Below, in pieces: positions 1-64,000 of a DNA stretch of 64,000 nucleotides. The notes beneath the pieces were generated by a model. The model ran no database searches. It was given only the letters and a program-made list of their open reading frames with translations, and was not told the DNA's origin. Origin of the DNA: Arcanobacterium ihumii (GTDB taxonomy: Bacteria; Actinomycetota; Actinomycetes; Actinomycetales; Actinomycetaceae); assembly GCF_900604515.1 (NCBI RefSeq), contig NZ_UWOS01000001.1:248001-312000 (forward strand), in the 5' to 3' direction. The position numbers and the translations under genes are program-made. The first letter of the stretch is position 1, and every line of letters starts with the position of its first letter.

Positions 1-1
1 C

Positions 2-661
2 ATTCCACAAATGATGGGTATCACAACCCCTCCACAGGTGATCGACAAGATGATCATTCCACCCGTTTCCCACGGTGTTAAGGTCATTTCAATTGGCATG
101 TTCCTCCAAGACAACTCACCTGTTGTATGGCGTGGTCCAATGCTTCACCGTGCGCTTGAGCAGTTTTTTGGAGATGTTTTCTGGGGTGATCTTGATGCAC
201 TCTTGATTGATCTTCCACCGGGAACCGGTGACATCGCAATCTCGGTTGCACAGTTGATCCCTGGTGCAGAAATCGTAGTTATCACTACACCGCAAGCTGC
301 CGCGGCTGAAGTTGCAGAGCGTGCCGGTGTAATGGCAAGTCAGACGGAACAGCGCGTCATCGGCGTCATCGAAAACATGTCCTACCTAGCCATGCCAGAT
401 GGAAGCCGGATGGAGATTTTCGGTGCAGGTGGTGGCAAAGCTGTTGCCCAGCAACTTACCGATGTTCTTGGATACGAGGTTCCAGTTATTGCTACAGTTC
501 CTCTTGAGCAACCACTTCGCGAAGGTGGCGACGCCGGTGTTCCACTAGCAATCCAAGAAGGCGAATCAACCGCACAGATTGCGATCCGTCAGGCTGCCGA
601 GTCGCTGGCTAAGCGATCACGTGGACTTTCTGGACGCTCCCTTGGAGTTTCCCCCGCCTAA
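2..661 (+). CDS. mrp: Mrp/ApbC family Fe-S carrier ATPase (5' partial)
   Basis: The 5' end lies outside the window; about 219 C-terminal residues are visible, and roughly 150 residues with the P-loop are missing compared with the usual 370-380 residue family length. The segment LLIDLPPGTGD and the following VVITTPQAAAAEVAERAG are hallmarks of the Mrp/NBP35 branch of the deviant-Walker P-loop ATPases, cytoplasmic scaffolds that hand Fe-S clusters to apoproteins. The CxxC cluster ligands of the family are not obvious in the visible part. The ORF is followed by a small imperfect hairpin and then by an O-methyltransferase. In mycobacteria mrp and a related methyltransferase also lie a few genes apart, which supports the call. 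I infer function from family only. Confidence 0.93.
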   Translation: MPQMMGITTPPQVIDKMIIPPVSHGVKVISIGMFLQDNSPVVWRGPMLHRALEQFFGDVFWGDLDALLIDLPPGTGDIAISVAQLIPGAEIVVITTPQAAAAEVAERAGVMASQTEQRVIGVIENMSYLAMPDGSRMEIFGAGGGKAVAQQLTDVLGYEVPVIATVPLEQPLREGGDAGVPLAIQEGESTAQIAIRQAAESLAKRSRGLSGRSLGVSPA

Positions 662-686
662 CCAAGGAAACGGTAATATTAGTTTT

Positions 687-713
687 AGCTGTAAGATTTC
701 ACGAACTACAGCT
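687..713 (+). terminator. Weak hairpin after mrp
   Basis: A 7-bp perfect inverted repeat AGCTGTA...TACAGCT encloses 13 nt and is followed by TCTTAGC. It sits 26 nt after the mrp stop. The stem is short and the T-run poor, so this may be only a weak terminator. Confidence 0.3.
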
Positions 714-759
714 TCTTAGCGCACTCAGCGATTGATAGCACTTTTGGAGAAATCAAAAT

Positions 760-1389
760 ATGACGCACGATAAGGCCGCTTCTTGGGCTTATGCCGAAGA
801 AATCGTTACCGAGCCTGAACTTATGGCTCAGGCTCGTTCGGAGGCTGCTGAATTGGGGATCTCCCCCGTCTCCCCAGCAACCGGGCAGTTCCTCGCAACC
901 GTGGCAAGTATGCCGCATATTCGCACGATTGCAGAGATCGGCACCGGCACCGGACTCAGTGGCCTTTATATGCTTCTTGCATCATCAACGGCGAGTTTGA
1001 CCACGATTGATATCGAGTCAGAAGCTCAGAACTATGCTCGAGATTTCTTCAATAAGGCAGGTGTACGCACCTCGCGCTACCGTGTAATTAATGGTCGGAG
1101 CGCCGATTTGTTGCCACGCCTAGCTAAAGAGTCCTACGACTTAGTCGTTATCGATGGTGACCCACTTGAAGCAGAGGGCGACGTGCACGAAGCAGTACGG
1201 ATGCTCAGGTCAGGCGGGATACTCGTTATTACCCACGCGCTCTATCACGACCGCGTAGCAGATCCAGCAAGGCGCGATGAAGTAACTGTCGCATTGCGTA
1301 ACTTAGGGCAAACAGTGATGGACCTTGACGAGCTATCAGCTTCGCTTTTGCCACTGGGAGACGGTCTGATCTTCGCAGTTAAACAATAG
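760..1389 (+). CDS. SAM-dependent O-methyltransferase
   Basis: 209 residues, the usual length of family 3 (CCoAMT-like) O-methyltransferases. The SAM-binding motif I is seen as EIGTGTGLSG near residue 63, an acidic post-I region TTIDIES follows, and VVIDGDP near residue 128 supplies the divalent metal/substrate side. The start ATG has a good ribosome binding site (TGGAGAAATC) 4-10 nt upstream. The closest known actinobacterial relatives belong to the group that includes M. tuberculosis Rv1220c, a gene beside sigE, but no sigma factor follows here. The substrate is unknown. It converges on the DUF3117 gene across a long palindrome. Confidence 0.87.
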   Translation: MTHDKAASWAYAEEIVTEPELMAQARSEAAELGISPVSPATGQFLATVASMPHIRTIAEIGTGTGLSGLYMLLASSTASLTTIDIESEAQNYARDFFNKAGVRTSRYRVINGRSADLLPRLAKESYDLVVIDGDPLEAEGDVHEAVRMLRSGGILVITHALYHDRVADPARRDEVTVALRNLGQTVMDLDELSASLLPLGDGLIFAVKQ

Positions 1390-1396
1390 GCTGACT

Positions 1397-1446
1397 ATGC
1401 TGGTGGGGCGGGAAACCATAGTTTTGGATTCCCACCCCACCAGCAT
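1397..1446. terminator. Bidirectional palindromic terminator
   Basis: 18-bp arms ATGCTGGTGGGGCGGGAA (1397-1414) and its complement (1429-1446) with one G-T type mismatch and a 14-nt loop. It separates the convergent methyltransferase and DUF3117 genes and has a G-rich 5' arm on both strands. A short T-rich stretch follows on the + side. Confidence 0.75.
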
Positions 1447-1454
1447 TTATAAAA

Positions 1455-1622
1455 CTACTTTTTAATTCCTTCGAGGACGTTTACTAATTCCGAAACGTCG
1501 GTCTCGTTGAGCGAAAGCACCAAGCGTCCACCGCCTTCGAGTGGAATCTTCAGCGTTACGCCGTGATTATCCCGCTCGGCCTCGAGAGGACCATCTCCGG
1601 TCCGCGGCTTCATCGCAGCCAT
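1455..1622 (-). CDS. DUF3117 small conserved protein
   Basis: A 55-residue protein beginning MAAMKPRTGDGPLE, the invariant start of the actinobacterial DUF3117 family. A longer reading frame extends 11 codons upstream, but the strong AGGAGAGGAG site sits directly before this ATG and the family starts here, so 1622 is chosen. The rest predicts a small beta-rich fold (GVTLKIPLEGGGRLVLSL) ending in a short helix. Its function is not established. It is nearly universal in actinobacteria, and here it lies downstream of the LOG-family gene on the same strand (50-80 nt gap), so co-transcription is possible. Confidence 0.88.
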   Translation of the reverse strand: MAAMKPRTGDGPLEAERDNHGVTLKIPLEGGGRLVLSLNETDVSELVNVLEGIKK

Positions 1623-1705
1623 AATTTTTCTCCTCTCCTTCGGTGGAAAACCCACCCTGAGTCTATTCTACGGGAATTTAGGCCTTTAGGCACTGAGAGA
1701 ATTAA

Positions 1706-2476
1706 TTAATCGTTTGATTGAGAATTACGAACCTCAGAAGCAAGCTTATGGATACCGAGTTGGAGAGCTTCCACTGCTTCTTCCGCGGTATCGACTACCA
1801 CCAACAGATCGGGATCGAGTTCATTAACCATCCCCTCATTGACCATAGATGTGCGAATCCACGAGATCAGGCCACCCCAGTATTCTTTGCCAACCAAAAT
1901 AATTGGGAAGCCGGAAATCTTACGGGTCTGAACCAGAGTGAGCGCCTCGAAGAGCTCATCCATAGTACCAAACCCGCCGGGCAATACGATGAACCCTAAG
2001 GCATATTTGACGAACATCAGCTTTCGTACAAAGAAGTAGCGAAAGTTAATGCCACGATTAACGAATTCATTCATTCCCTGCTCAAATGGCAGCTCAATTC
2101 CAAGTCCAACCGAAACTCCTCCAGCTTCGAATGCGCCTTTATTAGCTGCTTCCATGATGCCAGGACCGCCGCCAGTGATAACCGCGTAGTCAAGCTTCAC
2201 CAAGGATGCCGCGATTTCTTCAGTTACCTTGTACTGATTTGAATCTGGTTGAGTGCGAGCAGAACCAAAGATGGAAACCGCCGGACCGATATCTGCCAAA
2301 ACGCCAAAACCTTCAACGAACTCAGACTGAATTCGCATAATTCGCCAAGGATCGGAATGCACGAAATCGGTATCTTGTTTTGGAGCGAGTAAGCGAGCAT
2401 CCGTCGTCTGCTCTGGGATCTGATCCCCACGTAAAACTATCGGGCCTTTGTGGTATTGCTTGTTGTTTTGTTTCAC
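1706..2476 (-). CDS. LOG-family (TIGR00730) nucleotide hydrolase
   Basis: 256 residues of the LOG/lysine-decarboxylase-like Rossmann family, which cleaves the N-glycosidic bond of nucleoside 5'-monophosphates (cytokinin riboside phosphates in plants; Rv1205 in M. tuberculosis). GSAR near residue 71, GGGPGIMEA near 101 and the signature PGGFGTMDE near 161 are visible; the Arg and Glu of the catalytic set are present. The first 50 residues are a poorly conserved extension typical of actinobacterial members. The start is GTG with no ribosome binding site but a -10-like TATGGT exactly six bases upstream, so the mRNA is probably leaderless. Divergent from punA. Confidence 0.88.
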   Translation of the reverse strand: MKQNNKQYHKGPIVLRGDQIPEQTTDARLLAPKQDTDFVHSDPWRIMRIQSEFVEGFGVLADIGPAVSIFGSARTQPDSNQYKVTEEIAASLVKLDYAVITGGGPGIMEAANKGAFEAGGVSVGLGIELPFEQGMNEFVNRGINFRYFFVRKLMFVKYALGFIVLPGGFGTMDELFEALTLVQTRKISGFPIILVGKEYWGGLISWIRTSMVNEGMVNELDPDLLVVVDTAEEAVEALQLGIHKLASEVRNSQSND

Positions 2477-2482
2477 GTTTCA

Positions 2483-2488
2483 ACCATA
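2483..2488 (-). promoter_or_regulatory. -10 element, leaderless LOG-family gene
   Basis: TATGGT on the minus strand followed by TGAAAC and the GTG start. The 6-nt gap puts the expected transcription start on the first base of the start codon. No Shine-Dalgarno is present. Promoter inferred by pattern only. Confidence 0.5.
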
Positions 2489-2562
2489 GCTTGAAAACTG
2501 CGTTATTTTCAGAAATATTACGGTAAGTGAACAGGAACTATGCCAAGCAGCACCAAGTTGAG

Positions 2563-2568
2563 TACGCT
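2563..2568 (+). promoter_or_regulatory. -10 element, leaderless punA
   Basis: TACGCT followed by TAATAT and the punA ATG. This has the same TAnnnT-N6-start spacing as several other genes here, and there is no Shine-Dalgarno. Inferred. Confidence 0.42.
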
Positions 2569-2574
2569 TAATAT

Positions 2575-3396
2575 ATGGCTATTGAAATTCCACAAGAACT
2601 GGCAGCTGAAGCTGCCCACGTGATCGCAGATAAATCGGGAATTGACCACCACCACCTAGCACTGACACTCGGGTCTGGTTGGGGTGGCGCAGCGGACCTA
2701 ATCGGTGAAGTTGTTGCTGAGATCGATGCGGCAGATATTCCCGGATTCTCCGCACCGTCCGTCGTCGGTCACGGAGGAAAGATCACCTCTATCAAACTAA
2801 AGTCAGGGCACTACGCACTCATTTTGGGCGCACGTACGCATTACTACGAAGGAAAAGGTGTTCGTGCAGTCGCGCATGGAGTCCGCACCGCGGCGGCTAC
2901 TGGTGCACGTATCTGTATCTTGACTAACGGATGTGGTTCGACTGTTCCAGAATGGGGACCAGGAACAACCGTTTTGCTTTCAGATCATTTGAATCTCACG
3001 GCAACGTCGCCAATCGAAGGAGCCAACTTCGTTGATCTAACCGACCTTTACTCCTCGAAGCTGCGCGGAATTGCGCATTCCATTGATCCTGAGCTTCCTG
3101 AAGGTGTGTATACACAGTTCCCAGGGCCGCATTATGAAACCCCCGCAGAGGTGAAGATGGCTCGCACTCTCGGCGGAGATTTGGTTGGCATGTCAACTGC
3201 GCTAGAAGCAATCGCAGCGCGCGAAGCCGGAATGGAAGTTATGGGTATTTCACTCGTAACTAACCACGCCGCCGGTTTTGCACCTGGAAACCTCAATCAC
3301 GCAGAAGTCCTAGAAGCTGGCCGTGAAGCTGGTCCGCGTATCTCGCGTCTACTTGCAGATATTGTTGCAAAAATTTCCGAAACCGAACTTTCCTGA
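2575..3396 (+). CDS. punA: Purine nucleoside phosphorylase
   Basis: 273 residues, the length of trimeric PNPs (PNPH type) that phosphorolyse inosine/guanosine and deoxy forms to base plus (deoxy)ribose 1-phosphate. Family blocks occur in order: LGSGWGG near 32 (phosphate), GHGGK near 64, ARTHYYEG near 83 (phosphate/ribose), GPHYETPAEV near 183, VGMSTALEA near 203 and VTNHAAG near 226 (purine recognition Asn). It is followed 70 nt later by a phosphosugar mutase that can process its pentose 1-phosphate product. Next to the deo/cdd/nucleoside-ABC operon it forms a complete salvage module. The start lacks a ribosome binding site and is probably leaderless. Confidence 0.93.
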   Translation: MAIEIPQELAAEAAHVIADKSGIDHHHLALTLGSGWGGAADLIGEVVAEIDAADIPGFSAPSVVGHGGKITSIKLKSGHYALILGARTHYYEGKGVRAVAHGVRTAAATGARICILTNGCGSTVPEWGPGTTVLLSDHLNLTATSPIEGANFVDLTDLYSSKLRGIAHSIDPELPEGVYTQFPGPHYETPAEVKMARTLGGDLVGMSTALEAIAAREAGMEVMGISLVTNHAAGFAPGNLNHAEVLEAGREAGPRISRLLADIVAKISETELS

Positions 3397-3466
3397 GGGA
3401 AGTCGACGTTTGTACAGGGCCACGAAATACGTAGCTCTGCATAGTTAACAAGTTCAAAGGGGAAAA

Positions 3467-5155
3467 ATGAACTATTCACGTACATCTGTACAAGACTGGA
3501 TCGCACACGATCCTGAGGAAGAAACTCGAGCTGAGCTCAACGCAATCCTCGACGCTGCGGAAGCAGGAGATGAAAGCGCGGCTGCCGACCTCGCTGATCG
3601 CTTCCAAGGAACTCTTCAGTTCGGTACTGCTGGTCTGCGCGGAGCTATGGGTGGTGGCCCGTTCAGGATGAACCGTGCAGTGGTTCGTCGCGCAGCGGCC
3701 GGATTAACCGCTTGGTTGCGCAAGCGCGTAGGTGACGACGCCGTCGTCGTCATTGGATACGATGCTCGCTACCATTCTGCAGACTTCGCACGAGACACGG
3801 CCGCAATCGTTACTGCTGCAGGTGCAAAGGCTATTTTGATGCCACGAAATCTGCCAACCCCGGTCCTCGCATTCGCTGTGCGCTTCCTTGGTGCCGACGC
3901 CGGAGTCATGGTTACCGCTTCGCACAACCCTCCGCAGGATAACGGTTATAAGGTTTACTTGGGCGGCCGATCGATCGATACCGATGGAAACGGCGTACAG
4001 ATTGTTCCTCCGGTTGATGCCGAGATCGCTGCGGAGATCGCAGCCGCACCTTTTGCCGACGAAGTTCCAATGGCAGAATCTGGCTGGGGTACAGTTGAAG
4101 AATCTGTTATCGACGCATACGTTGAGGAAGCAGCATCAGTTGCAGGTGAAGGCTCCCGCGACATTAAGATCGTTTACACCGCTATGCACGGCGTTGGTAC
4201 CGAAACCATGATGAAGGTTTTCAAAAAGGCTGGATTCAACAACGTCGTCGGTGTGCCAGAGCAGATCGAACCCGATCCTGCCTTCCCAACTGTTGCTTTC
4301 CCTAACCCTGAAGAACCAGGTGCGCTCGATCTTGCGATCGCTCTTGCTAAGAAAGAAAATGCCGATATTGTGATCGCTTCCGATCCCGATGCAGATCGTT
4401 GCTCGGCAGCGATTCCGCTTGGCGACGGCGAGTGGCGTCAGCTTTCCGGAGACGAAATCGGTTCACTACTTGGTGAGTGTGTAGCAATTGCCGCTAAAAG
4501 CGCCGGCCATACCGGAAACCTTGCTTCTTCGATTGTTTCTTCACGACTCCTAGAGAAAATCGCACATTCGCACGGACTCGGATACAAGGCAACCTTGACT
4601 GGCTTTAAGTGGATTGCACGCGCACCGGAAATCATCTTCGGTTACGAAGAAGCTATCGGTTTTTGTGTCAAGCCAGATGCTGTTAAGGACAAGGATGGTA
4701 TCTCCGCAGGAGCTCTCCTAGCATCGCTTACGGGACGCCTCCACAACGAAGGCTCTGGCCTGCAAGGTGAGCTCGATCGGATCGCAGTGCGCGAAGGTCT
4801 ATACCTGTCCGGCCCTGTAACGATCCGCGTTGAAGATCTATCAATCATTCCGGCAACGATGGCTAAGGTTCGCCAATTCCCACCAACCACCTTGGTTGGT
4901 TCGCAAGTTGCATCGATCGTTGATCTTTCTCAAGGCACCGAGGCGCTACCGCCAACCGATGCGGTAATGATTCATACCGAGGCGAACGACCGTGTAATTA
5001 TTCGCCCCTCGGGGACCGAACCCAAAGTCAAGTGCTACCTTGAAGTGATTGAGCCCGTCGGTGATGCTTCAGAGCTACCGGCAGCTAAAGAACGTGCCGC
5101 GGCTCGACTTGCTCAATTCAAGCTAGATATGGCAGAAGTTCTCAAGCTTGACTAA
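3467..5155 (+). CDS. Phospho-sugar mutase (PGM2-like; likely phosphopentomutase)
   Basis: 562 residues of the alpha-D-phosphohexomutase superfamily. The catalytic phosphoserine loop is TASHNPPQDNGYK (near 148), the Mg2+ loop DPDADRC (near 306), the sugar loop GYEEAIGF (near 389), and the phosphate loop RPSGTEPKVK (near 510). The length and the N-terminal GTAGLRG block match the PGM2/PmmB group rather than the 450-residue GlmM/ManB group. In vertebrates PGM2 is mainly a phosphopentomutase. Its place directly after punA argues for ribose/deoxyribose 1-phosphate to 5-phosphate conversion, feeding DeoC; that assignment is inference. AAGGGG ribosome binding site precedes the ATG. Confidence 0.9.
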   Translation: MNYSRTSVQDWIAHDPEEETRAELNAILDAAEAGDESAAADLADRFQGTLQFGTAGLRGAMGGGPFRMNRAVVRRAAAGLTAWLRKRVGDDAVVVIGYDARYHSADFARDTAAIVTAAGAKAILMPRNLPTPVLAFAVRFLGADAGVMVTASHNPPQDNGYKVYLGGRSIDTDGNGVQIVPPVDAEIAAEIAAAPFADEVPMAESGWGTVEESVIDAYVEEAASVAGEGSRDIKIVYTAMHGVGTETMMKVFKKAGFNNVVGVPEQIEPDPAFPTVAFPNPEEPGALDLAIALAKKENADIVIASDPDADRCSAAIPLGDGEWRQLSGDEIGSLLGECVAIAAKSAGHTGNLASSIVSSRLLEKIAHSHGLGYKATLTGFKWIARAPEIIFGYEEAIGFCVKPDAVKDKDGISAGALLASLTGRLHNEGSGLQGELDRIAVREGLYLSGPVTIRVEDLSIIPATMAKVRQFPPTTLVGSQVASIVDLSQGTEALPPTDAVMIHTEANDRVIIRPSGTEPKVKCYLEVIEPVGDASELPAAKERAAARLAQFKLDMAEVLKLD

Positions 5156-5167
5156 TAAACAATAACG

Positions 5168-5212
5168 ACGGTGGGGTGTGGATGATTTAAATGATCATCC
5201 ACACCCCACCGT
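5168..5212. terminator. Bidirectional palindromic terminator
   Basis: Perfect 19-bp arms ACGGTGGGGTGTGGATGAT (5168-5186) and complement (5194-5212), with a 7-nt loop. It lies 12 nt after the mutase stop and shortly after the convergent deoC stop. No long U-tract. Confidence 0.8.
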
Positions 5213-5308
5213 TATATTCAGTATCTCAATCCTTGCATCCTAGCGTTAGCTCGGCGCAAAATGAGCTAACAGAGTGAAGCAGGCTGAGTTTACGATTGGC
5301 AGTGGCAC

Positions 5309-5965
5309 TCAGAGAGTATCGAGCACAGCTTGGGACGATGAAAGTCCAAGTCGGGTAGCGCCAGCCGCAATGAGCTCAGCAGCAAACTTTCCATCGCGGA
5401 TTCCGCCCGAAGCCTTAACCTCAAGATCGTCACCAACAGTCTTCTTCATAAGCTCAACTGCATGAACCGATGCTCCACCTGCTGGGTGGAAACCGGTAGA
5501 GGTCTTAACGAAATCAGCGTCAAGTTCATGAGCGATCTCGCATACCTTGACGATTTCTTCGTCAGTGAGTGCTGCCGACTCAATGATGACCTTAAGAACT
5601 GCAAAAGGAATCGCATCACGAACCGAAGCGATATCGAGTGCAACGCCGTCCCAGTCATGTTCCTTAACTAGACCAATATTTACAACCATATCCACTTCGT
5701 CTGCTCCAGCAGCTACAGCAAGAGCCGCTTCGGCAGCCTTAACTGAAGGCGCAACCGCACCCGATGGGAAACCTGCAACGACTGCAAGGTGGACATCGCC
5801 AAGATCGATATCTTCTGGAAGTGGAAGCATGGATGGCGAAATGCAAACCGAGTAGGTACCGATCTGCTTCGCGTCTTCAACCAGGGCACGAACGTCGTCA
5901 TACGTTGCTTCTGGCTTGAGTAGGGTGTGATCAATCATCTGGGCGACTTCTTCACGTGTTGCCAC
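5309..5965 (-). CDS. deoC: Deoxyribose-phosphate aldolase
   Basis: 218 residues, standard for DeoC, which splits 2-deoxyribose 5-phosphate into acetaldehyde and glyceraldehyde 3-phosphate. [12 protein letters not shown] at the N-terminus, the Lys of LKVIIE (near 140), and the Schiff-base Lys in DFVKTSTGF (near 170) are present, as is the phosphate loop SGGIRD. The start is a GTG after a strong AAGGAG site; an 18-codon upstream extension of the frame has no ribosome binding site and is rejected. Last gene of the nucleoside operon. A 163-nt spacer with a 10-bp hairpin separates it from deoA, so it may be attenuated or separately transcribed. Confidence 0.94.
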
Positions 5966-6034
5966 AGTATTCTCCTTGTATTCTAGCTTTGCCTCCAAGC
6001 AAATGCTGCTAATCGGCAATTACTTCTCTTGGCA

Positions 6035-6062
6035 GTGCGAGGCAATAACCTTTGCCTCGCAC
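6035..6062 (-). terminator. Intra-operon hairpin between deoA and deoC
   Basis: Perfect 10-bp arms GTGCGAGGCA / TGCCTCGCAC with an 8-nt loop. No U-tract follows on the minus strand, so it could be an attenuator or an mRNA-processing/stability element. Confidence 0.5.
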
Positions 6063-6128
6063 CCCAATTCTATCTATATATTGAGTGCTACTCAGCTAAT
6101 TCACTGAGCTCATAACAAAAGTTCTCGA

Positions 6129-7424
6129 TTAGGAACGAGTGATACGATCGAGCACGACCGAGGTGTGAGTTGGAACAGACGAACCGATCACTACTCCGCC
6201 CTCAAGGGACTCCATTGCACGTTCAAAACGCGCTTCTTCATCGGTAAAGAGGGTCATGAGCTTCTGACCCTTCTTAACTTCATCTCCTGGCTTCGCAAAG
6301 AGCTCAATACCCGCGCCAGCCTGGACTGGTTCGCCCTGGAATGCGCGACCCGCGCCAAGACGCCAGGAAGCAACACCTACCGAAAGCGCGTCGAGAGTTT
6401 CGAGTACACCACTTTCTTCAGCGTAAATATCGTGTGTATGCTTCGCCGTCGGAAGTGGCGCGTCAACATCTCCACCTTGGGCTGTAATCATCTGGCGCCA
6501 AATATCCATCGCGCGCCCATCCTTGAGTGCTACTTCAACGTCCGCATCGGGCTGTCCAGCAGCGGTGAGCATCTCACGCGCCAACGCAAGCGTCAGCTCG
6601 ATGACATCAGCTGGACCACCACCAGCAAGAACTTCAACCGACTCGGCCACTTCAAGTGCATTTCCTACCTTGAGCCCGAGCGGGGTGCTCATATCCGTAA
6701 GCAACGCAACCGTCTGCACACCGGCATCAGAACCCAAATCAACCATGGTCTGAGCTAGCTCACGGGCTTGCTGTAGATCCTTCATAAACGCGCCCGAGCC
6801 AACCTTGACGTCAAGCACCAATGATCCGGTTCCTTCCGCAATCTTCTTCGACATGATCGAGGATGAAATTAATGGAACACAATCGACCGTCGAAGTAACG
6901 TCACGAAGTGCGTAGAGTTTCTTGTCTGCCGGAGCTAGACCGGAACCAGCTGCACAGATAACAGCTCCACAGCCATCCAATCCGAGCTGATTCATGATTT
7001 CTTCGTTGGAAAGGCTAGCTCGCCAACCCGGAATTGCTTCCAGCTTGTCCAAGGTACCACCGGTGTGTCCAAGTCCGCGTCCAGAGAGCTGCGGTACCGC
7101 CACACCAAATGCTGCAACGAGTGGAGCAAGCGGAAGAGTAATCTTATCGCCCACGCCCCCGGTTGAATGCTTATCTGCGGTGATACGCCCTAGACCAGAG
7201 AAGTCCATGCGCTCTCCCGATTCGATCATCGCGTTGGTCCACTCAACGATCTCTTGACGATCCATTCCATTAAGGAAGATCGCCATGGCAAGTGCTGCCA
7301 TTTGCTCATCACCAACCACGCCACGTGTATACGCATCGATGGTCCAAGCGATTTCTTCAGACGTTAGCTTCGATTTATCGCGCTTATGGCGAATAACGTC
7401 AACTACATCAAATTTTTCTGCCAC
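6129..7424 (-). CDS. deoA: Pyrimidine-nucleoside (thymidine) phosphorylase
   Basis: 431 residues from a GTG start that follows the AAGGGG site; a 20-codon upstream in-frame extension is unsupported. Converts thymidine/deoxyuridine/uridine plus phosphate to base plus (deoxy)ribose 1-phosphate. The phosphate-binding KHSTGGVGDK (near 85) and family signature SGRGLGHTGGTLDKLE (near 113) are clear, and a C-terminal hammerhead domain (from about 340) closes the protein. Its start is one base after the cdd stop, indicating tight translational coupling. In the operon it acts after cytidine deamination by Cdd and before the mutase/DeoC steps. Confidence 0.94.
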   Translation of the reverse strand: MAEKFDVVDVIRHKRDKSKLTSEEIAWTIDAYTRGVVGDEQMAALAMAIFLNGMDRQEIVEWTNAMIESGERMDFSGLGRITADKHSTGGVGDKITLPLAPLVAAFGVAVPQLSGRGLGHTGGTLDKLEAIPGWRASLSNEEIMNQLGLDGCGAVICAAGSGLAPADKKLYALRDVTSTVDCVPLISSSIMSKKIAEGTGSLVLDVKVGSGAFMKDLQQARELAQTMVDLGSDAGVQTVALLTDMSTPLGLKVGNALEVAESVEVLAGGGPADVIELTLALAREMLTAAGQPDADVEVALKDGRAMDIWRQMITAQGGDVDAPLPTAKHTHDIYAEESGVLETLDALSVGVASWRLGAGRAFQGEPVQAGAGIELFAKPGDEVKKGQKLMTLFTDEEARFERAMESLEGGVVIGSSVPTHTSVVLDRITRS

Positions 7425-7425
7425 T

Positions 7426-7875
7426 CTATTCCCCTTCGTGGTCTTGTAGCGCATATGGCGTTTCCACCGATACTGCGCCTTCAACTTCGCTCAGATCAGC
7501 TGGTCCGAAACCGAAAGGTAAAACCTGATCCATGGTCATTACGCCTACTGGCATCATGACTTTCAGTGTTTTCCCTCCGTGTTCAAACAAGAGCTGACGG
7601 CATCGTCCACATGGGACGATGACTTCACGGTTTCCGTTAACCGCTACGAATGCTAGGAGGCGCCCGCCTCCGCCTTTGATAAGTTCTGAAACCATTCCGC
7701 ATTCGGCACATAATCCGACGCCAGTGGCCGCGTTTTCAACATTACAACCACTTACAATACGTCCATCGTCTACGATTGCAGCTGCGCCTACAGGATAGCC
7801 AGAGTATGGCATGTAGGCATGTTCCATAACTTCGCAGGCTACTGCCTTGAGGTTATCCCAATCAATTATTTGCAT
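7426..7875 (-). CDS. cdd: Cytidine deaminase
   Basis: 149 residues, homotetrameric zinc type. Deaminates cytidine/deoxycytidine to uridine forms. The zinc and proton-shuttle residues are seen in CAECG (near 57; Cys replacing His as in Gram-positive enzymes) and PCGRCRQ (near 90); NVENAA for ribose binding precedes. The start ATG (MQIIDWDN) follows AGAAAGAAATTAAA, a weak site. Upstream in-frame codons run into a hairpin and are not credible. It lies between the nucleoside permease gene and deoA, so imported cytidine is converted before phosphorolysis. Confidence 0.93.
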   Translation of the reverse strand: MQIIDWDNLKAVACEVMEHAYMPYSGYPVGAAAIVDDGRIVSGCNVENAATGVGLCAECGMVSELIKGGGGRLLAFVAVNGNREVIVPCGRCRQLLFEHGGKTLKVMMPVGVMTMDQVLPFGFGPADLSEVEGAVSVETPYALQDHEGE

Positions 7876-7900
7876 TTTAATTTCTTTCTGCACAAATAAA

Positions 7901-7933
7901 GAAGTCGTGGTGGCGCATGTCCACCACGACTTC
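7901..7933 (-). terminator. Hairpin between permease and cdd
   Basis: Perfect 13-bp arms GAAGTCGTGGTGG / CCACCACGACTTC around a 7-nt loop, starting 5 nt after the permease stop and ending 25 nt before cdd. Followed on the minus strand by TTTATTTG. Likely partial terminator/attenuator lowering catabolic gene expression relative to the transporter. Confidence 0.55.
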
Positions 7934-7937
7934 TCAA

Positions 7938-9239
7938 TCACTTCGCGTATGGGATGTTTTCTGCGGCAGGAGCTCGTGATTTGCCGACGAAGCCAGCCAC
8001 AGCGATGATAGTGACGACGTACGGAATCATGTTAACTACCTGAGAAGGAATTGCATTCGTCAAGTTCGGTACCAAGAGGGCGAAGGCCTTCGCAAAACCG
8101 AACATAATCGATGCCGCAACCGCGCCCAGCGGATGCCACTTTCCGAGGATCATCGCAGCCAAGGCAATATATCCGTTTCCGGCGGACATGTTGTCTGTAA
8201 AGGCAAGTCCAGCACCGATGGTAAAGAATGCACCACCAAGTCCTGCAAGCGAGGAGCCAAACACCGTGTTGCGGAAGCGCGTGCGATTAACATTAATTCC
8301 TACCGTATCTGCAGCGCGCGGATGTTCACCACATGCACGCAGACGCAGTCCCCAGCGGGAGCGGAATAGGAAAATAGTCAACGCAACAACCGCGATGTAC
8401 ATCAGATAAACCAGCACCGTTTGGTTGAAGAGAGCTGGACCGATCACCGGAATGTCCGCAAGGAGCGGAATTCGAATTGGTGAAAGTGAATACTGGTTGG
8501 TATTGAAAATTGCCGCATTTTTCGAAAGCAATGTGCCGGCGAAGAACGTGGTTAAACCTAGAACCAATACGTTGAGGACCACACCAACGATGATCTGATC
8601 CACACCGTATTTAACAGAGAACAACGCTAGAAGTGCACCAACAAAGGCACCAGCAAGCGGAGCCATAATTAGACCTGCGTAGGCGTTCTTGAAAAACGAA
8701 GCCGCTACAACTCCAGCAAATGCGCCGAAAAGCAACTGACCTTCAATAGCGATGTTAACAACGCCTACGCGTTCACACACGACGCCCGAAAGAGCACCGA
8801 AGATCAGCGGAGTTGAAATCGCAATTGTCGATACCAAAGTTGAGGTAACTGTTACTGCTGACTCCGAACCTGCACCTGCAAAGATCATGAATCCTAGGAT
8901 CGTCATCGCGGCAATAAGGACCATAGCAACGATGTCTAGAATACGTCCGGTTTTTCCAAACTTCCCACGCGTGTATACGGATAGGATCGACCAAACAGTA
9001 CCAATGAGTACAACGACGAAGAATGCCCAGAGCACGGCTGGCGCGCTAAAGGAAAAATCGCTGATGTCAAATGCCTGGCTCTTATCATTCAAACGAATTC
9101 GGGTATCGCCCTGTGCTTTCACTGCAAAAAACAGCAGAAGAAGTGAGGCAAATCCGAAGGTAATTGGAATTTTCCAGTTACGCTTTCCCAACACCATTGG
9201 AGCGCTTGGGGATGATGTTTCTACTGCAACAGTGCTCAT
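7938..9239 (-). CDS. Nucleoside ABC transporter permease, NupQ/YufQ-like
   Basis: 433 residues of the BPD_transp_2 (LivM/RbsC-like) permease family with an N-terminal segment and about ten hydrophobic helices. LIFGALSGVVCERVGVVNIA near 145 is the conserved cytoplasmic loop typical of guanosine/nucleoside permeases, and LRACGEHPRAADTVGI near 299 is the EAA-like loop contacting the ATPase. The start ATG overlaps the stop of the partner permease by 4 nt (ATGA-type), so they are co-translated. With the second permease, the two-domain ATPase and the BMP lipoprotein it forms a complete importer. The nucleoside specificity is inferred from cdd/deoA/deoC in the same operon. Confidence 0.9.
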   Translation of the reverse strand: MSTVAVETSSPSAPMVLGKRNWKIPITFGFASLLLLFFAVKAQGDTRIRLNDKSQAFDISDFSFSAPAVLWAFFVVVLIGTVWSILSVYTRGKFGKTGRILDIVAMVLIAAMTILGFMIFAGAGSESAVTVTSTLVSTIAISTPLIFGALSGVVCERVGVVNIAIEGQLLFGAFAGVVAASFFKNAYAGLIMAPLAGAFVGALLALFSVKYGVDQIIVGVVLNVLVLGLTTFFAGTLLSKNAAIFNTNQYSLSPIRIPLLADIPVIGPALFNQTVLVYLMYIAVVALTIFLFRSRWGLRLRACGEHPRAADTVGINVNRTRFRNTVFGSSLAGLGGAFFTIGAGLAFTDNMSAGNGYIALAAMILGKWHPLGAVAASIMFGFAKAFALLVPNLTNAIPSQVVNMIPYVVTIIAVAGFVGKSRAPAAENIPYAK

Positions 9240-10432
9240 GCCTGTGCCCCCTTACGTGATGCTTCTGATTTTTCTGAAAGTGTTGCCATGTATTCGCGAA
9301 TCGACTTTCCATCCGGTTTAGGCAAACGGAACATCCAACGGATTAGTGCTGGAGCCGCAATGAACAAAACGATCATCGACTGAAGAATCAGGATCATATC
9401 GATTGGAACACCTTGAGTCTGCATCACGTATCCGCCGGCTTTGAAGCCACCGAAGAGCAATCCTGCAAAGAAGATTCCAAGTGGGGTGTTACGTCCCAAC
9501 AAAGCAACGGTAATCGCATCGAAGCCGATGGAACCTGCCACACCTTCAGTAACGTAGCCCATTGTGCCTAGTGCTTCGTTCGCACCAGCGAGGCCACAGA
9601 ACGCACCCGAGATAATCAGGGTAAGGGTGGTGACCTTTGCTGTGGACATTCCAGCTGTTAAGGCCGCGTTTGGGTTAGCACCAACTGCGCGGAGTTCAAA
9701 ACCAAAGGTCGAACGCTTCAAGATCCACCAGTAAACGAAGGTGGCAAGAAGAGCAATAATCAAACCGATGTGTAGCTTGAACGGTGGCGGAAGCAAAGGC
9801 AAGTACAATGCTGTTTCAGCAGCATGTGGCGTTTGTGGGTTGTTTGACCCCGGTGCCTTCCATGACGGAAGCGAGAGCAAGTAGCTAAGAATCAATGCCG
9901 CAATCGTATTCAGCATGATCGTCACGATAACTTCGTTCGCACCCGTCCTCGCCTTCAAAAGTCCTGCAATACCAGCATAAAGACCGCCAGCGACGATAGC
10001 TGCAAGAATTGCAACAATCATGTGTACCCCAGCTGGAAGTTGAAGGTTAACTCCGACCCAAATAGCTGCGATAGCTCCAAAAACAATCTGACCGGTACCA
10101 CCAATATTGAACAGTCCTGCACGGAATCCGATACCAAGACCAAGTCCTGCCAGGATCAATGGAATCGCGTTAAAGAGCGACTTTGTTAGTGGCATGATCT
10201 GGCGTTGGAATGTTGAAGCTCCAGGATCGAAGATCGCGCCCCGGAACATAGCGTAGTAAGCGTTGAAAACATTAGCTCCGCTGATTGCAATCAGTATTGC
10301 GCCAACAACGAATGCCAAAATAACGGCTAAGACTGCAACCAACCAGCCCGAGCGCAAGGAGGTGTGGATCCACGCTTCAATTAACGAGTGACCGTGAGGT
10401 GACTCAACTTTTTTAGTTTTCACGTCAGACAT
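9236..10432 (-). CDS. Nucleoside ABC transporter permease, NupP/YufP-like
   Basis: 398 residues of the same BPD_transp_2 family. A cytoplasmic N-terminus of about 30 residues precedes the first membrane helix. LGIGFRAGLFNIGGTGQI near 98 and LRAVGANPNAALTAGM near 245 are the family loops. It starts on the base where the ATPase gene ends (ATGA-type overlap) and overlaps the next permease by 4 nt, so the three membrane/ATPase genes are a tight unit. The C-terminal tail is charged (KSIREYMATLSEKSEASRK). I expect it pairs with the other permease as a heterodimer. Confidence 0.9.
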   Translation of the reverse strand: MSDVKTKKVESPHGHSLIEAWIHTSLRSGWLVAVLAVILAFVVGAILIAISGANVFNAYYAMFRGAIFDPGASTFQRQIMPLTKSLFNAIPLILAGLGLGIGFRAGLFNIGGTGQIVFGAIAAIWVGVNLQLPAGVHMIVAILAAIVAGGLYAGIAGLLKARTGANEVIVTIMLNTIAALILSYLLSLPSWKAPGSNNPQTPHAAETALYLPLLPPPFKLHIGLIIALLATFVYWWILKRSTFGFELRAVGANPNAALTAGMSTAKVTTLTLIISGAFCGLAGANEALGTMGYVTEGVAGSIGFDAITVALLGRNTPLGIFFAGLLFGGFKAGGYVMQTQGVPIDMILILQSMIVLFIAAPALIRWMFRLPKPDGKSIREYMATLSEKSEASRKGAQA

Positions 10433-11988
10433 TACTGAATATCCCCCATTACCTTGTGCTGAGGCTGCGATGACTGCGCAAAGGCTTCATCTTCCGGAAC
10501 ACCAGCCATCATCAAACCAAGTACATCTCGCGATGTATCGGCCGGCACAATACCTACAATTCGACCGCGGTACATAACTGCAATACGGTCAGCAAGCGCA
10601 ACAACCTCGTCAAGTTCGGACGAAACAAGAAGAATCGGAGTGCCAGCATCACGTTCTTCGATAATGCGCTTGTGGATGAACTCAATAGATCCGACGTCGA
10701 CACCACGAGTTGGCTGGTTGACTACCAGAAGTCGCAGATCGCGGGATAGTTCGCGAGCAACAACGACCTTCTGCTGGTTTCCACCTGACAACGTTGAAAT
10801 AGCATCAGAAATCGACGTCAAACGTACGTCGTATTCAGCTACTTTTTCGTCTGCATTCTTCGTGATTGCGCCACTCTTCATCATTGGACCGGAAGCAAAT
10901 GGCGCATTTCGATATTGGTCAAGAATGAGGTTATCCGCAATCGAGAAGGACGCAATAATGCCGTCTTTAGAACGATCTTCTGGAACAAATCCAATACCCG
11001 CATCGATATTTGAACGGACTTTGTGACCGGTAATTTCCTTACCATCAAGCAGTACAGACCCTTCAGCAATCGGTTCAAGACCGAGAATTGCTTCGGCTAG
11101 CTCGGTTTGTCCGTTGCCTTGGACTCCTGCAATTGCAAGAACTTCACCTCGGTGAACTTGCAGATCAACGTGGGAAAGCAACGGCGATCCTGATTCACCA
11201 AGAACAGAAAGGTCTCGCAGTTCAAGCCCAATTTCACCTGGCTCAGCAGGCTTCTTATCAACACGCATCATGACTGGGCGGCCAACCATCATGGTTGCAA
11301 GCTCAGCTTCTGTTGCCTGTGGATCAGCTTCGCCGACGACGGCACCCCGCCTAATAACTGTGATGTCATCTGAAACTGCACGTACTTCACGCAATTTGTG
11401 GGTGATAAAGACGATGGACGTTCCCGCAGCAGCGAGCTGCTTCATGATCGCCATAAGTTCATCAGTTTCTTGCGGCGTCAAAACAGCGGTAGGCTCATCG
11501 AGAATAAGCACCTTTGCTTCTCGTGACAGCGCTTTAACGATTTCAACACGCTGTTGCGCTCCTACTGGAAGATCTTCAATTAAAGCATCGGGATCAAGAT
11601 CAAATCCGAACTTCTTCGAAACTTCTTCAACTGTTTGACGCGCCTTCTTGATATCGATCAATCCAGCTTTTTTGGTTGGTTCGTAGCCGAGTGCGATGGA
11701 CTCAGCAACCGTAAACACGGGCACCAACATAAAGTGCTGGTGCACCATGCCGATTCCAGCAGCGACGGCATCTCCTGGTCCATTAAAATGAACCGGCTTG
11801 CCATCGATTAAAATTTCGCCCTCATCTGGATCGTATAACCCGTAGAGAACATTCATGAGAGTTGATTTGCCTGCGCCGTTTTCTCCCAGCAGAGCGTGAA
11901 TACGCCCTTCTTCCACGACCAGGTCAATGTGGTCATTTGCCACGAGGGGGCCGAATCGTTTTGTGATCCCCTTAAGCTCCAGCTTCAC
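10432..11988 (-). CDS. Nucleoside ABC transporter ATPase, two-domain (NupO/YufO-like)
   Basis: 518 residues from a GTG after AAAGGGG; six further in-frame codons upstream overlap the ribosome binding site. It contains two ABC cassettes in tandem, as in RbsA/MglA-type importers: the first with Walker A GENGAGKST (near 39) and Walker B LILDEPTAVL (near 160), the second with a degenerate Walker A GVQGNGQTE (near 290) and signature LSGGNQQK (near 407). Energises import with the two permeases. A hairpin lies between it and bmpA, consistent with more binding protein than ATPase. Confidence 0.92.
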   Translation of the reverse strand: MKLELKGITKRFGPLVANDHIDLVVEEGRIHALLGENGAGKSTLMNVLYGLYDPDEGEILIDGKPVHFNGPGDAVAAGIGMVHQHFMLVPVFTVAESIALGYEPTKKAGLIDIKKARQTVEEVSKKFGFDLDPDALIEDLPVGAQQRVEIVKALSREAKVLILDEPTAVLTPQETDELMAIMKQLAAAGTSIVFITHKLREVRAVSDDITVIRRGAVVGEADPQATEAELATMMVGRPVMMRVDKKPAEPGEIGLELRDLSVLGESGSPLLSHVDLQVHRGEVLAIAGVQGNGQTELAEAILGLEPIAEGSVLLDGKEITGHKVRSNIDAGIGFVPEDRSKDGIIASFSIADNLILDQYRNAPFASGPMMKSGAITKNADEKVAEYDVRLTSISDAISTLSGGNQQKVVVARELSRDLRLLVVNQPTRGVDVGSIEFIHKRIIEERDAGTPILLVSSELDEVVALADRIAVMYRGRIVGIVPADTSRDVLGLMMAGVPEDEAFAQSSQPQHKVMGDIQ

Positions 11989-12034
11989 GCCAGACCCCTT
12001 TCGCATTTTTGGAATGCATCAGCATTCTCAATAG

Positions 12035-12068
12035 TTGAGGTCCGGCCTCGAACGAAACCGGACCTCAA
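12035..12068 (-). terminator. Hairpin between bmpA and transporter ATPase
   Basis: Perfect 11-bp arms TTGAGGTCCGG / CCGGACCTCAA with a 12-nt loop, 14 nt after the bmpA stop. Probably a leaky terminator giving high binding-protein expression, a common pattern for ABC operons. Confidence 0.55.
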
Positions 12069-12082
12069 TTAAAATATAGTGA

Positions 12083-13168
12083 TCACTTGGTCTTCGGAGC
12101 GCTTGCGCTCTCAACCTTGAGATCGCCAGACTTGATCTTCTCGGTCAGAGCCTTGACTTCGTCCTTGAGTTCCGCAGGAACCTTGGAATCGAAATCATGG
12201 AATGGTGCTAGTGCCACACCACCGTTCTCGAGCGTACCGATGTAAGGATCAGCAGAGAACTTGCCGTCCTTGCCAGCCTTGATCGTATCAACAACAGCCT
12301 TGTCGATTTCCTTCATTACCGAGGTAAGAACGATTGACTTGTAGTCTGGGGTGGACTCGTACCAATCGGAGTCGACACCGATAATGAGGGTCTTTCCGTC
12401 AGCCTTTGCTGCAGCTGCAGCACCTAGTCCAACAGGTCCAGCAACAGGCATGATGATGTCTGCGCCCTGATCGATGAACTGCTGAGTCTGGGTCTTACCA
12501 AGGTTCTGATCTTCGAATGATTCGGTGAACGAACCGTGCTGGGTGACCTTGTCCCAACCAAGGAGCTTAACATTCTTGCCCTTGGCCTGGTTGTATGCCA
12601 TAACACCGTCAGCGAAACCATCCATGAAGATGGAAACTGAAGGGATCTGCTTGCCACCGAAGGTAGCAACGGTACCGGTCTTCGTCATTCCTGCTGCTAC
12701 ATATCCAGCGAGGTATGCCGCCTCAGCAGTATTGAATACCAATGGGCGACCGTTCTTGACGTTAACGACCTTGAAGTCTTTATCGGTGAATGCCGAATCG
12801 ACCAATGCGAAGTTAATGTCTGGGTTGTTCTGAGCAGCCGCAAGGGTTGCAGGTGCAAGCATGAAGCCAACGCCGATAATCACGTTACAACCATCGGAAA
12901 CTTGTGCGTCAACGTTTGGTCCGAAATCAGCGACGTCCTTAGATTCGCCTGAACCGATCTTAACGCCAAGGTCCTTCTCAGCTGCCTTAAGACCGTTATA
13001 TGCGGATTCGTTGAATGATTTGTCGTCCCAACCGCCTTGATCAGAAACCAAGCAGGCCTTGTAGTCAGAGGTACTGCCACCAGCACTCTTACTATCTCCG
13101 CCAGAGCATGCTCCCAAAGCGAGAGCGGAAGCTGCCACAACTGCGGCAAATGAAGTTACTTTCTTCAC
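12083..13168 (-). CDS. BMP-family nucleoside-binding lipoprotein
   Basis: 361 residues. The start is a GTG after CAGGAG; the N-terminus is a lipoprotein signal peptide with a lipobox LALGAC near residues 16-21, followed by a Gly/Ser-rich linker. The body matches the PnrA/BMP (Med) family: VSDQGGWDDKSFNES near 42, GVGFMLAP near 100, and GVDSDWYES near 250, the family's purine/pyrimidine nucleoside site. It acts outside the membrane as the substrate-binding subunit of the downstream importer. First gene of the operon, with a palindrome in its promoter region. Med family members can be immunogenic membrane lipoproteins. Confidence 0.92.
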   Translation of the reverse strand: MKKVTSFAAVVAASALALGACSGGDSKSAGGSTSDYKACLVSDQGGWDDKSFNESAYNGLKAAEKDLGVKIGSGESKDVADFGPNVDAQVSDGCNVIIGVGFMLAPATLAAAQNNPDINFALVDSAFTDKDFKVVNVKNGRPLVFNTAEAAYLAGYVAAGMTKTGTVATFGGKQIPSVSIFMDGFADGVMAYNQAKGKNVKLLGWDKVTQHGSFTESFEDQNLGKTQTQQFIDQGADIIMPVAGPVGLGAAAAAKADGKTLIIGVDSDWYESTPDYKSIVLTSVMKEIDKAVVDTIKAGKDGKFSADPYIGTLENGGVALAPFHDFDSKVPAELKDEVKALTEKIKSGDLKVESASAPKTK

Positions 13169-13203
13169 GTGAATCTCCTGAGTGTAAATTCGTGTGCCCG
13201 ATA

Positions 13204-13219
13204 TTTTCGACTTCGAAAA
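13204..13219 (-). promoter_or_regulatory. Palindrome upstream of nucleoside operon, candidate operator
   Basis: Perfect 7+2+7 inverted repeat TTTTCGACTTCGAAAA, 36-51 nt upstream of the bmpA start. No regulator gene is adjacent. Operator role is inferred from position and symmetry; I did not find a second copy in the other intergenic regions I read. Confidence 0.4.
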
Positions 13220-13370
13220 CAGGTCACGATCCAACTTAGTCTATTTCAGATAAATTTCCACTCCGAATACGAAATAACGCTCTAAAATCCCCTTTGATGT
13301 TAAATCGTAATGAATTCGTTACATCTGAAACAGAAGTTCGTCTATAAATCTTACAACCCAAGGGAGGTAT

Positions 13371-13403
13371 ATGTCACATCATTTATCGAAGTTCCTCTGG
13401 TAA
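13371..13403 (+). other. Ten-codon ORF with strong Shine-Dalgarno
   Basis: AAGGGAGG, three bases, then ATG and ten codons (MSHHLSKFLW) ending in TAA. A TTACAT-18-TATAAA promoter-like pair lies at 13319-13348. It overlaps the 3' end of manC in antisense. It could be a leader peptide, a remnant or chance. Confidence 0.2.
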
Positions 13404-14480
13404 TGTCTCCACAACGTCTTTTACTCCCTGCGAGCTCTCTTTAGTGGTGACGAAAATGACGTCATCAGTTTCAACAACCACGGCGTCGTCGATCCCCAAA
13501 ACAACAATCGGTTTGGAATGGGTGTAAATCAATGAGCGAGGTGACCGCTCCGTCACTACAGGATGAGGCACTCCACCAGGAGCAACCTGGGCTTTTGCGT
13601 TAGCATGAAGCTCACCAAGTGAACGATAGTCCCCTACATCCGACCAGCCCATGTCAACGGGGACAACAGCAACTCCCCCACGCATCGAAAGCGGTTCGGC
13701 AATCGCATGATCTATAGCGATTTTCTTGAGGTTTGCCCAATGTTCATCCATCGCTTGCCCCTGCTTCGGAGTATCCCAAGCCTCGGCAAGTATCATGATT
13801 CTTCGAAAAAGTTCTGGCTCAAAATCTTGAAGCGACTGGAGAAGTACGTCTGTTTTGAAGACGAACATCCCCGCATTCCACAGGTATTCACCACTATCAA
13901 CGAAGCGCGTGGCACGGTCAAGTTCTGGCTTTTCAGTAAATTCGACGACGTCGTAAACTTCAGATCTAGTTTGCTCGCCTCGGTGAATATAGCCAAAACC
14001 GGTTGCCGGGTAGGTTGGCTCAATCCCAATTGTTACGATTTTCCCAGCATGTGCAGCACCTATCGCGGCCACAACGGCATGACGAAATGCATCCTCATCT
14101 CTAATCACGTGATCGGCAGCGAAAGATCCAACTACAACGTTCCCGTGCCGTTTTTGAAGTACTGCAGCAGCTAAGCCAATGGCGGCCATGGAATCTCGAC
14201 CACTCGGTTCAACAATAAACTGAGTCGGATCAAATCGTGGAAGTTGACCTTGAACAGCATCAATATGGCTCTCACCGGTAACGATCATAATTCGAGTATC
14301 AGTCAGTGATTGAAGGCGTCTAACAGTATTTTGAAGAAGGCTCGATCCACAGGAAGTCAAGTCAACTAGGAATTTCGGAGCGCTTGCTCGCGACAGCGGC
14401 CACAAGCGTGTGCCTGATCCTCCCGCTGGGATAACGGCATAGAAATCCTTAGTCAAGTTAATTTGCGTTGCGTCCTTCAA
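13383..14480 (-). CDS. manC: Mannose-1-phosphate guanylyltransferase
   Basis: About 365 residues. The nucleotidyltransferase signature PAGGSGTRLWPLSR lies near residue 18, and GSFAADHVI (metal Asp), TGFGYIHRG and VVEFTEKPELD follow in family order, giving GDP-mannose synthesis from mannose 1-phosphate and GTP. It is the short form with no C-terminal isomerase domain. The start is uncertain: the frame opens at TTG (14480) inside the previous gene, and a second TTG eight codons later has a GAAGGA about 15 nt upstream. Either way it overlaps or abuts the BrkB-like gene, so it is translationally coupled. Probably supplies mannosylated glycolipid or glycoprotein synthesis. Confidence 0.88.
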   Translation of the reverse strand: MKDATQINLTKDFYAVIPAGGSGTRLWPLSRASAPKFLVDLTSCGSSLLQNTVRRLQSLTDTRIMIVTGESHIDAVQGQLPRFDPTQFIVEPSGRDSMAAIGLAAAVLQKRHGNVVVGSFAADHVIRDEDAFRHAVVAAIGAAHAGKIVTIGIEPTYPATGFGYIHRGEQTRSEVYDVVEFTEKPELDRATRFVDSGEYLWNAGMFVFKTDVLLQSLQDFEPELFRRIMILAEAWDTPKQGQAMDEHWANLKKIAIDHAIAEPLSMRGGVAVVPVDMGWSDVGDYRSLGELHANAKAQVAPGGVPHPVVTERSPRSLIYTHSKPIVVLGIDDAVVVETDDVIFVTTKESSQGVKDVVETLPEELR

Positions 14481-15720
14481 AATCTTCGTCCTTCATCTTC
14501 GATTTTTCGCGTTTTTCCAGTTCCTTCGCCAATTGTTTGGCTTTAGCGGCGGCCTTAGTATTCAGCTTGTCAAGGAGCCCAGCACGCAAATCAGGTAGTA
14601 CCACCCCTGTGATTGGATCATGCTCCCACTCAAGGGTATGAAGATCTGACTTCGAAACATAATTCGGCGTTTCGTCAATATGTGGGTAGTAAGCCTTAGT
14701 AATTGCCAACTGTTCTGGTGGATTTGCGATAAATGCCCCTGCTTGGAGGGTAATTCGCGCAATGAGATTGACCCACAAAAGGATTGTAGCGATTGCAGCA
14801 AACGGTGCAAGAAGCGGGTTATTTGCAACCGATGAGACCGCCGTCGTACCTAGAACTCTCAGCAAAGAAGAAGCGAAACCGGCGAAGAATGAGCCCATAA
14901 CCAGGTCTTTTCGAGGAGCACGCGCTCCAGCCATGTAGCGGAAAATGAACATGAAAACGAGGGTATCCACCGCAAGACCGATCAGGAAAGTACCTCCGTT
15001 GATGAAGCTTTGGCCCCAGCTTTCTGGGAGCGAAAGGAACCCGAAGATTTGTTCGGAGAAGAAAGCGGCGACGGTACTTAGTCCGACTGAGACAATTACT
15101 CCCAATCCGATGATTAGGAATCCTGATAAATCGAGGAACTTAGCCATAAAGAAGTTAGTTGGGATTCGTGCCAGCCCGAACATCGCCTGGATCGAGGTTC
15201 GCAAACCCGCCATTAAAGACAGCGCCGACCACAGCAACACTATGATCGAAATAAACGTAACGATATTGAAGGGGTTATCGACGATAAGTGCATCTGGTTC
15301 AATTAGACCATCCGGAGATGAAGGAGTCTTTAAAATCCCTGGTAGCGCCGCGTTAACCGCAGAGATCATCTTATCGAAAAGTTGCTGATTTCCACCTAAC
15401 ACCACCGATAAAGCAGTAAGCGCAATGGTCAGCGCACCGGCGATGGCAAATAAAGCAGAATAGGCTATTCCACCGGCTAGCAGTGCACCGCGAACGGCAC
15501 CATAGCGCTGGACTGCTCGCATGATTCGCAACCCATTAAGGTATGCCATCCATTTGCCGATCTTTGCCCCAAAGGAATCGTCGATTGGGTGTTTAGCCTG
15601 CTCATTTTCCCACGTAGCCGTACCATCGAGAGCTCCTTGAAGCTCACGATTCACTTCGTTGAACTGATCGGTTTGAGTCTGTTTTTGCTGTAACTCCGCT
15701 GTAGTAATTTCTGTAGCCAT
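14458..15720 (-). CDS. YihY/BrkB-family inner membrane protein
   Basis: 420 residues from an ATG behind AAGGGG (a GTG two codons earlier is less likely). Residues 1-60 are polar and Gln/Glu-rich. Then six hydrophobic helices occur with the family segment RYGAVRGALLAGGIAYSALF near 77 and further helices around 100, 150, 195, 245 and 290; the C-terminus is charged and Lys-rich (RNAN end). The family was once misannotated as ribonuclease BN; its role is unproven (suggested transporter/efflux or serum resistance in Bordetella). It sits downstream of xthA on the same strand (25-nt gap) and overlaps manC. Confidence 0.85.
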   Translation of the reverse strand: MATEITTAELQQKQTQTDQFNEVNRELQGALDGTATWENEQAKHPIDDSFGAKIGKWMAYLNGLRIMRAVQRYGAVRGALLAGGIAYSALFAIAGALTIALTALSVVLGGNQQLFDKMISAVNAALPGILKTPSSPDGLIEPDALIVDNPFNIVTFISIIVLLWSALSLMAGLRTSIQAMFGLARIPTNFFMAKFLDLSGFLIIGLGVIVSVGLSTVAAFFSEQIFGFLSLPESWGQSFINGGTFLIGLAVDTLVFMFIFRYMAGARAPRKDLVMGSFFAGFASSLLRVLGTTAVSSVANNPLLAPFAAIATILLWVNLIARITLQAGAFIANPPEQLAITKAYYPHIDETPNYVSKSDLHTLEWEHDPITGVVLPDLRAGLLDKLNTKAAAKAKQLAKELEKREKSKMKDEDFEGRNAN

Positions 15721-15745
15721 ACACAACCCCTTAAAATCCTTTGTT

Positions 15746-16570
15746 TTAGCTTTCGTTGTATTCCACGATCAACGGAGCGTGATCGGACCAGCGTTGGTCG
15801 TGCCCAAGCGCACGGTCAACTCGTTGCCACTGTGCTCGCTGCGCCAATTCTGGATTGGTCATCTGATAATCAATTCTCCACCCTGCGTCATTATCAAACG
15901 CCCTTCCGCGTTGCGACCACCATGTGTATGGACCTTGTTCATCACCAACAAGAGCACGTTGGACATCAACGAAACCAAAATCTGAAAACCAGCGATCCAG
16001 GTACGCGATCTCTTGGTCAAGTACACCTGCAGTTTTATTGTGGTTCGGCTTCCAATTTTTAATGTCACGTTCAGTATGGACAATATTGAAGTCGCCTGCC
16101 ACGAGCACATGTTCAAGGCAGCGCGACTCTTTTAATTCCGCCAAGCGGAGGCTTACACGATCAAGATGCGCGTATTTTGCGTCCATTTTTTCCGGTTTGT
16201 CCGCAACACCAGAGTGAAGATACGCGCTAATAAACGTAGTATTCAAGGAAGGTACGTCAATTTCCACCCATCGTCCAGTATCCACTGGAATTTCTGGTTC
16301 ACCGGTATCGATTCCTGCCACTAAACCTAACTGGACTCGAGATACCTCGATTCCCTTCTTCACAGCAATTGCAACTCCGGCTCGGCCAGCAAGTTCAGAA
16401 GCTTGCTGATACACCTCGTAATCAGGACCAACTAATTCTGGAACCAAAGCAATCGGTGCGCGAACTTCTTGGAGAAGTAAAGCATCGGGTTTCACCTCGG
16501 CTAACCATTGCGGCATTCCTTTGCGGACTGCGGCTCGCAAGCCATTAACGTTGCAGGTAGCAATGAGCAT
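15746..16570 (-). CDS. xthA: Exodeoxyribonuclease III / AP endonuclease
   Basis: 274 residues of the Mg2+-dependent EEP nuclease fold. Motifs in order: ATCNVNGLRAA (4-14), LLQEVRAP near 32 with the metal Glu, GDFNIVHTERDIKNW near 147 with the catalytic Asp/Asn, and WSDHAPLIVEY near the end with the catalytic His. It cleaves at abasic sites and removes 3' blocks in base excision repair. GGAGAAAGT precedes the ATG. A long palindromic terminator after folD separates it from the upstream one-carbon operon, so it probably has its own promoter around 16571-16628. Confidence 0.93.
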   Translation of the reverse strand: MLIATCNVNGLRAAVRKGMPQWLAEVKPDALLLQEVRAPIALVPELVGPDYEVYQQASELAGRAGVAIAVKKGIEVSRVQLGLVAGIDTGEPEIPVDTGRWVEIDVPSLNTTFISAYLHSGVADKPEKMDAKYAHLDRVSLRLAELKESRCLEHVLVAGDFNIVHTERDIKNWKPNHNKTAGVLDQEIAYLDRWFSDFGFVDVQRALVGDEQGPYTWWSQRGRAFDNDAGWRIDYQMTNPELAQRAQWQRVDRALGHDQRWSDHAPLIVEYNES

Positions 16571-16628
16571 ACTTTCTCCATTATCAAAATCTAGGAACCT
16601 AGGGAGATTCTACCGAATGCCTCATAAA

Positions 16629-16673
16629 GGGGTGGGTGGGTTTCGCCCTCAGCGGTCAAAACCCACCCACCCC
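16629..16673 (-). terminator. Palindromic terminator after folD
   Basis: Perfect 15-bp arms GGGGTGGGTGGGTTT (16629-16643) and complement (16659-16673), loop 15 nt, 53 nt after the folD stop. On the minus strand it is followed by TTTATGAGG. Confidence 0.72.
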
Positions 16674-16726
16674 AAAGAAGTTGTATTGGGATTACTCCCC
16701 ACATTTTCTTGGGGCAAGGCTTCGGC

Positions 16727-17611
16727 CTAGCGCTCTGATTGTAATTCTGCAGCTTCCACAACATTCACAAGCAGCATCGCACGAGTCATTGGACCAACTC
16801 CGCCGGGATTCGGTGATAGCCAGCCAGCCACCTCTGCAACTCTTGGGTGAACATCACCCAAGATATGTGATTTCCCAGTTTTGCAATCTATCTTTCGAGT
16901 CACACCGACGTCGAAAACGGCCGCACCGGGCTTAACCATCTCAGGTTTGAGCAAATGCGCAACCCCCGTAGCCACCACAACTATATCTGCACGCCGAGTA
17001 TGTTCAGCCAGATTCTTTGTTCCGATATGGCAACCATCCACCGTTGAATTGATCGAAGAATGAGAAAGCAGAAGCGATAGTGGCTTTCCAACCGTGCTAC
17101 CTAGCCCAACTGCACACACATTAGCGCCATCCCAACCGATGCCGCCACGCCGACCAAGTTCCACGATTCCGCGTGGCGTGCAGGGAATAGGAGTCGTAAA
17201 AGGTCCACTGCTGTTCAATACTAGGTTTCCCAAGTTGAATGGGTGAAGCCCATCCGCATCTTTTGCAGGGTCAATCATCGTCAGGATCTCATTAGTATCG
17301 AGACCCGCTGGTAATGGCAACTGAACGATGTACCCTGTGCAGTCTTTAGCGTTATTGAGTTCATCGATTGCAGCTAGGATATCGCTACGCTTAGCAGTTT
17401 CTGGAAGATCGATGCGCATCGATCCAATTCCAACATCCGCACAGTCACGATGTTTTCCAGCCACGTAGATCTTTGAGCCAGGATCAGCGCCAACCAAAAT
17501 TGTACCCAAAGTTGGTCGGCATCCTTTACCTGCCAAAGCCTCTACTCGTTCTTTCAGCTCGCCCTTGATTTGAGCGGCAACCGCTTTTCCATCAAGTTTC
17601 ACTGCGTTCAT
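16727..17611 (-). CDS. folD: Bifunctional methylene-THF dehydrogenase/cyclohydrolase
   Basis: 294 residues. FolD interconverts 5,10-methylene-, methenyl- and 10-formyl-THF with [17 protein letters not shown] near 46 carries the Tyr and Lys of the active site, [12 protein letters not shown] near 98 and [13 protein letters not shown] near 119 bind folate, [14 protein letters not shown] near 164 is the cofactor loop, and [13 protein letters not shown] closes the protein. The gene starts 4 nt inside glyA's end (ATG overlaps the glyA stop region), so the two are an operon under the upstream ZTP riboswitch. In many actinobacteria folD lies instead next to purH and DUF3017; here it has moved. Confidence 0.94.
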
Positions 17612-18906
17612 GCGAAGTGAGTCTGGTCTAGACCTGGATAGAGTGGGAACTTCTCCGCAAGTGAAGCAACGCGTGCACGAAGAGCTGGGATATCAGCTGA
17701 TGCACCGTCGCGAAGAGCCGTTGCAATTATGTCGGCCACCTCGGTGAACTCCTCAGAACCAAAACCTCGGGTAGCCAGAGCTGGTGTACCGATGCGAAGA
17801 CCAGAAGTTACTGCTGGTGGACGTGGATCAAATGGAACAGAGTTTCGATTAACGGTAATTCCAACTGCATCAAGCAGATCCTCTGCCTGCTGACCATCCA
17901 TATCTGCATCGCGAAGATCAACAAGTACCAAGTGAACATCGGTACCACCGGAAACAACTGCAATCTTCTTTTCCATAACATCAGGTTGCACGAGGCGATC
18001 TGCCAAGATCTTTGCTCCTTCAAGGGTGCGCACTTGGCGATCCTTGAATTCATCAGTAGCTGCAACCTTCATGGCAATTGCCTTAGCAGCAACCACGTGC
18101 ATGAGAGGTCCTCCCTGCTGACCAGGGAACACTGCCGAGTTAAGCTTCTTTCCAAGTGGCTCAAATTCCTTGGCTAGGATCATTCCTGAGCGTGGGCCAC
18201 CAATCGTCTTGTGGATCGTGGTGGTGACGACGTCGGCGTACTCAACTGGGTTTGGATGAAGACCAGCGGCAACTAGCCCAGCGAAGTGCGCCATATCGAC
18301 CCAAAGGTAGGCACCGACTTCATCCGCAATACTACGGAATGCGGCGAAATCGAGGTGTCGCGGATAGGCAGACCATCCAGCGATAATCAACTTTGGCTTG
18401 TGCTCAAGTGCCTTGGCACGCACGTCTTCCATATCGATTAGGTGGTCTTTTTCAGAAACACCATAAGCAACCACGTTGAAGTTCTTACCTGAAAAGTTAA
18501 GCTTCATGCCATGGGTGAGGTGTCCACCGTGTGCAAGCTCAAGGCCCATGAAGGTGTCGCCCGTGTTAAGAAGGGCGTGATAGATCGCCGCATTTGCCTG
18601 TGCACCTGAATGTGGCTGAACATTGACGTATCCTGCACCGAAAACCTTTTTGGCACGGTCACGTGCAAGGTTTTCGACGACGTCCACGTGTTCACAACCG
18701 CCATAATAGCGGCGCCCTGGGTAGCCCTCTGCGTATTTATTGGTTAAGACGGATCCTTGAGCCTGAAGAACCGCGCGTGGCACAAAGTTTTCCGACGCGA
18801 TCATTTCCAACGTATTGCGTTGACGCTCTAGCTCTAAATCAAGTACGCGAGCGACATCGGGATCAAGTTCTGCGAGTGATTGATTAAGCAAATCGTTCGA
18901 TGCCAT
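17608..18906 (-). CDS. glyA: Serine hydroxymethyltransferase
   Basis: 432 residues from ATG (MASNDLLNQ) after AGGAGG; a 19-codon upstream extension is unsupported. PLP enzyme converting serine plus THF to glycine plus methylene-THF. [11 protein letters not shown] near 35, [14 protein letters not shown] near 57, the PLP-contact [11 protein letters not shown] near 204 and the Schiff-base Lys in [15 protein letters not shown] near 228 are clear. The transcript begins with a ZTP riboswitch, so expression should rise when 10-formyl-THF is short. folD follows in the same operon, giving a two-step route from serine to 10-formyl-THF for purine synthesis. Confidence 0.95.
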
Positions 18907-18971
18907 TCTGGCAGTCCTCCTGCAGTGCTTTAGCTTGGCGATATGCACTAAAATCGAGCACATCGTTCGAT

Positions 18972-19050
18972 CACTTGCCCAGGCGAGCGACTAGCGATCC
19001 TCTGTTTGTCCGCTCCCCGGTGGTGACCACCTTAGGCGCCAGTTGCGGAT
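18972..19050 (-). ncRNA. ZTP (pfl) riboswitch
   Basis: Read on the minus strand the leader has the hallmarks of the ZTP/ZMP class: ACTGGCG, then a GGTGG-TCA-CCACC hairpin, CGGGGAGC closing P1 (TCCGC pairs with GCGGA), a variable linker, and the second half CGCTCGCCTGGGCA. Sits 65 nt upstream of glyA, a classic ZTP-riboswitch target with folD and purH. A later AGTGC...GCACT pair just before the AGGAGG could serve as expression platform. Motif recognised by eye; exact boundaries are approximate. With the facing purU promoter it accounts for the 316-nt gap 18907-19222. Confidence 0.88.
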
Positions 19051-19056
19051 AGAACT

Positions 19057-19084
19057 ATCATATCTCAACTGTGTCAACAGCCAA
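19057..19084 (-). promoter_or_regulatory. Promoter of glyA-folD
   Basis: TTGGCT (19079-19084), 16-nt spacer, TATGAT (19057-19062) on the minus strand, giving a start near 19050 just before the riboswitch P1. A TTGACA also lies inside the spacer region and could be an alternative -35. Confidence 0.55.
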
Positions 19085-19210
19085 GTCACGATCCAGAATT
19101 CGGAAGAAACTCCACTTTTCCAGTCTTGTATCTGAGACTCGTTGTGTCCTCTATCATGTGCCAGCATCATTCACAGTTTGGGCATTTTTACGTTCTATTT
19201 CAAGGTACTC

Positions 19211-19216
19211 TATGCT
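19211..19216 (+). promoter_or_regulatory. -10 element, leaderless purU
   Basis: TATGCT followed by GGAAGA and ATG; a TTTACG lies 18 nt upstream as -35. Predicted start of transcription is the A of the ATG. Confidence 0.55.
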
Positions 19217-19222
19217 GGAAGA

Positions 19223-20071
19223 ATGAATTCAGAAAAACTAGTTCTCACGATGTCATGCCCTGATCAACCTGGGATCGTCTACGCGGTAACAGGATTGCTT
19301 GCATCGGTTGGAGGTAACATCCTCGAATCTCAGCAGTTTAATGACGACGCCGAGGCACGGTTTTTCATTAGGATCGAAGCTTTCGTTCCAGGTGGTAAGT
19401 CCACAATCGAAGCCGCAATGACGCAGTTAGCTCAGAACTACTCAATGGACTTTTCAATCGCCGAAGTCGAAAAACCACTTCGCACACTCATTATGGTGAC
19501 GAAAGAAAGCCATTGCCTGTCCGATTTGCTAGCCAAGCACCATGACGGCCGACTTCCGATCAACATCGCCGGTGTTGTTGGAAATCATGAAGACCTTCGC
19601 CCAATCGCAGAGTTTTACCAGCAGGATTTTATTCATATCCCGATTACGTCTGATACTAAAGAGAGCGCCGAAGCAGCACTGTTAGAACTCGTTCGCGAGC
19701 GCAATGTTGAATTAGTCGTTCTAGCACGCTATATGCAGATTCTTTCCCCGGAACTTTGCCATACTCTGGCTGGAAACATCATCAACATCCATCATTCTTT
19801 TCTGCCATCATTTAAGGGTGCCCGTCCTTACGCTCAAGCCCATCGCCGCGGCGTGAAGCTCATTGGTGCCACTGCTCACTACGTGACGATGGATCTTGAC
19901 GAAGGACCGATCATTGAACAAGATGTTGTGCGCGTTGCTCATAACGACACTCTTCTTGACCTCGTCACTAAAGGAGCAGAAGTGGAGCGCCAGGTTCTCT
20001 CCCGCGCTGTTCGCTGGCATGCCGAGCACAGAGTTCTTATGAATGGTAATCGCACGGTTATCTTTAGCTGA
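19223..20071 (+). CDS. purU: Formyltetrahydrofolate deformylase
   Basis: 282 residues from the ATG that starts MNSEKLVLTMSCPDQPG; the 27-codon extension upstream contains the promoter and is rejected. Residues 5-80 are an ACT domain (CPDQPGIVYAVTG). The C-terminal formyltransferase fold carries the catalytic Asn-His-Asp set in INIHHSFLPSFKGARPY near 195 and LDEGPIIEQD near 233. It hydrolyses 10-formyl-THF to formate plus THF, balancing the folate pool. It faces away from glyA-folD across the riboswitch region, so opposing one-carbon reactions share one intergenic segment. Confidence 0.93.
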   Translation: MNSEKLVLTMSCPDQPGIVYAVTGLLASVGGNILESQQFNDDAEARFFIRIEAFVPGGKSTIEAAMTQLAQNYSMDFSIAEVEKPLRTLIMVTKESHCLSDLLAKHHDGRLPINIAGVVGNHEDLRPIAEFYQQDFIHIPITSDTKESAEAALLELVRERNVELVVLARYMQILSPELCHTLAGNIINIHHSFLPSFKGARPYAQAHRRGVKLIGATAHYVTMDLDEGPIIEQDVVRVAHNDTLLDLVTKGAEVERQVLSRAVRWHAEHRVLMNGNRTVIFS

Positions 20072-20110
20072 ACGCTTCATCTCCAAGAGAGACCGATAAC
20101 CGAGCAAACG

Positions 20111-20770
20111 CTATTCGATTCCTCGAGCCGCAGCCCAACGCGATAGCTCTCGCCTGTTAGAGAGCTGGAGTTTTCTCAGTACTGCTGAAACGTGTGATTC
20201 GACTGTTTTGATCGAAATGTATAGTTCAGTGGCGGCTTCACGATAAGTATAGCCACGCGCAATGAGCCGCATAACTTCTTTTTCCCGAGTGGTGAGCAAA
20301 TCGAGCTCAGGATCTCGAACCACCGAAGATGCCTGCGGAGATCCAAAAGCATCAAGCACAAATCCAGCTAGCCGCGGTGAAAATGCAGCATCGCCTGCTG
20401 CCACTCGTTGCAATGCCTCGATAAGATCCGCCGTGTTGATCGACTTCGTAACATAACCGCGGGCTCCCGCGCGAATAACCGAGACGACGTCGTCTGCCGC
20501 ATCCGAAACAGAAAGTGCCAAGAAACGTGGGGTGCGTTCTAAACCTAGGGCAACGATACGTTGCACAACCTCTGCGCCTCCTCCTCCGTTGCCACCGGGA
20601 AGATGAACGTCCAGTAAGACGACGTCGCACTCAACTTTTCGTATTACATCGACGGCCGAATCCACGTCCGCTGCTTCTCCAACAATACGAATGGCATCAT
20701 CTGCATTGGTAAGTTGCATTGATACACCAGTGCGGACCAAATCATGATCATCAACAATAATAATTTCCAT
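20111..20770 (-). CDS. LuxR/NarL-family response regulator
   Basis: 219 residues. Receiver domain 1-125 with acidic DDHD at 7-10, phosphoacceptor Asp in VVLLDVHLPGG near 55, the Ser of LALSVSD and the Lys of GYVTKSI near 109; C-terminal LuxR helix-turn-helix from LLTTREKEVMRLIARGYTY near 153 through IKTVESHVSAVLRKL. A GGGGGA-rich insertion in the receiver (GGNGGGGAEV) is a little unusual. It starts 1 nt after the kinase stop, with the ribosome binding site inside the kinase end. Likely targets include the divergent PspC operon; a set of phased TCAGGG repeats lies there. Confidence 0.92.
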   Translation of the reverse strand: MEIIIVDDHDLVRTGVSMQLTNADDAIRIVGEAADVDSAVDVIRKVECDVVLLDVHLPGGNGGGGAEVVQRIVALGLERTPRFLALSVSDAADDVVSVIRAGARGYVTKSINTADLIEALQRVAAGDAAFSPRLAGFVLDAFGSPQASSVVRDPELDLLTTREKEVMRLIARGYTYREAATELYISIKTVESHVSAVLRKLQLSNRRELSRWAAARGIE

Positions 20771-20771
20771 T

Positions 20772-22088
20772 TTATCTCCCCTGTTCGCCTTGGACCTTAA
20801 GCATTACTTCAGTTCCACCATTCGGTAATGGCGTGCGAATATGTGCTTCCCCACCAATCTTTTCCATTCTTCCCATGATCGAGTCACGAATTCCAGCTCT
20901 GTTATCGGGAATTGAAAATAGCTCAAATCCGGTTCCTCGGTCGCGTACCCAAACCGCGGATTCCTCAGAGGAAAACTCCGCGTACACAGATACCGGCATT
21001 GCGCCACCGTGTTTGCATGCATTCGTCATCGCTTCTCCCGCAGCCGCAATCAATGCTCGCAAAGAAGCCGTTGGAGAGGCATCACCGGTAATTACTGTAT
21101 CGATTTCATGCTGATAGCGCCGCTCTAAGTCCTGACTAAGATCACGCAGTTCACTCGCGATTGAAGTCCCGTTTTCGGGACGGTCTTGGTAGAGGTAACG
21201 CCTTAGATCCTGCTCCTGGGAACGTGCCAACATACTTACAACTTCTGGCTCATTTGCCCTCGACCGAATAAGCGAAAGCGTTTGTAACACCGAATCATGA
21301 AGGTGAGCTGCGATATCTGCTCGTTCAGATTCACGGATCTTTTCCTCATTCGTGTGAATAAGTGTGGTTCGCAGCTGTGCCATTACTGGTGTCACTACAA
21401 AACTGATCGTCAGCAGCACGACGATTCCAGTGGTTAAGCCTGAAATCACCGCAGAGAATCCTCCACTTAAATTCACCAAGAAAATTGCACCAACGGTCGA
21501 AACCGTTACTCCAACAATCACGGTAGGAAATGAGATTGTTCCATCAGAAATCGGAGAGGCCCAGGCAATCGCACCTCCCCCAACCATCACTAGCACGCAC
21601 AAAGCAAAGGCGTACCAATCATTGAATATATTAAACCCGCTCAAACCGATAACACTTGCACCCAATAGGAACAGACTTGCAAACACGATCTGAGTAGCCG
21701 TTGAGCCACTGAGCCCGGTTCGATCTGTGCTTGTGTTTTCGAGCTTTCGAAATATGCGGCGACTTTTACCAGGAACGTCCATAGCATCGTCGTAACGTGG
21801 CATCTGTACTGCAAGAGCAACGTACAAAATAATTCCTACGAAAAACAGCCCTGTAAGAACAAAGAATGCCCGCCATGCTCCGACCGGTCCGCCGAGATGA
21901 ACAGAAAGCCCCCGGCATACGCCAGCGACTACGGCTGGCCTTCTCCGAGCCAATTGAGGACGACGACGCGCCCGCGGATGCAAAAGCTCCGAGTAGTCTT
22001 GAGGAGGAGGCGGTGTAGAACCTGGGTAATATTGACTGCTCACAATCTCGATGTTCCCACGAAATTCCTTCCTTTGGAAAGGTTGCAT
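20772..22088 (-). CDS. PspC-domain sensor histidine kinase
   Basis: Up to 438 residues. An N-terminal PspC domain (RRRPAVVAGVCRGLSVHLG near 47, then a membrane helix) and about five more helices are followed by HisKA_3 dimerisation with phospho-His in ADIAAHLHDSVLQTL near 263 and a HATPase domain (GEAMTNACKHGG near 349, GTGFELF near 382). The architecture matches actinobacterial MacS/LiaS-like kinases that sense envelope stress. Start uncertain: ATG at 22088 lacks a ribosome binding site, and a GTG 15 codons later (22043) has AAGGAAGGAA about 22 nt upstream and a six-codon mini-ORF overlapping it. Confidence 0.9.
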   Translation of the reverse strand: MQPFQRKEFRGNIEIVSSQYYPGSTPPPPQDYSELLHPRARRRPQLARRRPAVVAGVCRGLSVHLGGPVGAWRAFFVLTGLFFVGIILYVALAVQMPRYDDAMDVPGKSRRIFRKLENTSTDRTGLSGSTATQIVFASLFLLGASVIGLSGFNIFNDWYAFALCVLVMVGGGAIAWASPISDGTISFPTVIVGVTVSTVGAIFLVNLSGGFSAVISGLTTGIVVLLTISFVVTPVMAQLRTTLIHTNEEKIRESERADIAAHLHDSVLQTLSLIRSRANEPEVVSMLARSQEQDLRRYLYQDRPENGTSIASELRDLSQDLERRYQHEIDTVITGDASPTASLRALIAAAGEAMTNACKHGGAMPVSVYAEFSSEESAVWVRDRGTGFELFSIPDNRAGIRDSIMGRMEKIGGEAHIRTPLPNGGTEVMLKVQGEQGR

Positions 22089-22094
22089 AGCAAA

Positions 22095-22145
22095 ATCAGG
22101 GTTTTGGGGTCAAAAGATCAGGGTTCTTTCAGGGGTGTTCCTGAT
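22095..22145. promoter_or_regulatory. Helically phased TCAGGG repeats, candidate operator
   Basis: TCAGGG starts at 22096, 22118 and 22129: spacings of 22 and 11 nt, i.e. two turns and one turn. The first two are embedded in the longer ATCAGGGTT. An inverted copy (TCCTGAT) follows at 22139. Lies in the divergent region between the kinase and the PspC membrane protein gene. Binding by the neighbouring regulator is inference. Confidence 0.42.
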
Positions 22146-22168
22146 AGCTGTTTCTCCACCTCAGCAGT

Positions 22169-22174
22169 CATGAT
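22169..22174 (+). promoter_or_regulatory. -10-like element of the PspC operon
   Basis: CATGAT followed by TGAAAC and ATG, with no ribosome binding site. Same six-base gap as other presumed leaderless genes here. Confidence 0.35.
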
Positions 22175-22180
22175 TGAAAC

Positions 22181-23830
22181 ATGGACAAATTCTTTAATTC
22201 AATTCGCGATTATTCGCTTCGTCGAACGCACGATGGCGTTATTGGCGGCGTTTGTGCCGGCATCGGCCACCGTTGGGGAATCAGCCCCATCCTTTTTAGA
22301 ATTCTTTTCGTTATTGGTATTTTCTTCGGAGGACTTTCCTTCCTCGTCTATGGTTTGCTTTGGCTTTTCATCCCGAGCTATCCGGAAAACGAAATCTCTG
22401 TTGAACAAACACTGCGCGGAGCACCGCAAACAAGCACATTCGTTGCAACTGTATTTACACTCATCGGTTTGCTCGGCCTCTCATCATTGACGGGATTCGT
22501 CAAAGCAATCATGGCATCTATGTTCTTTGTAATTTTGCCGTTGGCTTTCCTTGCTTTCCTTGTCTGGATGATCGTGGTAACCCTGTCTAAACGCAAGAAC
22601 CAAAATCCTCAGAACGTAGATTCGATCTATACTCCGGGCGCATTTACTAACGCTCACGGCGCACAACCAGAGACAGATAGTGGTAGCAATATGGGGGCTG
22701 GTATGGCTTATGATGCACAGAACTCACAACAACCATCTTTTTACGAACCAAGTTACTCCTCAACCTCAGCCTCAGCCCATGGGGCACCAAACCCAATATA
22801 CGGAGCATCGGTTCCCCCGGTTCCCCCAACCACCGCATATCCGCCACCCCATAACGTAACTAAACCGAAAGCACCTGCTGTTTCCACGAACTTTGTTGCT
22901 ACAACTGTTGTTATTTCTCTGGTTGCAGCAGCTATCACACTTTTGATTGGCCGAGCAACGATGGGAAGCATTGTTGCATCGATCGGTGCAGCCTTCGCCG
23001 TTATCGGTGTAGGAATTCTTATTGCAGGGATTCGAGGGCTTCGAGCTACTTGGTTAACTGCACTCACTTGGCTTCTTGCGCCTTTCGCGATAGCCGCCTT
23101 GACATTTGGTTTCGTTGTTCCAAGCACGCTACTCAATGATCCAGACTACGATTACGTTGCTTATCGGAATATAGGGGAAAATGGGTCAAGCTCAGCATTC
23201 GTCAACGCTGGCACTCTCCGCATTGATAAAAATACCAAGGAACGGGAAATCGAAGTAAATGCGGCTGTTGCTGATCTACAAGTACATGTTTACGATAACG
23301 AACCAGTAATTCTTGAAATTAATGGTTATGGAAATGTCGGAATTCATAATTCGAGTGGATGGACGGCCACAAATACCGATGGTTCCGTTGTAAACTCGCG
23401 GATGCACACCACGAAGTTCTTCAGCTTTCACAATAACAAAGATGATAACCGCGGTCCACGAGAATTAATGCGCAACAACGGTAATGATTCGCCAGGGGTG
23501 TTAAACCAAATGAGCCAACAGAAAGGCGATAAAGAAAGTTACCTACTTGAAGGAACTCTCATCATTACCAGCCCCGAGGCAGTCAAGGATCCAAGCAAAG
23601 CCCGCAGAGTTTCCATTAATTATGGCGTGGGCGATATTCAAATCTATTCCCTCGGCTCATCTGACCAGCCGAAGTCCACTCGAGTAGACGATCCAACGCT
23701 CATGCTTCCTGGCCAGCCTAATCCACAGATTCCAGCTCCTACCAATCCCGTGGATCCTAACGGTCCGCAACCTAGTGGGTCGGTACAGCCAGGACCCACG
23801 TCTCAATCAACTACCGGAGAAGGTAAATAA
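22181..23830 (+). CDS. PspC-domain membrane protein with C-terminal adhesin-like region
   Basis: 549 residues. PspC domain at 8-70 (RRTHDGVIGGVCAGIGHRWG then a long hydrophobic helix), two further helices at about 85-130, a low-complexity Pro/Tyr/Gly/Asn linker 150-230, then helices around 238-330 and a soluble extracellular part (about 335-510) with beta-rich repeats of the toast-rack type, ending in a Pro/Asn/Gly tail. Similar proteins accompany PspC kinases in actinobacteria, so this is probably part of the stimulus circuit. No ribosome binding site; possibly leaderless. The next gene overlaps its stop. Confidence 0.82.
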   Translation: MDKFFNSIRDYSLRRTHDGVIGGVCAGIGHRWGISPILFRILFVIGIFFGGLSFLVYGLLWLFIPSYPENEISVEQTLRGAPQTSTFVATVFTLIGLLGLSSLTGFVKAIMASMFFVILPLAFLAFLVWMIVVTLSKRKNQNPQNVDSIYTPGAFTNAHGAQPETDSGSNMGAGMAYDAQNSQQPSFYEPSYSSTSASAHGAPNPIYGASVPPVPPTTAYPPPHNVTKPKAPAVSTNFVATTVVISLVAAAITLLIGRATMGSIVASIGAAFAVIGVGILIAGIRGLRATWLTALTWLLAPFAIAALTFGFVVPSTLLNDPDYDYVAYRNIGENGSSSAFVNAGTLRIDKNTKEREIEVNAAVADLQVHVYDNEPVILEINGYGNVGIHNSSGWTATNTDGSVVNSRMHTTKFFSFHNNKDDNRGPRELMRNNGNDSPGVLNQMSQQKGDKESYLLEGTLIITSPEAVKDPSKARRVSINYGVGDIQIYSLGSSDQPKSTRVDDPTLMLPGQPNPQIPAPTNPVDPNGPQPSGSVQPGPTSQSTTGEGK

Positions 23831-24093
23831 TGAGAACCACAACTACATTTTTAGGAACTCTTACAACCATTATTGGTGCCGTTACGATTGCCCGCGGAGT
23901 TGGGTTGAACATTGATGCTCGGATTACTGCAATTATTACGTTGTTTGCCCTAGCAGTAGTAATCACCGGAGGTGTTCTCCTACAAAGAAAACCTTCCGAA
24001 GTCACCGTAACTTCAGAGCAACCAGAACCTGTAGATGCCTTGGCTTCCACTGAGGACGTAGCGGGACCATATCCCACTGATAAATCTAGCTAG
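23830..24093 (+). CDS. Small two-helix membrane protein
   Basis: 87 residues beginning in the TAATG overlap with the PspC gene, so translation is coupled. Two hydrophobic helices (about 5-25 and 32-52) and a Glu/Pro-rich polar tail. I do not recognise a family. Co-encoded with the PspC membrane protein, it is probably an accessory of that membrane system. Alternative frames on the other strand are shadows. Confidence 0.68.
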   Translation: MRTTTTFLGTLTTIIGAVTIARGVGLNIDARITAIITLFALAVVITGGVLLQRKPSEVTVTSEQPEPVDALASTEDVAGPYPTDKSS

Positions 24094-24111
24094 ATCTTCC
24101 TTCCAAGCTAG

Positions 24112-24153
24112 AGCTGTGGGGTGGGACATCACCAGATGTCCCACCCCACAGCT
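24112..24153. terminator. Bidirectional palindromic terminator
   Basis: Perfect 18-bp arms AGCTGTGGGGTGGGACAT and complement, 6-nt loop (CACCAG), between the convergent PspC operon and mdh. Confidence 0.82.
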
Positions 24154-24173
24154 GCGTTTGCGAACGCTACTAC

Positions 24174-25184
<1,011 letters not shown>

Positions 25185-25301
25185 CTATGTTGTTCGGATT
25201 GTGTGGTGACCCACGAAACACTCTTACCCTACTCTTTATGTACCTGATTAACCTGTGACTAAAGTGCTTTCAGCTCAGCGATTAAAAAGGCATCGAGAAG
25301 G

Positions 25302-26957
25302 TTAAAAACGAGTATCTCGGTAGAATTCGATGAGTGCTCGAGTTGAAAGGTCTTGCTTAGCAAGTTCCTCTTCATCGCCGGCTACTGCCTTGGTCAGTTG
25401 GTTTGCCATCTGTTTGCCGAGCTCAACACCCCATTGGTCAAAGGAATCAATTCCCCATACGATTCCTTGGACGAAAGTGATGTGCTCATAGAGCGCGATT
25501 AGCTGCCCCAAAACACTCGGGGTAAGCGCCGGAGCCATGATCGAGGTCGTCGGCTTATTTCCAGGGAACACTCGTGCGGAAACAATCTCCTCACGGGCGC
25601 CTTCAGCTCGAACCTCGTCTTCAGTTTTTCCAAAGGCTAATGCCTTCGTCTGCCCAAAGAAATTTCCGAGGAACAGTTCGTGTTGATCAGCCTCACCATC
25701 TTTCAGCGCGTAGGTCGGATTCGAGAAAGCAATAAAGTCAGCCGGAATGAGTTGCGTTCCTTGATGAATCAACTGGTAGAAGGCGTGCTGACCATTCGTG
25801 CCAGGTTCGCCCCAGAAGACCTCACCCGTCGAAGAAGTCACTGGTGTGCCATCCCAGCGCACGCGTTTTCCATTTGACTCCATCGTGAGTTGCTGAAGGT
25901 AAGCAGGGAAACGGTGAAGATACTGCGAGTATGGTAGCACTACGTGGGTGGCAGCGCCTCGGAAATTGCAATAGAAAACGTTGAGCAGCCCCATTAGAAG
26001 AGGAACATTCTGGCTTGGTTCTGCATGGCGGAAATGCTCGTCCATCGTGTTGAAACCACCAAGGAAATCGGCGAATCCCTGTGGCCCAATTGCGACGGCG
26101 AGCGAGGTGCCTACCGCGGACCCAACGGAGTAGCGTCCACCTACCCAGTCCCAGAAGCCAAAAGAGTTAGCGGGATCGATACCGAATTCAGCAACTTTTT
26201 TGAGGTTGGTGGACACTGCTACAAAGTGCTTTGCAACAGCACCATCAGCGTCGATACCGCGTGCCTCGAATTCCTCGAGCAACCAAGCTCGCGCCTGACG
26301 TGCGTTGGTGAGAGTTTCAAGGGTTGTAAAGGTCTTGGAAGCCACAATGAAAAGAACCGTTTCAGGATCAATTCCGCGTAGCTTCTCCCCCAAATCCGTT
26401 GGATCGATATTGGAAATAAAACGGCATTCAAGGTTCTCTGCAACGTATGGTTTGAGAGCTTCATAAGCCATAACCGGGCCTAGGTCAGATCCACCAATTC
26501 CGATGTTGACTATGGTCTGAATTGGTCTTCCAGTTATGCCACACCATTCACCAGACCGAACTCGCTCAGCAAATTCGAAAATTTTTGCTAGAACTTCGTG
26601 GACCCCTGAAACAACGTCTTCCCCATCTACCAAAACCGAATTTCCTTCAGGCTGACGCAAGGCGGTGTGAAGAACTGCTCGACCTTCGGTGACGTTGATT
26701 TTCTCGCCACTAAACATGGCATCTCGACGCTCAACAACGTTCACCTCACGAGCAAGGTTCAACAATGCAGCCTTGATTTCATCAGTCATAAAGGACTTTG
26801 AAAGGTCAACGAAAAGGTCACCTGCGGCATAGGAATGCTTCTCCACTCGTTGAGGATCATCGTCAAACCAGCTACGGAAATCTACTTGGAGATTGTCGTT
26901 AAGTTTTTTTAGTTCGTTCCATGCTGATGTTTGGGTGGCGTCGACGGGTTTGACCAT
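25302..26957 (-). CDS. pgi: Glucose-6-phosphate isomerase
   Basis: 551 residues, the common length of the bacterial/eukaryotic-type enzyme. SIS folds with [19 protein letters not shown] near 153 (phosphate loop), [15 protein letters not shown] near 209, the catalytic Glu in [10 protein letters not shown] context followed by SNGKRVRW near 384, and the closing signature [13 protein letters not shown] near 507 with the catalytic Lys. GAGGAG precedes the ATG. It reads away from the fused phosphofructokinase gene, so the two consecutive glycolytic enzymes share a 293-nt divergent control region. Confidence 0.96.
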
Positions 26958-27131
26958 ATTCTTCTCCTCATTGCTCCAAAGGCGGCAATCATTCGTTCTA
27001 AAACGATGGCTATTGAACGACGAGTTGCACTCACAAGCATGTTACCCATCACTTCTCAACAAGTACCATTCCAACGTCCCATCCTCTCTCTTCCTTTGTT
27101 CACTTCCAACGAATCAGTAGCTATACGGTGG

Positions 27132-27168
27132 TGATCGCTCGCGATCATTTCAGATAATTTGATCTGAA
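27132..27168. promoter_or_regulatory. Two adjacent perfect palindromes between pgi and pfkA
   Basis: TGATCGC-TC-GCGATCA (27132-27147) and TTCAGAT-AATTTG-ATCTGAA (27149-27168) lie back to back about 80-120 nt upstream of the PFK start. A TATCAT (27174-27179) could be a -10 just downstream. The rest of the 293-nt gap 26958-27250 shows no gene. Operator role is inferred. Confidence 0.42.
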
Positions 27169-27250
27169 TCACGTATCATGATGACGGGGCGAGGACGCCG
27201 CCAACGTTTCTTCCATCGTTTATAAAATGGCAATGCTAAGGAGCATCCAG

Positions 27251-29566
27251 ATGAGCATGTCTGATCATGTGACAACCCCTGACGACGACCACAAAGTTGA
27301 GGCACCTGTACCTTCCAAGAAAATTCGGCTGGGTGTCCTCACATCGGGTGGTGACGCTCAAGGAATGAATGCCGTGGTTCGCGCCGTCGTACGCACTGCC
27401 TTGCACGAAGGTGCCACTCCTTTTGCAATTCGAGAAGGCTGGAAAGGTGCTGTTTTTGGGGGCTCACTCATTCAAGAAATGACGTGGAGCGACGTATCAG
27501 GAATTTTGGCTGCAGGTGGAACGCACATCGGCACAGCGAGATGTGCAGAATTCCGCGAGCGCTCTGGAATCAAGCAAGCCGTCTTTAACCTTGTTCAACA
27601 CGGCATTGATCGCCTAGTAATCATCGGAGGAGATGGCACTCTATCTGGTGCCGATGAGCTTCGCGAACTTTGGCCCGAACTCTTGAAGGAACTCACCGAC
27701 GAAGGAGCCATTTCCTCTGAAGTCGCTGATCGCCACCAAAAACTTCATATCGCCGGTGTTGTTGGATCAATCGACAATGACTTGGTGGGAACCGATATGA
27801 CAATCGGAGCTGACTCAGCTCTGCACCGCATTATTGAAGCCCTCGACGCACTTTCTTCTACCGCGGCCTCTCACCAACGCACCTTTGTTATTGAGGTTAT
27901 GGGCAGGCGCTGCGGCTATCTAGCACTTATGAGCGCTATCGCCGGTGGCTGTGACTACGTATTTATTCCCGAACTTCCGCCTGAAGATGGCTGGGAAGAT
28001 GCCATGTGCGAAAAGCTCCGCACCGGTCGTGCCCACGGCCGTCGTGATTCGATGGTCATCGTCGCCGAAGGTGCCACCGATCGCTCAGGTAATCCGATCA
28101 CAGCCACAATGGTTAAAGACGTTTTGGAGCAAAAACTAGGTGAAGATGCTCGCGTTACGGCCCTCGGTCACGTTCAACGCGGTGGAACACCATCGGCCTA
28201 CGACCGCTGGATGCCTACGCTCTTGGGTTACACCGCAGCTCATGAAGTTATCACCGCTGGAGCGAAAAACGAGCCAGTTATTATTGGCACTCGGCGTAAT
28301 CGTTTAGTTCGTCTACCGATGATGGAAGCAATCAAAAACACTCGTGCAGTTAAGAACTACCTCTCACAGGGAAATTGGGATGCCGCAATCGAGGCTCGTG
28401 GCAAGGGCTACCGTGAGATGATCGAAATTTTCGAAACGATCTCTTCCCCTGATCCATCGCCACATCGTCCTTGGCCAACATCGCCTCGAGTAGCTATTAT
28501 CCACGCCGGAGGTCTCGCACCTGGAATGAACGCAGCCGCTAGAGCAGCTGTGAAACTTGGACTCGATCGCGGCTTTACAATGCTTGGAGTTGAGGGTGGC
28601 TTCCCAGGCTTACTTGAGAGCAAGGTTCGAGAGCTTAATTGGGGCGATGTAGAAGGATGGGTTGAAGACGGCGGTGCAGAGCTTGGTACGCGCCGCACGG
28701 TCGCAACCGTGGACCAGTTCTACCAATTGTCTCGGGGTATCGAAAACGCAGGTATCGATGCACTCGTTGTAATCGGCGGATTCAAGGGATATAAGGCCGT
28801 TTACGACATGGTTAGCGAACGTGATCGCTACCCTGCTTTCCGCATCCCGATTATCTGCGTCCCTGCCAGTATTGACAATAACCTTCCTGGTTCAGAGCTC
28901 GCTATTGGGGCAGACACCGCGTTGAATAACAACGCTCAGGTTTTAGATCGAATCAAGCAATCGGCGTCGGCATCTCAGCGTTGCTTCGTTGCCGAAACGA
29001 TGGGACGACGTTGTGGTTACCTAGCATTGATGAGTGCAATTACCACCGGCGCGGAGCAAGTTTACCTATCCGAAACCGGAATTACGTTACCTCAACTTGC
29101 ACAAGATACCAAACGTATGATCAATGCCTTTAAGGGCGGTCGCAATCTGTATCTGGTAGTGAGGAATGAAGATGCATCCGAGTACTATACAACGGATTTC
29201 ATTTCACGCATTTTCGAAGAAGAAGGTGGCGGCCTTTTCGACGTACGCTCTTCGATTCTCGGGCATATGCAACAGGGTGGAAACCCGACACCGTTTGATC
29301 GTACCTTGGCTGTACGCATGATGAAAACGGCGATGGATTCGCTTAATGAACAGCTAACCCATGGGAAAGATGGTGCAATGCATGTGGGCCAGCACGACGG
29401 TTTGATCCAAGCATTCCCGGTTTCACATATGACCGATTTGATTGATATGGAGTCGCGCCTACCCTACGATCCCTGGTGGCAGAATCTCAAGGATATCCTC
29501 TATGTGATGGCTGATCCGACTTTTGACAAAGAACTCGAGCATTTGTCTTTGGTGATCGATAAATAA
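27251..29566 (+). CDS. Fused, eukaryote-type 6-phosphofructokinase
   Basis: 771 residues, about twice the 320-residue bacterial enzyme. Two complete PFK folds are joined in one chain: N-half about 25-390, C-half about 410-771. The N-half has TSGGDAQGMN (32-41), IGGDGT (125-130), catalytic GSIDNDLVGTD (172-182), EVMGRRCGY and GHVQRGGTPSAYDR. The C-half has HAGGLAPGMN (418-427), VIGGFKGY, a degenerate ASIDNNLPGSE (539 on; catalytic Asp to Asn), ETMGRRCGY and GHMQQGGNPTPFDR. This pairing of a catalytic and a degenerate half, with the linker VRLPMMEAIK...EARGKGYREM, is the animal/fungal PFK-1 plan. Start chosen at the ATG after AAGGAG; eight upstream codons are unsupported. Catalyses fructose 6-phosphate phosphorylation; the C-half may serve as allosteric site. 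Confidence 0.93.
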   Translation: MSMSDHVTTPDDDHKVEAPVPSKKIRLGVLTSGGDAQGMNAVVRAVVRTALHEGATPFAIREGWKGAVFGGSLIQEMTWSDVSGILAAGGTHIGTARCAEFRERSGIKQAVFNLVQHGIDRLVIIGGDGTLSGADELRELWPELLKELTDEGAISSEVADRHQKLHIAGVVGSIDNDLVGTDMTIGADSALHRIIEALDALSSTAASHQRTFVIEVMGRRCGYLALMSAIAGGCDYVFIPELPPEDGWEDAMCEKLRTGRAHGRRDSMVIVAEGATDRSGNPITATMVKDVLEQKLGEDARVTALGHVQRGGTPSAYDRWMPTLLGYTAAHEVITAGAKNEPVIIGTRRNRLVRLPMMEAIKNTRAVKNYLSQGNWDAAIEARGKGYREMIEIFETISSPDPSPHRPWPTSPRVAIIHAGGLAPGMNAAARAAVKLGLDRGFTMLGVEGGFPGLLESKVRELNWGDVEGWVEDGGAELGTRRTVATVDQFYQLSRGIENAGIDALVVIGGFKGYKAVYDMVSERDRYPAFRIPIICVPASIDNNLPGSELAIGADTALNNNAQVLDRIKQSASASQRCFVAETMGRRCGYLALMSAITTGAEQVYLSETGITLPQLAQDTKRMINAFKGGRNLYLVVRNEDASEYYTTDFISRIFEEEGGGLFDVRSSILGHMQQGGNPTPFDRTLAVRMMKTAMDSLNEQLTHGKDGAMHVGQHDGLIQAFPVSHMTDLIDMESRLPYDPWWQNLKDILYVMADPTFDKELEHLSLVIDK

Positions 29567-29590
29567 AATCGGTGCTACGAAGGCGATACC

Positions 29591-30886
29591 TCAGTCCTCG
29601 GTCTTCGGCGCTGTATCTTCTTTGACGATCTCTGCATAGACGCGGTCGATCCTGCGCTGATCCATTTCACGAACAGTAAAGCGTACACCGTCTAGATCCA
29701 CCTGATCGCCGACTTCAGGCATTCTGCCTAGTTCGTTGACGATAAATCCGCCAAGGGTATCAAAGGGCCCTTCCGGTAGCTCAAGGTTAATGTACTTATT
29801 AACCTCTGCACGTCCGAGCAAGCCCGATACTTCACCACCCGCAGTAATCTCTACCATTGCTGGGGCTGCAGTATCGTATTCGTCTTGGATCTCACCCACG
29901 AATTCTTCGACCACGTCTTCGATCGTAACAAGACCATCCGTGCCGCCATATTCATCAACGATAATTGCAAGGTGTGCATTTTGATTGCGCATCTCCGTAA
30001 GTGCAGCAAGTACAGGTTTTCCCTCTGGGAAGAAAATAACTGGGCGCACGATGTCTCGTACAGTGCGGATCTTTGCATCCGGTGCAATAAGGTCTCGGAT
30101 GTGAATAAAACCGATTACTTCATCGTCATTAGAATTATCGCGAACTGGGTAGCGCGAATGTTCGAGTTCGTTAACTATTTCCTGGACTTCCGAAATCGAA
30201 GCACCGGCATCGAGGAAATCGACTTCGGTTCGTGGCGTCATCACTTCTTCAACGGACCGGGTTCCAACCGAAAGCAAGTCCACCACCATTGAGCGCTCAG
30301 TTTCCGGGATCGCTTCGTAGCCCGCAACATAGGTGCGCAGCTCGTCTGCATCCATTTCCTCGCGTTTCTCGTTCGGATCTCGACCAAAGAGGCGTAGCAC
30401 CACATTCGTTGAGAGTCCCAAGAACCAAATTACTGGACGCAAAAGCGCGGTGATGATACTCAGTGGATAGGCAACTACCAAAGAAAATGCCTCTGCGCTT
30501 TGCATGGCGAGGCGCTTTGGCACCAGCTCTCCGAACACAATCGACAGATATGAAATAAAGATCGTGGTGACCACAAACGCCGTCGTTGAAGCGGCTCCCG
30601 TGCTCATATAGTTTTCGAGCCACGGCACAATCTGTGGTGCGATCTCGGCGGCTCCAAATGATGCAGAGAAGAAACCAGCTAATGTAACACCGACTTGAAC
30701 CGCCGAAAGGAAGCGATTCGAATCGGCAGTTAGATCTTGGATCTTTTTACCCGCCCGCGAGCGCAGTGCAATCGATTCAATCTGGGTGTCGCGAAGTGAA
30801 ACCAAGGCCATTTCCGAGGCTGCGAAAAACGCCCCCACCAGTGTAAAGACTAGGACGAAAAGAATATTCGTTAGAAGCGGATTCAC
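29591..30886 (-). CDS. CNNM/CorC-HlyC family transporter
   Basis: 431 residues. DUF21/CNNM transmembrane domain 1-185 with three to four helices and the loop FFAASEMALVSL near 20, a CBS pair about 200-325 (MTPRTEVDFLD, IVDEYGGTDGLVTIEDVVEE), and a C-terminal CorC_HlyC domain (about 340-420, LGGFIVNELGRMPEVGDQV). The family includes Mg2+/Co2+ exporters and was once called hemolysin C; there is no evidence for a toxin here. The start is GTG within a GTGA overlap with the DUF3017 gene. The gene converges on pfkA with only 24 nt between stops and no hairpin. Confidence 0.91.
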   Translation of the reverse strand: MNPLLTNILFVLVFTLVGAFFAASEMALVSLRDTQIESIALRSRAGKKIQDLTADSNRFLSAVQVGVTLAGFFSASFGAAEIAPQIVPWLENYMSTGAASTTAFVVTTIFISYLSIVFGELVPKRLAMQSAEAFSLVVAYPLSIITALLRPVIWFLGLSTNVVLRLFGRDPNEKREEMDADELRTYVAGYEAIPETERSMVVDLLSVGTRSVEEVMTPRTEVDFLDAGASISEVQEIVNELEHSRYPVRDNSNDDEVIGFIHIRDLIAPDAKIRTVRDIVRPVIFFPEGKPVLAALTEMRNQNAHLAIIVDEYGGTDGLVTIEDVVEEFVGEIQDEYDTAAPAMVEITAGGEVSGLLGRAEVNKYINLELPEGPFDTLGGFIVNELGRMPEVGDQVDLDGVRFTVREMDQRRIDRVYAEIVKEDTAPKTED

Positions 30887-31167
30887 ATTACCCCCGTATT
30901 ATTTAAGATGTTGGGAGTATCTCCCCACATCCCAAAGTAGGCCACAGCTGCAGCTAGCACGCACAGCGTTAAGACATCGATGAAAGTCGAGCGAATGCAA
31001 GGAACTAGATGGTTGAATTTACTCACCCGCACTCCTGCAAACACAAAGAGTGCTCCAGCCAGCACAAATGCAGCTGTTTGAACACCAACGATGATACCGA
31101 CGACTAACACAAGTGCAAGCACACCGAGCATCACAACATAATAACCAACCGGGGGTAAGCCTTTCAC
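30883..31167 (-). CDS. DUF3017-like small membrane protein
   Basis: 94 residues with three hydrophobic stretches (about 8-27, 30-50, 62-80) and a short polar linker RVSKFNHLVPCIRS. DUF3017 proteins usually sit after purH/folD in actinobacteria, exactly the position seen here downstream of purH (25-nt gap), so the family call is supported by synteny and topology, not by a diagnostic motif. Start is GTG; a TAAAGT six bases upstream suggests a leaderless transcript in addition to read-through. Function unknown. Confidence 0.66.
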   Translation of the reverse strand: MKGLPPVGYYVVMLGVLALVLVVGIIVGVQTAAFVLAGALFVFAGVRVSKFNHLVPCIRSTFIDVLTLCVLAAAVAYFGMWGDTPNILNNTGVM

Positions 31168-31173
31168 ACTTCT

Positions 31174-31179
31174 ACTTTA
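31174..31179 (-). promoter_or_regulatory. -10-like element of the DUF3017 gene
   Basis: TAAAGT, then AGAAGT, then GTG. Lies in the 24-nt purH-DUF3017 spacer; no clear -35. Confidence 0.3.
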
Positions 31180-31191
31180 TATGTTTCGCCC

Positions 31192-32811
31192 TCAGTGCGC
31201 GAAGTGCCTAGCGCCGGTAAGGTACATCGTCACACCGGCCTCTTGCGCTGCTTTGATAACTTCCTCATCACGAATCGATCCACCTGGTTGCACGACGGCC
31301 CGCACCCCCGCGTCCGCTAGCACTTGAAATCCATCCACGAATGGAAAGAACGCATCTGAGGCTGCAACCGCACCGCGAGCACGCTCGGGGAGCACCGTCG
31401 GCGACCCTATAGCACTCTGGGCACCACCTGCGGTATCGACGTCGCTCTCAACAGCTATCCCTAAAGTATTTGCACGCTCAACCGAAAGTCGGCAGGAATC
31501 AACCCGGTTAACCTGCCCCATACCTATTCCTACCGTAGCGCCGTCATTGGCGAGCAAAATGGCGTTAGACCGTACGGAACGGATTGCACGCCATGCGAAT
31601 TCAAGATCGCGGAGAGTAGCTTCATCTGCCGGAGCACCTGCAACAAGCTGCCAGTTCTTAGCCGCATCTCCAGGAGCATTGATACAATCACGCTCTTGGA
31701 CCAATAAACCACCAGAAATTTCCTTATGGTCAAAGGTGGGTGCTTCGGGTTGTACCTTCAAAATACGAAGGTTTTTCTTCGTCTGAAGCATCTGCAGAGC
31801 AGCGTCTTCAAAGCTAGGAGCAGCAATGACTTCGGTAAAAATTGGCTTAACTTGCTGTGCCATCTCCAAGGTTACTTCGCGATTTGCAGCAATCACTCCC
31901 CCGTATGCAGACTGTGGATCACAGGCGTGGGCGCGCTGATGAGCTTGCGCGATCGAATCTGCGATCGCTACACCACACGGATTGGCATGCTTAACTACAG
32001 CAACCGCCGGTTCACTATGGTCATATGCTGCCCTAATAGCTGCATCAACGTCTTGGTAATTGTTATAGGACATCTCTTTGCCACCGAGTTGAACCGCGTG
32101 AGCAAGTCCAGTTGTTGATCCGGTACGAGTATATAGAACAGCCTTCTGATGAGGGTTTTCGCCGTAACGCAGATCGGCTTTCTTGATCCAAGCACCGCCG
32201 ACGTATTCCGGCGATTCGTTTCCAAGGAGCTGCTTGGATGTCCACTGGGCAACAGCTGCATCGTACTGAGCTGTGTGAGCAAAGGCTGCAGATGCAAGAC
32301 GACGACGATCAGCATCGTCAAAACCGCCATTTTGAACTGCATGAACGACGTTTGCATACATGGTCGGATCGACGACGACGGCAACCGATCTATGATTCTT
32401 GGCTGCTGCGCGAATCATAGTTGGACCACCGATGTCGATTTGCTCGATACACTCGGCAATCGTAGATCCCGCAGCCACTGTTTCTTGAAACGGGTAGAGA
32501 TTAACAACAACCAAGTCAATTGGGCTGATTCCCAGCTCAAGCATCTGAGAACGATGCGATTCAAGCTCACGGTTTGCAAGAATTCCACCGTGAATCATCG
32601 GATGAAGCGTCTTTACTCGACCATCGAAGCACTCCGGGAATTTAGTAATATCTGGCACTGCGGTGACTGGGAGTCCGGCGTCTGCAATCACTGCAGCCGT
32701 GGAACCGGTAGAAATAATCTCACATCCCGAATCAACCAACGCTTTTGCTAAATCAATAATTCCGTCCTTGTAGTAGACCGAAAGAATTGCGCGTTTAAAC
32801 GGGATCTTCAT
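31192..32811 (-). CDS. purH: AICAR formyltransferase/IMP cyclohydrolase
   Basis: 539 residues from the ATG ([12 protein letters not shown]) after GAGGAG; a 17-codon extension upstream is unsupported. IMP cyclohydrolase domain about 1-200 ([38 protein letters not shown]), AICAR transformylase domain 210-539 with the catalytic Lys-His in [11 protein letters not shown] near 272 and DAFFPFVDG near the end. Uses 10-formyl-THF, linking it to the ZTP-controlled glyA-folD pair. perM lies 81 nt upstream; purN, which usually stands between perM and purH in actinobacteria, is absent. Confidence 0.95.
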
Positions 32812-32892
32812 AAAATTTCTCCTCAAATTTGGTCGAGCACAAATGGCCGGTTGCCTCGGCATTGCCTACTCTCCCAGTCTATGAAGTTTACG

Positions 32893-34470
32893 TTAGCTCT
32901 CGCTGGACGTCTCAGGTTCCATACCAGCATCCGTACTTTTTTCTTTCAAATTATGAGACGTTTCTGCGGATGTTTCTTGTGATGCTGTTGCCGTGTCATC
33001 CAACAACGGTGTTTCATTTTTATTGCCCATGTCTCCCACCAACTCATGTCTCGGCTGAAAACCACGATCCGATAGGCCACCATCGCCAGAAGCGGATGGC
33101 GCAACAGTTTCAGATGCACCAACGGACCCTTCTCGCTGTTCATCTTGCGAAACTGAAGCGACGTCGTCGGCAGGATTAACGACGTCCTTAGGTGCTTCTT
33201 TTTCCTTACTATTCTTAGCGAAAATCTTCTTTGATATACCGCGCTCTCCCAGCCGCTTCACCGACTGCTGCGAGGAGCTGGAAAATGAACGAATAGTGAT
33301 GATTGTTTCTGGATGGGCAAGAAGCGCTGATGCCAAGAACGGAAGCACAGCCACAAGGAGCGCATAACCTAGAACCAATGCGGGTTCAGATCCGAATTGA
33401 GCCATTCTGCCTGGACCGATACTTCCAGACCCAAAGAGTGCGGTCAGAGCACAGATCACTACAAAAACCAAGCTCGCGATAACCGAATTGCGAAGAACGT
33501 CGAGTTGATCCTCATGAGGTTGAGGTTCAGAACTATCTGAGTGACGATCGGCAGTGACACCCTTTTTCGTGAGTTTAGCAAGGGACAAATGCCTAGTGTT
33601 CAGTACACCGAGCACTGCATAGAAAAGAATCGGAAGAATGATGAGCCAGCCAGTTCCAGCACCATAGCTTGGCAGCGCACCGAACACTGGAATAGCCGGC
33701 AGCGGAGCAACCGTATTCCCCATGATTGAAAATGAAGTACCCACACCTGCAGAAAAACCTGCTCCAAGCAGCCAAGCAGTGGTCCAGAAAAGATAAGTTG
33801 GCAGGTAAATGAGCTGTATAAGTACTAGACCGGAGATCCCAATAGCAGTTTGGAAATAGGAAGCGTTAATTTCAGCGATTTTCCCGAAACCCACTATGAA
33901 AGCAGTAACGAAGGTAAGCGTCGTAATGACTCCGGTGCCGATGAGCAGGGTACGAATTCGTGGCCATGCCTGTTCTACATAAGTCCACCACGGTAGCGGA
34001 ACAAGGAGATTTTCTCTACCGGCAATGATCGAAACCAATGCAAAGAGCAGGGATGCACCGATAATCGCAATCCACCACGGCCCTGATGCAACGGATACTA
34101 ATCCGATAATACTAACTGTGATAGCCGTAAAAAGAATGGTTAAACCAACGTCAATCCAGTCCAATACGCGGCATTTGCGCAAAGCAATGTAGGCTGAGAA
34201 CAAGATGATCCCAGTAAAGAGCGTTGGCATTAAAGACAGCATTCCATCCCCGACGGCGATATGCGCACCGAACGAAATTAACCACCATTGAGTGCCAAAC
34301 CGCGCTGCGTCACTCCAAGCAATTTCCCCAAGGAGCGGCGAAGAAGCCGTTATTGCATAGAAAAATATCGTGCAGAGAACTGCGCCCAGCCACGTGAAAA
34401 CTAGTGACTGGTTTACCGCACGAAAAATCGGAAATATGGAATTGAGATCAATGGTCTTTTCTTGCATCAC
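32893..34470 (-). CDS. PerM-like (DUF6350) membrane protein
   Basis: 525 residues with about ten hydrophobic helices through residue 390, then a Glu/Ser/Asp-rich cytoplasmic tail (about 395-525). Its place between sucD and purH matches M. tuberculosis PerM (Rv0955, between sucD and purN), a membrane protein needed for division/persistence, and the WISTXXGAHIAVG-like segment WWLISFGAHIAVGDG near 62 fits the family. The identification rests mainly on synteny and topology. Start: GTG at 34470 directly before an ATG at 34467; neither has a clear ribosome binding site. The long acidic tail differs from mycobacterial PerM. Confidence 0.73.
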   Translation of the reverse strand: MMQEKTIDLNSIFPIFRAVNQSLVFTWLGAVLCTIFFYAITASSPLLGEIAWSDAARFGTQWWLISFGAHIAVGDGMLSLMPTLFTGIILFSAYIALRKCRVLDWIDVGLTILFTAITVSIIGLVSVASGPWWIAIIGASLLFALVSIIAGRENLLVPLPWWTYVEQAWPRIRTLLIGTGVITTLTFVTAFIVGFGKIAEINASYFQTAIGISGLVLIQLIYLPTYLFWTTAWLLGAGFSAGVGTSFSIMGNTVAPLPAIPVFGALPSYGAGTGWLIILPILFYAVLGVLNTRHLSLAKLTKKGVTADRHSDSSEPQPHEDQLDVLRNSVIASLVFVVICALTALFGSGSIGPGRMAQFGSEPALVLGYALLVAVLPFLASALLAHPETIITIRSFSSSSQQSVKRLGERGISKKIFAKNSKEKEAPKDVVNPADDVASVSQDEQREGSVGASETVAPSASGDGGLSDRGFQPRHELVGDMGNKNETPLLDDTATASQETSAETSHNLKEKSTDAGMEPETSSES

Positions 34471-34559
34471 TCTAATAATTTCGCACGGTTGCGCGTTTCC
34501 TAAGAAGGAACAATGGTGTGTTGCTCTCAGGTTAAGAAATACTACGTTTAAAGAGAAGC

Positions 34560-34601
34560 AGGGTGGGGTACTTCAACTTTGCTGTTGAAGTACCCCACCC
34601 T
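34560..34601 (-). terminator. Palindromic terminator after sucCD
   Basis: Perfect 18-bp arms AGGGTGGGGTACTTCAAC and complement with a 6-nt loop (TTTGCT), 104 nt after the sucD stop and upstream of perM. Confidence 0.78.
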
Positions 34602-34704
34602 AAGCTAATTTCAGACCAAAGTAGCTTTTCATGTGTGAAAGAAACAATTACTTCTTAGAAAATGTTCCCCTGACGAAGCCTCTATGCGCATTGATCGTTA
34701 AACT

Positions 34705-35628
34705 TTAGCGATTCTTAAGAATCTCACGCGCTAAGTTCGCTGTTTCAGTTGGAGTCTTTCCAACCCTAACACCAACCGCTTCCAAAGCATCCTTCTTCGC
34801 TGCTGCAGTGCCTGACGAACCTGAGACGATTGCGCCCGCATGACCCATCGTCTTTCCTTCAGGTGCGGTAAATCCAGCTACGTAGCCAACCACTGGCTTC
34901 GTAACATTATCCTTAATGAAGGATGCCGCACGTTCCTCAGCGTCACCACCAATTTCACCGATCATTACGATGAGCTCGGTATCTGGATCTGCTTCGAATG
35001 CCTTAAGTGCATCAATATGAGTAGTTCCAATAACTGGATCTCCACCGATTCCGATGCATGTAGTGAAGCCAATATCTGACAGTTCGTACATCATCTGGTA
35101 GGTCAAAGTACCAGACTTGGAAACCAATCCGATCTTTCCCGGGCCCGTGATATCAGGAGGCGTGATTCCAACATTAGACTGAGCAGGTGAAATAATTCCC
35201 GGACAATTTGGTCCGATGAGCTGCACCCCGTGGTTATTTGCATAGGTGAAGAATTCTGCCGCGTCCTTAACAGGGATACCTTCGGTGATTACTACTACGA
35301 GTCGCATACCTGCATCAACAGCTTCATATACTGCAGCTTTTGCAAATGCCGGCGGAACGAAGATTACCGATACTTCTGCTCCCGTTGCCTCTTTAGCCTC
35401 AGCAACTGTTCCGTAAACCGGAATAGACACTACCCCAGCACTACGATTTTCTTTGCCGTATCCGATTGGCTCTACGTCAAACTCAACCGCGGTGCCTGCC
35501 TTATGCGGATTGGTTCCTGCCACAATCTTTGTTCCTGCGCCAAGCATACGGCGTGTGTGCTTGGATCCTTCGGATCCCGTCATACCTTGGACGATTACTT
35601 TGTCGTTTTCAAATAAGAAAATTGCCAT
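34705..35628 (-). CDS. sucD: Succinyl-CoA synthetase alpha subunit
   Basis: 307 residues. CoA-binding Rossmann domain ([17 protein letters not shown] near 14), ligase domain with [10 protein letters not shown] near 139, and the phosphohistidine in [10 protein letters not shown] near 261. Pairs with SucC to interconvert succinyl-CoA and succinate with NTP formation. It begins 15 nt after sucC. ATG start after GTAGAAAACA, a weak site, so coupling to sucC is likely. A hairpin terminator follows. Confidence 0.95.
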
Positions 35629-35643
35629 TGTTTTCTACAACCC

Positions 35644-36816
35644 CTACTTTGCAGCTAGTTCGGCAGCCTTAGCAGCGGCGCCGTCCATCGTCTCAACCAC
35701 AGTCACAAGTGGGTGGTTTGCCTGTGCCAAGATTTCTCGACCACGTTCAACATTGTTTCCATCAAGGCGAACAACAATTGGTTTCTTTGCTTCATCACCC
35801 AAAATTTCCAAGGCTTTAACGATGCCGTTTGCAACTTCGTCACAAGCGGTGATACCACCGAAAACATTGACGAAAACCGAGCGAACGTCGTCGTCGTTTA
35901 AAATAACATCTAGACCGTTAGACATCACGGTGGCATTTGCGCCGCCTCCGATATCGAGGAAGTTTGCTGGTCCTACTCCGTATTGTTCACCGGCGTAAGC
36001 AACGACATCGAGCGTGGACATCACCAAACCAGCGCCATTTCCGATGATTCCGACCTGGCCTCCGTCGAGCTTAACGTAATTCAGACCCAGCGCCTTTGCC
36101 TTCGCTTCCAAAGGATTCTCGGTCGCTTTGTCCACCAGCGCGCAGTGTCCTTCTTGGCGGAAACGAGCGTTGTCGTCCACGGTGACCTTGCCATCAAGCG
36201 CAATAATCTCGCCGGATCCAGTTTGAACGAGCGGATTAACTTCGACTAATGTTGCGTCTTCACCCGTGTAGACATCCCATAGCTTCTGAATAACAGGGAC
36301 TATCTTTGCTCCAAGTTCACCGCCGAAACCCGCTTCGGCAACAATTTCTTCCGCCTTAGCTTGGTCAATCCCGATCTGTGGATCAACTGGCACCTTGGCA
36401 AGTGCTTCAGGGCGTTCTACGGCTAGTTTCTCAATCTCCATTCCGCCTTCCTTTGAGCACATCGCAAGGTAGCGGCGTTCGGACCGATCTAAGAGCACCG
36501 AGAAGTAATACTCTTCGGTAATATCAGCGCCAGCGGCAATAAGAACCTTGCCAACAGTATGACCCTTGATATCCATGCCGAGAATTTCATTGGCTTTTTC
36601 GCGAGCTTCGTCTACTGAGCACGCAAGCTTTACGCCTCCAGCTTTTCCTCGTCCACCGGTCTTTACCTGAGCTTTAACGACCACAAGTTCGCCGTTACGA
36701 AGAAGCTCTTCTGCCGCTTGCGCAGCCTCATCCGGCGTGGAGGCAACGATTCCATCCAAAACCGGAACATCATATTTCGCGAAAAGTTCGCGAGCTTGGT
36801 ACTCGTACAGATCCAC
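35644..36816 (-). CDS. sucC: Succinyl-CoA synthetase beta subunit
   Basis: 390 residues from GTG ([12 protein letters not shown]) after GGAAGGA; the 15-codon upstream stretch is unsupported. ATP-grasp domain with [18 protein letters not shown] near 41, the nucleotide-side [18 protein letters not shown] near 204 (metal/phosphate) and the C-terminal [19 protein letters not shown] near 311 that contacts the phosphohistidine loop of SucD. Order pcrA-sucC-sucD-perM-purH is shared with mycobacteria. The 150-nt region to pcrA contains its promoter. Confidence 0.95.
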
Positions 36817-36966
36817 GGATAATCCTTCCGATTGACAACGTGTCTCAACGATGAGACTCACCTCTGAGTTTAACCGTTCAACACTTAAAGCTTAGGACTT
36901 TTCGCCTAGAGAGTGAGAGTTTTCCCAAATTTTGCAACAACGCCTTTCGAAATTCGAGTCTATTCC

Positions 36967-39597
36967 CTATTCTTTTTCAAGCGGAGCAAACCTCAACATC
37001 AGGCGTTTTGTTGCTCCGTTCTTAAATTTCACCTTCGCGACGGTGGATTTCCCTTGACCTTCAAATTCCAAAATCACACCGCGACCGAATGACTTATGAC
37101 GGACTTTGTCCCCAACACCAAGTCCGCCGGTATCCACGACGCCAGATACCTCGGTTGAGGGGGCAGCGTCTTTTTCTACACCTGCATCGAGAGATCCTGA
37201 CCCGCGAGCACTTTGCGCGTTTTTCCCGTCGTCTTCACCGAGTTTTCCTGGAACAAACTTTCCGCCACCCAGCGGAGGTGCGAAATCGTCATCGTCAAAC
37301 ATCGAATAATTCGATGCTTTGGGATGGGAGGGGCTTCCCCAGCTTGAGTTCGACGACGAACCAGAACCGTTTCCCCATGGCACCCCATAGCGCGAACCTC
37401 GAAGCGAATCCATTGCAGAAGCTTCTCGCTTCCATTCAATTACGGCTGGCGGAATCTCTTCTAAGAATCGTGATGGTGGAAGTTCTTGGGGCGCTCCCCA
37501 CTGTGATCTAGTAGCAGCACGCGAAATATAGAGACGTTGGCGGGCTCTAGTTAGCGCAACATATGCTAGACGCCGTTCTTCCGCGAGCTCGAAAGATGAA
37601 CCGAGGGAACGTACATGTGGGAATGTACCATCTTCAAAACCGGTAACAAACACAACTGGGAACTCCAACCCTTTTGCGGTATGGATCGTCATCAATACAA
37701 CTTCCCCATCGGATTCACCAGATTCATCAGGAATTTGATCGGAATCTGCAACCAACGAAATTTGATCAAGGAAATCGGCCAAGGTTCCCTCGGGGTTGAG
37801 AACGCGGAAATCCGAAGCAACTGAGTGAAGTTCAGCTAGGTTTTCCAGTCGAACTTCATCTTGAGGATCAGCCGAACTTTGCAAAACCTCTAGGTAACCC
37901 GAACCATCCATTACAGCATCAAGGATATCTGCTGGAGCTTCTCCCGCCTCCGCCTTGACTCGAAGCTCTTCAAGCATTTGCACAAACGCCCGCATGGAGT
38001 TACATGCTCGCGGGGTAAGTCCGCTCACCTCACCGTGAGAGTCGATTGGATGCGCAACTTCCGCAAGCGCTCCACCGAAAGAAATCCTCCACCGATTAGC
38101 ATGGAAGGCAACCATATCCTGAGCTTTTACACCAATACCTCGCTTTGGTTCATTGATGATCCTTCGCAAGGAAACAGTATCGTCTGGATTCACGATAGCT
38201 TGGAGATAAGCTACAGCATCCTTAATTTCTTTGCGATCATAGAATTTCGTTCCGCCAACTACACGATAAGGAATACCCGAGCGAACCAAAAAGTCTTCAA
38301 TTGAGCGTGACTGTGCATTGGCACGGTAAAACACCGCCATATCCGAGTACTTAAAGCCTTCGTCATGCAAACGATCAATTTCTTCAACCACGAAACCGGC
38401 TTCGTCCGATTCTGCGTCCGCCACATAGCCAACTAACTTGTTACCATCGCCAGTTTCCGTCCACAGGTTCTTGGCGCGCCTGCCCTTGTTATGTGAGATC
38501 ACCGCGTTAGCGGCACTAAGAATATTCTGAGTGGAGCGGTAATTCTGCTCAAGCAAAATCGTCGTTGCATTCGGAAAATCTTCTTCGAAGCTCTCAATAT
38601 TGCGAATCGTGGCCCCACGGAAAGCATAAATCGACTGATCAGCGTCTCCAACCACAGTTAATTCGCCATGAACAGATTGTTCTTCATCGCCAACCAATTC
38701 CCTTACCAGCTGGTATTGCGCTGTGTTGGTGTCTTGATATTCATCAATCAAGATCTGACGGAAACGCCTACGGTAGTGCTCAGCAATCAGCGGATTATCA
38801 CGCAATAAAACAACCGTCTGCATAATCAAATCATCGAAATCCATCGCGTTAGCAGCACGAAGACGCTGCTGGTACGCCATATATGCCTGAGCCAAAACTA
38901 GATCATCTCGATCACTCGCTTGCGTTGCGAACTGCTCAGGGGCAATCATTTCATTTTTCAGGTCCGACACCTTACGAATCAAGGTTTTCGGCGCAAACTG
39001 CTTAATATCGATCTTTTCTTCGGTGCACACCATCTTCATCAGCCGCAAGGAATCGGCGGCGTCATAAATAGTGAAAGTAGAACGCATCCCAATCGCCTGA
39101 TGCTCCGCACGTAAGATCCTCACGCAGGCAGAATGAAAAGTTGAAATCCACATCCGGTTAGCACTTGGCCCCAACATAGATTCAAGCCGCTCGCGCATCT
39201 CCTTAGCGGCCTTATTGGTGAACGTAATAGCTAAGATTTCCCCAGCTGATGCCTTCCCCGTGGCTATCAAGTAGGAAATCCTGGTAGTCAAAACACGAGT
39301 CTTGCCCGATCCTGCACCCGCGATAACCAGCAGATGCCCACCGGTATGAACCACAGCCTCACGTTGACGCGAATTAAGCCCCGCCAGCATTCGCGCAATA
39401 TTTTCTTGTTGGGCAGAGGACTGGCCTACTTCCGATCCTACCTGTGGAAATACCGACGATGCCATATCCCGATCTATGCTTTCACCCATGCTTTTCGAGG
39501 AGTGAGGATCGTCCGAAGACTGGGCAGCAGCTACTCTTGCGCGCAGACGTTCCATCGCGGCAGAAAATGCATCTTGAGAGTTGTGTGAATCGTTCAT
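36967..39597 (-). CDS. pcrA: ATP-dependent DNA helicase PcrA/UvrD
   Basis: 876 residues, SF1A helicase. Motifs in order: Q-motif LNSRQREAV, Walker A VIAGAGSGKT near 93, TFTNKAAKEM (Ia), IDEYQDTN near 288 (II), GDADQSIYAFRGA (III), LEQNYRST (IV), TIHTAKGLEFPVV (V), VALTRARQRL (VI). The C-terminal 200 residues end in a KOW/Tudor-like VGDKVRHKSFGRGVILEFEG that binds RNA polymerase in PcrA. A Ser/Asp-rich N-terminal stretch of about 70 residues precedes the helicase core. Nucleotide-excision repair and replication conflict role. ATG preceded by AGGTGTT only. Confidence 0.95.
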   Translation of the reverse strand: MNDSHNSQDAFSAAMERLRARVAAAQSSDDPHSSKSMGESIDRDMASSVFPQVGSEVGQSSAQQENIARMLAGLNSRQREAVVHTGGHLLVIAGAGSGKTRVLTTRISYLIATGKASAGEILAITFTNKAAKEMRERLESMLGPSANRMWISTFHSACVRILRAEHQAIGMRSTFTIYDAADSLRLMKMVCTEEKIDIKQFAPKTLIRKVSDLKNEMIAPEQFATQASDRDDLVLAQAYMAYQQRLRAANAMDFDDLIMQTVVLLRDNPLIAEHYRRRFRQILIDEYQDTNTAQYQLVRELVGDEEQSVHGELTVVGDADQSIYAFRGATIRNIESFEEDFPNATTILLEQNYRSTQNILSAANAVISHNKGRRAKNLWTETGDGNKLVGYVADAESDEAGFVVEEIDRLHDEGFKYSDMAVFYRANAQSRSIEDFLVRSGIPYRVVGGTKFYDRKEIKDAVAYLQAIVNPDDTVSLRRIINEPKRGIGVKAQDMVAFHANRWRISFGGALAEVAHPIDSHGEVSGLTPRACNSMRAFVQMLEELRVKAEAGEAPADILDAVMDGSGYLEVLQSSADPQDEVRLENLAELHSVASDFRVLNPEGTLADFLDQISLVADSDQIPDESGESDGEVVLMTIHTAKGLEFPVVFVTGFEDGTFPHVRSLGSSFELAEERRLAYVALTRARQRLYISRAATRSQWGAPQELPPSRFLEEIPPAVIEWKREASAMDSLRGSRYGVPWGNGSGSSSNSSWGSPSHPKASNYSMFDDDDFAPPLGGGKFVPGKLGEDDGKNAQSARGSGSLDAGVEKDAAPSTEVSGVVDTGGLGVGDKVRHKSFGRGVILEFEGQGKSTVAKVKFKNGATKRLMLRFAPLEKE

Positions 39598-39667
39598 AAC
39601 ACCTATAGATTACGCTACCGCTCCTGTCATTTTTACCTGCAAGGCGCGTCCCGGTGAGAATTCACAA

Positions 39668-41116
39668 TCAACAATTGGAAATACGAGCACTGTGCAGATC
39701 AACTGGGATCGGATAGTCCCCATTGAAGCAGGCAAAACACAGTTTTTCCGCAGGAACTCCAATCGCAGAAACCATCCCTTCGTGCGAAAGATACCCAAGC
39801 GAATCCGCCCCGATCTGCCCACAAATTTCATCGAGCTCCAAGGTATTAGCAATCAATTCTTCACGGGTCGGAAAATCAATCCCAAAGAAACATGGCCACT
39901 GTACCGGAGGAGAAGAGATCCTTACATGTACTTGCGTAGCACCCGCTTCTCTCAGCATTTTTACCAAGGCACGCTGGGTATTTCCGCGCACAATCGAATC
40001 ATCCACAACCACGATTCGTTGCCCTTCAATTACCTCGCGCAAAGGATTGAGTTTTAATCTAATTCCACGCTGACGCATTTCCTGTGTTGGCTGAATAAAG
40101 GTTCGGCCCACATAGGAGTTCTTCACCAGCCCCTGAGCATACGGAATACCGGATTCTTGAGCATATCCAATAGCTGCTGGAGTTCCAGATTCAGGGGTGG
40201 CAATCACAATATCTGCATCCACGCGGTGTTCACGTGCTAACGTCCTCCCCATCTCGTTACGAACTGAGTTAATATTCCGTCCTGAAATGACGGTATCTGG
40301 ACGGGAAAGGTAAACATATTCGAAAGCGCATCCACGCAGACGCGACTTCGCAAAGCGAGTGGAGTGAACGCCGTCGGCATCGATAACTACGAGTTCGCCA
40401 GGGTCAATTTCACGCTCAAATTTTGCGCCTACGATGTCCAGAGCTGCAGTTTCCGAGGCAACCACCCAGCCACCGTCAAGCTTTCCAAGAACCAGCGGAC
40501 GAAATCCTTGCGGATCGCGTGCGGCGTACAGCTTCTGTTCGTCCATAAAGACTAGCGAAAATGCTCCTTTAAGCAGGGGCAAAGTAGCTAGGACTACATT
40601 TTTAAGCGAGGTCACACCCTTCGTTGCACCGAGCAATGCGGTAACGACGGCAGTATCCGTTGATGAGCCATGTCCGATTTCACCACGCAAGTCCTCACCA
40701 GAGACTTCATGAACTCGATTAATGAGCTCAGTGGTATTAACGAGGTTTCCATTGTGTGCTAGTGCGATGGTGCCAAATTCGGTTGCGCCCAAAGTCGGCT
40801 GGGCGTTTATCCACGAGCCCTGACCCGTCGTTGCATAGCGTACATGTCCGATTCCTAGGTGGCCCGTCAAAGGAGCAAGCGCATCTTCATGAAATACCTG
40901 AGAAACCAAGCCAATATCTTTATAAATCAAGATGTTTTCACCATTGCTGGTTGCGATTCCAGCCGCCTCTTGCCCACGGTGTTGAAGCGCGTAGAGACCG
41001 AAATAGGTTAAGTGGGAGATATCGTGTCCGGGCGCGAAGATCCCAAATACTCCGCATTCGTCCTGTCCCTTGTCGCTCGGGTCTAAAACATGGGTGAGTC
41101 GACCATCGCCGTTCAT
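39668..41116 (-). CDS. purF: Amidophosphoribosyltransferase
   Basis: 482 residues, class II (Ntn) glutamine amidotransferase fused to a PRTase, first step of purine synthesis. The nucleophile Cys follows a 20-residue propeptide in QDECGVFGIFAP. The PRPP loop is IVVVDDSIVRGNTQ near 350. Four Cys in the right places (RGCAFEY, WPCFFGI, LCFACFNG) match the [4Fe-4S] ligands of the B. subtilis type, so this is the oxygen-sensitive Fe-S form. GAGG precedes the ATG. purM, usually next, is not in the window. A 70-nt gap separates it from pcrA. Confidence 0.95.
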   Translation of the reverse strand: MNGDGRLTHVLDPSDKGQDECGVFGIFAPGHDISHLTYFGLYALQHRGQEAAGIATSNGENILIYKDIGLVSQVFHEDALAPLTGHLGIGHVRYATTGQGSWINAQPTLGATEFGTIALAHNGNLVNTTELINRVHEVSGEDLRGEIGHGSSTDTAVVTALLGATKGVTSLKNVVLATLPLLKGAFSLVFMDEQKLYAARDPQGFRPLVLGKLDGGWVVASETAALDIVGAKFEREIDPGELVVIDADGVHSTRFAKSRLRGCAFEYVYLSRPDTVISGRNINSVRNEMGRTLAREHRVDADIVIATPESGTPAAIGYAQESGIPYAQGLVKNSYVGRTFIQPTQEMRQRGIRLKLNPLREVIEGQRIVVVDDSIVRGNTQRALVKMLREAGATQVHVRISSPPVQWPCFFGIDFPTREELIANTLELDEICGQIGADSLGYLSHEGMVSAIGVPAEKLCFACFNGDYPIPVDLHSARISNC

Positions 41117-41202
41117 TCAATACCTCTTAAGAGTTTGAGCCAGGTGAACAACGAAAAGGCTAGTTGAAGTTCCAGTCGGATTCTCAACGTCTCATTTTCC
41201 GG

Positions 41203-42705
41203 TCAAATTTCTGCCACTTCGTGGACACTTTCTTCCAGAGCGGCGATTACAGTTGGGATCGATTCAGATTTCAAACTTCCATAATTAAGCACGAATCGAC
41301 ATCTTTCTTTGGAATCATCTAGTTTTTGATAGAAATTAGCCATCGGCACCAACTGCACTCCTCGCCGCGCCACCGCCGCAACAAGGTCTCCGGTAGGCAC
41401 ATCTAAATCCAGCTCCAACTCAAAATGCAAACCAGCATCTTCCCCACTCACCTTCACGACCGAGGCAATAGAGCTCTCCTTAAGTCCGACCAACAATTCG
41501 TCTCGAATATTTCGATAGGCGCAACGCAAGCGATTGATATGGCGCCCATAAGCGCCTGTTTCAATAAAACGTGCCAAGGTCAACTGCTCGATTGCCGATA
41601 CCGTTCCGCTGTAAAAGCTCAAACGCTCGCGAAATTCCTGTGCTAAAAGTGGCGGCAACACCATGTAGCCAATTCGAAAAATCCCACCAAGACTCTGCGA
41701 AAAGGTGTTGATATAGACAACACTCTGCGTGGTGTCCATGCCAAAAAGCGTCGGGATAGGCTTGCCCGCTAGTCTAAATTCAGCATCATAATCATCCTCA
41801 ACCAAAACGTGATCTTGAGCTTGCGAAGCCCACGCAAGCAATTCATAACGCCTGCTGATCGAAGTAACGACACCCGTTGGAAACTGGTGGGAAGGCATAA
41901 CATGAGCAACATCAGCGCCCATAAGGCTAAGAAGATCCACTCGAATTCCGTTACTATCGAGCGGAACATGCGCAAGATGAACGTCATTGGTTCGATAAAT
42001 ATCAGTGAGACGCGGATAACCCGGATCTTCCACCGCAAAGATCCGATGCCGCCCAAGCAACTGAATAAGCAGATAATAGAGGGTTTGTGAGCCCGCCGCC
42101 ACCACGATATTATTCGGATCCACATCCATTCCACGCCAAGATCGTAGATATTGGGCAATCTGAGCACGCAATATTTCCGACCCAAACGGATCAACTTGGT
42201 CAATAATGGTTCGTTCACTATTTGAAGCAAGCACGTCACGTAACGTTTTCGCCCAGGTTTTATAAGGGAAGACGCCGATCGGCATTGTATTAGTAGCAAG
42301 GTCAATTGACGTTTTTATCTGCGCTCTACCGGTGGAAGCACTGGATTTTCCCAGGTCTAAGGTGTTCGGTCGAATATTTGTTGCGCACGCGGGAGTTGCT
42401 ATGGGTAGACGATCAGCTATTCCGTTGCCCCCGATACCAAGGTCGACGACGAAGAACCCACTTCGCGGTCGAGCAACCAAGTATCCTTCAGAAACAAGCT
42501 GAACATACGCAGCTTCAACGGTAATAACAGAGATTCCAAGATGTTTGGCGAGTTTACGTTTCGAAGGTAACTTTTGCCCGGCTTGTAGGTGACCCGACTG
42601 AATATCATGCCGAATCTGACCATACAGAAAGGAAGTTAAGGTCTCTTCACCACGCTCATCCAATACATAGGTAAGCATCTGACTTGCTGCCACACTGTAG
42701 TCCAT
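41203..42705 (-). CDS. MocR-family regulator, PdxR-like, lacking PLP lysine
   Basis: 500 residues. GntR-type winged helix 20-90 (LPSKRKLAKHLGISVITVEAAY) joined to a fold-type I aminotransferase domain (about 130-500). EDPGYPRL, MPSHQFPTGVV and LVEDDYDAEF (Asp that contacts pyridine N) are kept, but the Schiff-base position that reads SK in the family reads TFSQSLGG: codon 337 is CAG (41695-41697). So PLP cannot form the usual internal aldimine. It is divergent from pdxST, where PdxR proteins sit and sense PLP; the target is presumably that promoter. ATG preceded by AAGAGA only. Confidence 0.86.
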   Translation of the reverse strand: MDYSVAASQMLTYVLDERGEETLTSFLYGQIRHDIQSGHLQAGQKLPSKRKLAKHLGISVITVEAAYVQLVSEGYLVARPRSGFFVVDLGIGGNGIADRLPIATPACATNIRPNTLDLGKSSASTGRAQIKTSIDLATNTMPIGVFPYKTWAKTLRDVLASNSERTIIDQVDPFGSEILRAQIAQYLRSWRGMDVDPNNIVVAAGSQTLYYLLIQLLGRHRIFAVEDPGYPRLTDIYRTNDVHLAHVPLDSNGIRVDLLSLMGADVAHVMPSHQFPTGVVTSISRRYELLAWASQAQDHVLVEDDYDAEFRLAGKPIPTLFGMDTTQSVVYINTFSQSLGGIFRIGYMVLPPLLAQEFRERLSFYSGTVSAIEQLTLARFIETGAYGRHINRLRCAYRNIRDELLVGLKESSIASVVKVSGEDAGLHFELELDLDVPTGDLVAAVARRGVQLVPMANFYQKLDDSKERCRFVLNYGSLKSESIPTVIAALEESVHEVAEI

Positions 42706-42727
42706 TCTCTTATTTAACGCGGTACGG

Positions 42728-42744
42728 TTGGCACGTTGTGCAAA
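42728..42744. promoter_or_regulatory. Imperfect palindrome in pdxR-pdxS region
   Basis: TTGGCAC-GTT-GTGCAAA, 6 of 7 pairs symmetric, 23 nt upstream of the PdxR-like start within the 204-nt divergent region. A TTGGCA recurs near 42849. Candidate regulator site; weak. Confidence 0.3.
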
Positions 42745-42909
42745 TTCGAAAAATCTATAGCCATTTTGAATATATATCTGACCTTATAAATTTCCCACGA
42801 ACTGAGTCTTTTAACAAGATCAATTTTTTTCTAAGATAAAGCAAAACTTGGCAAATCTGGCACCCATACGCCTACTTGCCGTCAACAACACTCAACAAAG
42901 GCTCGAATC

Positions 42910-43788
42910 ATGACTGACAATTCTCGTTTTGAACTCAATAAACAACTTGCTCAGATGCTCAAAGGTGGCGTCATTATGGACGTTACAAACGCTGAACAGG
43001 CACGGATAGCAGAAGAGGCCGGTGCATGTGCGGTAATGGCCCTCGAACGCATTCCAGCAGACATTCGTGCAGCTGGAGGGGTTTCGCGTATGAGCGACCC
43101 AAGACTAATTAAAGAAATCCAAAAAGCGGTGAGCATTCCAGTAATGGCAAAGGTGAGAATCGGCCACTTCGTTGAGGCTCAAATTCTCGAAGCGCTCGAA
43201 ATCGATTACATCGACGAATCCGAGGTTCTTTCCCCTGCGGACGCAGTGTTCCACATCAACAAACACGAGTTTTCCGCTCCATTTGTATGTGGAGCAAAGG
43301 ATCTGGGCGAAGCCTTGCGACGGATTGCCGAAGGCGCATCAATGATCCGCACTAAAGGTGAGCCAGGAACTGGAGACGTCATCCAGGCCGTTACACATAT
43401 GCGTTTGATTCAGTCTCAGATCCGGAAAGTACAAAACCTTCGTCCCGATGAACTCTTCGAAGAAGCGAAGCAACTCCAAGTACCGGTTGAATTACTTCGG
43501 TATGTACATGAAAACGGCAAGCTTCCAGTAGTTAACTTTGCTGCGGGTGGCGTCGCCACCCCTGCCGATGCTGCCCTAATGATGCAGCTTGGAGCTGAAG
43601 GAGTCTTTGTTGGGTCAGGCATTTTCAAGTCCGGGGATCCCTCTAAGCGAGCCCAGGCCATCGTCAAATCCGTGACTAATTTCAAGGACCCCAAGCTAAT
43701 TGCCGAAGTCTCCGAAAACCTCGGTGAAGCGATGGTTGGAATCAACGAATCTGAAATCGACCTACTCATGGCCGAACGCGGGAAGTAA
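42910..43788 (+). CDS. pdxS: Pyridoxal 5'-phosphate synthase, lyase subunit
   Basis: 292 residues, (beta/alpha)8 barrel. Makes PLP from ribose 5-phosphate, glyceraldehyde 3-phosphate and ammonia. [20 protein letters not shown] near 18, the R5P-binding Lys in [14 protein letters not shown] near 80, Lys149-type [10 protein letters not shown] near 149, and phosphate loop [13 protein letters not shown] near 234 are seen. AAAGG precedes the ATG. pdxT follows after 4 nt. Divergent PdxR-like gene is the likely activator. Ribose 5-phosphate feeding it also comes from the nucleoside-salvage block. Confidence 0.96.
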
Positions 43789-43792
43789 AGCC

Positions 43793-44440
43793 ATGAAAAA
43801 AGTGGGCGTTTTAGCTGTTCAAGGCGCTTTCATTGAACATTGCAGGCGACTTTCCGAGCTCGGAGTGACCCCGGTAGAACTTCGAAAGGGCGACGACGTT
43901 CAAACAGAATTCGATGGACTCGTTCTTCCGGGCGGTGAAAGTACGGTACAGAGCAAACTTCTCCATGAGCTTGGGATGTTCGAGAGCCTGCATGAAAAGA
44001 TTAAGGGCAACATGCCAGTGCTGGGGACTTGTGCCGGTCTGATTCTACTTGCGCAGAAAATAGCGAACGGCGGCGATGAATCGCAATCCTCAGCAATGCA
44101 TACTGCGACTCTCACAACTTCACAAACTCCGGTGATTGGATTTTCCACTATGCCAGTTACCGTTTTGCGAAACGCATACGGACGCCAGCTCGGCAGTTTT
44201 CACACCGAAGGCAAGTTGTTCCTCTCCAGGGAATCCGGCGAGCAAGTCAACGTAACAATTCCAATGACGTTCATTCGCGCTCCATTTATCGCGGCATACG
44301 GTTCTGGCGTGGATATAATCACAACACTCGAAGATGGAACACCGGTAGGAGTTCGATACAGAAACCAGTTCGGAGTTACTTTTCACCCAGAATTAGATAA
44401 CGATCTACAGTTATATTCGGAGTTCATAGCAGCCCTCTAA
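43793..44440 (+). CDS. pdxT: Pyridoxal 5'-phosphate synthase, glutaminase subunit
   Basis: 215 residues from ATG (MKKVGVLAVQGAF), 4 nt after the pdxS stop; a much longer frame starting inside pdxS is rejected. Class I glutaminase with VLPGGEST near 43, nucleophile Cys in LGTCAGLILL near 79 and His-Glu in VTFHPELD near the end. Supplies ammonia to PdxS through the complex. The ribosome binding site GGGAAGTAAA overlaps the pdxS stop, so the subunits are translationally coupled. Confidence 0.94.
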   Translation: MKKVGVLAVQGAFIEHCRRLSELGVTPVELRKGDDVQTEFDGLVLPGGESTVQSKLLHELGMFESLHEKIKGNMPVLGTCAGLILLAQKIANGGDESQSSAMHTATLTTSQTPVIGFSTMPVTVLRNAYGRQLGSFHTEGKLFLSRESGEQVNVTIPMTFIRAPFIAAYGSGVDIITTLEDGTPVGVRYRNQFGVTFHPELDNDLQLYSEFIAAL

Positions 44441-44589
44441 AACGAAGCTCTATGCCCACATTATGGGGTTTCATATCTTGGTGGCACCATCATTCACTGA
44501 CACACAAAATCAACCCATTTTCGTACCCACCTACCGACTCTAGTCACATCGTCACACCTGGGACTTTCTTCACATACCACTTCAGTTTA

Positions 44590-44608
44590 TTAGGTTAGCC
44601 TAACCTTA
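44590..44608. promoter_or_regulatory. DtxR/IdeR-type iron box
   Basis: TTAGGTTAGCCTAACCTTA matches 18 of 19 bases of the consensus TTAGGTTAGCCTAACCTAA. It overlaps the presumed -35 of the FG-GAP surface protein gene and lies 38 nt before its ATG, so iron-loaded repressor should block transcription. Established knowledge: DtxR/IdeR bind this palindrome; binding here is inferred. Confidence 0.85.
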
Positions 44609-44616
44609 CTGTAAAG

Positions 44617-44622
44617 TATATG
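44617..44622 (+). promoter_or_regulatory. -10 of the FG-GAP surface protein gene
   Basis: TATATG, 16 nt after TTAGCC inside the iron box used as -35 (44595-44600). Predicted start about 44629. Inferred. Confidence 0.5.
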
Positions 44623-44645
44623 GCTATGACCAGTAAGGAAGTGAT

Positions 44646-47600
44646 ATGACTTTATCTAAACGAGCATCACACGCATGCTCGATTATCTCCACAACCGCAT
44701 TGGCGATCGGAATAATCGCTACAATACCCGATACTGCATTTGCAGAGCCGGCCTCGCATCCAGCACCAATTACCGACCTCTCAAAACCTGCCTCAACCAC
44801 CGATTCAAATGACCGAATCTGGAGTGGAATTGACGGCACACGGTATGGCGATTCCATCCGGAAGACGGCCCGTGCAACTTACACCGACGGAGGAAGTACG
44901 CCACCTGTGATGTGCGACGTGACGGGTGATACCGCCGTCGACACAATCTACGTCAACTCAAAAACAAACGAATTAACCGTAGTTCCCTTCATCCCTTACG
45001 GATCAGACACCGACGACGTTACCACCACGTTGACTAAGCAACCTAAAGCTCTTCGTTTTACCCTCCCTCAAGGAGACGAGGGTAGTTGGCAATCTAGCTG
45101 TGTGAAGATTAAGCGTGGCAGTAAAGCTGGCCTAATTGTTGCCCGAGGAAAACACGCTTATGTCATTTCCTTAGATTCGGGTAGCAACTCCACTGGCGCA
45201 AGCACTACGTCCGGTGATGAGCCACGATCCGCGACGGTTGTGGGTACCTACGAGTTCGACGGCGCAGTGCGCGCTATTTCCGCTACCTCACCTTCCATCG
45301 AAGAGCCAGAGTTCGTCGTGGCCGCAAACGGGCACCTCTATCTGTTTAATGAGGCAAGCAAAACCGGCACTATTAAAGCCAGTGAAGCAACCAAGAACTG
45401 GACTATTCCAAGCGACGAAGCGACCACTTTAGCTCCCCTAGGTGAGGCCTTCAAGAATTCTGCCGCCATCGGCATCGGCCTCCCCGGAAAAGATATTGTC
45501 TATGCCCTGAACACAGATTTGGAGAGTGGACCTCTATCAGATCGTGCAGTGGCGATCACTGGCTCCACCAGTAACACCACTCAAGGGGCATCTGGATTTG
45601 GGACGTCGATAGTCGGAATCTCTGACGTAAATGGAGATGACATCGACGATTTCGCCGTCGGAGCACCGCTAGCAAACAATAAATCTGGAGCCGTAGCAGT
45701 CATTTACGGTACACAAGATCGCCCGCAGAAGATCCAGGTACAGCTTGACTCAACCTCGGATTCACCGGTGTTAGCTGATCAGAAATCAAACGGCACTCTC
45801 ATTCGCCAGACAGCTCATGGCAGGATCGGCATCTCGCTTGGCTACGTCCAGCAGTACGACGTAGACAATGCCGGTGCACTGGTAATTGGGCGTCCCGATA
45901 ACGAAGAGCATCCAGGTGCGGTTGTGGTTTCAACATCGGCTTTGACGAAAAACTGGAACACAGCTCTAGGTTTGGATTCGATCCCAAATAGTCAACGAGT
46001 GTGGCTCGCTAGCGATGAAGGAAAAGGCGGCGGCGGCACCTTCGTTGCAACGATCCCAACTGCCGACGCCGATCAGCAGCTCAGTGGCATCTTGACCGGA
46101 GATTCCAATGGCAAGATTGACGTCTGGACTGTGGATATGCGACGCCAGCACGAAAAAACTCCCGAGGTTGATCCGCTCTACCCTGCGCCAGCTATCCCTC
46201 CACAGCCTGCATCAATCAAACCGATAAATACCGCTACTGCGAAGCGTTGGGTTGGGGAATTCAGTAACGGCCTTGGTAGCTCGATCGCCCGCGGCAGCTG
46301 CGATGTAACTGGTGACGGTAAGCCAGATTTAATTACGAGTTCCCCGGTTCGTTCTGAATGGAAGTTTGACGTTCACTACGAAAAGTCAACGCCAACTCAC
46401 GGTTGGTTATTAAATGTTACCGGGCAGATCCAGATTTTCCCGAATGGAATCAGCGGTAGCGCACTGCCTGACGAATCGGTGATCACGATTCTCGGACCTA
46501 AACATACCCAAGATCCCGCCGTTGACGCTTCGGTTGGTCTATCGATCGCGTGTATCGGCGATGTCAATAAAGATGGCATTTCGGATATTGCTGTCAATTC
46601 ACACACGATGGGTCGAGTTTGGGTTCTCTTTGGTGGCGATACTTTGCGCCAAGTTGATCTCAATAACTTGAATCCTGCCCACGGCTACTACGTCTCCATG
46701 CCACATGAGATGGGTGCCGCCGGTTACCAGGTAACGCGCGTAGGCGATATCAACGGTGATGGACGCGATGACGTTGGATTCGTCGTCGCAAATACGCCAC
46801 TGTCTCGCGGAGATAAGGGATCTTACGGAACTGCGTTGATTGTTGCTGGTAAGAGCGACGGCAAATCGATTGATTTAACTGAGGATTACAATGATCCAAA
46901 CGTTCTTTGGCAAGCACGTACTCCCGATGGACACACTCTCAGCGCCTTCACCCCGATTGGCGATGTTAATGGCGACTCGGTTCAAGATTATGTGCTAGCT
47001 GATTTCAATGACTTTTCGAAGAAGGGTACGATTCCTGGCAAAGCCTGGGTCGTCTATGGTACTCAGGGGAAGGCAAATCTGAACCTCCAAGACGGAGTGC
47101 CCGGCTACACCCTTTCAATTTCGGACGACGCTTCCTATCGCCTTGGAGCAGGTAATTCTATTGCTCCTGTTGGCGATGTTAACCACGACGGAATCGGTGA
47201 CTTCGTAATCGGTTTCGACGGCGGTCAGATTGCTAAAACCGCACGTGGCGGTATTGCCTTGGTACATGGATCGAAATCCCCAAGCACCACTAATGACAAT
47301 ACGAATGTGGTCCCAACACTCGTCAATACCGGCGGTTTTGCTACCCGGGCACGCTCTACGCAGCCTAACGCAACCTCGTCAAACGGCGTGGATATTTCCG
47401 TTTTGCTTGGCGAAGAAGCAGGCTCTGGCTTCGGATGGGCAATCGATGCTCTTCCAAAGGACGGTCTTATTGCTGTTGGCGCGTGGGGTGAGAACAAGAA
47501 CGGTGCCGCTTACCTGCTAAAGGCAGCAGACATCCCCACCGGAATCACTTCAATCAATGATCTTGGCACCAAAGTAAAGAAAATCGATACCGACGCCGAA

Positions 47601-48008
47601 CGCTCACGGTTTGGTCGCTCAGTCGCTTTTATTGGAGATTACCTGGGTAACTCAACACTAGCTATCGGCGCTGACGGAGTCATTGACGATGCAGGTGCAG
47701 ATGAAGAAGGGTATTCACACGCTGCACATATCGTTGCTTATGACGTGAACGCCTTGCTCGATGCCAAAACTGAACCTTCGGATTCGGGCTCTTCGCCGTC
47801 GGGACCAACAAACGGTACCGCGGGCAATTCCGCTGCTCATGGTGGAGACTCCAACACTCAAGGCGGGTCGTCTTCACAGGTTCACGTTAAGGACCTTGCT
47901 ACAACCGGATCGCATCTTTTCCTTCTAACCGGTCTGTTTGTAGCGTTGATCAGTGCTGGCGTGCTGATCGCGGGTAGGCAAAGTAAACTCCATCGACGCT
48001 CGGAGTAA
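44646..48008 (+). CDS. Large FG-GAP repeat surface protein with LAXTG sorting signal
   Basis: 1120 residues. Signal peptide 1-33 ending AFA; extracellular part built of at least seven integrin-alpha/FG-GAP type blocks, each with a DxNGDxxxD calcium loop (DVTGDTAVD, DVNGDDIDD, DVTGDGKPD, DVNKDGISD, DINGDGRDD, DVNGDSVQD, DVNHDGIGD), consistent with a beta-propeller. A Ser/Gly/Thr-rich stalk (about 1040-1080) leads to LATTG (1084-1088), a hydrophobic helix and RQSKLHRRSE, i.e. a cell-wall sorting signal of the LAXTG class used by class E sortases. AAGGAAG precedes the ATG. A near-perfect iron box covers the promoter. Adhesion or iron/haem capture is suspected; no direct ligand motif is seen. Confidence 0.88.
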   Translation: MTLSKRASHACSIISTTALAIGIIATIPDTAFAEPASHPAPITDLSKPASTTDSNDRIWSGIDGTRYGDSIRKTARATYTDGGSTPPVMCDVTGDTAVDTIYVNSKTNELTVVPFIPYGSDTDDVTTTLTKQPKALRFTLPQGDEGSWQSSCVKIKRGSKAGLIVARGKHAYVISLDSGSNSTGASTTSGDEPRSATVVGTYEFDGAVRAISATSPSIEEPEFVVAANGHLYLFNEASKTGTIKASEATKNWTIPSDEATTLAPLGEAFKNSAAIGIGLPGKDIVYALNTDLESGPLSDRAVAITGSTSNTTQGASGFGTSIVGISDVNGDDIDDFAVGAPLANNKSGAVAVIYGTQDRPQKIQVQLDSTSDSPVLADQKSNGTLIRQTAHGRIGISLGYVQQYDVDNAGALVIGRPDNEEHPGAVVVSTSALTKNWNTALGLDSIPNSQRVWLASDEGKGGGGTFVATIPTADADQQLSGILTGDSNGKIDVWTVDMRRQHEKTPEVDPLYPAPAIPPQPASIKPINTATAKRWVGEFSNGLGSSIARGSCDVTGDGKPDLITSSPVRSEWKFDVHYEKSTPTHGWLLNVTGQIQIFPNGISGSALPDESVITILGPKHTQDPAVDASVGLSIACIGDVNKDGISDIAVNSHTMGRVWVLFGGDTLRQVDLNNLNPAHGYYVSMPHEMGAAGYQVTRVGDINGDGRDDVGFVVANTPLSRGDKGSYGTALIVAGKSDGKSIDLTEDYNDPNVLWQARTPDGHTLSAFTPIGDVNGDSVQDYVLADFNDFSKKGTIPGKAWVVYGTQGKANLNLQDGVPGYTLSISDDASYRLGAGNSIAPVGDVNHDGIGDFVIGFDGGQIAKTARGGIALVHGSKSPSTTNDNTNVVPTLVNTGGFATRARSTQPNATSSNGVDISVLLGEEAGSGFGWAIDALPKDGLIAVGAWGENKNGAAYLLKAADIPTGITSINDLGTKVKKIDTDAERSRFGRSVAFIGDYLGNSTLAIGADGVIDDAGADEEGYSHAAHIVAYDVNALLDAKTEPSDSGSSPSGPTNGTAGNSAAHGGDSNTQGGSSSQVHVKDLATTGSHLFLLTGLFVALISAGVLIAGRQSKLHRRSE

Positions 48009-48023
48009 TACGCGCCAATCCTA

Positions 48024-48057
48024 AGTGGGGAACAGACTTTTGGGTCTGTTCCCCACT
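48024..48057 (+). terminator. Terminator after the FG-GAP gene
   Basis: Perfect 14-bp arms AGTGGGGAACAGAC and complement, 6-nt loop TTTTGG, 16 nt after the stop; CTT follows. Confidence 0.75.
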
Positions 48058-48122
48058 CTTGCATTAAGGCTAAAATCAGAAGTAAACGGAAGTGGTGGAT
48101 CAAACCTGGAAGGATAATTTCC

Positions 48123-48809
48123 GTGCTTGAAGTCATTTGCTTAAACTCTGTGGATGCTACAGCGGCCCAAGAAGGCGGCGCTAATCGTATCGAATTAGTG
48201 GGAACAATGGACTGCGGTGGACTCTCCCCCGATATCCAAGCTGCAAGCAGTGTAATCGCGGCAGTTGATATTCCAGTTCGTATTATGGTTCGAGTTTCTG
48301 ATGGCTTTGAAATTCAAGACCCGTCCGAAGTTGAAAGATTGGCGGATCTTGTTCGTGAATATACCCAGTTAGGCACAGACGGCTTAGTGTTAGGTTTCCT
48401 CCGCAATAGGAAACTGGACATGAAAACTTTGAAAGAGATTTTTGAAAAATCTCAATTAGAAATGCCTAGGTTTACATTCCATCGTGCCATCGATAGCGCA
48501 GATAACTACTTTGACGCATGGCAACAGCTCGAGGAATCCGAACTAGAGCCAGACGCTGTACTCACAGCAGGGTCTTCGCACGGTGTTCTTGCAGGTTTCA
48601 ATAATCTGCTTGCTTTACCAAAAGAAAATGCATGGGCTGCGGAACGCACTTTGATTGGCGGAGGACTGAGCCTAGACCTCATTCCTCAGCTTCGCGAATC
48701 AGGGTTTCGTGATTTCCACGTTGGTTCCAAGGTAAGGGCGGACGGAACTTTTAATTCGCCGGTTGATCCTGTGATCGTTAGTCGCTGGGCAGAGTTGGCG
48801 AATCAGTAA
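48123..48809 (+). CDS. cutC: CutC-family protein
   Basis: 228 residues, TIM-barrel CutC family. LEVICLNSVDATAAQEGGANRIELV at the start (NS...A..GGA.RIEL), VRIMVRVSDG near 58, TFHRAIDS near 117 and LTAGSSHG near 142 match. The gene begins with GTG after AAGGATAATTTCC. CutC was linked to copper tolerance in E. coli, but that role is disputed; the enzymatic activity is unknown. Not clearly co-regulated with the surface protein, as a strong hairpin lies between. Converges on guaA. Confidence 0.9.
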   Translation: MLEVICLNSVDATAAQEGGANRIELVGTMDCGGLSPDIQAASSVIAAVDIPVRIMVRVSDGFEIQDPSEVERLADLVREYTQLGTDGLVLGFLRNRKLDMKTLKEIFEKSQLEMPRFTFHRAIDSADNYFDAWQQLEESELEPDAVLTAGSSHGVLAGFNNLLALPKENAWAAERTLIGGGLSLDLIPQLRESGFRDFHVGSKVRADGTFNSPVDPVIVSRWAELANQ

Positions 48810-48851
48810 TGACTCCACTTCTATAATCAGTAGACGCAATGAGCCCAAACA

Positions 48852-48892
48852 TATTAAGGAGGGCGGGTCAAATTGACCCGCCCTCCTTAATA
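48852..48892. terminator. Near-perfect palindrome, bidirectional terminator
   Basis: 20-bp arms starting TATTAAGGAGGGCGGGTCAA around a single central base, between the convergent cutC and guaA. The 41-bp sequence is symmetric apart from the centre, so the loop will open to 3-5 nt in RNA. Confidence 0.75.
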
Positions 48893-48907
48893 CAAGTCGG
48901 AAGCTGG

Positions 48908-50479
48908 TTACTCCCACTCAATCGTCCCTGGTGGCTTTGACGTGCAGTCAAGAACCACGCGATTAACTTCAGCAACTTCATTGGTAATACGGTTGGAAAT
49001 CTTTGCCAGGAGATCGTAAGGCAAACGGCTCCAATCCGCACTCATTGCGTCTTCGGAAGATACTGGGCGAAGCACAATTGGATGCCCGTAGGTACGGCCA
49101 TCACCCTGCACACCAACAGAGCGAACATCAGCAAGAAGAACAACTGGGCACTGCCAAATCTCGCGATCAAGACCAGCGTTTGTAAGCTCTTCACGCACGA
49201 TCAAGTCAGCTGCACGCAAAATGTCTAAGCGCTCACGGGTTACTTCACCAATAATGCGGATTCCAAGGCCAGGACCTGGGAACGGCTGGCGCCACACCAA
49301 CTTATCCGAAAGTCCAAGTTCAGAACCGATAGCACGAACCTCGTCCTTGAACAGATCACGCAGAGGTTCGATCAGCGCGAAGTCTAGATCTTCTGGAAGT
49401 CCACCTACGTTGTGGTGAGACTTAATGTTGGCGGTTCCTTCTCCCCCACCAGACTCAACTACGTCTGGATACAGAGTTCCTTGCACTAGGAACTTAACCT
49501 CACGGCCTTCTTCACCAGCTTCAGCAATCAACGCACGCTGAGCATCTTCGAAGGATCGGATGAACTCACGGCCAATAATCTTGCGTTTCTCTTCTGGCTC
49601 AGTGACGCCGGCAAGAGCACTTAAGAACCGCTCAGATTCATCCACTGCCATAATCTTCATGCCACGAGCTTCAGCATAATCGTTGATAACCTGCTCTGCT
49701 TCACCCGCGCGAAGCAAACCATGGTCAACGAATACACAGGTGAGCTGGTCACCAATAGCACGATGGACAAGGGCCGCTGCAACCGAAGAATCCACACCGC
49801 CCGAAAGAGCACAGATAACCAATGAATTGCCAACTTGGGCGCGGATCTTTTCAATTTGATCCTCAATGATGCCTGAGGAATCCCAGTTGGGCTCTAAACC
49901 AGCACCGTCACGGAGGAAGTTAAGAATAAGCTTATTTCCATTAGTCGAATGAACAACTTCAGGATGCCACTGCACACCAAATTGTTTTGCTTCTACATTT
50001 TCAAAGGCTGCAACTGGAGCACCCGGCGTCGTCGCGATCACGTCGAAACCTGCAGGAGGTTCCGTCACAGCGTCACCGTGACTCATCCAGACGTTTTCTA
50101 CGCCATCGTCGGAAGAAAGAAGAACATTGGAGCACACGACTTTAGCTTCGGTAGCCCCATATTCACGCTGACCGGTCTGAGCAACGGTTCCACCTAAGGC
50201 CTGAGCCATCTGCTGAAAACCGTAGCAAATTCCAAGGACAGGAATTCCAGCCTCAAGCAAGGATGGATCGAGCGTTGGTGAGCCTTCTGCGTATACCGAC
50301 GACGGACCACCCGACAGGATGATCGCCGCAGGGTTCTTTGCCAGAATTTTCTCTGCAGACCACGAATGTGGAACTAATTCGGAGTAATAACCTACGTCGC
50401 GTACACGACGTGCGATTAGTTGCGCATACTGAGCGCCATTGTCAACCACTACAACTGGGCGAATTTCATCTAAAGTCAC
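48908..50479 (-). CDS. guaA: GMP synthase (glutamine-hydrolysing)
   Basis: 523 residues. GATase domain 10-200 with nucleophile Cys in [12 protein letters not shown] near 82 and the His-Glu in [10 protein letters not shown] near 168; ATP-pyrophosphatase with [13 protein letters not shown] near 226; dimerisation domain with [16 protein letters not shown] at the end. Converts XMP to GMP. The start is GTG with TAGTCT exactly six bases upstream and no ribosome binding site, so it is probably leaderless and separately transcribed from the helicase gene 51 nt upstream. The window also holds guaB3 but not the true guaB. Confidence 0.96.
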
Positions 50480-50485
50480 GATTAC

Positions 50486-50491
50486 AGACTA
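50486..50491 (-). promoter_or_regulatory. -10 element, leaderless guaA
   Basis: TAGTCT, GTAATC, then the GTG start; TAnnnT-N6-start spacing. No Shine-Dalgarno. Confidence 0.5.
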
Positions 50492-50530
50492 TCGAAGAAC
50501 GGTCAGGGAATGAAATAATCCGTTCATTAT

Positions 50531-53452
50531 TTAGATGTGAGCTTCGTTCGAGGTCCGCGATACGAGACGAACGGATGTGTTGAGATAATCAAACAAATTT
50601 TGTTCGACCGGGGAATCCAACGAAAGGTTCATCGTCACCACCGAAAGAGGGTCACCATCCTTATTGGGCATTACCGTTTGAATCTCGTTACTCGGTCGAA
50701 CTTGGCCGAGGTAATAAAAATCATTGCCTTCGGCATCATCCTTCTTCACAAACAAATGTAATTCATAGTCGCCGCTCAGAATTTTTTGCACTTCGCCACT
50801 TTGAAACGTACGATTCGACCGTGTGAACCAGTGCAACGTCGATAGATCCAAGAACTGATCCTCGTACTTCACGGAATCCGCGATCTCATCACCCTTATGA
50901 TAGGTGACGAAAATTGGACAAGTCTTCGAAAATTCGTCCACTTTATATCCGTAAACTGTGCTTTCCTCGTTCGACTTGAAATTGAGAAGGCGGCAAACTT
51001 CGCGGCGTGCGTACTTGTTCCCCACTTTCATATTGTTTGACCATGATTCGTGGTGCCGAGCTAAGAAAAGGCCAGTTTGGACGATATCCTTTACGCTTTC
51101 GCGGAAGGCGACGTCGGTGCGAAGTTCGCGTTCAAAATCCTCACTCAGTCTATAAACGTTTTCTTCTGTTAGGACAACGACGGGGACCTTACCATATCTT
51201 TGTTGTTGCTGAGCTTTGTAGAATCTCAGCGAGAGCACTCTCTCAACAGAGTCAAGAGTTTTTTCGTCGCATCCCACATTTTTAGCTGCATAGTATTCAG
51301 AAAGCGTCTCCCTTGAAACAGAATTATCCCTAAGTAACAGTTCCAGCAATAACAGTTCATGAGGTCGTTTACCAGGCAATATCTCTGCCGAAAGGAAGTT
51401 CAGAAATTGCATAGCTTGAGCCGGTGGCACAGAATCAATGAACTTTGTTTTGTGTAGGAGAGCTAAGTAGTTATCACATCGCTTAGCCATGAGCACCGGA
51501 TCAGTTGTATCTTGTGAAACGAAATCCATCAAGCGAGGAATTCTATTCAGGCGATCCACTAGTTTTTGGATTTCGGACTTCAGCTCTCGAAGTGAATCAA
51601 TCTTTGTCACTTCAATAGATTTGAGAATGCGCGCCTGCGAAATTTGATCGAAGTTAATCGAGGAAATTCCCGCGATGGAGTTATCCGTTTTATTTTCAAT
51701 GAGGTGCTCACGAATACGATCTTTGTTTCGCGAGTTCTCGCCAAAAAGAGCGATCGGAATAAGGTAATTGTTCTTGTAGTTTCCGATAAAGTCGATAACT
51801 CGAAGATGATCTTTGCCTTCAAATTTACGTAAGCCACGCCCAAGCTGCTGAGTAAAAATGATCGAAGATTGCGTGTTGCGAAGCATCACGACTTGATTCA
51901 CCGACGGGATATCGATGCCCTCGTTGAAAATATCAACCGACAGGATGTAGTCCAGTTCTCCATCGGCCAGTTTCTTAATTGCTAATTCTCTGGACTGAAT
52001 CGAATCACTTCCAGCCAAGTACTGAGTTTTCAGCTTCTTACCGTGGACAAACTCTTCATTAAGCATGTCCGACATTTCTTTGGCCTCTGCGACTGTCGAA
52101 CAGAACATCAGCCCTTTGACATCACGGGTAAATCCATATTTTTCAAGCATCGAAACAATGTATTTTACTCGCTCTGGAAGAATGAGGTTACTGAGCTGGG
52201 AAGTGTCATCGATCGTTTGGTTCGAACTGTCCACGTAGTCGGTAACACCGAAGTAGTGGAATGGAACCAGCATCTTTTCTTCAAGTGCAGCTTGAAGCCT
52301 AATCTCATAGGGAACATTAAAATCGAATAATTCAAAGACGTTGAAATCATCTGTTCGTTCAGGAGTTGCTGTGAGACCTAACAAGAAATTTGGCTCAAGA
52401 TAATCAATAACATTCCGATAACTAGCCGCGCCCGAACGATGTACCTCGTCAATCATGACGAAGTCAAAGGCAGCAGGATCAATTGAGGCAAGAGTATCTG
52501 GCCGAGAAAGAGACTGAACCGTTGCGAAAACGATGCGTTTGTCGATCTCTCGCCTAGCTCCAGCAAACAAACCGAACTCAGATTCAGCACACTCTAAAAC
52601 CCGTGCAAATTCGGATTTCGCTTTAATTAAAATTTGCTCGCGATGAGCAATAAAAAGCCCGCGTTTCGGCTGTGCTTCTTTTAGCGCCAATGCCGCTAAT
52701 ATCGTTTTTCCTGTTCCAGTTGCCGAAATAACAACTGCTCTACGCTCGCCTGCTTCACGTAAAAGTGCAATTTGTTCAAGAGCACGCGTTTGCATCAAAT
52801 TTGGTTGAATTTTCCCATCAACCAAAATGGAATTATCCGCATCGTTAAGGACGGAGACGGGATTGAGGTTTCGTGTTTCTTCATATTCACGAATCCACTG
52901 CGTGGTGAGCGGAATTGATTCCCTCAGTTGCTCAAACGTAGCAGTGGCTAATTCTTCAGCAATTTTGCCGTCTGGTGCGGCCGAGAATTTCAAGTTCCAC
53001 TCACGGTTCTTTTTCAGTGCTTTATCGGTTAGGTTCGACGAACCGATAATTGCAGTAACTGAATCTGAACGATGGAAAATATATCCCTTTGCGTGGAAAC
53101 CTACGCCGGGTTTGTCATGCACCCAAACGTTTACGTTTGGCAGCAGTAATAGTTCTTCGAAAACTGCAGGTTCGTTGAAATCGAGGTAGCGCGAAGTAAT
53201 AATTTCGCCCCTACCATCAAAATCTGCCAGAACTTGTTTCAACATCGCGAGCGCCGACGACGTTATAAAAGCAACCGAGAAAATGAAGCTGTCACATCGC
53301 CTAAGTTCTTGCTGTATCGCAACCAGCATCGACTGCGACTCATTGTTCGAAATGAGTGAAGGGTTAAGTAGTTGCTCCGTTACCGGAAGATTTTTATTGA
53401 TAAAGCCAAACGCAACTGATTGTTCAAGCGCACTATTTCCCCACATACTCAC
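50531..53452 (-). CDS. PLD-nuclease/SF2-helicase/DUF3427 protein
   Basis: 973 residues. An N-terminal phospholipase D-like half-site (HAKGYIFHRSD near 120, then GSSNLT near 137; HxK and SxN kept), an SF2 helicase core with Walker A ATGTGKT (244-250), DEVH (335-338), TATP (361), motif VI TQQLGRGLRKFE near 526, and a C-terminal region (about 620-973) of DUF3427 type ending in a beta-rich YELHLFVKKDD segment. It starts 10 nt after mutT, with GGAG before a GTG (53452) or the ATG two codons on. DNA is AT-richer (38-42% GC in three sampled 60-base lines) than guaA (57% in one line). I infer a nucleic-acid defence or repair role; none is proven. Confidence 0.86.
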   Translation of the reverse strand: MSMWGNSALEQSVAFGFINKNLPVTEQLLNPSLISNNESQSMLVAIQQELRRCDSFIFSVAFITSSALAMLKQVLADFDGRGEIITSRYLDFNEPAVFEELLLLPNVNVWVHDKPGVGFHAKGYIFHRSDSVTAIIGSSNLTDKALKKNREWNLKFSAAPDGKIAEELATATFEQLRESIPLTTQWIREYEETRNLNPVSVLNDADNSILVDGKIQPNLMQTRALEQIALLREAGERRAVVISATGTGKTILAALALKEAQPKRGLFIAHREQILIKAKSEFARVLECAESEFGLFAGARREIDKRIVFATVQSLSRPDTLASIDPAAFDFVMIDEVHRSGAASYRNVIDYLEPNFLLGLTATPERTDDFNVFELFDFNVPYEIRLQAALEEKMLVPFHYFGVTDYVDSSNQTIDDTSQLSNLILPERVKYIVSMLEKYGFTRDVKGLMFCSTVAEAKEMSDMLNEEFVHGKKLKTQYLAGSDSIQSRELAIKKLADGELDYILSVDIFNEGIDIPSVNQVVMLRNTQSSIIFTQQLGRGLRKFEGKDHLRVIDFIGNYKNNYLIPIALFGENSRNKDRIREHLIENKTDNSIAGISSINFDQISQARILKSIEVTKIDSLRELKSEIQKLVDRLNRIPRLMDFVSQDTTDPVLMAKRCDNYLALLHKTKFIDSVPPAQAMQFLNFLSAEILPGKRPHELLLLELLLRDNSVSRETLSEYYAAKNVGCDEKTLDSVERVLSLRFYKAQQQQRYGKVPVVVLTEENVYRLSEDFERELRTDVAFRESVKDIVQTGLFLARHHESWSNNMKVGNKYARREVCRLLNFKSNEESTVYGYKVDEFSKTCPIFVTYHKGDEIADSVKYEDQFLDLSTLHWFTRSNRTFQSGEVQKILSGDYELHLFVKKDDAEGNDFYYLGQVRPSNEIQTVMPNKDGDPLSVVTMNLSLDSPVEQNLFDYLNTSVRLVSRTSNEAHI

Positions 53453-53461
53453 AGCACTCCG

Positions 53462-53866
53462 TTAGAAGTTTCGGTTCACTATTGCTTGAACGATTGGAAT
53501 ATCCGCTGGTGCCCATTCCAAATCAAGGAGATCAGTTTTAGTCACCCATCGAATAGCTTGATGCTCGGTAAGTTTAGGCTCTGGGCCGGTAAAGGTGCAC
53601 AGGTACGCGTCTAAGCGAACAATTCCAAAATCATATTCATACTCCGAGCGTGCTAAGAACTCTCCAACCTCTGCTTCCGTAAGTAATTCTTCTCTAAGCT
53701 CGCGCGCTAATGCCTCTTGCCCAGTCTCGTTTGCTTCAATCTTCCCTCCGGGGAATTCCCAAAATCCCGCTAGGGCACGACCTTCGCCACGTTGAGCAGC
53801 GAAAACTTTTCCGTCACGAATAAACACAGCTCCGGTTACATGAATCAACTTCTTTGACACTGCCAC
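53462..53866 (-). CDS. MutT/Nudix pyrophosphohydrolase
   Basis: 134 residues. Beta strand VTGAVFIRDGKVFAAQR, then the Nudix box G41-x5-E47-x7-R55-E56-L57-x-E59-E60: the catalytic Glu/Arg/Glu residues are kept, but the usual Gly at box position 22 is Leu62. A REL..EEL version resembles the CTP/(d)NTP pyrophosphohydrolase group. Start: the first GTG (53866) is six bases from TATGGA (leaderless pattern); the second GTG two codons later has GGAG at 5 nt. It is the first gene of a two-gene unit with the helicase. Function is either nucleotide-pool cleaning or a module partner. Confidence 0.85.
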   Translation of the reverse strand: MAVSKKLIHVTGAVFIRDGKVFAAQRGEGRALAGFWEFPGGKIEANETGQEALARELREELLTEAEVGEFLARSEYEYDFGIVRLDAYLCTFTGPEPKLTEHQAIRWVTKTDLLDLEWAPADIPIVQAIVNRNF

Positions 53867-53872
53867 TCCACA

Positions 53873-53901
53873 TCCATAATCATTTACTTCAACCAGGATA
53901 A
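53873..53901 (-). promoter_or_regulatory. Promoter of the mutT-helicase unit
   Basis: TTATCC (53896-53901), 17-nt spacer, TATGGA (53873-53878) on the minus strand. Six bases then separate it from the first GTG. Confidence 0.45.
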
Positions 53902-53966
53902 GGCGGAAAAGGCTGCGGGGCCAGCAGAGGTGGAATGCTTATACATCCACTTTCAATGCTGCATTT

Positions 53967-54953
53967 TCAGAGCTCCAACCCCTGCCTCGAATTAAACACC
54001 TGCAACACACCATCCACCGGATCAACAAAACTCAGCTCGGTAGCCAATAGCTTCAAGTAATGCCCGCGGCTTGCTTCATCTTCGAGACTGAGACGAATAG
54101 GGTATAAAGGATCTCCATAAATCGGAATGCCAAGATGGTTCATCGTAGTTCTAAGTTGGTGCGTAAAGCCGGTGGTGGGTTTTAATTCGTATCGACCGTA
54201 GGTGATATCCAAGCTTGCGTTATCACCACTAAAACCCATGTCATGCTTTTCATACTCTTCCAACAAACGAATATCCGTTACCCCATTCGCAACGGAAATA
54301 TCGGCGTCGTCGTCCACCACATCTACGTGGATCTGCGTGGAAGGACGTTCTAAACGGAACTGGAAATGATGCCACAGCCCGTCACTAAAGTCGGGACTCA
54401 CAGGCGCAATTGCCTGATACTTCTTCGAAATTTCGCGCCGGGTAAACATATCTTGATACATGCTGCGATATTCGATCTTCTTCGTTAGAAGCACCAATCC
54501 AGCGGTCTCTAAATCGAGTCGATGAGCACACACCAATTCGTCGTTATTAAACTGCCGTCGCGCCGCTACAGTCACCGTATTTGCAACGTGCGATCCACGC
54601 GGGATCGTCGCCATGCCATGAGGTTTATCAACCACGATGTAGCGTTCATTTTCGCCAACAACATCAAGCACTATCGTTTCTTCCGGTTCATCGAGCACAG
54701 GACGGAAAATCCATACTCGCGAGCGCGCCACGAAAGGCTCATCAGGTCCAAGTACTACACCGCCGTCGGCAAGAAAATCGCCGTGACTAAAGGCCTCCCA
54801 GACGTCGTCCCCGAATCTGTATTGAGCCCACTCTCCTAGAGTTTTCCATTCCCCTTCAGGAAGAACGATTCTCGATGCATTAATGCCTCTACGTAGCGGC
54901 GGACGGACCTCTCGAATCCTGCGCGACCGCCGTAAATTCCGCTTTTTTCGCAT
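53967..54953 (-). CDS. RluA-family pseudouridine synthase
   Basis: 328 residues. Catalytic HRLDLETAGLVLLTK near 143 carries the nucleophilic Asp, preceded by IVVDKPHGMATIPRG near 107; YELKPTTGFTHQLRT and GIPIYGDPLYP near 275-285 complete the family set. A very basic N-terminal 20 residues (MRKKRNLRRSRRIR) probably helps RNA binding; no S4 domain is apparent, so it is more like the RluC/TruC group without S4. Target position unknown. Reads away from pta. GGGTGAAGT precedes the ATG. Confidence 0.9.
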   Translation of the reverse strand: MRKKRNLRRSRRIREVRPPLRRGINASRIVLPEGEWKTLGEWAQYRFGDDVWEAFSHGDFLADGGVVLGPDEPFVARSRVWIFRPVLDEPEETIVLDVVGENERYIVVDKPHGMATIPRGSHVANTVTVAARRQFNNDELVCAHRLDLETAGLVLLTKKIEYRSMYQDMFTRREISKKYQAIAPVSPDFSDGLWHHFQFRLERPSTQIHVDVVDDDADISVANGVTDIRLLEEYEKHDMGFSGDNASLDITYGRYELKPTTGFTHQLRTTMNHLGIPIYGDPLYPIRLSLEDEASRGHYLKLLATELSFVDPVDGVLQVFNSRQGLEL

Positions 54954-55154
54954 ACTTCACCCTTCAAAATCCGAACGAAGCGTATCACGCACATCACACG
55001 CAATACGTGATAAACCACAGATTTTCGTAACGAACACAGATTTTCTAGGACATTGGTGCGAAGATTGAAAATGAAATAGGAAGGCGATGCATGGCGCCTC
55101 ACCACAATGATTCGTGGTTAGACGCTATATAGGAGCACCGGTTTCACATTTATT

Positions 55155-55175
55155 GAAGCGGCTATTTTCCGCTTC
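55155..55175 (+). promoter_or_regulatory. Hairpin directly before the pta ribosome binding site
   Basis: Perfect 7-bp GAAGCGG / CCGCTTC around CTATTTT, followed immediately by GGGGAGG. Could modulate translation or mark the 5' end of the mRNA. Confidence 0.35.
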
Positions 55176-55190
55176 GGGGAGGAAAATCTC

Positions 55191-56822
55191 GTGACAAAGA
55201 GCGTCTATTTGACCGCGGCAGAAGGAAATGCCGGAACCCGCGGAGTAGTTCAGGCATGCTTGGAGAAGCTACGTGAAAATTACGAAAACCTTGGAATTTT
55301 CCGCGCATTTACCAACGGTCCTATCGAGGACGATATCGCTTTCCGTGAATTGCTGGAAGCTGCCGGACGTTCAGAAGATCTGGACATCGCATGGGGCACA
55401 ACCCGTCAAGCCTACGTAGCAGATGAAAACAATGCCATGAACACCGTGGTTAAACGCTACACCGACTACGCCCACAATTTCGACGCCGTTTTGATCATCG
55501 GTCTACTTGATGGAGATCCGCTCTACCCAGGTGTTCTTTCCCGTACCGGTCGCGCCGCAGCAAACCTCGGCACCTCTGTTCTTCCAATTATCTCCGGCGC
55601 ACTTCGTTCCTCCGAGCAGATCGAAACCATCGCACACCTCGTCTCCAACGAAATTTCCGAAGAGCATGCACCCGTTTCCGGAATGATCGTCACCGACGCT
55701 CCTAAGGATTTCCCTATCGCTTTGCCTTCGGATATGGATCATCACACCATCATCTCGATTCCAGACGGTGGTCCACGCGAATTTGATGCCACGGCAGTTG
55801 CTTCGCTCAAGGCTGCGATGGAGCATGGATCCTCGGTTATTACCCCACTGAGCTTCACCGCTTCTCTCATCGCTCGAGCTCGCTCTAACCGTAAGCGCAT
55901 CGTCCTTCCAGAATCTACCGACGATCGTATTCTCACCGCCGCCGATGAACTCTTGGCTCGTGAGGTTGCAGACATCACCTTGCTTGGCGATGCAGAAAAG
56001 ATCCACGCCCGTGCAGCTGAGCTCAAGCTCGACCTATCCAAGGCGCAAATCGTTTCCAACCAGGATCCAGAATTACTAGATAAATATGCAACCGAATTTG
56101 CGCGTCTACGCGAAAAGAAGGGCGTTACCTACGATCAGGCATACACCACCGTTCAGGATCTCTCCTATTTCGGTACGATGATGGTCCACATGGGCGATGC
56201 CGATGGAATGGTTTCCGGGGCAATTAACACCACTGCTAACACCATTGTTCCTTCCTTCCAGATCATCAAGACGAAGCCAGGAGCAGACCTCGTTTCCTCG
56301 TGTTTCCTTATGCTTATGGAAGACCGCGTGTACGTTTACGGCGATTGTGCAGTGACTACCAACCCAACTGTTGAACAGCTTGCATCGATTGCGATCTCCT
56401 CGGCAGAAACCGCGGCTCAGTTCGGCGTAGACGCCCGGGTTGCCATGCTTTCCTACTCCACCGGAACCTCTGGTAAGGGTCCGGACGTGGACGCCGTCGT
56501 CGAAGCCACAAAGATCGTACGTGAGCGCAACCCTGAACTCGCCGTCGAAGGCCCAATTCAATACGACGCCGCTGTGGACACCAAGGTTGCAGCCACCAAG
56601 CTCCCTGATTCACCGGTTGCAGGAAAGGCAAATGTTTTCATTTTCCCAAACCTCAACGCTGGAAATATCGGATACAAGGCGGTTCAGCGTTCCGCTGGTG
56701 CCGTCGCCGTCGGCCCAGTTCTTCAGGGTCTAAACAAGCCTGTTAACGATCTCTCGCGTGGAGCTCTCGTTGAAGATATCGTCAATACCGTTGCCATTAC
56801 TGCGATTCAGGCGCAGGGCTGA
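55191..56822 (+). CDS. pta: Phosphate acetyltransferase, compact form
   Basis: 543 residues against about 700 for the usual large form. A P-loop-like N-terminal domain (1-200, VYLTAAEGNAGTRGVVQA) is kept, then a short linker leads straight to the PTA_PTB catalytic domain (about 222-543; KRIVLPESTDDRILTAADELL, GMVSGAINTTANT, DRVYVYGDCAVTTNPT, FIFPNLNAGNIGYK). The middle DRTGG domain seems to be missing. Start is GTG after GGGGAGGAAAATCTC. Forms acetyl phosphate from acetyl-CoA for ackA, 24 nt downstream. The gene has its own divergent promoter region with the RNA hairpin noted. Confidence 0.93.
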   Translation: MTKSVYLTAAEGNAGTRGVVQACLEKLRENYENLGIFRAFTNGPIEDDIAFRELLEAAGRSEDLDIAWGTTRQAYVADENNAMNTVVKRYTDYAHNFDAVLIIGLLDGDPLYPGVLSRTGRAAANLGTSVLPIISGALRSSEQIETIAHLVSNEISEEHAPVSGMIVTDAPKDFPIALPSDMDHHTIISIPDGGPREFDATAVASLKAAMEHGSSVITPLSFTASLIARARSNRKRIVLPESTDDRILTAADELLAREVADITLLGDAEKIHARAAELKLDLSKAQIVSNQDPELLDKYATEFARLREKKGVTYDQAYTTVQDLSYFGTMMVHMGDADGMVSGAINTTANTIVPSFQIIKTKPGADLVSSCFLMLMEDRVYVYGDCAVTTNPTVEQLASIAISSAETAAQFGVDARVAMLSYSTGTSGKGPDVDAVVEATKIVRERNPELAVEGPIQYDAAVDTKVAATKLPDSPVAGKANVFIFPNLNAGNIGYKAVQRSAGAVAVGPVLQGLNKPVNDLSRGALVEDIVNTVAITAIQAQG

Positions 56823-56846
56823 GAAAACAAAGAAAGATTGTTGTTC

Positions 56847-58019
56847 ATGACAGTTCTCGTTATTAACTCGGGTTCATCCTCGATCAAGTACCAGCTCGTT
56901 GACCCAGAAACTGGCGCTTCGCTCGCTTCGGGACTTGTGGAGCGCATTGGCGAAGAAATTGGCCATATTGAGCACAAGTACAACGGCACCGAAACCAACC
57001 TCGATGAGCAAATTCCAGATCATGGCTATGGTCTTCGCAAGGTACTTGACCTGTTTGACACCGTCGGTCCGAAGCTCCAAGACGCTCAGATTAAGGCTGT
57101 TGGGCACCGCGTCGTTCAGGGTGGAAAGTACTTCAGCAAGGCCGCGCTTATTGACGACGCCGTTCAGGCGAAAATCGAAGAGCTCTGCCCACTAGCACCA
57201 CTTCACAACCCAGCACATTTGAAGGGTATTGAAGTTGCTCGCGAACTCCTTGATGTTCCGCACGTTGCAGTATTCGACACCGCTTTCTTCCAGCAGCTCC
57301 CAGCAGAAGCAGCTGTTTACGCACTCGATCGGGAGATCGCCAACAAGTACGAAATCCGCCGTTACGGTGCTCACGGAACTTCCCACAAGTACATCTCTGA
57401 GAAGGTCTCCAATTTACTCGATCGAGACGATCTCAAGCAGATCGTTCTTCACCTTGGTAACGGCGCTTCGGTTTCCGCCGTCGTCAACGGTCACGCGGTT
57501 GATACCTCGATGGGTCTAACCCCACTTGAAGGGCTCGTTATGGGAACTCGCACCGGAGATATCGATCCAGCGGTCGTTTTCCATCTCCAGCGCGTAGCGG
57601 GAATGTCCACCGACGAAGTAGACACCCTTTTCAATAAGAAGTCTGGCCTCAAGGGACTTTGTGGGGACAACGATATGCGTAAGGTTTGGGAGCGTGCAGA
57701 TGCAGGCGATGCCAATGCGCACGAAGCACTTGACGTCTACGTTCACCGCCTCTTGCACTACATCGGCGCATACACCGCTGTTATGGGTGGACTCGATGTC
57801 ATCACGTTCACCGCTGGTGCTGGTGAGAACGACGATCGCCTACGCGCAGCCGTGTGCGAACGTCTAACCGCATTCGGTGTGAAGATCGACGCCGAAGTCA
57901 ACGGGGTTCGTTCCAAGGAACCACGCACGATTTCAACCGAGGATTCAGCCATCCGCGTGATGGTTATCCCGACGAACGAAGAGCTTGCAATTGCACAACA
58001 GGCGATGGAGCTTATCTGA
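56847..58019 (+). CDS. ackA: Acetate kinase
   Basis: 390 residues from ATG (MTVLVINSGSSSIKYQL); the frame opens three codons earlier at TTG. ASKHA-fold motifs: NSGSSSIKY, DTAFFQQLPAEA near 144, YGAHGTSHKYISE near 172, LGNGASVSAV near 203, the signature GLTPLEGLVMGTRTGDIDP near 220 and TAGAGENDDRLRA near 320. Converts acetyl phosphate plus ADP to acetate plus ATP. AAAGAAAGA 12 nt upstream is a weak ribosome binding site, but it is likely coupled to pta. A clear intrinsic terminator follows. Confidence 0.95.
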   Translation: MTVLVINSGSSSIKYQLVDPETGASLASGLVERIGEEIGHIEHKYNGTETNLDEQIPDHGYGLRKVLDLFDTVGPKLQDAQIKAVGHRVVQGGKYFSKAALIDDAVQAKIEELCPLAPLHNPAHLKGIEVARELLDVPHVAVFDTAFFQQLPAEAAVYALDREIANKYEIRRYGAHGTSHKYISEKVSNLLDRDDLKQIVLHLGNGASVSAVVNGHAVDTSMGLTPLEGLVMGTRTGDIDPAVVFHLQRVAGMSTDEVDTLFNKKSGLKGLCGDNDMRKVWERADAGDANAHEALDVYVHRLLHYIGAYTAVMGGLDVITFTAGAGENDDRLRAAVCERLTAFGVKIDAEVNGVRSKEPRTISTEDSAIRVMVIPTNEELAIAQQAMELI

Positions 58020-58080
58020 TTTCTTAATAATCGCGTGATGTCTCAGGAAAATTAGAGCAACAGGCTTCGTGCATGTAACG

Positions 58081-58128
58081 AGGACGCTGGTGTGTTTGTC
58101 CGTTATCGAACCATACCAGCGTCCTTTT
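58081..58128 (+). terminator. Rho-independent terminator after pta-ackA
   Basis: Arms AGGACGCTGGT (58081-58091) and ACCAGCGTCCT (58115-58125), 23-nt loop, followed by TTTTAT. One of the few here with a proper U-run. Confidence 0.78.
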
Positions 58129-58187
58129 ATCTATCTTAAATTGCTCTAGAATTGCTACTGAATAAACCACAATGGGAGGCCCTCGAC

Positions 58188-58634
58188 ATGTCAATCGAAA
58201 TCATTGATACTGCAACACCAGAACTTGAAGAAGCATTCTTAACCCTCATTCCTCAGCTTTCACGCTCATCTACGCCGATGAATATCGATCAGCTCGAGCA
58301 GTTCTTAAGCCAAGACAACATCTACCTCCTTGCCTACCGCTCTGATGATGCGAACGACGATGTTACCCGCCCTATTCTTGGAATGCTTACTCTTGTTACA
58401 TTTGAGATTCCAACCGGCTGGCGTGCTTGGATCGAAGACGTAGTAGTTGATGAAGCAGCTCGAGGTCAAGGCGCTGGTCAAAAACTCGTAGAGGCAGCAA
58501 TTGACCTTGCCAAGAAGAAGGGCGTGAAGTCTATCGACTTAACATCTCGCCCAACCAGAGAAGCAGCAAACCGACTCTATCAGCGTGCTGGGTTTGAGCT
58601 TCGCGAAACAAACGTATACCGATTCAAAAAGTGA
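58188..58634 (+). CDS. GNAT-family acetyltransferase
   Basis: 148 residues from ATG (MSIEIIDTATPELEEA) after GGGAGG; the 12-codon upstream extension is unsupported. GNAT fold with WIEDVVVDEAARGQGAG near 81 (motif A acetyl-CoA loop RxxGxG), AIDLAKKKGVKSIDLTS, and NRLYQRAGFELRETNVY (motif B). The closing AGFELRETNVYR resembles small-molecule or protein N-acetyltransferases of unknown substrate. No adjacent resistance or toxin partner is seen. Confidence 0.83.
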   Translation: MSIEIIDTATPELEEAFLTLIPQLSRSSTPMNIDQLEQFLSQDNIYLLAYRSDDANDDVTRPILGMLTLVTFEIPTGWRAWIEDVVVDEAARGQGAGQKLVEAAIDLAKKKGVKSIDLTSRPTREAANRLYQRAGFELRETNVYRFKK

Positions 58635-58789
58635 CATCTTCTATTCGGGTGTTTAACTTCCTCTTTATGTAGAACTTCAAATTACGCAAGGAAACTATTG
58701 CGAATTAAAGGGTCGATATACCCCGACAACCTTTTTGAAGTGCTATTAGGCTTGGCGTATCGGCTAGTTTTCAGAGGAGAAATAAACAA

Positions 58790-60466
58790 ATGGCTGAAAT
58801 TAAGTACAAAGATATGCTTCCGGTAGGTCCAGATAAGACGCAGTACCGCCTGATCTCTACCGAAGGTGTTAGCACCGTGGAAGGTCCGGATGGGATGACG
58901 TTCCTCAAGGTCGAGGAATCAGCGCTGGAGCTCCTTGCGGAAACCGCTTTCTACGAGATCAATCATTTCTTGCGCACCGCTCACCTGAAGCAGCTTGTAA
59001 AAATTACCGAAGATCCCGACGCTTCACCAAACGATCGCTTTGTTGCCAAAACACTGCTTCGCAATGCTAATATCGCTTCTCATGGCGAGTTGCCAATGTG
59101 TCAAGATACCGGAACCGCCATTATCAAGGGCGAGCGTGGTCAACATGTTCTAACTCCTGGAGTGGATGAGAAGGCACTTTCTCAAGGTGTCCAGAACACC
59201 TATGAAAAGTATAACCTGCGTTACTCGCAAAACGCTCCGCTGACGATGTTCGAAGAGAAGAATACAGGCACAAATCTCCCGGCACAGATCGAGCTTTACG
59301 CAGATACTCACCCTGGTCATGAAGCGGAATACCATTTCCTCTTTATGTCAAAGGGTGGCGGTTCTGCTAATAAGTCCTATCTCTATCAGGAGACCAAGGC
59401 AATTCTTAACCCAGACGCAATGATGCCATTCCTTGAAGGAAAGATCCGCTCCTTGGGGACAGCAGCGTGCCCTCCATATCACTTGGCAATCGTCATTGGT
59501 GGAACTTCTGCCGAATACGCATTGAAGACGGCGAAATACGCTTCGGCAAAATACCTCGATGAGCTCCCCACTCATGGTGGTGAAGAGGGCTACGGTTTCC
59601 GAGATCTTGAGATGGAAGAAAAGGTACTCGACGTTACCCGCAAGATCGGCATCGGCGCTCAGTTCGGCGGCAAGTACTTCTGCCACGATGTTCGCGTCAT
59701 ACGTTTGCCACGCCATGGTGCTTCGCTACCAGTAGCAATTGCAGTTTCGTGTTCGGCAGACCGTCAAGCAAAGGCAAAGATCACTCCAGCGGGCATCTTC
59801 ATCGAAGAACTTGAACACAACCCTGGTCAGTTCCTTCCTGCCACCACGGACGCAGAGATTGGACACTCAGAAGAGAGCGACGTCGTTGCGATCGACCTCA
59901 ACCGTCCGATGCCCGAGATCTTGGAAGAGCTTTCCAAGTATCCAGTTAAGACCCGCCTCAGCCTTACAGGGCCGATGATCGTTGCCCGCGATATCGCCCA
60001 CGCCAAGATTCGCGAACGCATCGAAAATGGTGGTGAGATGCCGCAGTATCTCAAAGATCACCCTGTTTACTACGCTGGACCTGCAAAGACTCCAGAAGGC
60101 AAACCATCAGGATCATTCGGCCCAACAACCGCTGGACGGATGGATTCCTATGTTGACCAATTCCAGTCTCTGGGTGGATCTATGGTGATGCTTGCTAAGG
60201 GTAACCGCTCTCAGCAAGTAACGGATGCTTGCCAAAAGAACGGTGGATTCTACCTTGGATCTATTGGCGGACCAGCTGCTCAATTGGCTGAAGATTGCAT
60301 CAAGAAGGTTGAACAGCTCGAGTACCCAGAATTGGGAATGGAAGCAGTTTGGCGTATCGAGGTAGAGGACTTCCCTGCCTTCATCGTCGTAGACAACAAG
60401 GGCAATGATTTCTTTGCTGGTTCGCAAGAAGTTAGCGTAACCCTAGGAAAGCGCCCCGGGCTCTAA
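58790..60466 (+). CDS. fum: Fumarate hydratase, class I
   Basis: 558 residues. The three Cys expected for the [4Fe-4S] cluster are seen: [10 protein letters not shown] near 102, [11 protein letters not shown] near 225 and [10 protein letters not shown] near 300. The N-terminal Fe-S domain (1-280) and C-terminal swivelling domain (from about 330; [30 protein letters not shown] near 445) follow in order. Interconverts fumarate and malate; oxygen-sensitive type, in keeping with a fermentative facultative organism. GAGGAG precedes the ATG. Two terminators follow before the convergent guaB3. Confidence 0.95.
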
Positions 60467-60468
60467 CC

Positions 60469-60502
60469 AAGATTCAGGTTTTTGAGTTTTCCTGAATCTT
60501 TT
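60469..60502 (+). terminator. Intrinsic terminator after fum
   Basis: Arms AAGATTCAGG (60469-60478) and CCTGAATCTT (60491-60500), then TT. Three nt after the fumarase stop region. Confidence 0.72.
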
Positions 60503-60514
60503 AAGCACGGGCAA

Positions 60515-60562
60515 AGTTAGCGCCTGGTGTAGAACTATCAAGTTCTACACCAGGCGCTAACT
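60515..60562. terminator. 22-bp perfect palindrome between fum and guaB3
   Basis: Perfect 22-bp arms beginning AGTTAGCGCCTGGTGTAGAA with a 4-nt ATCA loop. CTCTTATT follows on +. Acts after the first terminator and as the guaB3-side terminator. Confidence 0.78.
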
Positions 60563-60671
60563 CTTATTCGAATAATTTAGTGCTACTGCACGGATTTGTT
60601 CGGCATATTCGGATTTGGTCTGGCCATTTGCACGTGATATGGTCATTCGCAACTGATTGGTTCGCGTTGGA

Positions 60672-61787
60672 CTAGTACTGCCCAACTGAAACAGGTACCC
60701 GTTGGAATTCCTTGACATCCGAATAACCAGTCATTGCCATAGCGTGACGAAGCGCTCCGGTCAGATTGGTGGTTCCGGTGGCATCTTGTGATGGCCCATT
60801 AATAATGGTTTCCAAGCTGCCAACTTGATCAACCTTGACCCTCTCACCACGTAAAAGATTCTTATGATGGGCTTCAGCTCCCCAGTGATAGCCACGTCCG
60901 GGAGCCTCGTTAGCACGCGCTAACACCGTACCGAGCATTACGCCGTCGGCACCGCACGCAATCGCCTTGATAAGGTCTCCCGAGGTCGAGATCTGACCGT
61001 CAGCAATAACGTGGACGTATCGTCCACCTGTTTCGTCCATGTATTCGCGACGCGCGGCAGCAACATTTGCAACCGTAGTCGCCATTGGAACGGCTACACC
61101 TACCGTGCGCCGATTCGCCGTCGTTGCCCCTCCACCAAATCCGGCGAGGACTCCAGCCGCCCCGGTACGCATCAGGTGCAAAGCCGCCGTGTACGACGCT
61201 GCTCCCCCGACGACGACAGGTACGTCAAGTTCGTAGATGAAACGTTTGAGGTTAAGTGGCTCACGATTAGAAGAAACATGTTCTGCAGAAACCGTCGTTC
61301 CACGAATGACGAAAAGGTCAACGCCAGCATCAGCAACCGTCTTCCAATATTCCTGAGTTCTTTGTGGAGACAACGCTCCTGCAACTGGCACTCCAGCTAC
61401 TCGAATCTCTTCTAATCGGGCAGAGATTAATTCAGCTTTCACAGGTTCGCGATAAATCTCCTGCATACGAGCAAAAACAGCATCGTCAGGCAGCTCAGAA
61501 ATTTCTTCTAGGAACGGTTCGGGATCCTCATATCGAGTCCAAATACCTTCAAGATCTAAGACTCCAAGCATTCCCATCTTGCCCATGGCAATAGCCGTCT
61601 GAGGTGAGGTTACCGAATCCATTGGCGCGCCGATAATCGGAGCATCAAGCAAGTAGGCATCGAGCTGCCATGAAATTGACACATCAGCCGCATCTCGCGT
61701 TCGCCGTGATGGGACTACAGCAATGTCATCAAAAGAATACCCGACGCTAGCGCGTTTTCCGCGACCAATTTCTACTTCATTACTCAT
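60672..61787 (-). CDS. guaB3: GuaB3-family IMP dehydrogenase-related protein
   Basis: 371 residues. IMPDH/GMPR barrel: SFDDIAVVPSRRTR near 18, GAPMDSVTSP near 53, and a FGGGATTANRR loop near 225 where true IMPDH has the catalytic Cys; that Cys is absent and there are no CBS domains (length and gap after residue 100 confirm). The family is widespread in actinobacteria and of unproven function (GMP reductase-like activity reported in some). Start ATG lacks a ribosome binding site; TAGGCT sits six bases upstream, so it may be leaderless. Confidence 0.9.
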   Translation of the reverse strand: MSNEVEIGRGKRASVGYSFDDIAVVPSRRTRDAADVSISWQLDAYLLDAPIIGAPMDSVTSPQTAIAMGKMGMLGVLDLEGIWTRYEDPEPFLEEISELPDDAVFARMQEIYREPVKAELISARLEEIRVAGVPVAGALSPQRTQEYWKTVADAGVDLFVIRGTTVSAEHVSSNREPLNLKRFIYELDVPVVVGGAASYTAALHLMRTGAAGVLAGFGGGATTANRRTVGVAVPMATTVANVAAARREYMDETGGRYVHVIADGQISTSGDLIKAIACGADGVMLGTVLARANEAPGRGYHWGAEAHHKNLLRGERVKVDQVGSLETIINGPSQDATGTTNLTGALRHAMAMTGYSDVKEFQRVPVSVGQY

Positions 61788-61793
61788 TTTCTA

Positions 61794-61799
61794 AGCCTA
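61794..61799 (-). promoter_or_regulatory. -10 element, leaderless guaB3
   Basis: TAGGCT, TAGAAA, then ATG on the minus strand. No clear -35 hexamer. Confidence 0.38.
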
Positions 61800-61960
61800 T
61801 CGTTTTCCGACTACGTTGTGCAGGAACTGAACAGACTTTTATAGTGTGCATAAGATTTTTTATGCTTGAACTTTGCCTTTCCAGCTTTCGATGGTCACGG
61901 CTATGAAAATTGACAGGAATAAAGCCGTATACTTTTAAGCACCAAAAAGAAAGAGGAATC

Positions 61961-62656
61961 ATGTGGTCTCATAACCCAATCATCGGTTTTGATACGGAAA
62001 CAACGGGTGTCGATCCAACGGAGGCTCGGCTCGTTACCGCTTCTGTCGTCGTCGTTGATGCCGACCAGATCACAAAGCATTACTGGCTGGCTGATCCAGA
62101 AGTTGAGATCCCTCTTTCTGCCCAAAACGTCCACGGTATTTCAACCGAGAAAGCACGCCGGGAGGGTCGTCCAATCCGGGAGGTCCTCAGTGAGTTAGCC
62201 GAGCTCCTACACTTCCATATGCAGCAGAAGCACGCAATCGTCGCATTTAATGCTTCGTATGATTTGACGCTTATCGAAAGCGAGTTGAGCCGGCATAACC
62301 TCCCTACGTTAGAAGAACGGCTCGGGCATCCAATTTCCCCGGTGGTGGATCCTTTTATCCTTGATAAGACCCTTGATCGGTGGCGCCGTGGAAAACGCAC
62401 GCTAGAACTGGTTGCTCAGCACTACGGCGTTTGGGATGATGATTCCTTCCATAATGCGGAAGCGGACGTGCTTGTGACACTTCGGGTTTTGGGAGCAATC
62501 CTTCGCAAATTCCCAGACGCGGCTTCTTCAAGTCTGGAAGAACTCATGGCCCGCCAGCTCGAAACCTATACAGAGACCGCGAATTACTTCGCTAAGAGAG
62601 CCGCCGAGCGTGGGCAGTCATACACTCAGCCGGTTGGATGGCCGGTTGCCAGGTAG
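61961..62656 (+). CDS. DEDDh 3'-5' exonuclease (DnaQ-like)
   Basis: 231 residues from ATG (MWSHNPIIGFDTETTG) after AAAGAGGAATC; a 17-codon upstream extension is unsupported. Exo I GFDTETTGVDP at 9-19 (Asp, Glu), Exo II AFNASYDLTLIE near 97 (Asp), Exo III HNAEADVLVTLRVL near 168 (His, Asp): the DEDDh set is complete. It resembles the epsilon-subunit exonuclease group used as stand-alone proofreaders or RNases. C-terminal 40 residues are helical. Neighbouring gene is an ABC binding protein, so no functional link is seen. Confidence 0.9.
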   Translation: MWSHNPIIGFDTETTGVDPTEARLVTASVVVVDADQITKHYWLADPEVEIPLSAQNVHGISTEKARREGRPIREVLSELAELLHFHMQQKHAIVAFNASYDLTLIESELSRHNLPTLEERLGHPISPVVDPFILDKTLDRWRRGKRTLELVAQHYGVWDDDSFHNAEADVLVTLRVLGAILRKFPDAASSSLEELMARQLETYTETANYFAKRAAERGQSYTQPVGWPVAR

Positions 62657-62701
62657 GTCATTAAATCCGGTCGATAAATCGGTAACGAGGTCTGGTCAAA
62701 A

Positions 62702-63700
62702 TTGGAAATCAAATCACGATGGTCGCGGTCGATGATGCCACGCTTTGCAATTACATTAGTAGTTTTGATTTTCTTTGCTCTCTTGGTATTTTTTATCCGA
62801 CCAACTTCCTCCCAGCTTAACGTCATATGTTCAAATAACTTGGAATCGTGTGAGGCGCTGGCGCGCTCCTTTGAGAAAAATTCACATAAACGAGTTTCTG
62901 TCGTGCGCCTTCCAACTTCAGAAGCACTTGCCCGCCTTAAAGGCATGAAATATCGCAATGACTTTGATGTTTGGGTAGGTGGGCCGACCGAAGCCTATGT
63001 TTTGGCAGACGACGCCGGAATTCTAGAAACTACTTTCGTTCAAGGTAGAGATCAAACCTGGATTGGGATTTACGGGGGTGTTCTCGCTTTTTGTGTATCT
63101 GATTCAATTAGGAACCAGCCTCACAGCTGGGAAGAACTCGTTCAAACCAATGGAATCTCGCTTGCTTCTCCGAATCCCGCAACATCAGGTACGGCGGGAA
63201 CGATGCTGTGGGTTCAGTACCTTCGGAAACACAATAAAGAAGATATGAATCATTTCTTGAAGCAACTCGATTCCCGAGTTTCTACCTACACGGACTCAGG
63301 AATTGCGCCGGCGAAGCTCGTTGCTAGAAAGAAGGTAGATGTAGGCATTACATTTGCTCCCTACTGCGAACGCGAACGCGCTCGTGGCGCTGACGTCACT
63401 ACGATTTATCCAAAAGATGGAACAGGATTCGAGATTGGTGGCATTGCGAAACTTAAGAATGCGCCTAACCCCGATGTCGCTGAAAAGTTTGTGCAGTATG
63501 CAGCTTCTGATGAAGGCCAAGAAATCAGTGCGGAATCAGCTATGCAAAATCCGATTTCACCAAGTTTAGATAACAATCTTAATCAAGCGTTGAGCACGGT
63601 TGGAGCACCTATTTTCACAGACCGAATCACCACCAACGCACACTTACGAAGCATGTTAATTTCAAACTGGATAAACGTGGTGAGAAATGGTCAATATTAA
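62702..63700 (+). CDS. ABC transporter substrate-binding protein (iron/phosphonate type)
   Basis: 332 residues in the TTG-start form; an ATG at 62732 is an alternative without a good ribosome binding site, whereas GAGG lies 10 nt before the TTG. N-terminal uncleaved-looking helix (ITLVVLIFFALLVFFIRP near 20) lacks a lipobox Cys, so it may be a membrane-anchored binding protein. Residues 40-330 fit the AfuA/FbpA-like cluster (VWVGGPTEA, WIGIYGGVLAFCV, GTAGTMLWVQYL, YPKDGTGFEIGGIAKL, ASDEGQEI). Substrate likely Fe3+ or a related small anion; not resolvable here. The permease gene starts inside its end. Confidence 0.78.
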   Translation: MEIKSRWSRSMMPRFAITLVVLIFFALLVFFIRPTSSQLNVICSNNLESCEALARSFEKNSHKRVSVVRLPTSEALARLKGMKYRNDFDVWVGGPTEAYVLADDAGILETTFVQGRDQTWIGIYGGVLAFCVSDSIRNQPHSWEELVQTNGISLASPNPATSGTAGTMLWVQYLRKHNKEDMNHFLKQLDSRVSTYTDSGIAPAKLVARKKVDVGITFAPYCERERARGADVTTIYPKDGTGFEIGGIAKLKNAPNPDVAEKFVQYAASDEGQEISAESAMQNPISPSLDNNLNQALSTVGAPIFTDRITTNAHLRSMLISNWINVVRNGQY

Positions 63701-64000
63701 ACGTCCTCTCCCGTTGCCACATTTGGTTATTGCACAGGTCAACCGACCGCAACAGCTAATATTCTGGTTGCTTGGTAGCATAATAGGAATCATTGTTACC
63801 CTTTACATCGCGATACCAAACTACTTTGCCCACGCCTTCGTTTTTAACTTTGCTTATTCCATCGCAATTACATCTTTAAGCAGTATCGTTGCCAGCCTCG
63901 TTGCACTGCCTATTGCGCTTACGATGATGGCGCTCTCTACTCGCAAACTTCTGCTTTATCTAGGATTCCTTTGTATTCCGCTAACAATTTCACCATTAGC
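63687..64000 (+). CDS. ABC transporter permease (3' partial)
   Basis: The ATG at 63687 starts 14 nt before the end of the binding-protein gene, preceded by GGTGAGAA. The 104 visible residues (MVNIKRPLPLPHLV...) contain a basic N-terminus and at least two membrane helices (about 30-47 and 55-80). The context (binding protein directly upstream) identifies it as the importer permease, and the missing part lies beyond the window end. Confidence 0.75.
   Translation, partial: MVNIKRPLPLPHLVIAQVNRPQQLIFWLLGSIIGIIVTLYIAIPNYFAHAFVFNFAYSIAITSLSSIVASLVALPIALTMMALSTRKLLLYLGFLCIPLTISPL

What the first reader, a model, noticed from the sequence alone, without database searches (positions are those of the whole stretch)
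27251..29566. Fused, animal/fungal-type phosphofructokinase in an actinobacterium
Seen: one 771-residue chain holds two PFK folds. The N-half keeps GSIDNDLVGTD, and the C-half carries a degenerate ASIDNNLPGSE at the same place. The linker, ILGHMQQGGNPTPFDR and RLPYDPWW regions also follow the human PFKM order. Established: bacterial PFKs are about 320 residues; the fused catalytic-plus-regulatory chain is the eukaryotic PFK-1 plan. Inference: either horizontal transfer or an ancient shared fusion, and the C-half may be an allosteric site.
Basis: partly seen in the sequence, partly recalled or inferred. Interest (0 to 1): 0.85.

Follow-up and report, generated by a model that had tools for sequence, protein, structure and literature searches.

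The report
Shared eukaryote-type fused phosphofructokinase in bacteria
This bacterium makes a double-length sugar-burning enzyme built on the same two-part plan as the animal and yeast enzyme, and that plan is shared by ancestry with other bacteria, so it is a real member of a known family rather than an oddity.

Summary
Confirmed. Window 27251-29566 (+) encodes one intact 771-residue chain of two PFK domains. It scores 951 bits against TIGR02478 (eukaryotic-type PFK; cut-off 708), and its model matches human liver PFK-1 end to end (TM 0.92). It is not a one-off: over-cut-off matches occur in 126 of 151 genomes of the window's family, 25 of 396 across the phylum and 10 of 194 of a Lentisphaerae MAG's phylum. 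In a 70-row tree all N-halves, bacterial and eukaryotic, form one clade and all C-halves another; independent fusion is rejected (p-AU 4e-37). So there was one old, shared fusion; how the bacterial and eukaryotic branches are ordered, hence the direction of any transfer, is unresolved. The N-half keeps the catalytic, F6P and GGDG residues. The C-half has lost the ATP/Mg site but keeps five sugar-phosphate residues in 68 of 68 bacterial rows, although 0 of 151 family genomes has a 6PF2K gene over cut-off. Best reading: ATP-dependent glycolytic PFK with a non-catalytic regulatory half. A Chloroflexota paper already reported bacterial members.

The parts
27251..29566 (+). fused two-domain ATP-type 6-phosphofructokinase, 771 aa (longest ORF from 27227, 779 aa)
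27238..27243 (+). AAGGAG, Shine-Dalgarno-like, 7 nt before ATG 27251
   Evidence: read by eye
27326..28243 (+). N-terminal PFK domain (catalytic half)
   Evidence: PF00365 336 bits; catalytic, F6P and GGDG residues kept
27626..27637 (+). GGDG, ATP/Mg motif of the N-half (residues 134-137); GGDG marks ATP-type PFKs
   Evidence: numbering; motif meaning from PMC12203962 section 9
27764..27796 (+). GSIDNDLVGTD catalytic motif of the N-half (residues 180-190)
28244..28486 (+). inter-domain stretch between the two PF00365 matches
28487..29341 (+). C-terminal PFK domain (regulatory half)
   Evidence: PF00365 288 bits
28775..28786 (+). GGFK, where the N-half has GGDG: ATP/Mg site lost (residues 517-520)
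28865..28897 (+). ASIDNNLPGSE, degenerate catalytic motif (residues 547-557): D127 kept, D129 to N
25302..26957 (-). glucose-6-phosphate isomerase (pgi), divergent neighbour; same arrangement in 13 of 26 related loci
   Evidence: NF001211 786 bits; neighbourhood
26958..27250 (.). pgi-pfk divergent intergenic region; the consensus promoter scan named no site here

Best explanation
An ATP-dependent glycolytic 6-phosphofructokinase that is homologous over nearly its whole length to eukaryotic PFK-1. One ancient duplication and fusion gave the N-half and C-half, and this enzyme shares that fusion with other bacteria and with fungi and animals (shown by trees). Catalysis is by the N-half (residues kept: shown; activity: inferred). 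The C-half can no longer bind ATP/Mg in the usual way but keeps most of the sugar-phosphate pocket (residues shown), and most likely acts as an allosteric sugar-phosphate site (inferred). The ligand is probably fructose-1,6-bisphosphate or F6P rather than fructose-2,6-bisphosphate, since no 6PF2K gene was found over cut-off (inferred). The gene appears to be inherited largely vertically within Actinomycetaceae; in the window's genome it is the only ATP-type PF00365 gene, beside a separate PPi-PFK.
For: TIGR02478 951 bits against a cut-off of 708. PDB hits 1-11 of 28 are all eukaryotic PFK-1; mammalian chains align to query residues 18-769 at the widest, yeast chains to about 17-704. Model pLDDT 89.4; of the 50 Foldseek rows shown, ranks 1-36 are eukaryotic PFK-1 (TMq 0.87-0.92) and ranks 37-50 single-domain PFKs (TMq 0.36-0.38). 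Tree of 70 rows: N-halves 100/98, C-halves 100/100, 22 singles apart 96/89; a clade of bacterial N plus bacterial C is rejected, p-AU 4.03e-37. D103, G104, D127, D129, R162, M169, E222, R243, H249, R252 kept in 68 of 68 bacterial N-halves; in the C-halves D103 and G104 are each kept in 0 of 68, R252 in 0 of 68, both D127 and D129 in 0 of 68, while R162, R243, M169, G170 and E222 are all kept in 68 of 68. Own genome: the only other PF00365 gene is a PPi-PFK, NF005121, 721 bits. 6PF2K over cut-off in 0 of 151 family genomes.
Against: No activity or effector data. The 6PF2K search had no control over the cut-off (0 of 14; 3 rang weakly) and no eukaryote, so its power was not shown; 3 of 151 family genomes gave weak sub-threshold hits. 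Residue roles and E. coli numbering are recalled. ATP-pocket positions 41, 73 and 111 of the window's N-half differ from E. coli (W, C, E). H249 is lost in 12 of 68 bacterial C-halves. 21 of 151 family genomes lack the gene by my count of the rows, so losses or transfers occurred.
Confidence: 0.88

Rival explanations
1. Horizontal transfer of an animal or fungal PFK-1 gene into this actinobacterial lineage.
For: Best PDB matches are mammalian; N-half 50% and C-half 40% identical to rabbit PFKM. Once the Gammaproteobacteria MAG L029 is put with them, a clade of eukaryotic and Actinomycetales-type rows is not rejected: p-AU 0.068 for N-halves, 0.445 for C-halves (with L029 left outside it was 0.028).
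Against: Rabbit and yeast rows form their own clade without the window (N 96/87, C 100/96) and bacterial N-halves exclude the eukaryotic ones at 98/84. The gene is over cut-off in 126 of 151 family genomes and has deep relatives in other bacterial groups.
Confidence: 0.05
2. Independent duplication and fusion in Actinomycetota that converged on the eukaryotic plan.
For: Each half resembles single-domain PFKs, so a second fusion is conceivable; no call supports it.
Against: N-halves group with N-halves and C-halves with C-halves across bacteria and eukaryotes; p-AU 4.03e-37. D103 and R252 are lost in all 68 bacterial and 5 eukaryotic C-halves examined.
Confidence: 0.01
3. The C-half still phosphorylates a sugar, so the chain has two active kinases.
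For: The window's C-half keeps D127, R162, R243, M169, E222, H249.
Against: GGDG has become GGFK, D129 is N and R252 is Q.
Confidence: 0.04
4. The C-half pocket is a relic with only a structural role, without ligand.
For: No effector tested; no 6PF2K gene found to make F2,6BP; H249 lost in 12 of 68 and R171 in 14 of 68.
Against: Five sugar-contact residues are unchanged in 68 of 68 bacterial C-halves, which come from Actinomycetota, the phylum of a Lentisphaerae MAG and two MAGs named Pseudomonadota; unexpected for an unused site.
Confidence: 0.15

Closest known systems
Eukaryotic ATP-PFK / PFK-1 (TIGR02478; IPR009161), e.g. rabbit PFKM 3o8l, human PFKL 8w2g, yeast 3o8o
   Same: Two fused PFK domains in the same order, catalytic N-half, C-half without an ATP/Mg site, homology and fold over nearly the whole chain.
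   Different: Bacterial host without a 6PF2K gene over cut-off; the window's C-half keeps D127 and R171 (lost in 5 of 5 eukaryotic rows) and M169 (lost in 4 of 5). The eukaryotic N1/N2 nucleotide sites and C-terminal tail were not compared.
Chloroflexus aggregans Cagg_2702, 747 aa (PMC8004040, passages seen)
   Same: Bacterial PFK assigned to 6PF1K_euk, double length, beside a second PFK gene.
   Different: There the second gene is a 356-aa 'bacterial' PFK; here it is a PPi-PFK.
Bacterial single-domain ATP-PFK (PfkA; TIGR02482), e.g. E. coli, B. stearothermophilus
   Same: Fold of each half; catalytic and F6P residues of the N-half.
   Different: About 320 aa and one domain; groups apart from both halves.

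Membership tests
TIGR02478 / eukaryotic-type ATP-PFK (PFK-1) | Whole-protein score over the curated cut-off | tested here: met
   951.1 bits against 708.4
TIGR02478 / eukaryotic-type ATP-PFK (PFK-1) | Two tandem PFK domains in one chain | tested here: met
TIGR02478 / eukaryotic-type ATP-PFK (PFK-1) | Same fusion event as the eukaryotic enzyme | tested here: met
   (eukaryotes sampled: rabbit and two yeasts only)
TIGR02478 / eukaryotic-type ATP-PFK (PFK-1) | Catalytic N-half, catalytically dead C-half | tested here: inconclusive
   met by residues; no activity measured
TIGR02478 / eukaryotic-type ATP-PFK (PFK-1) | Activation by fructose-2,6-bisphosphate, inhibition by ATP and citrate | not testable with these tools
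   no assay; 6PF2K not found over cut-off in 151 genomes
ATP-dependent PFK by donor motif | GGDG and Gly before TIDND/SIDND in the active half | tested here: met
   GGDG at 134-137, GSIDND at 180-185; motif rule, and its exception, read in PMC12203962 section 9
Single-domain bacterial PfkA (TIGR02482) | One domain of about 320 aa, grouping with such PFKs | tested here: not met
   (the whole protein does pass the TIGR02482 cut-off, 486 against 371 bits, with 3 matched stretches)

The most novel reading that the evidence does not exclude
The two-part, allosterically controlled PFK-1 is a bacterial invention that eukaryotes received, and its regulatory sugar pocket first answered to a plain glycolytic sugar phosphate (FBP or F6P), being recruited to fructose-2,6-bisphosphate only later. 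The C-half decayed in steps: ATP/Mg site and R252 first (in all lineages examined), the catalytic Asp pair afterwards and differently in each lineage.
Probability: 0.35. Interest if true: 0.75.

Novelty: new member of a known kind. Interest (0 to 1): 0.48.

Why it matters
A 2025 review (PMC12203962; abstract, passages and sections 5, 7 and 9 read) and a 2026 preprint (PMC12889660, passages seen) describe the tandem fusion as a step in eukaryotic PFK evolution, though the review also reports wide gene transfer between bacteria and eukaryotes in the superfamily. The trees here show the same fusion in several bacterial groups. That gives living bacterial enzymes in which one can ask what the regulatory half did before, or without, fructose-2,6-bisphosphate.

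Tried and rejected
Independent fusion was rejected. The order of the deepest branches was not settled: eukaryotic plus Lentisphaerae-type N-halves p-AU 0.14; eukaryotic plus Actinomycetales-type rows p-AU 0.028 with the MAG row L029 left outside, but 0.068 with it inside, and 0.445 for the C-halves. Bacterial N-halves form one clade (98/84), but bacterial C-halves did so in only 1% of bootstrap trees, while an AU test does not reject it (0.376); the two halves thus give no firm common root. On rechecking I raised the transfer rival from 0.04 to 0.05 for this. Plasmid and phage collections gave single-domain-length places only among the 25 and 10 records listed (41 and 24 further records not listed). 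No Chloroflexota genome was reached. The promoter scan found no site in the pgi-pfk gap. Ten paper searches were answered; apart from PMC8004040 no title or abstract start listed there speaks of a bacterial fused PFK, but most listed papers were not opened, one search listed 5 of 12,487, and the library is open-licence only. PMC1665464 was looked at for PFK (passages) and added nothing.

Rows: 68 bacterial fused proteins = the window, all 26, 24 of the 25 over-cut-off loci (own copy dropped), 8 of the 10 loci, 9 of the 10 over-cut-off loci (copy of L028 dropped). The tree used 20 of these 68, 4 of 5 eukaryotic proteins and 22 of 32 single-domain PFKs extracted; one search used 27 of the 32 (5 divergent or PPi-type rows dropped).

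Full report
What is there. The window lies in an Arcanobacterium-like genome; the nearest relatives of the protein are A. bovis (86%) and A. pluranimalium (85%). The protein matches TIGR02478 at 951 bits (cut-off 708) and PF00365 twice. Of 28 PDB sequence hits the top eleven are eukaryotic PFK-1 chains; mammalian ones align almost end to end, yeast ones to about residue 704. The AlphaFold model (32-row alignment, pLDDT 89.4, pTM 0.90) matches human liver PFK-1 at TMq 0.92 and rmsd 1.5; ranks 1-36 of the 50 rows shown are eukaryotic PFK-1.

How common it is. Over-cut-off matches to TIGR02478 occur in 126 of 151 genomes of the window's family (three of them only when neighbouring stretches in the frame are summed); by my count of its rows, 4 more carry fragments and 21 lack it. 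In a phylum-wide draw 25 of 396 have it, the window's own included. It is in 10 of 194 genomes of the phylum of a Lentisphaerae MAG, that MAG included. In the phylum of a Gammaproteobacteria MAG it is in 1 of 299, and that one is the MAG itself, so Pseudomonadota support rests on two MAGs (L019, L029), whose genes branch beside the Actinomycetales-type genes; binning error is not excluded. 0 of 14 control genomes have it over cut-off. Names include Actinotignum, Actinobaculum, Boudabousia, Cutibacterium, Austwickia and a Nakamurella MAG. In print, Chloroflexota homologues are reported (PMC8004040, passages seen), with the remark that they are not general in other bacteria.

One fusion. The full-length tree of 73 rows (quick method) puts the window with Arcanobacterium and leaves the 5 eukaryotic rows on one side of a branch, SH-aLRT 98. 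The tree of halves plus 22 single-domain PFKs (70 rows) groups all 24 N-halves (100/98) and all 24 C-halves (100/100), with the singles apart (96/89). Holding bacterial N- and C-halves together costs 186 log units, p-AU 4.03e-37. A Trp at E. coli position 54 is shared by 46 of 68 bacterial N-halves, 67 of 68 bacterial C-halves and all 10 eukaryotic halves, and by 0 of 27 singles, which fits duplication of one ancestor.

Who gave it to whom. Bacterial N-halves exclude the eukaryotic ones at 98/84, but bacterial C-halves are one clade in only 1% of bootstrap trees, and AU tests reject neither a bacterial C-clade (0.376), nor eukaryotes with the Lentisphaerae type (N, 0.14), nor eukaryotes with the ten Actinomycetales-type rows (N 0.068, C 0.445). 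So the order of the deepest branches, and the direction of any transfer, is open. Only rabbit and two yeasts stand for eukaryotes, and Chloroflexota are missing. What is clear is that the window gene does not fall inside the opisthokont clade and follows its own family.

How it works. E. coli residue numbers and roles are recalled; positions were mapped by alignment. In the N-half D103, G104, D127, D129, R162, M169, E222, R243, H249 and R252 are kept in 68 of 68 bacterial rows; positions 41, 73 and 111 of the ATP pocket vary. GGDG and GSIDND indicate ATP as donor (rule and its known exception read in PMC12203962 section 9). In the C-half D103, G104 and R252 are each kept in 0 of 68, and D127 and D129 are together in 0 of 68: 36 have D127/N129 (the window among them), 18 N127/D129, 8 N/N, and 6 other pairs; the 5 eukaryotes have S/N. 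On a C-half tree built without those columns, the D127/N129 rows are one side of a branch (100/99), position 129 needs one change and position 127 five. The sugar-phosphate residues R162, R243, M169, G170 and E222 are all kept in 68 of 68 C-halves; H249 in 56 and R171 in 54 of 68. [quoted passage not shown] No 6PF2K gene passes the cut-off in the window's genome or in 151 family genomes, with 3 weak sub-threshold hits and no control over the cut-off. So the pocket's ligand here is probably another sugar phosphate; that is inference.

Surroundings. pgi lies head to head with the gene in the window and in 13 of 26 related loci (L004-L015, L027); one more (L018) has it on the same strand, and 12 show none in the stretch held. 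The only other PF00365 gene of the genome is a PPi-PFK (GGDD, PKTIDND). This fits a split between a one-way ATP enzyme and a reversible PPi enzyme, by inference.

Verdict. The gene is an ordinary member of a named family for its own taxon. The less ordinary point is that the plan described in recent papers as a eukaryotic development is shared by bacteria in which no gene for fructose-2,6-bisphosphate synthesis was found.

Noticed in passing
window 44646-48008 (+): 1120-aa protein with FG-GAP repeats (Pfam PF01839); no NCBIfam model at 1e-20.
   Followed up: no
window 50531-53452 (-): 973-aa protein with PLD-like, ResIII helicase and DUF3427 domains, a layout that could be a defence or repair gene.
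   Followed up: no
family genomes G444, G468, G486: Fused PFKs whose two domains match as separate stretches with a longer gap between them (open frames of 860-895 aa), perhaps a linker insert.
   Followed up: no
family genome G423 C1:336972-339153: The fused PFK is split into two adjoining pieces, possibly a frameshift in gene or assembly.
   Followed up: no
L084, Cutibacterium avidum: Besides the fused PFK, this genome carries a further single-domain PFK match of 306 bits in a 609-aa open frame, which pairs with a Lentisphaerae MAG single PFK (L077) in the tree at 100/100.
   Followed up: partly
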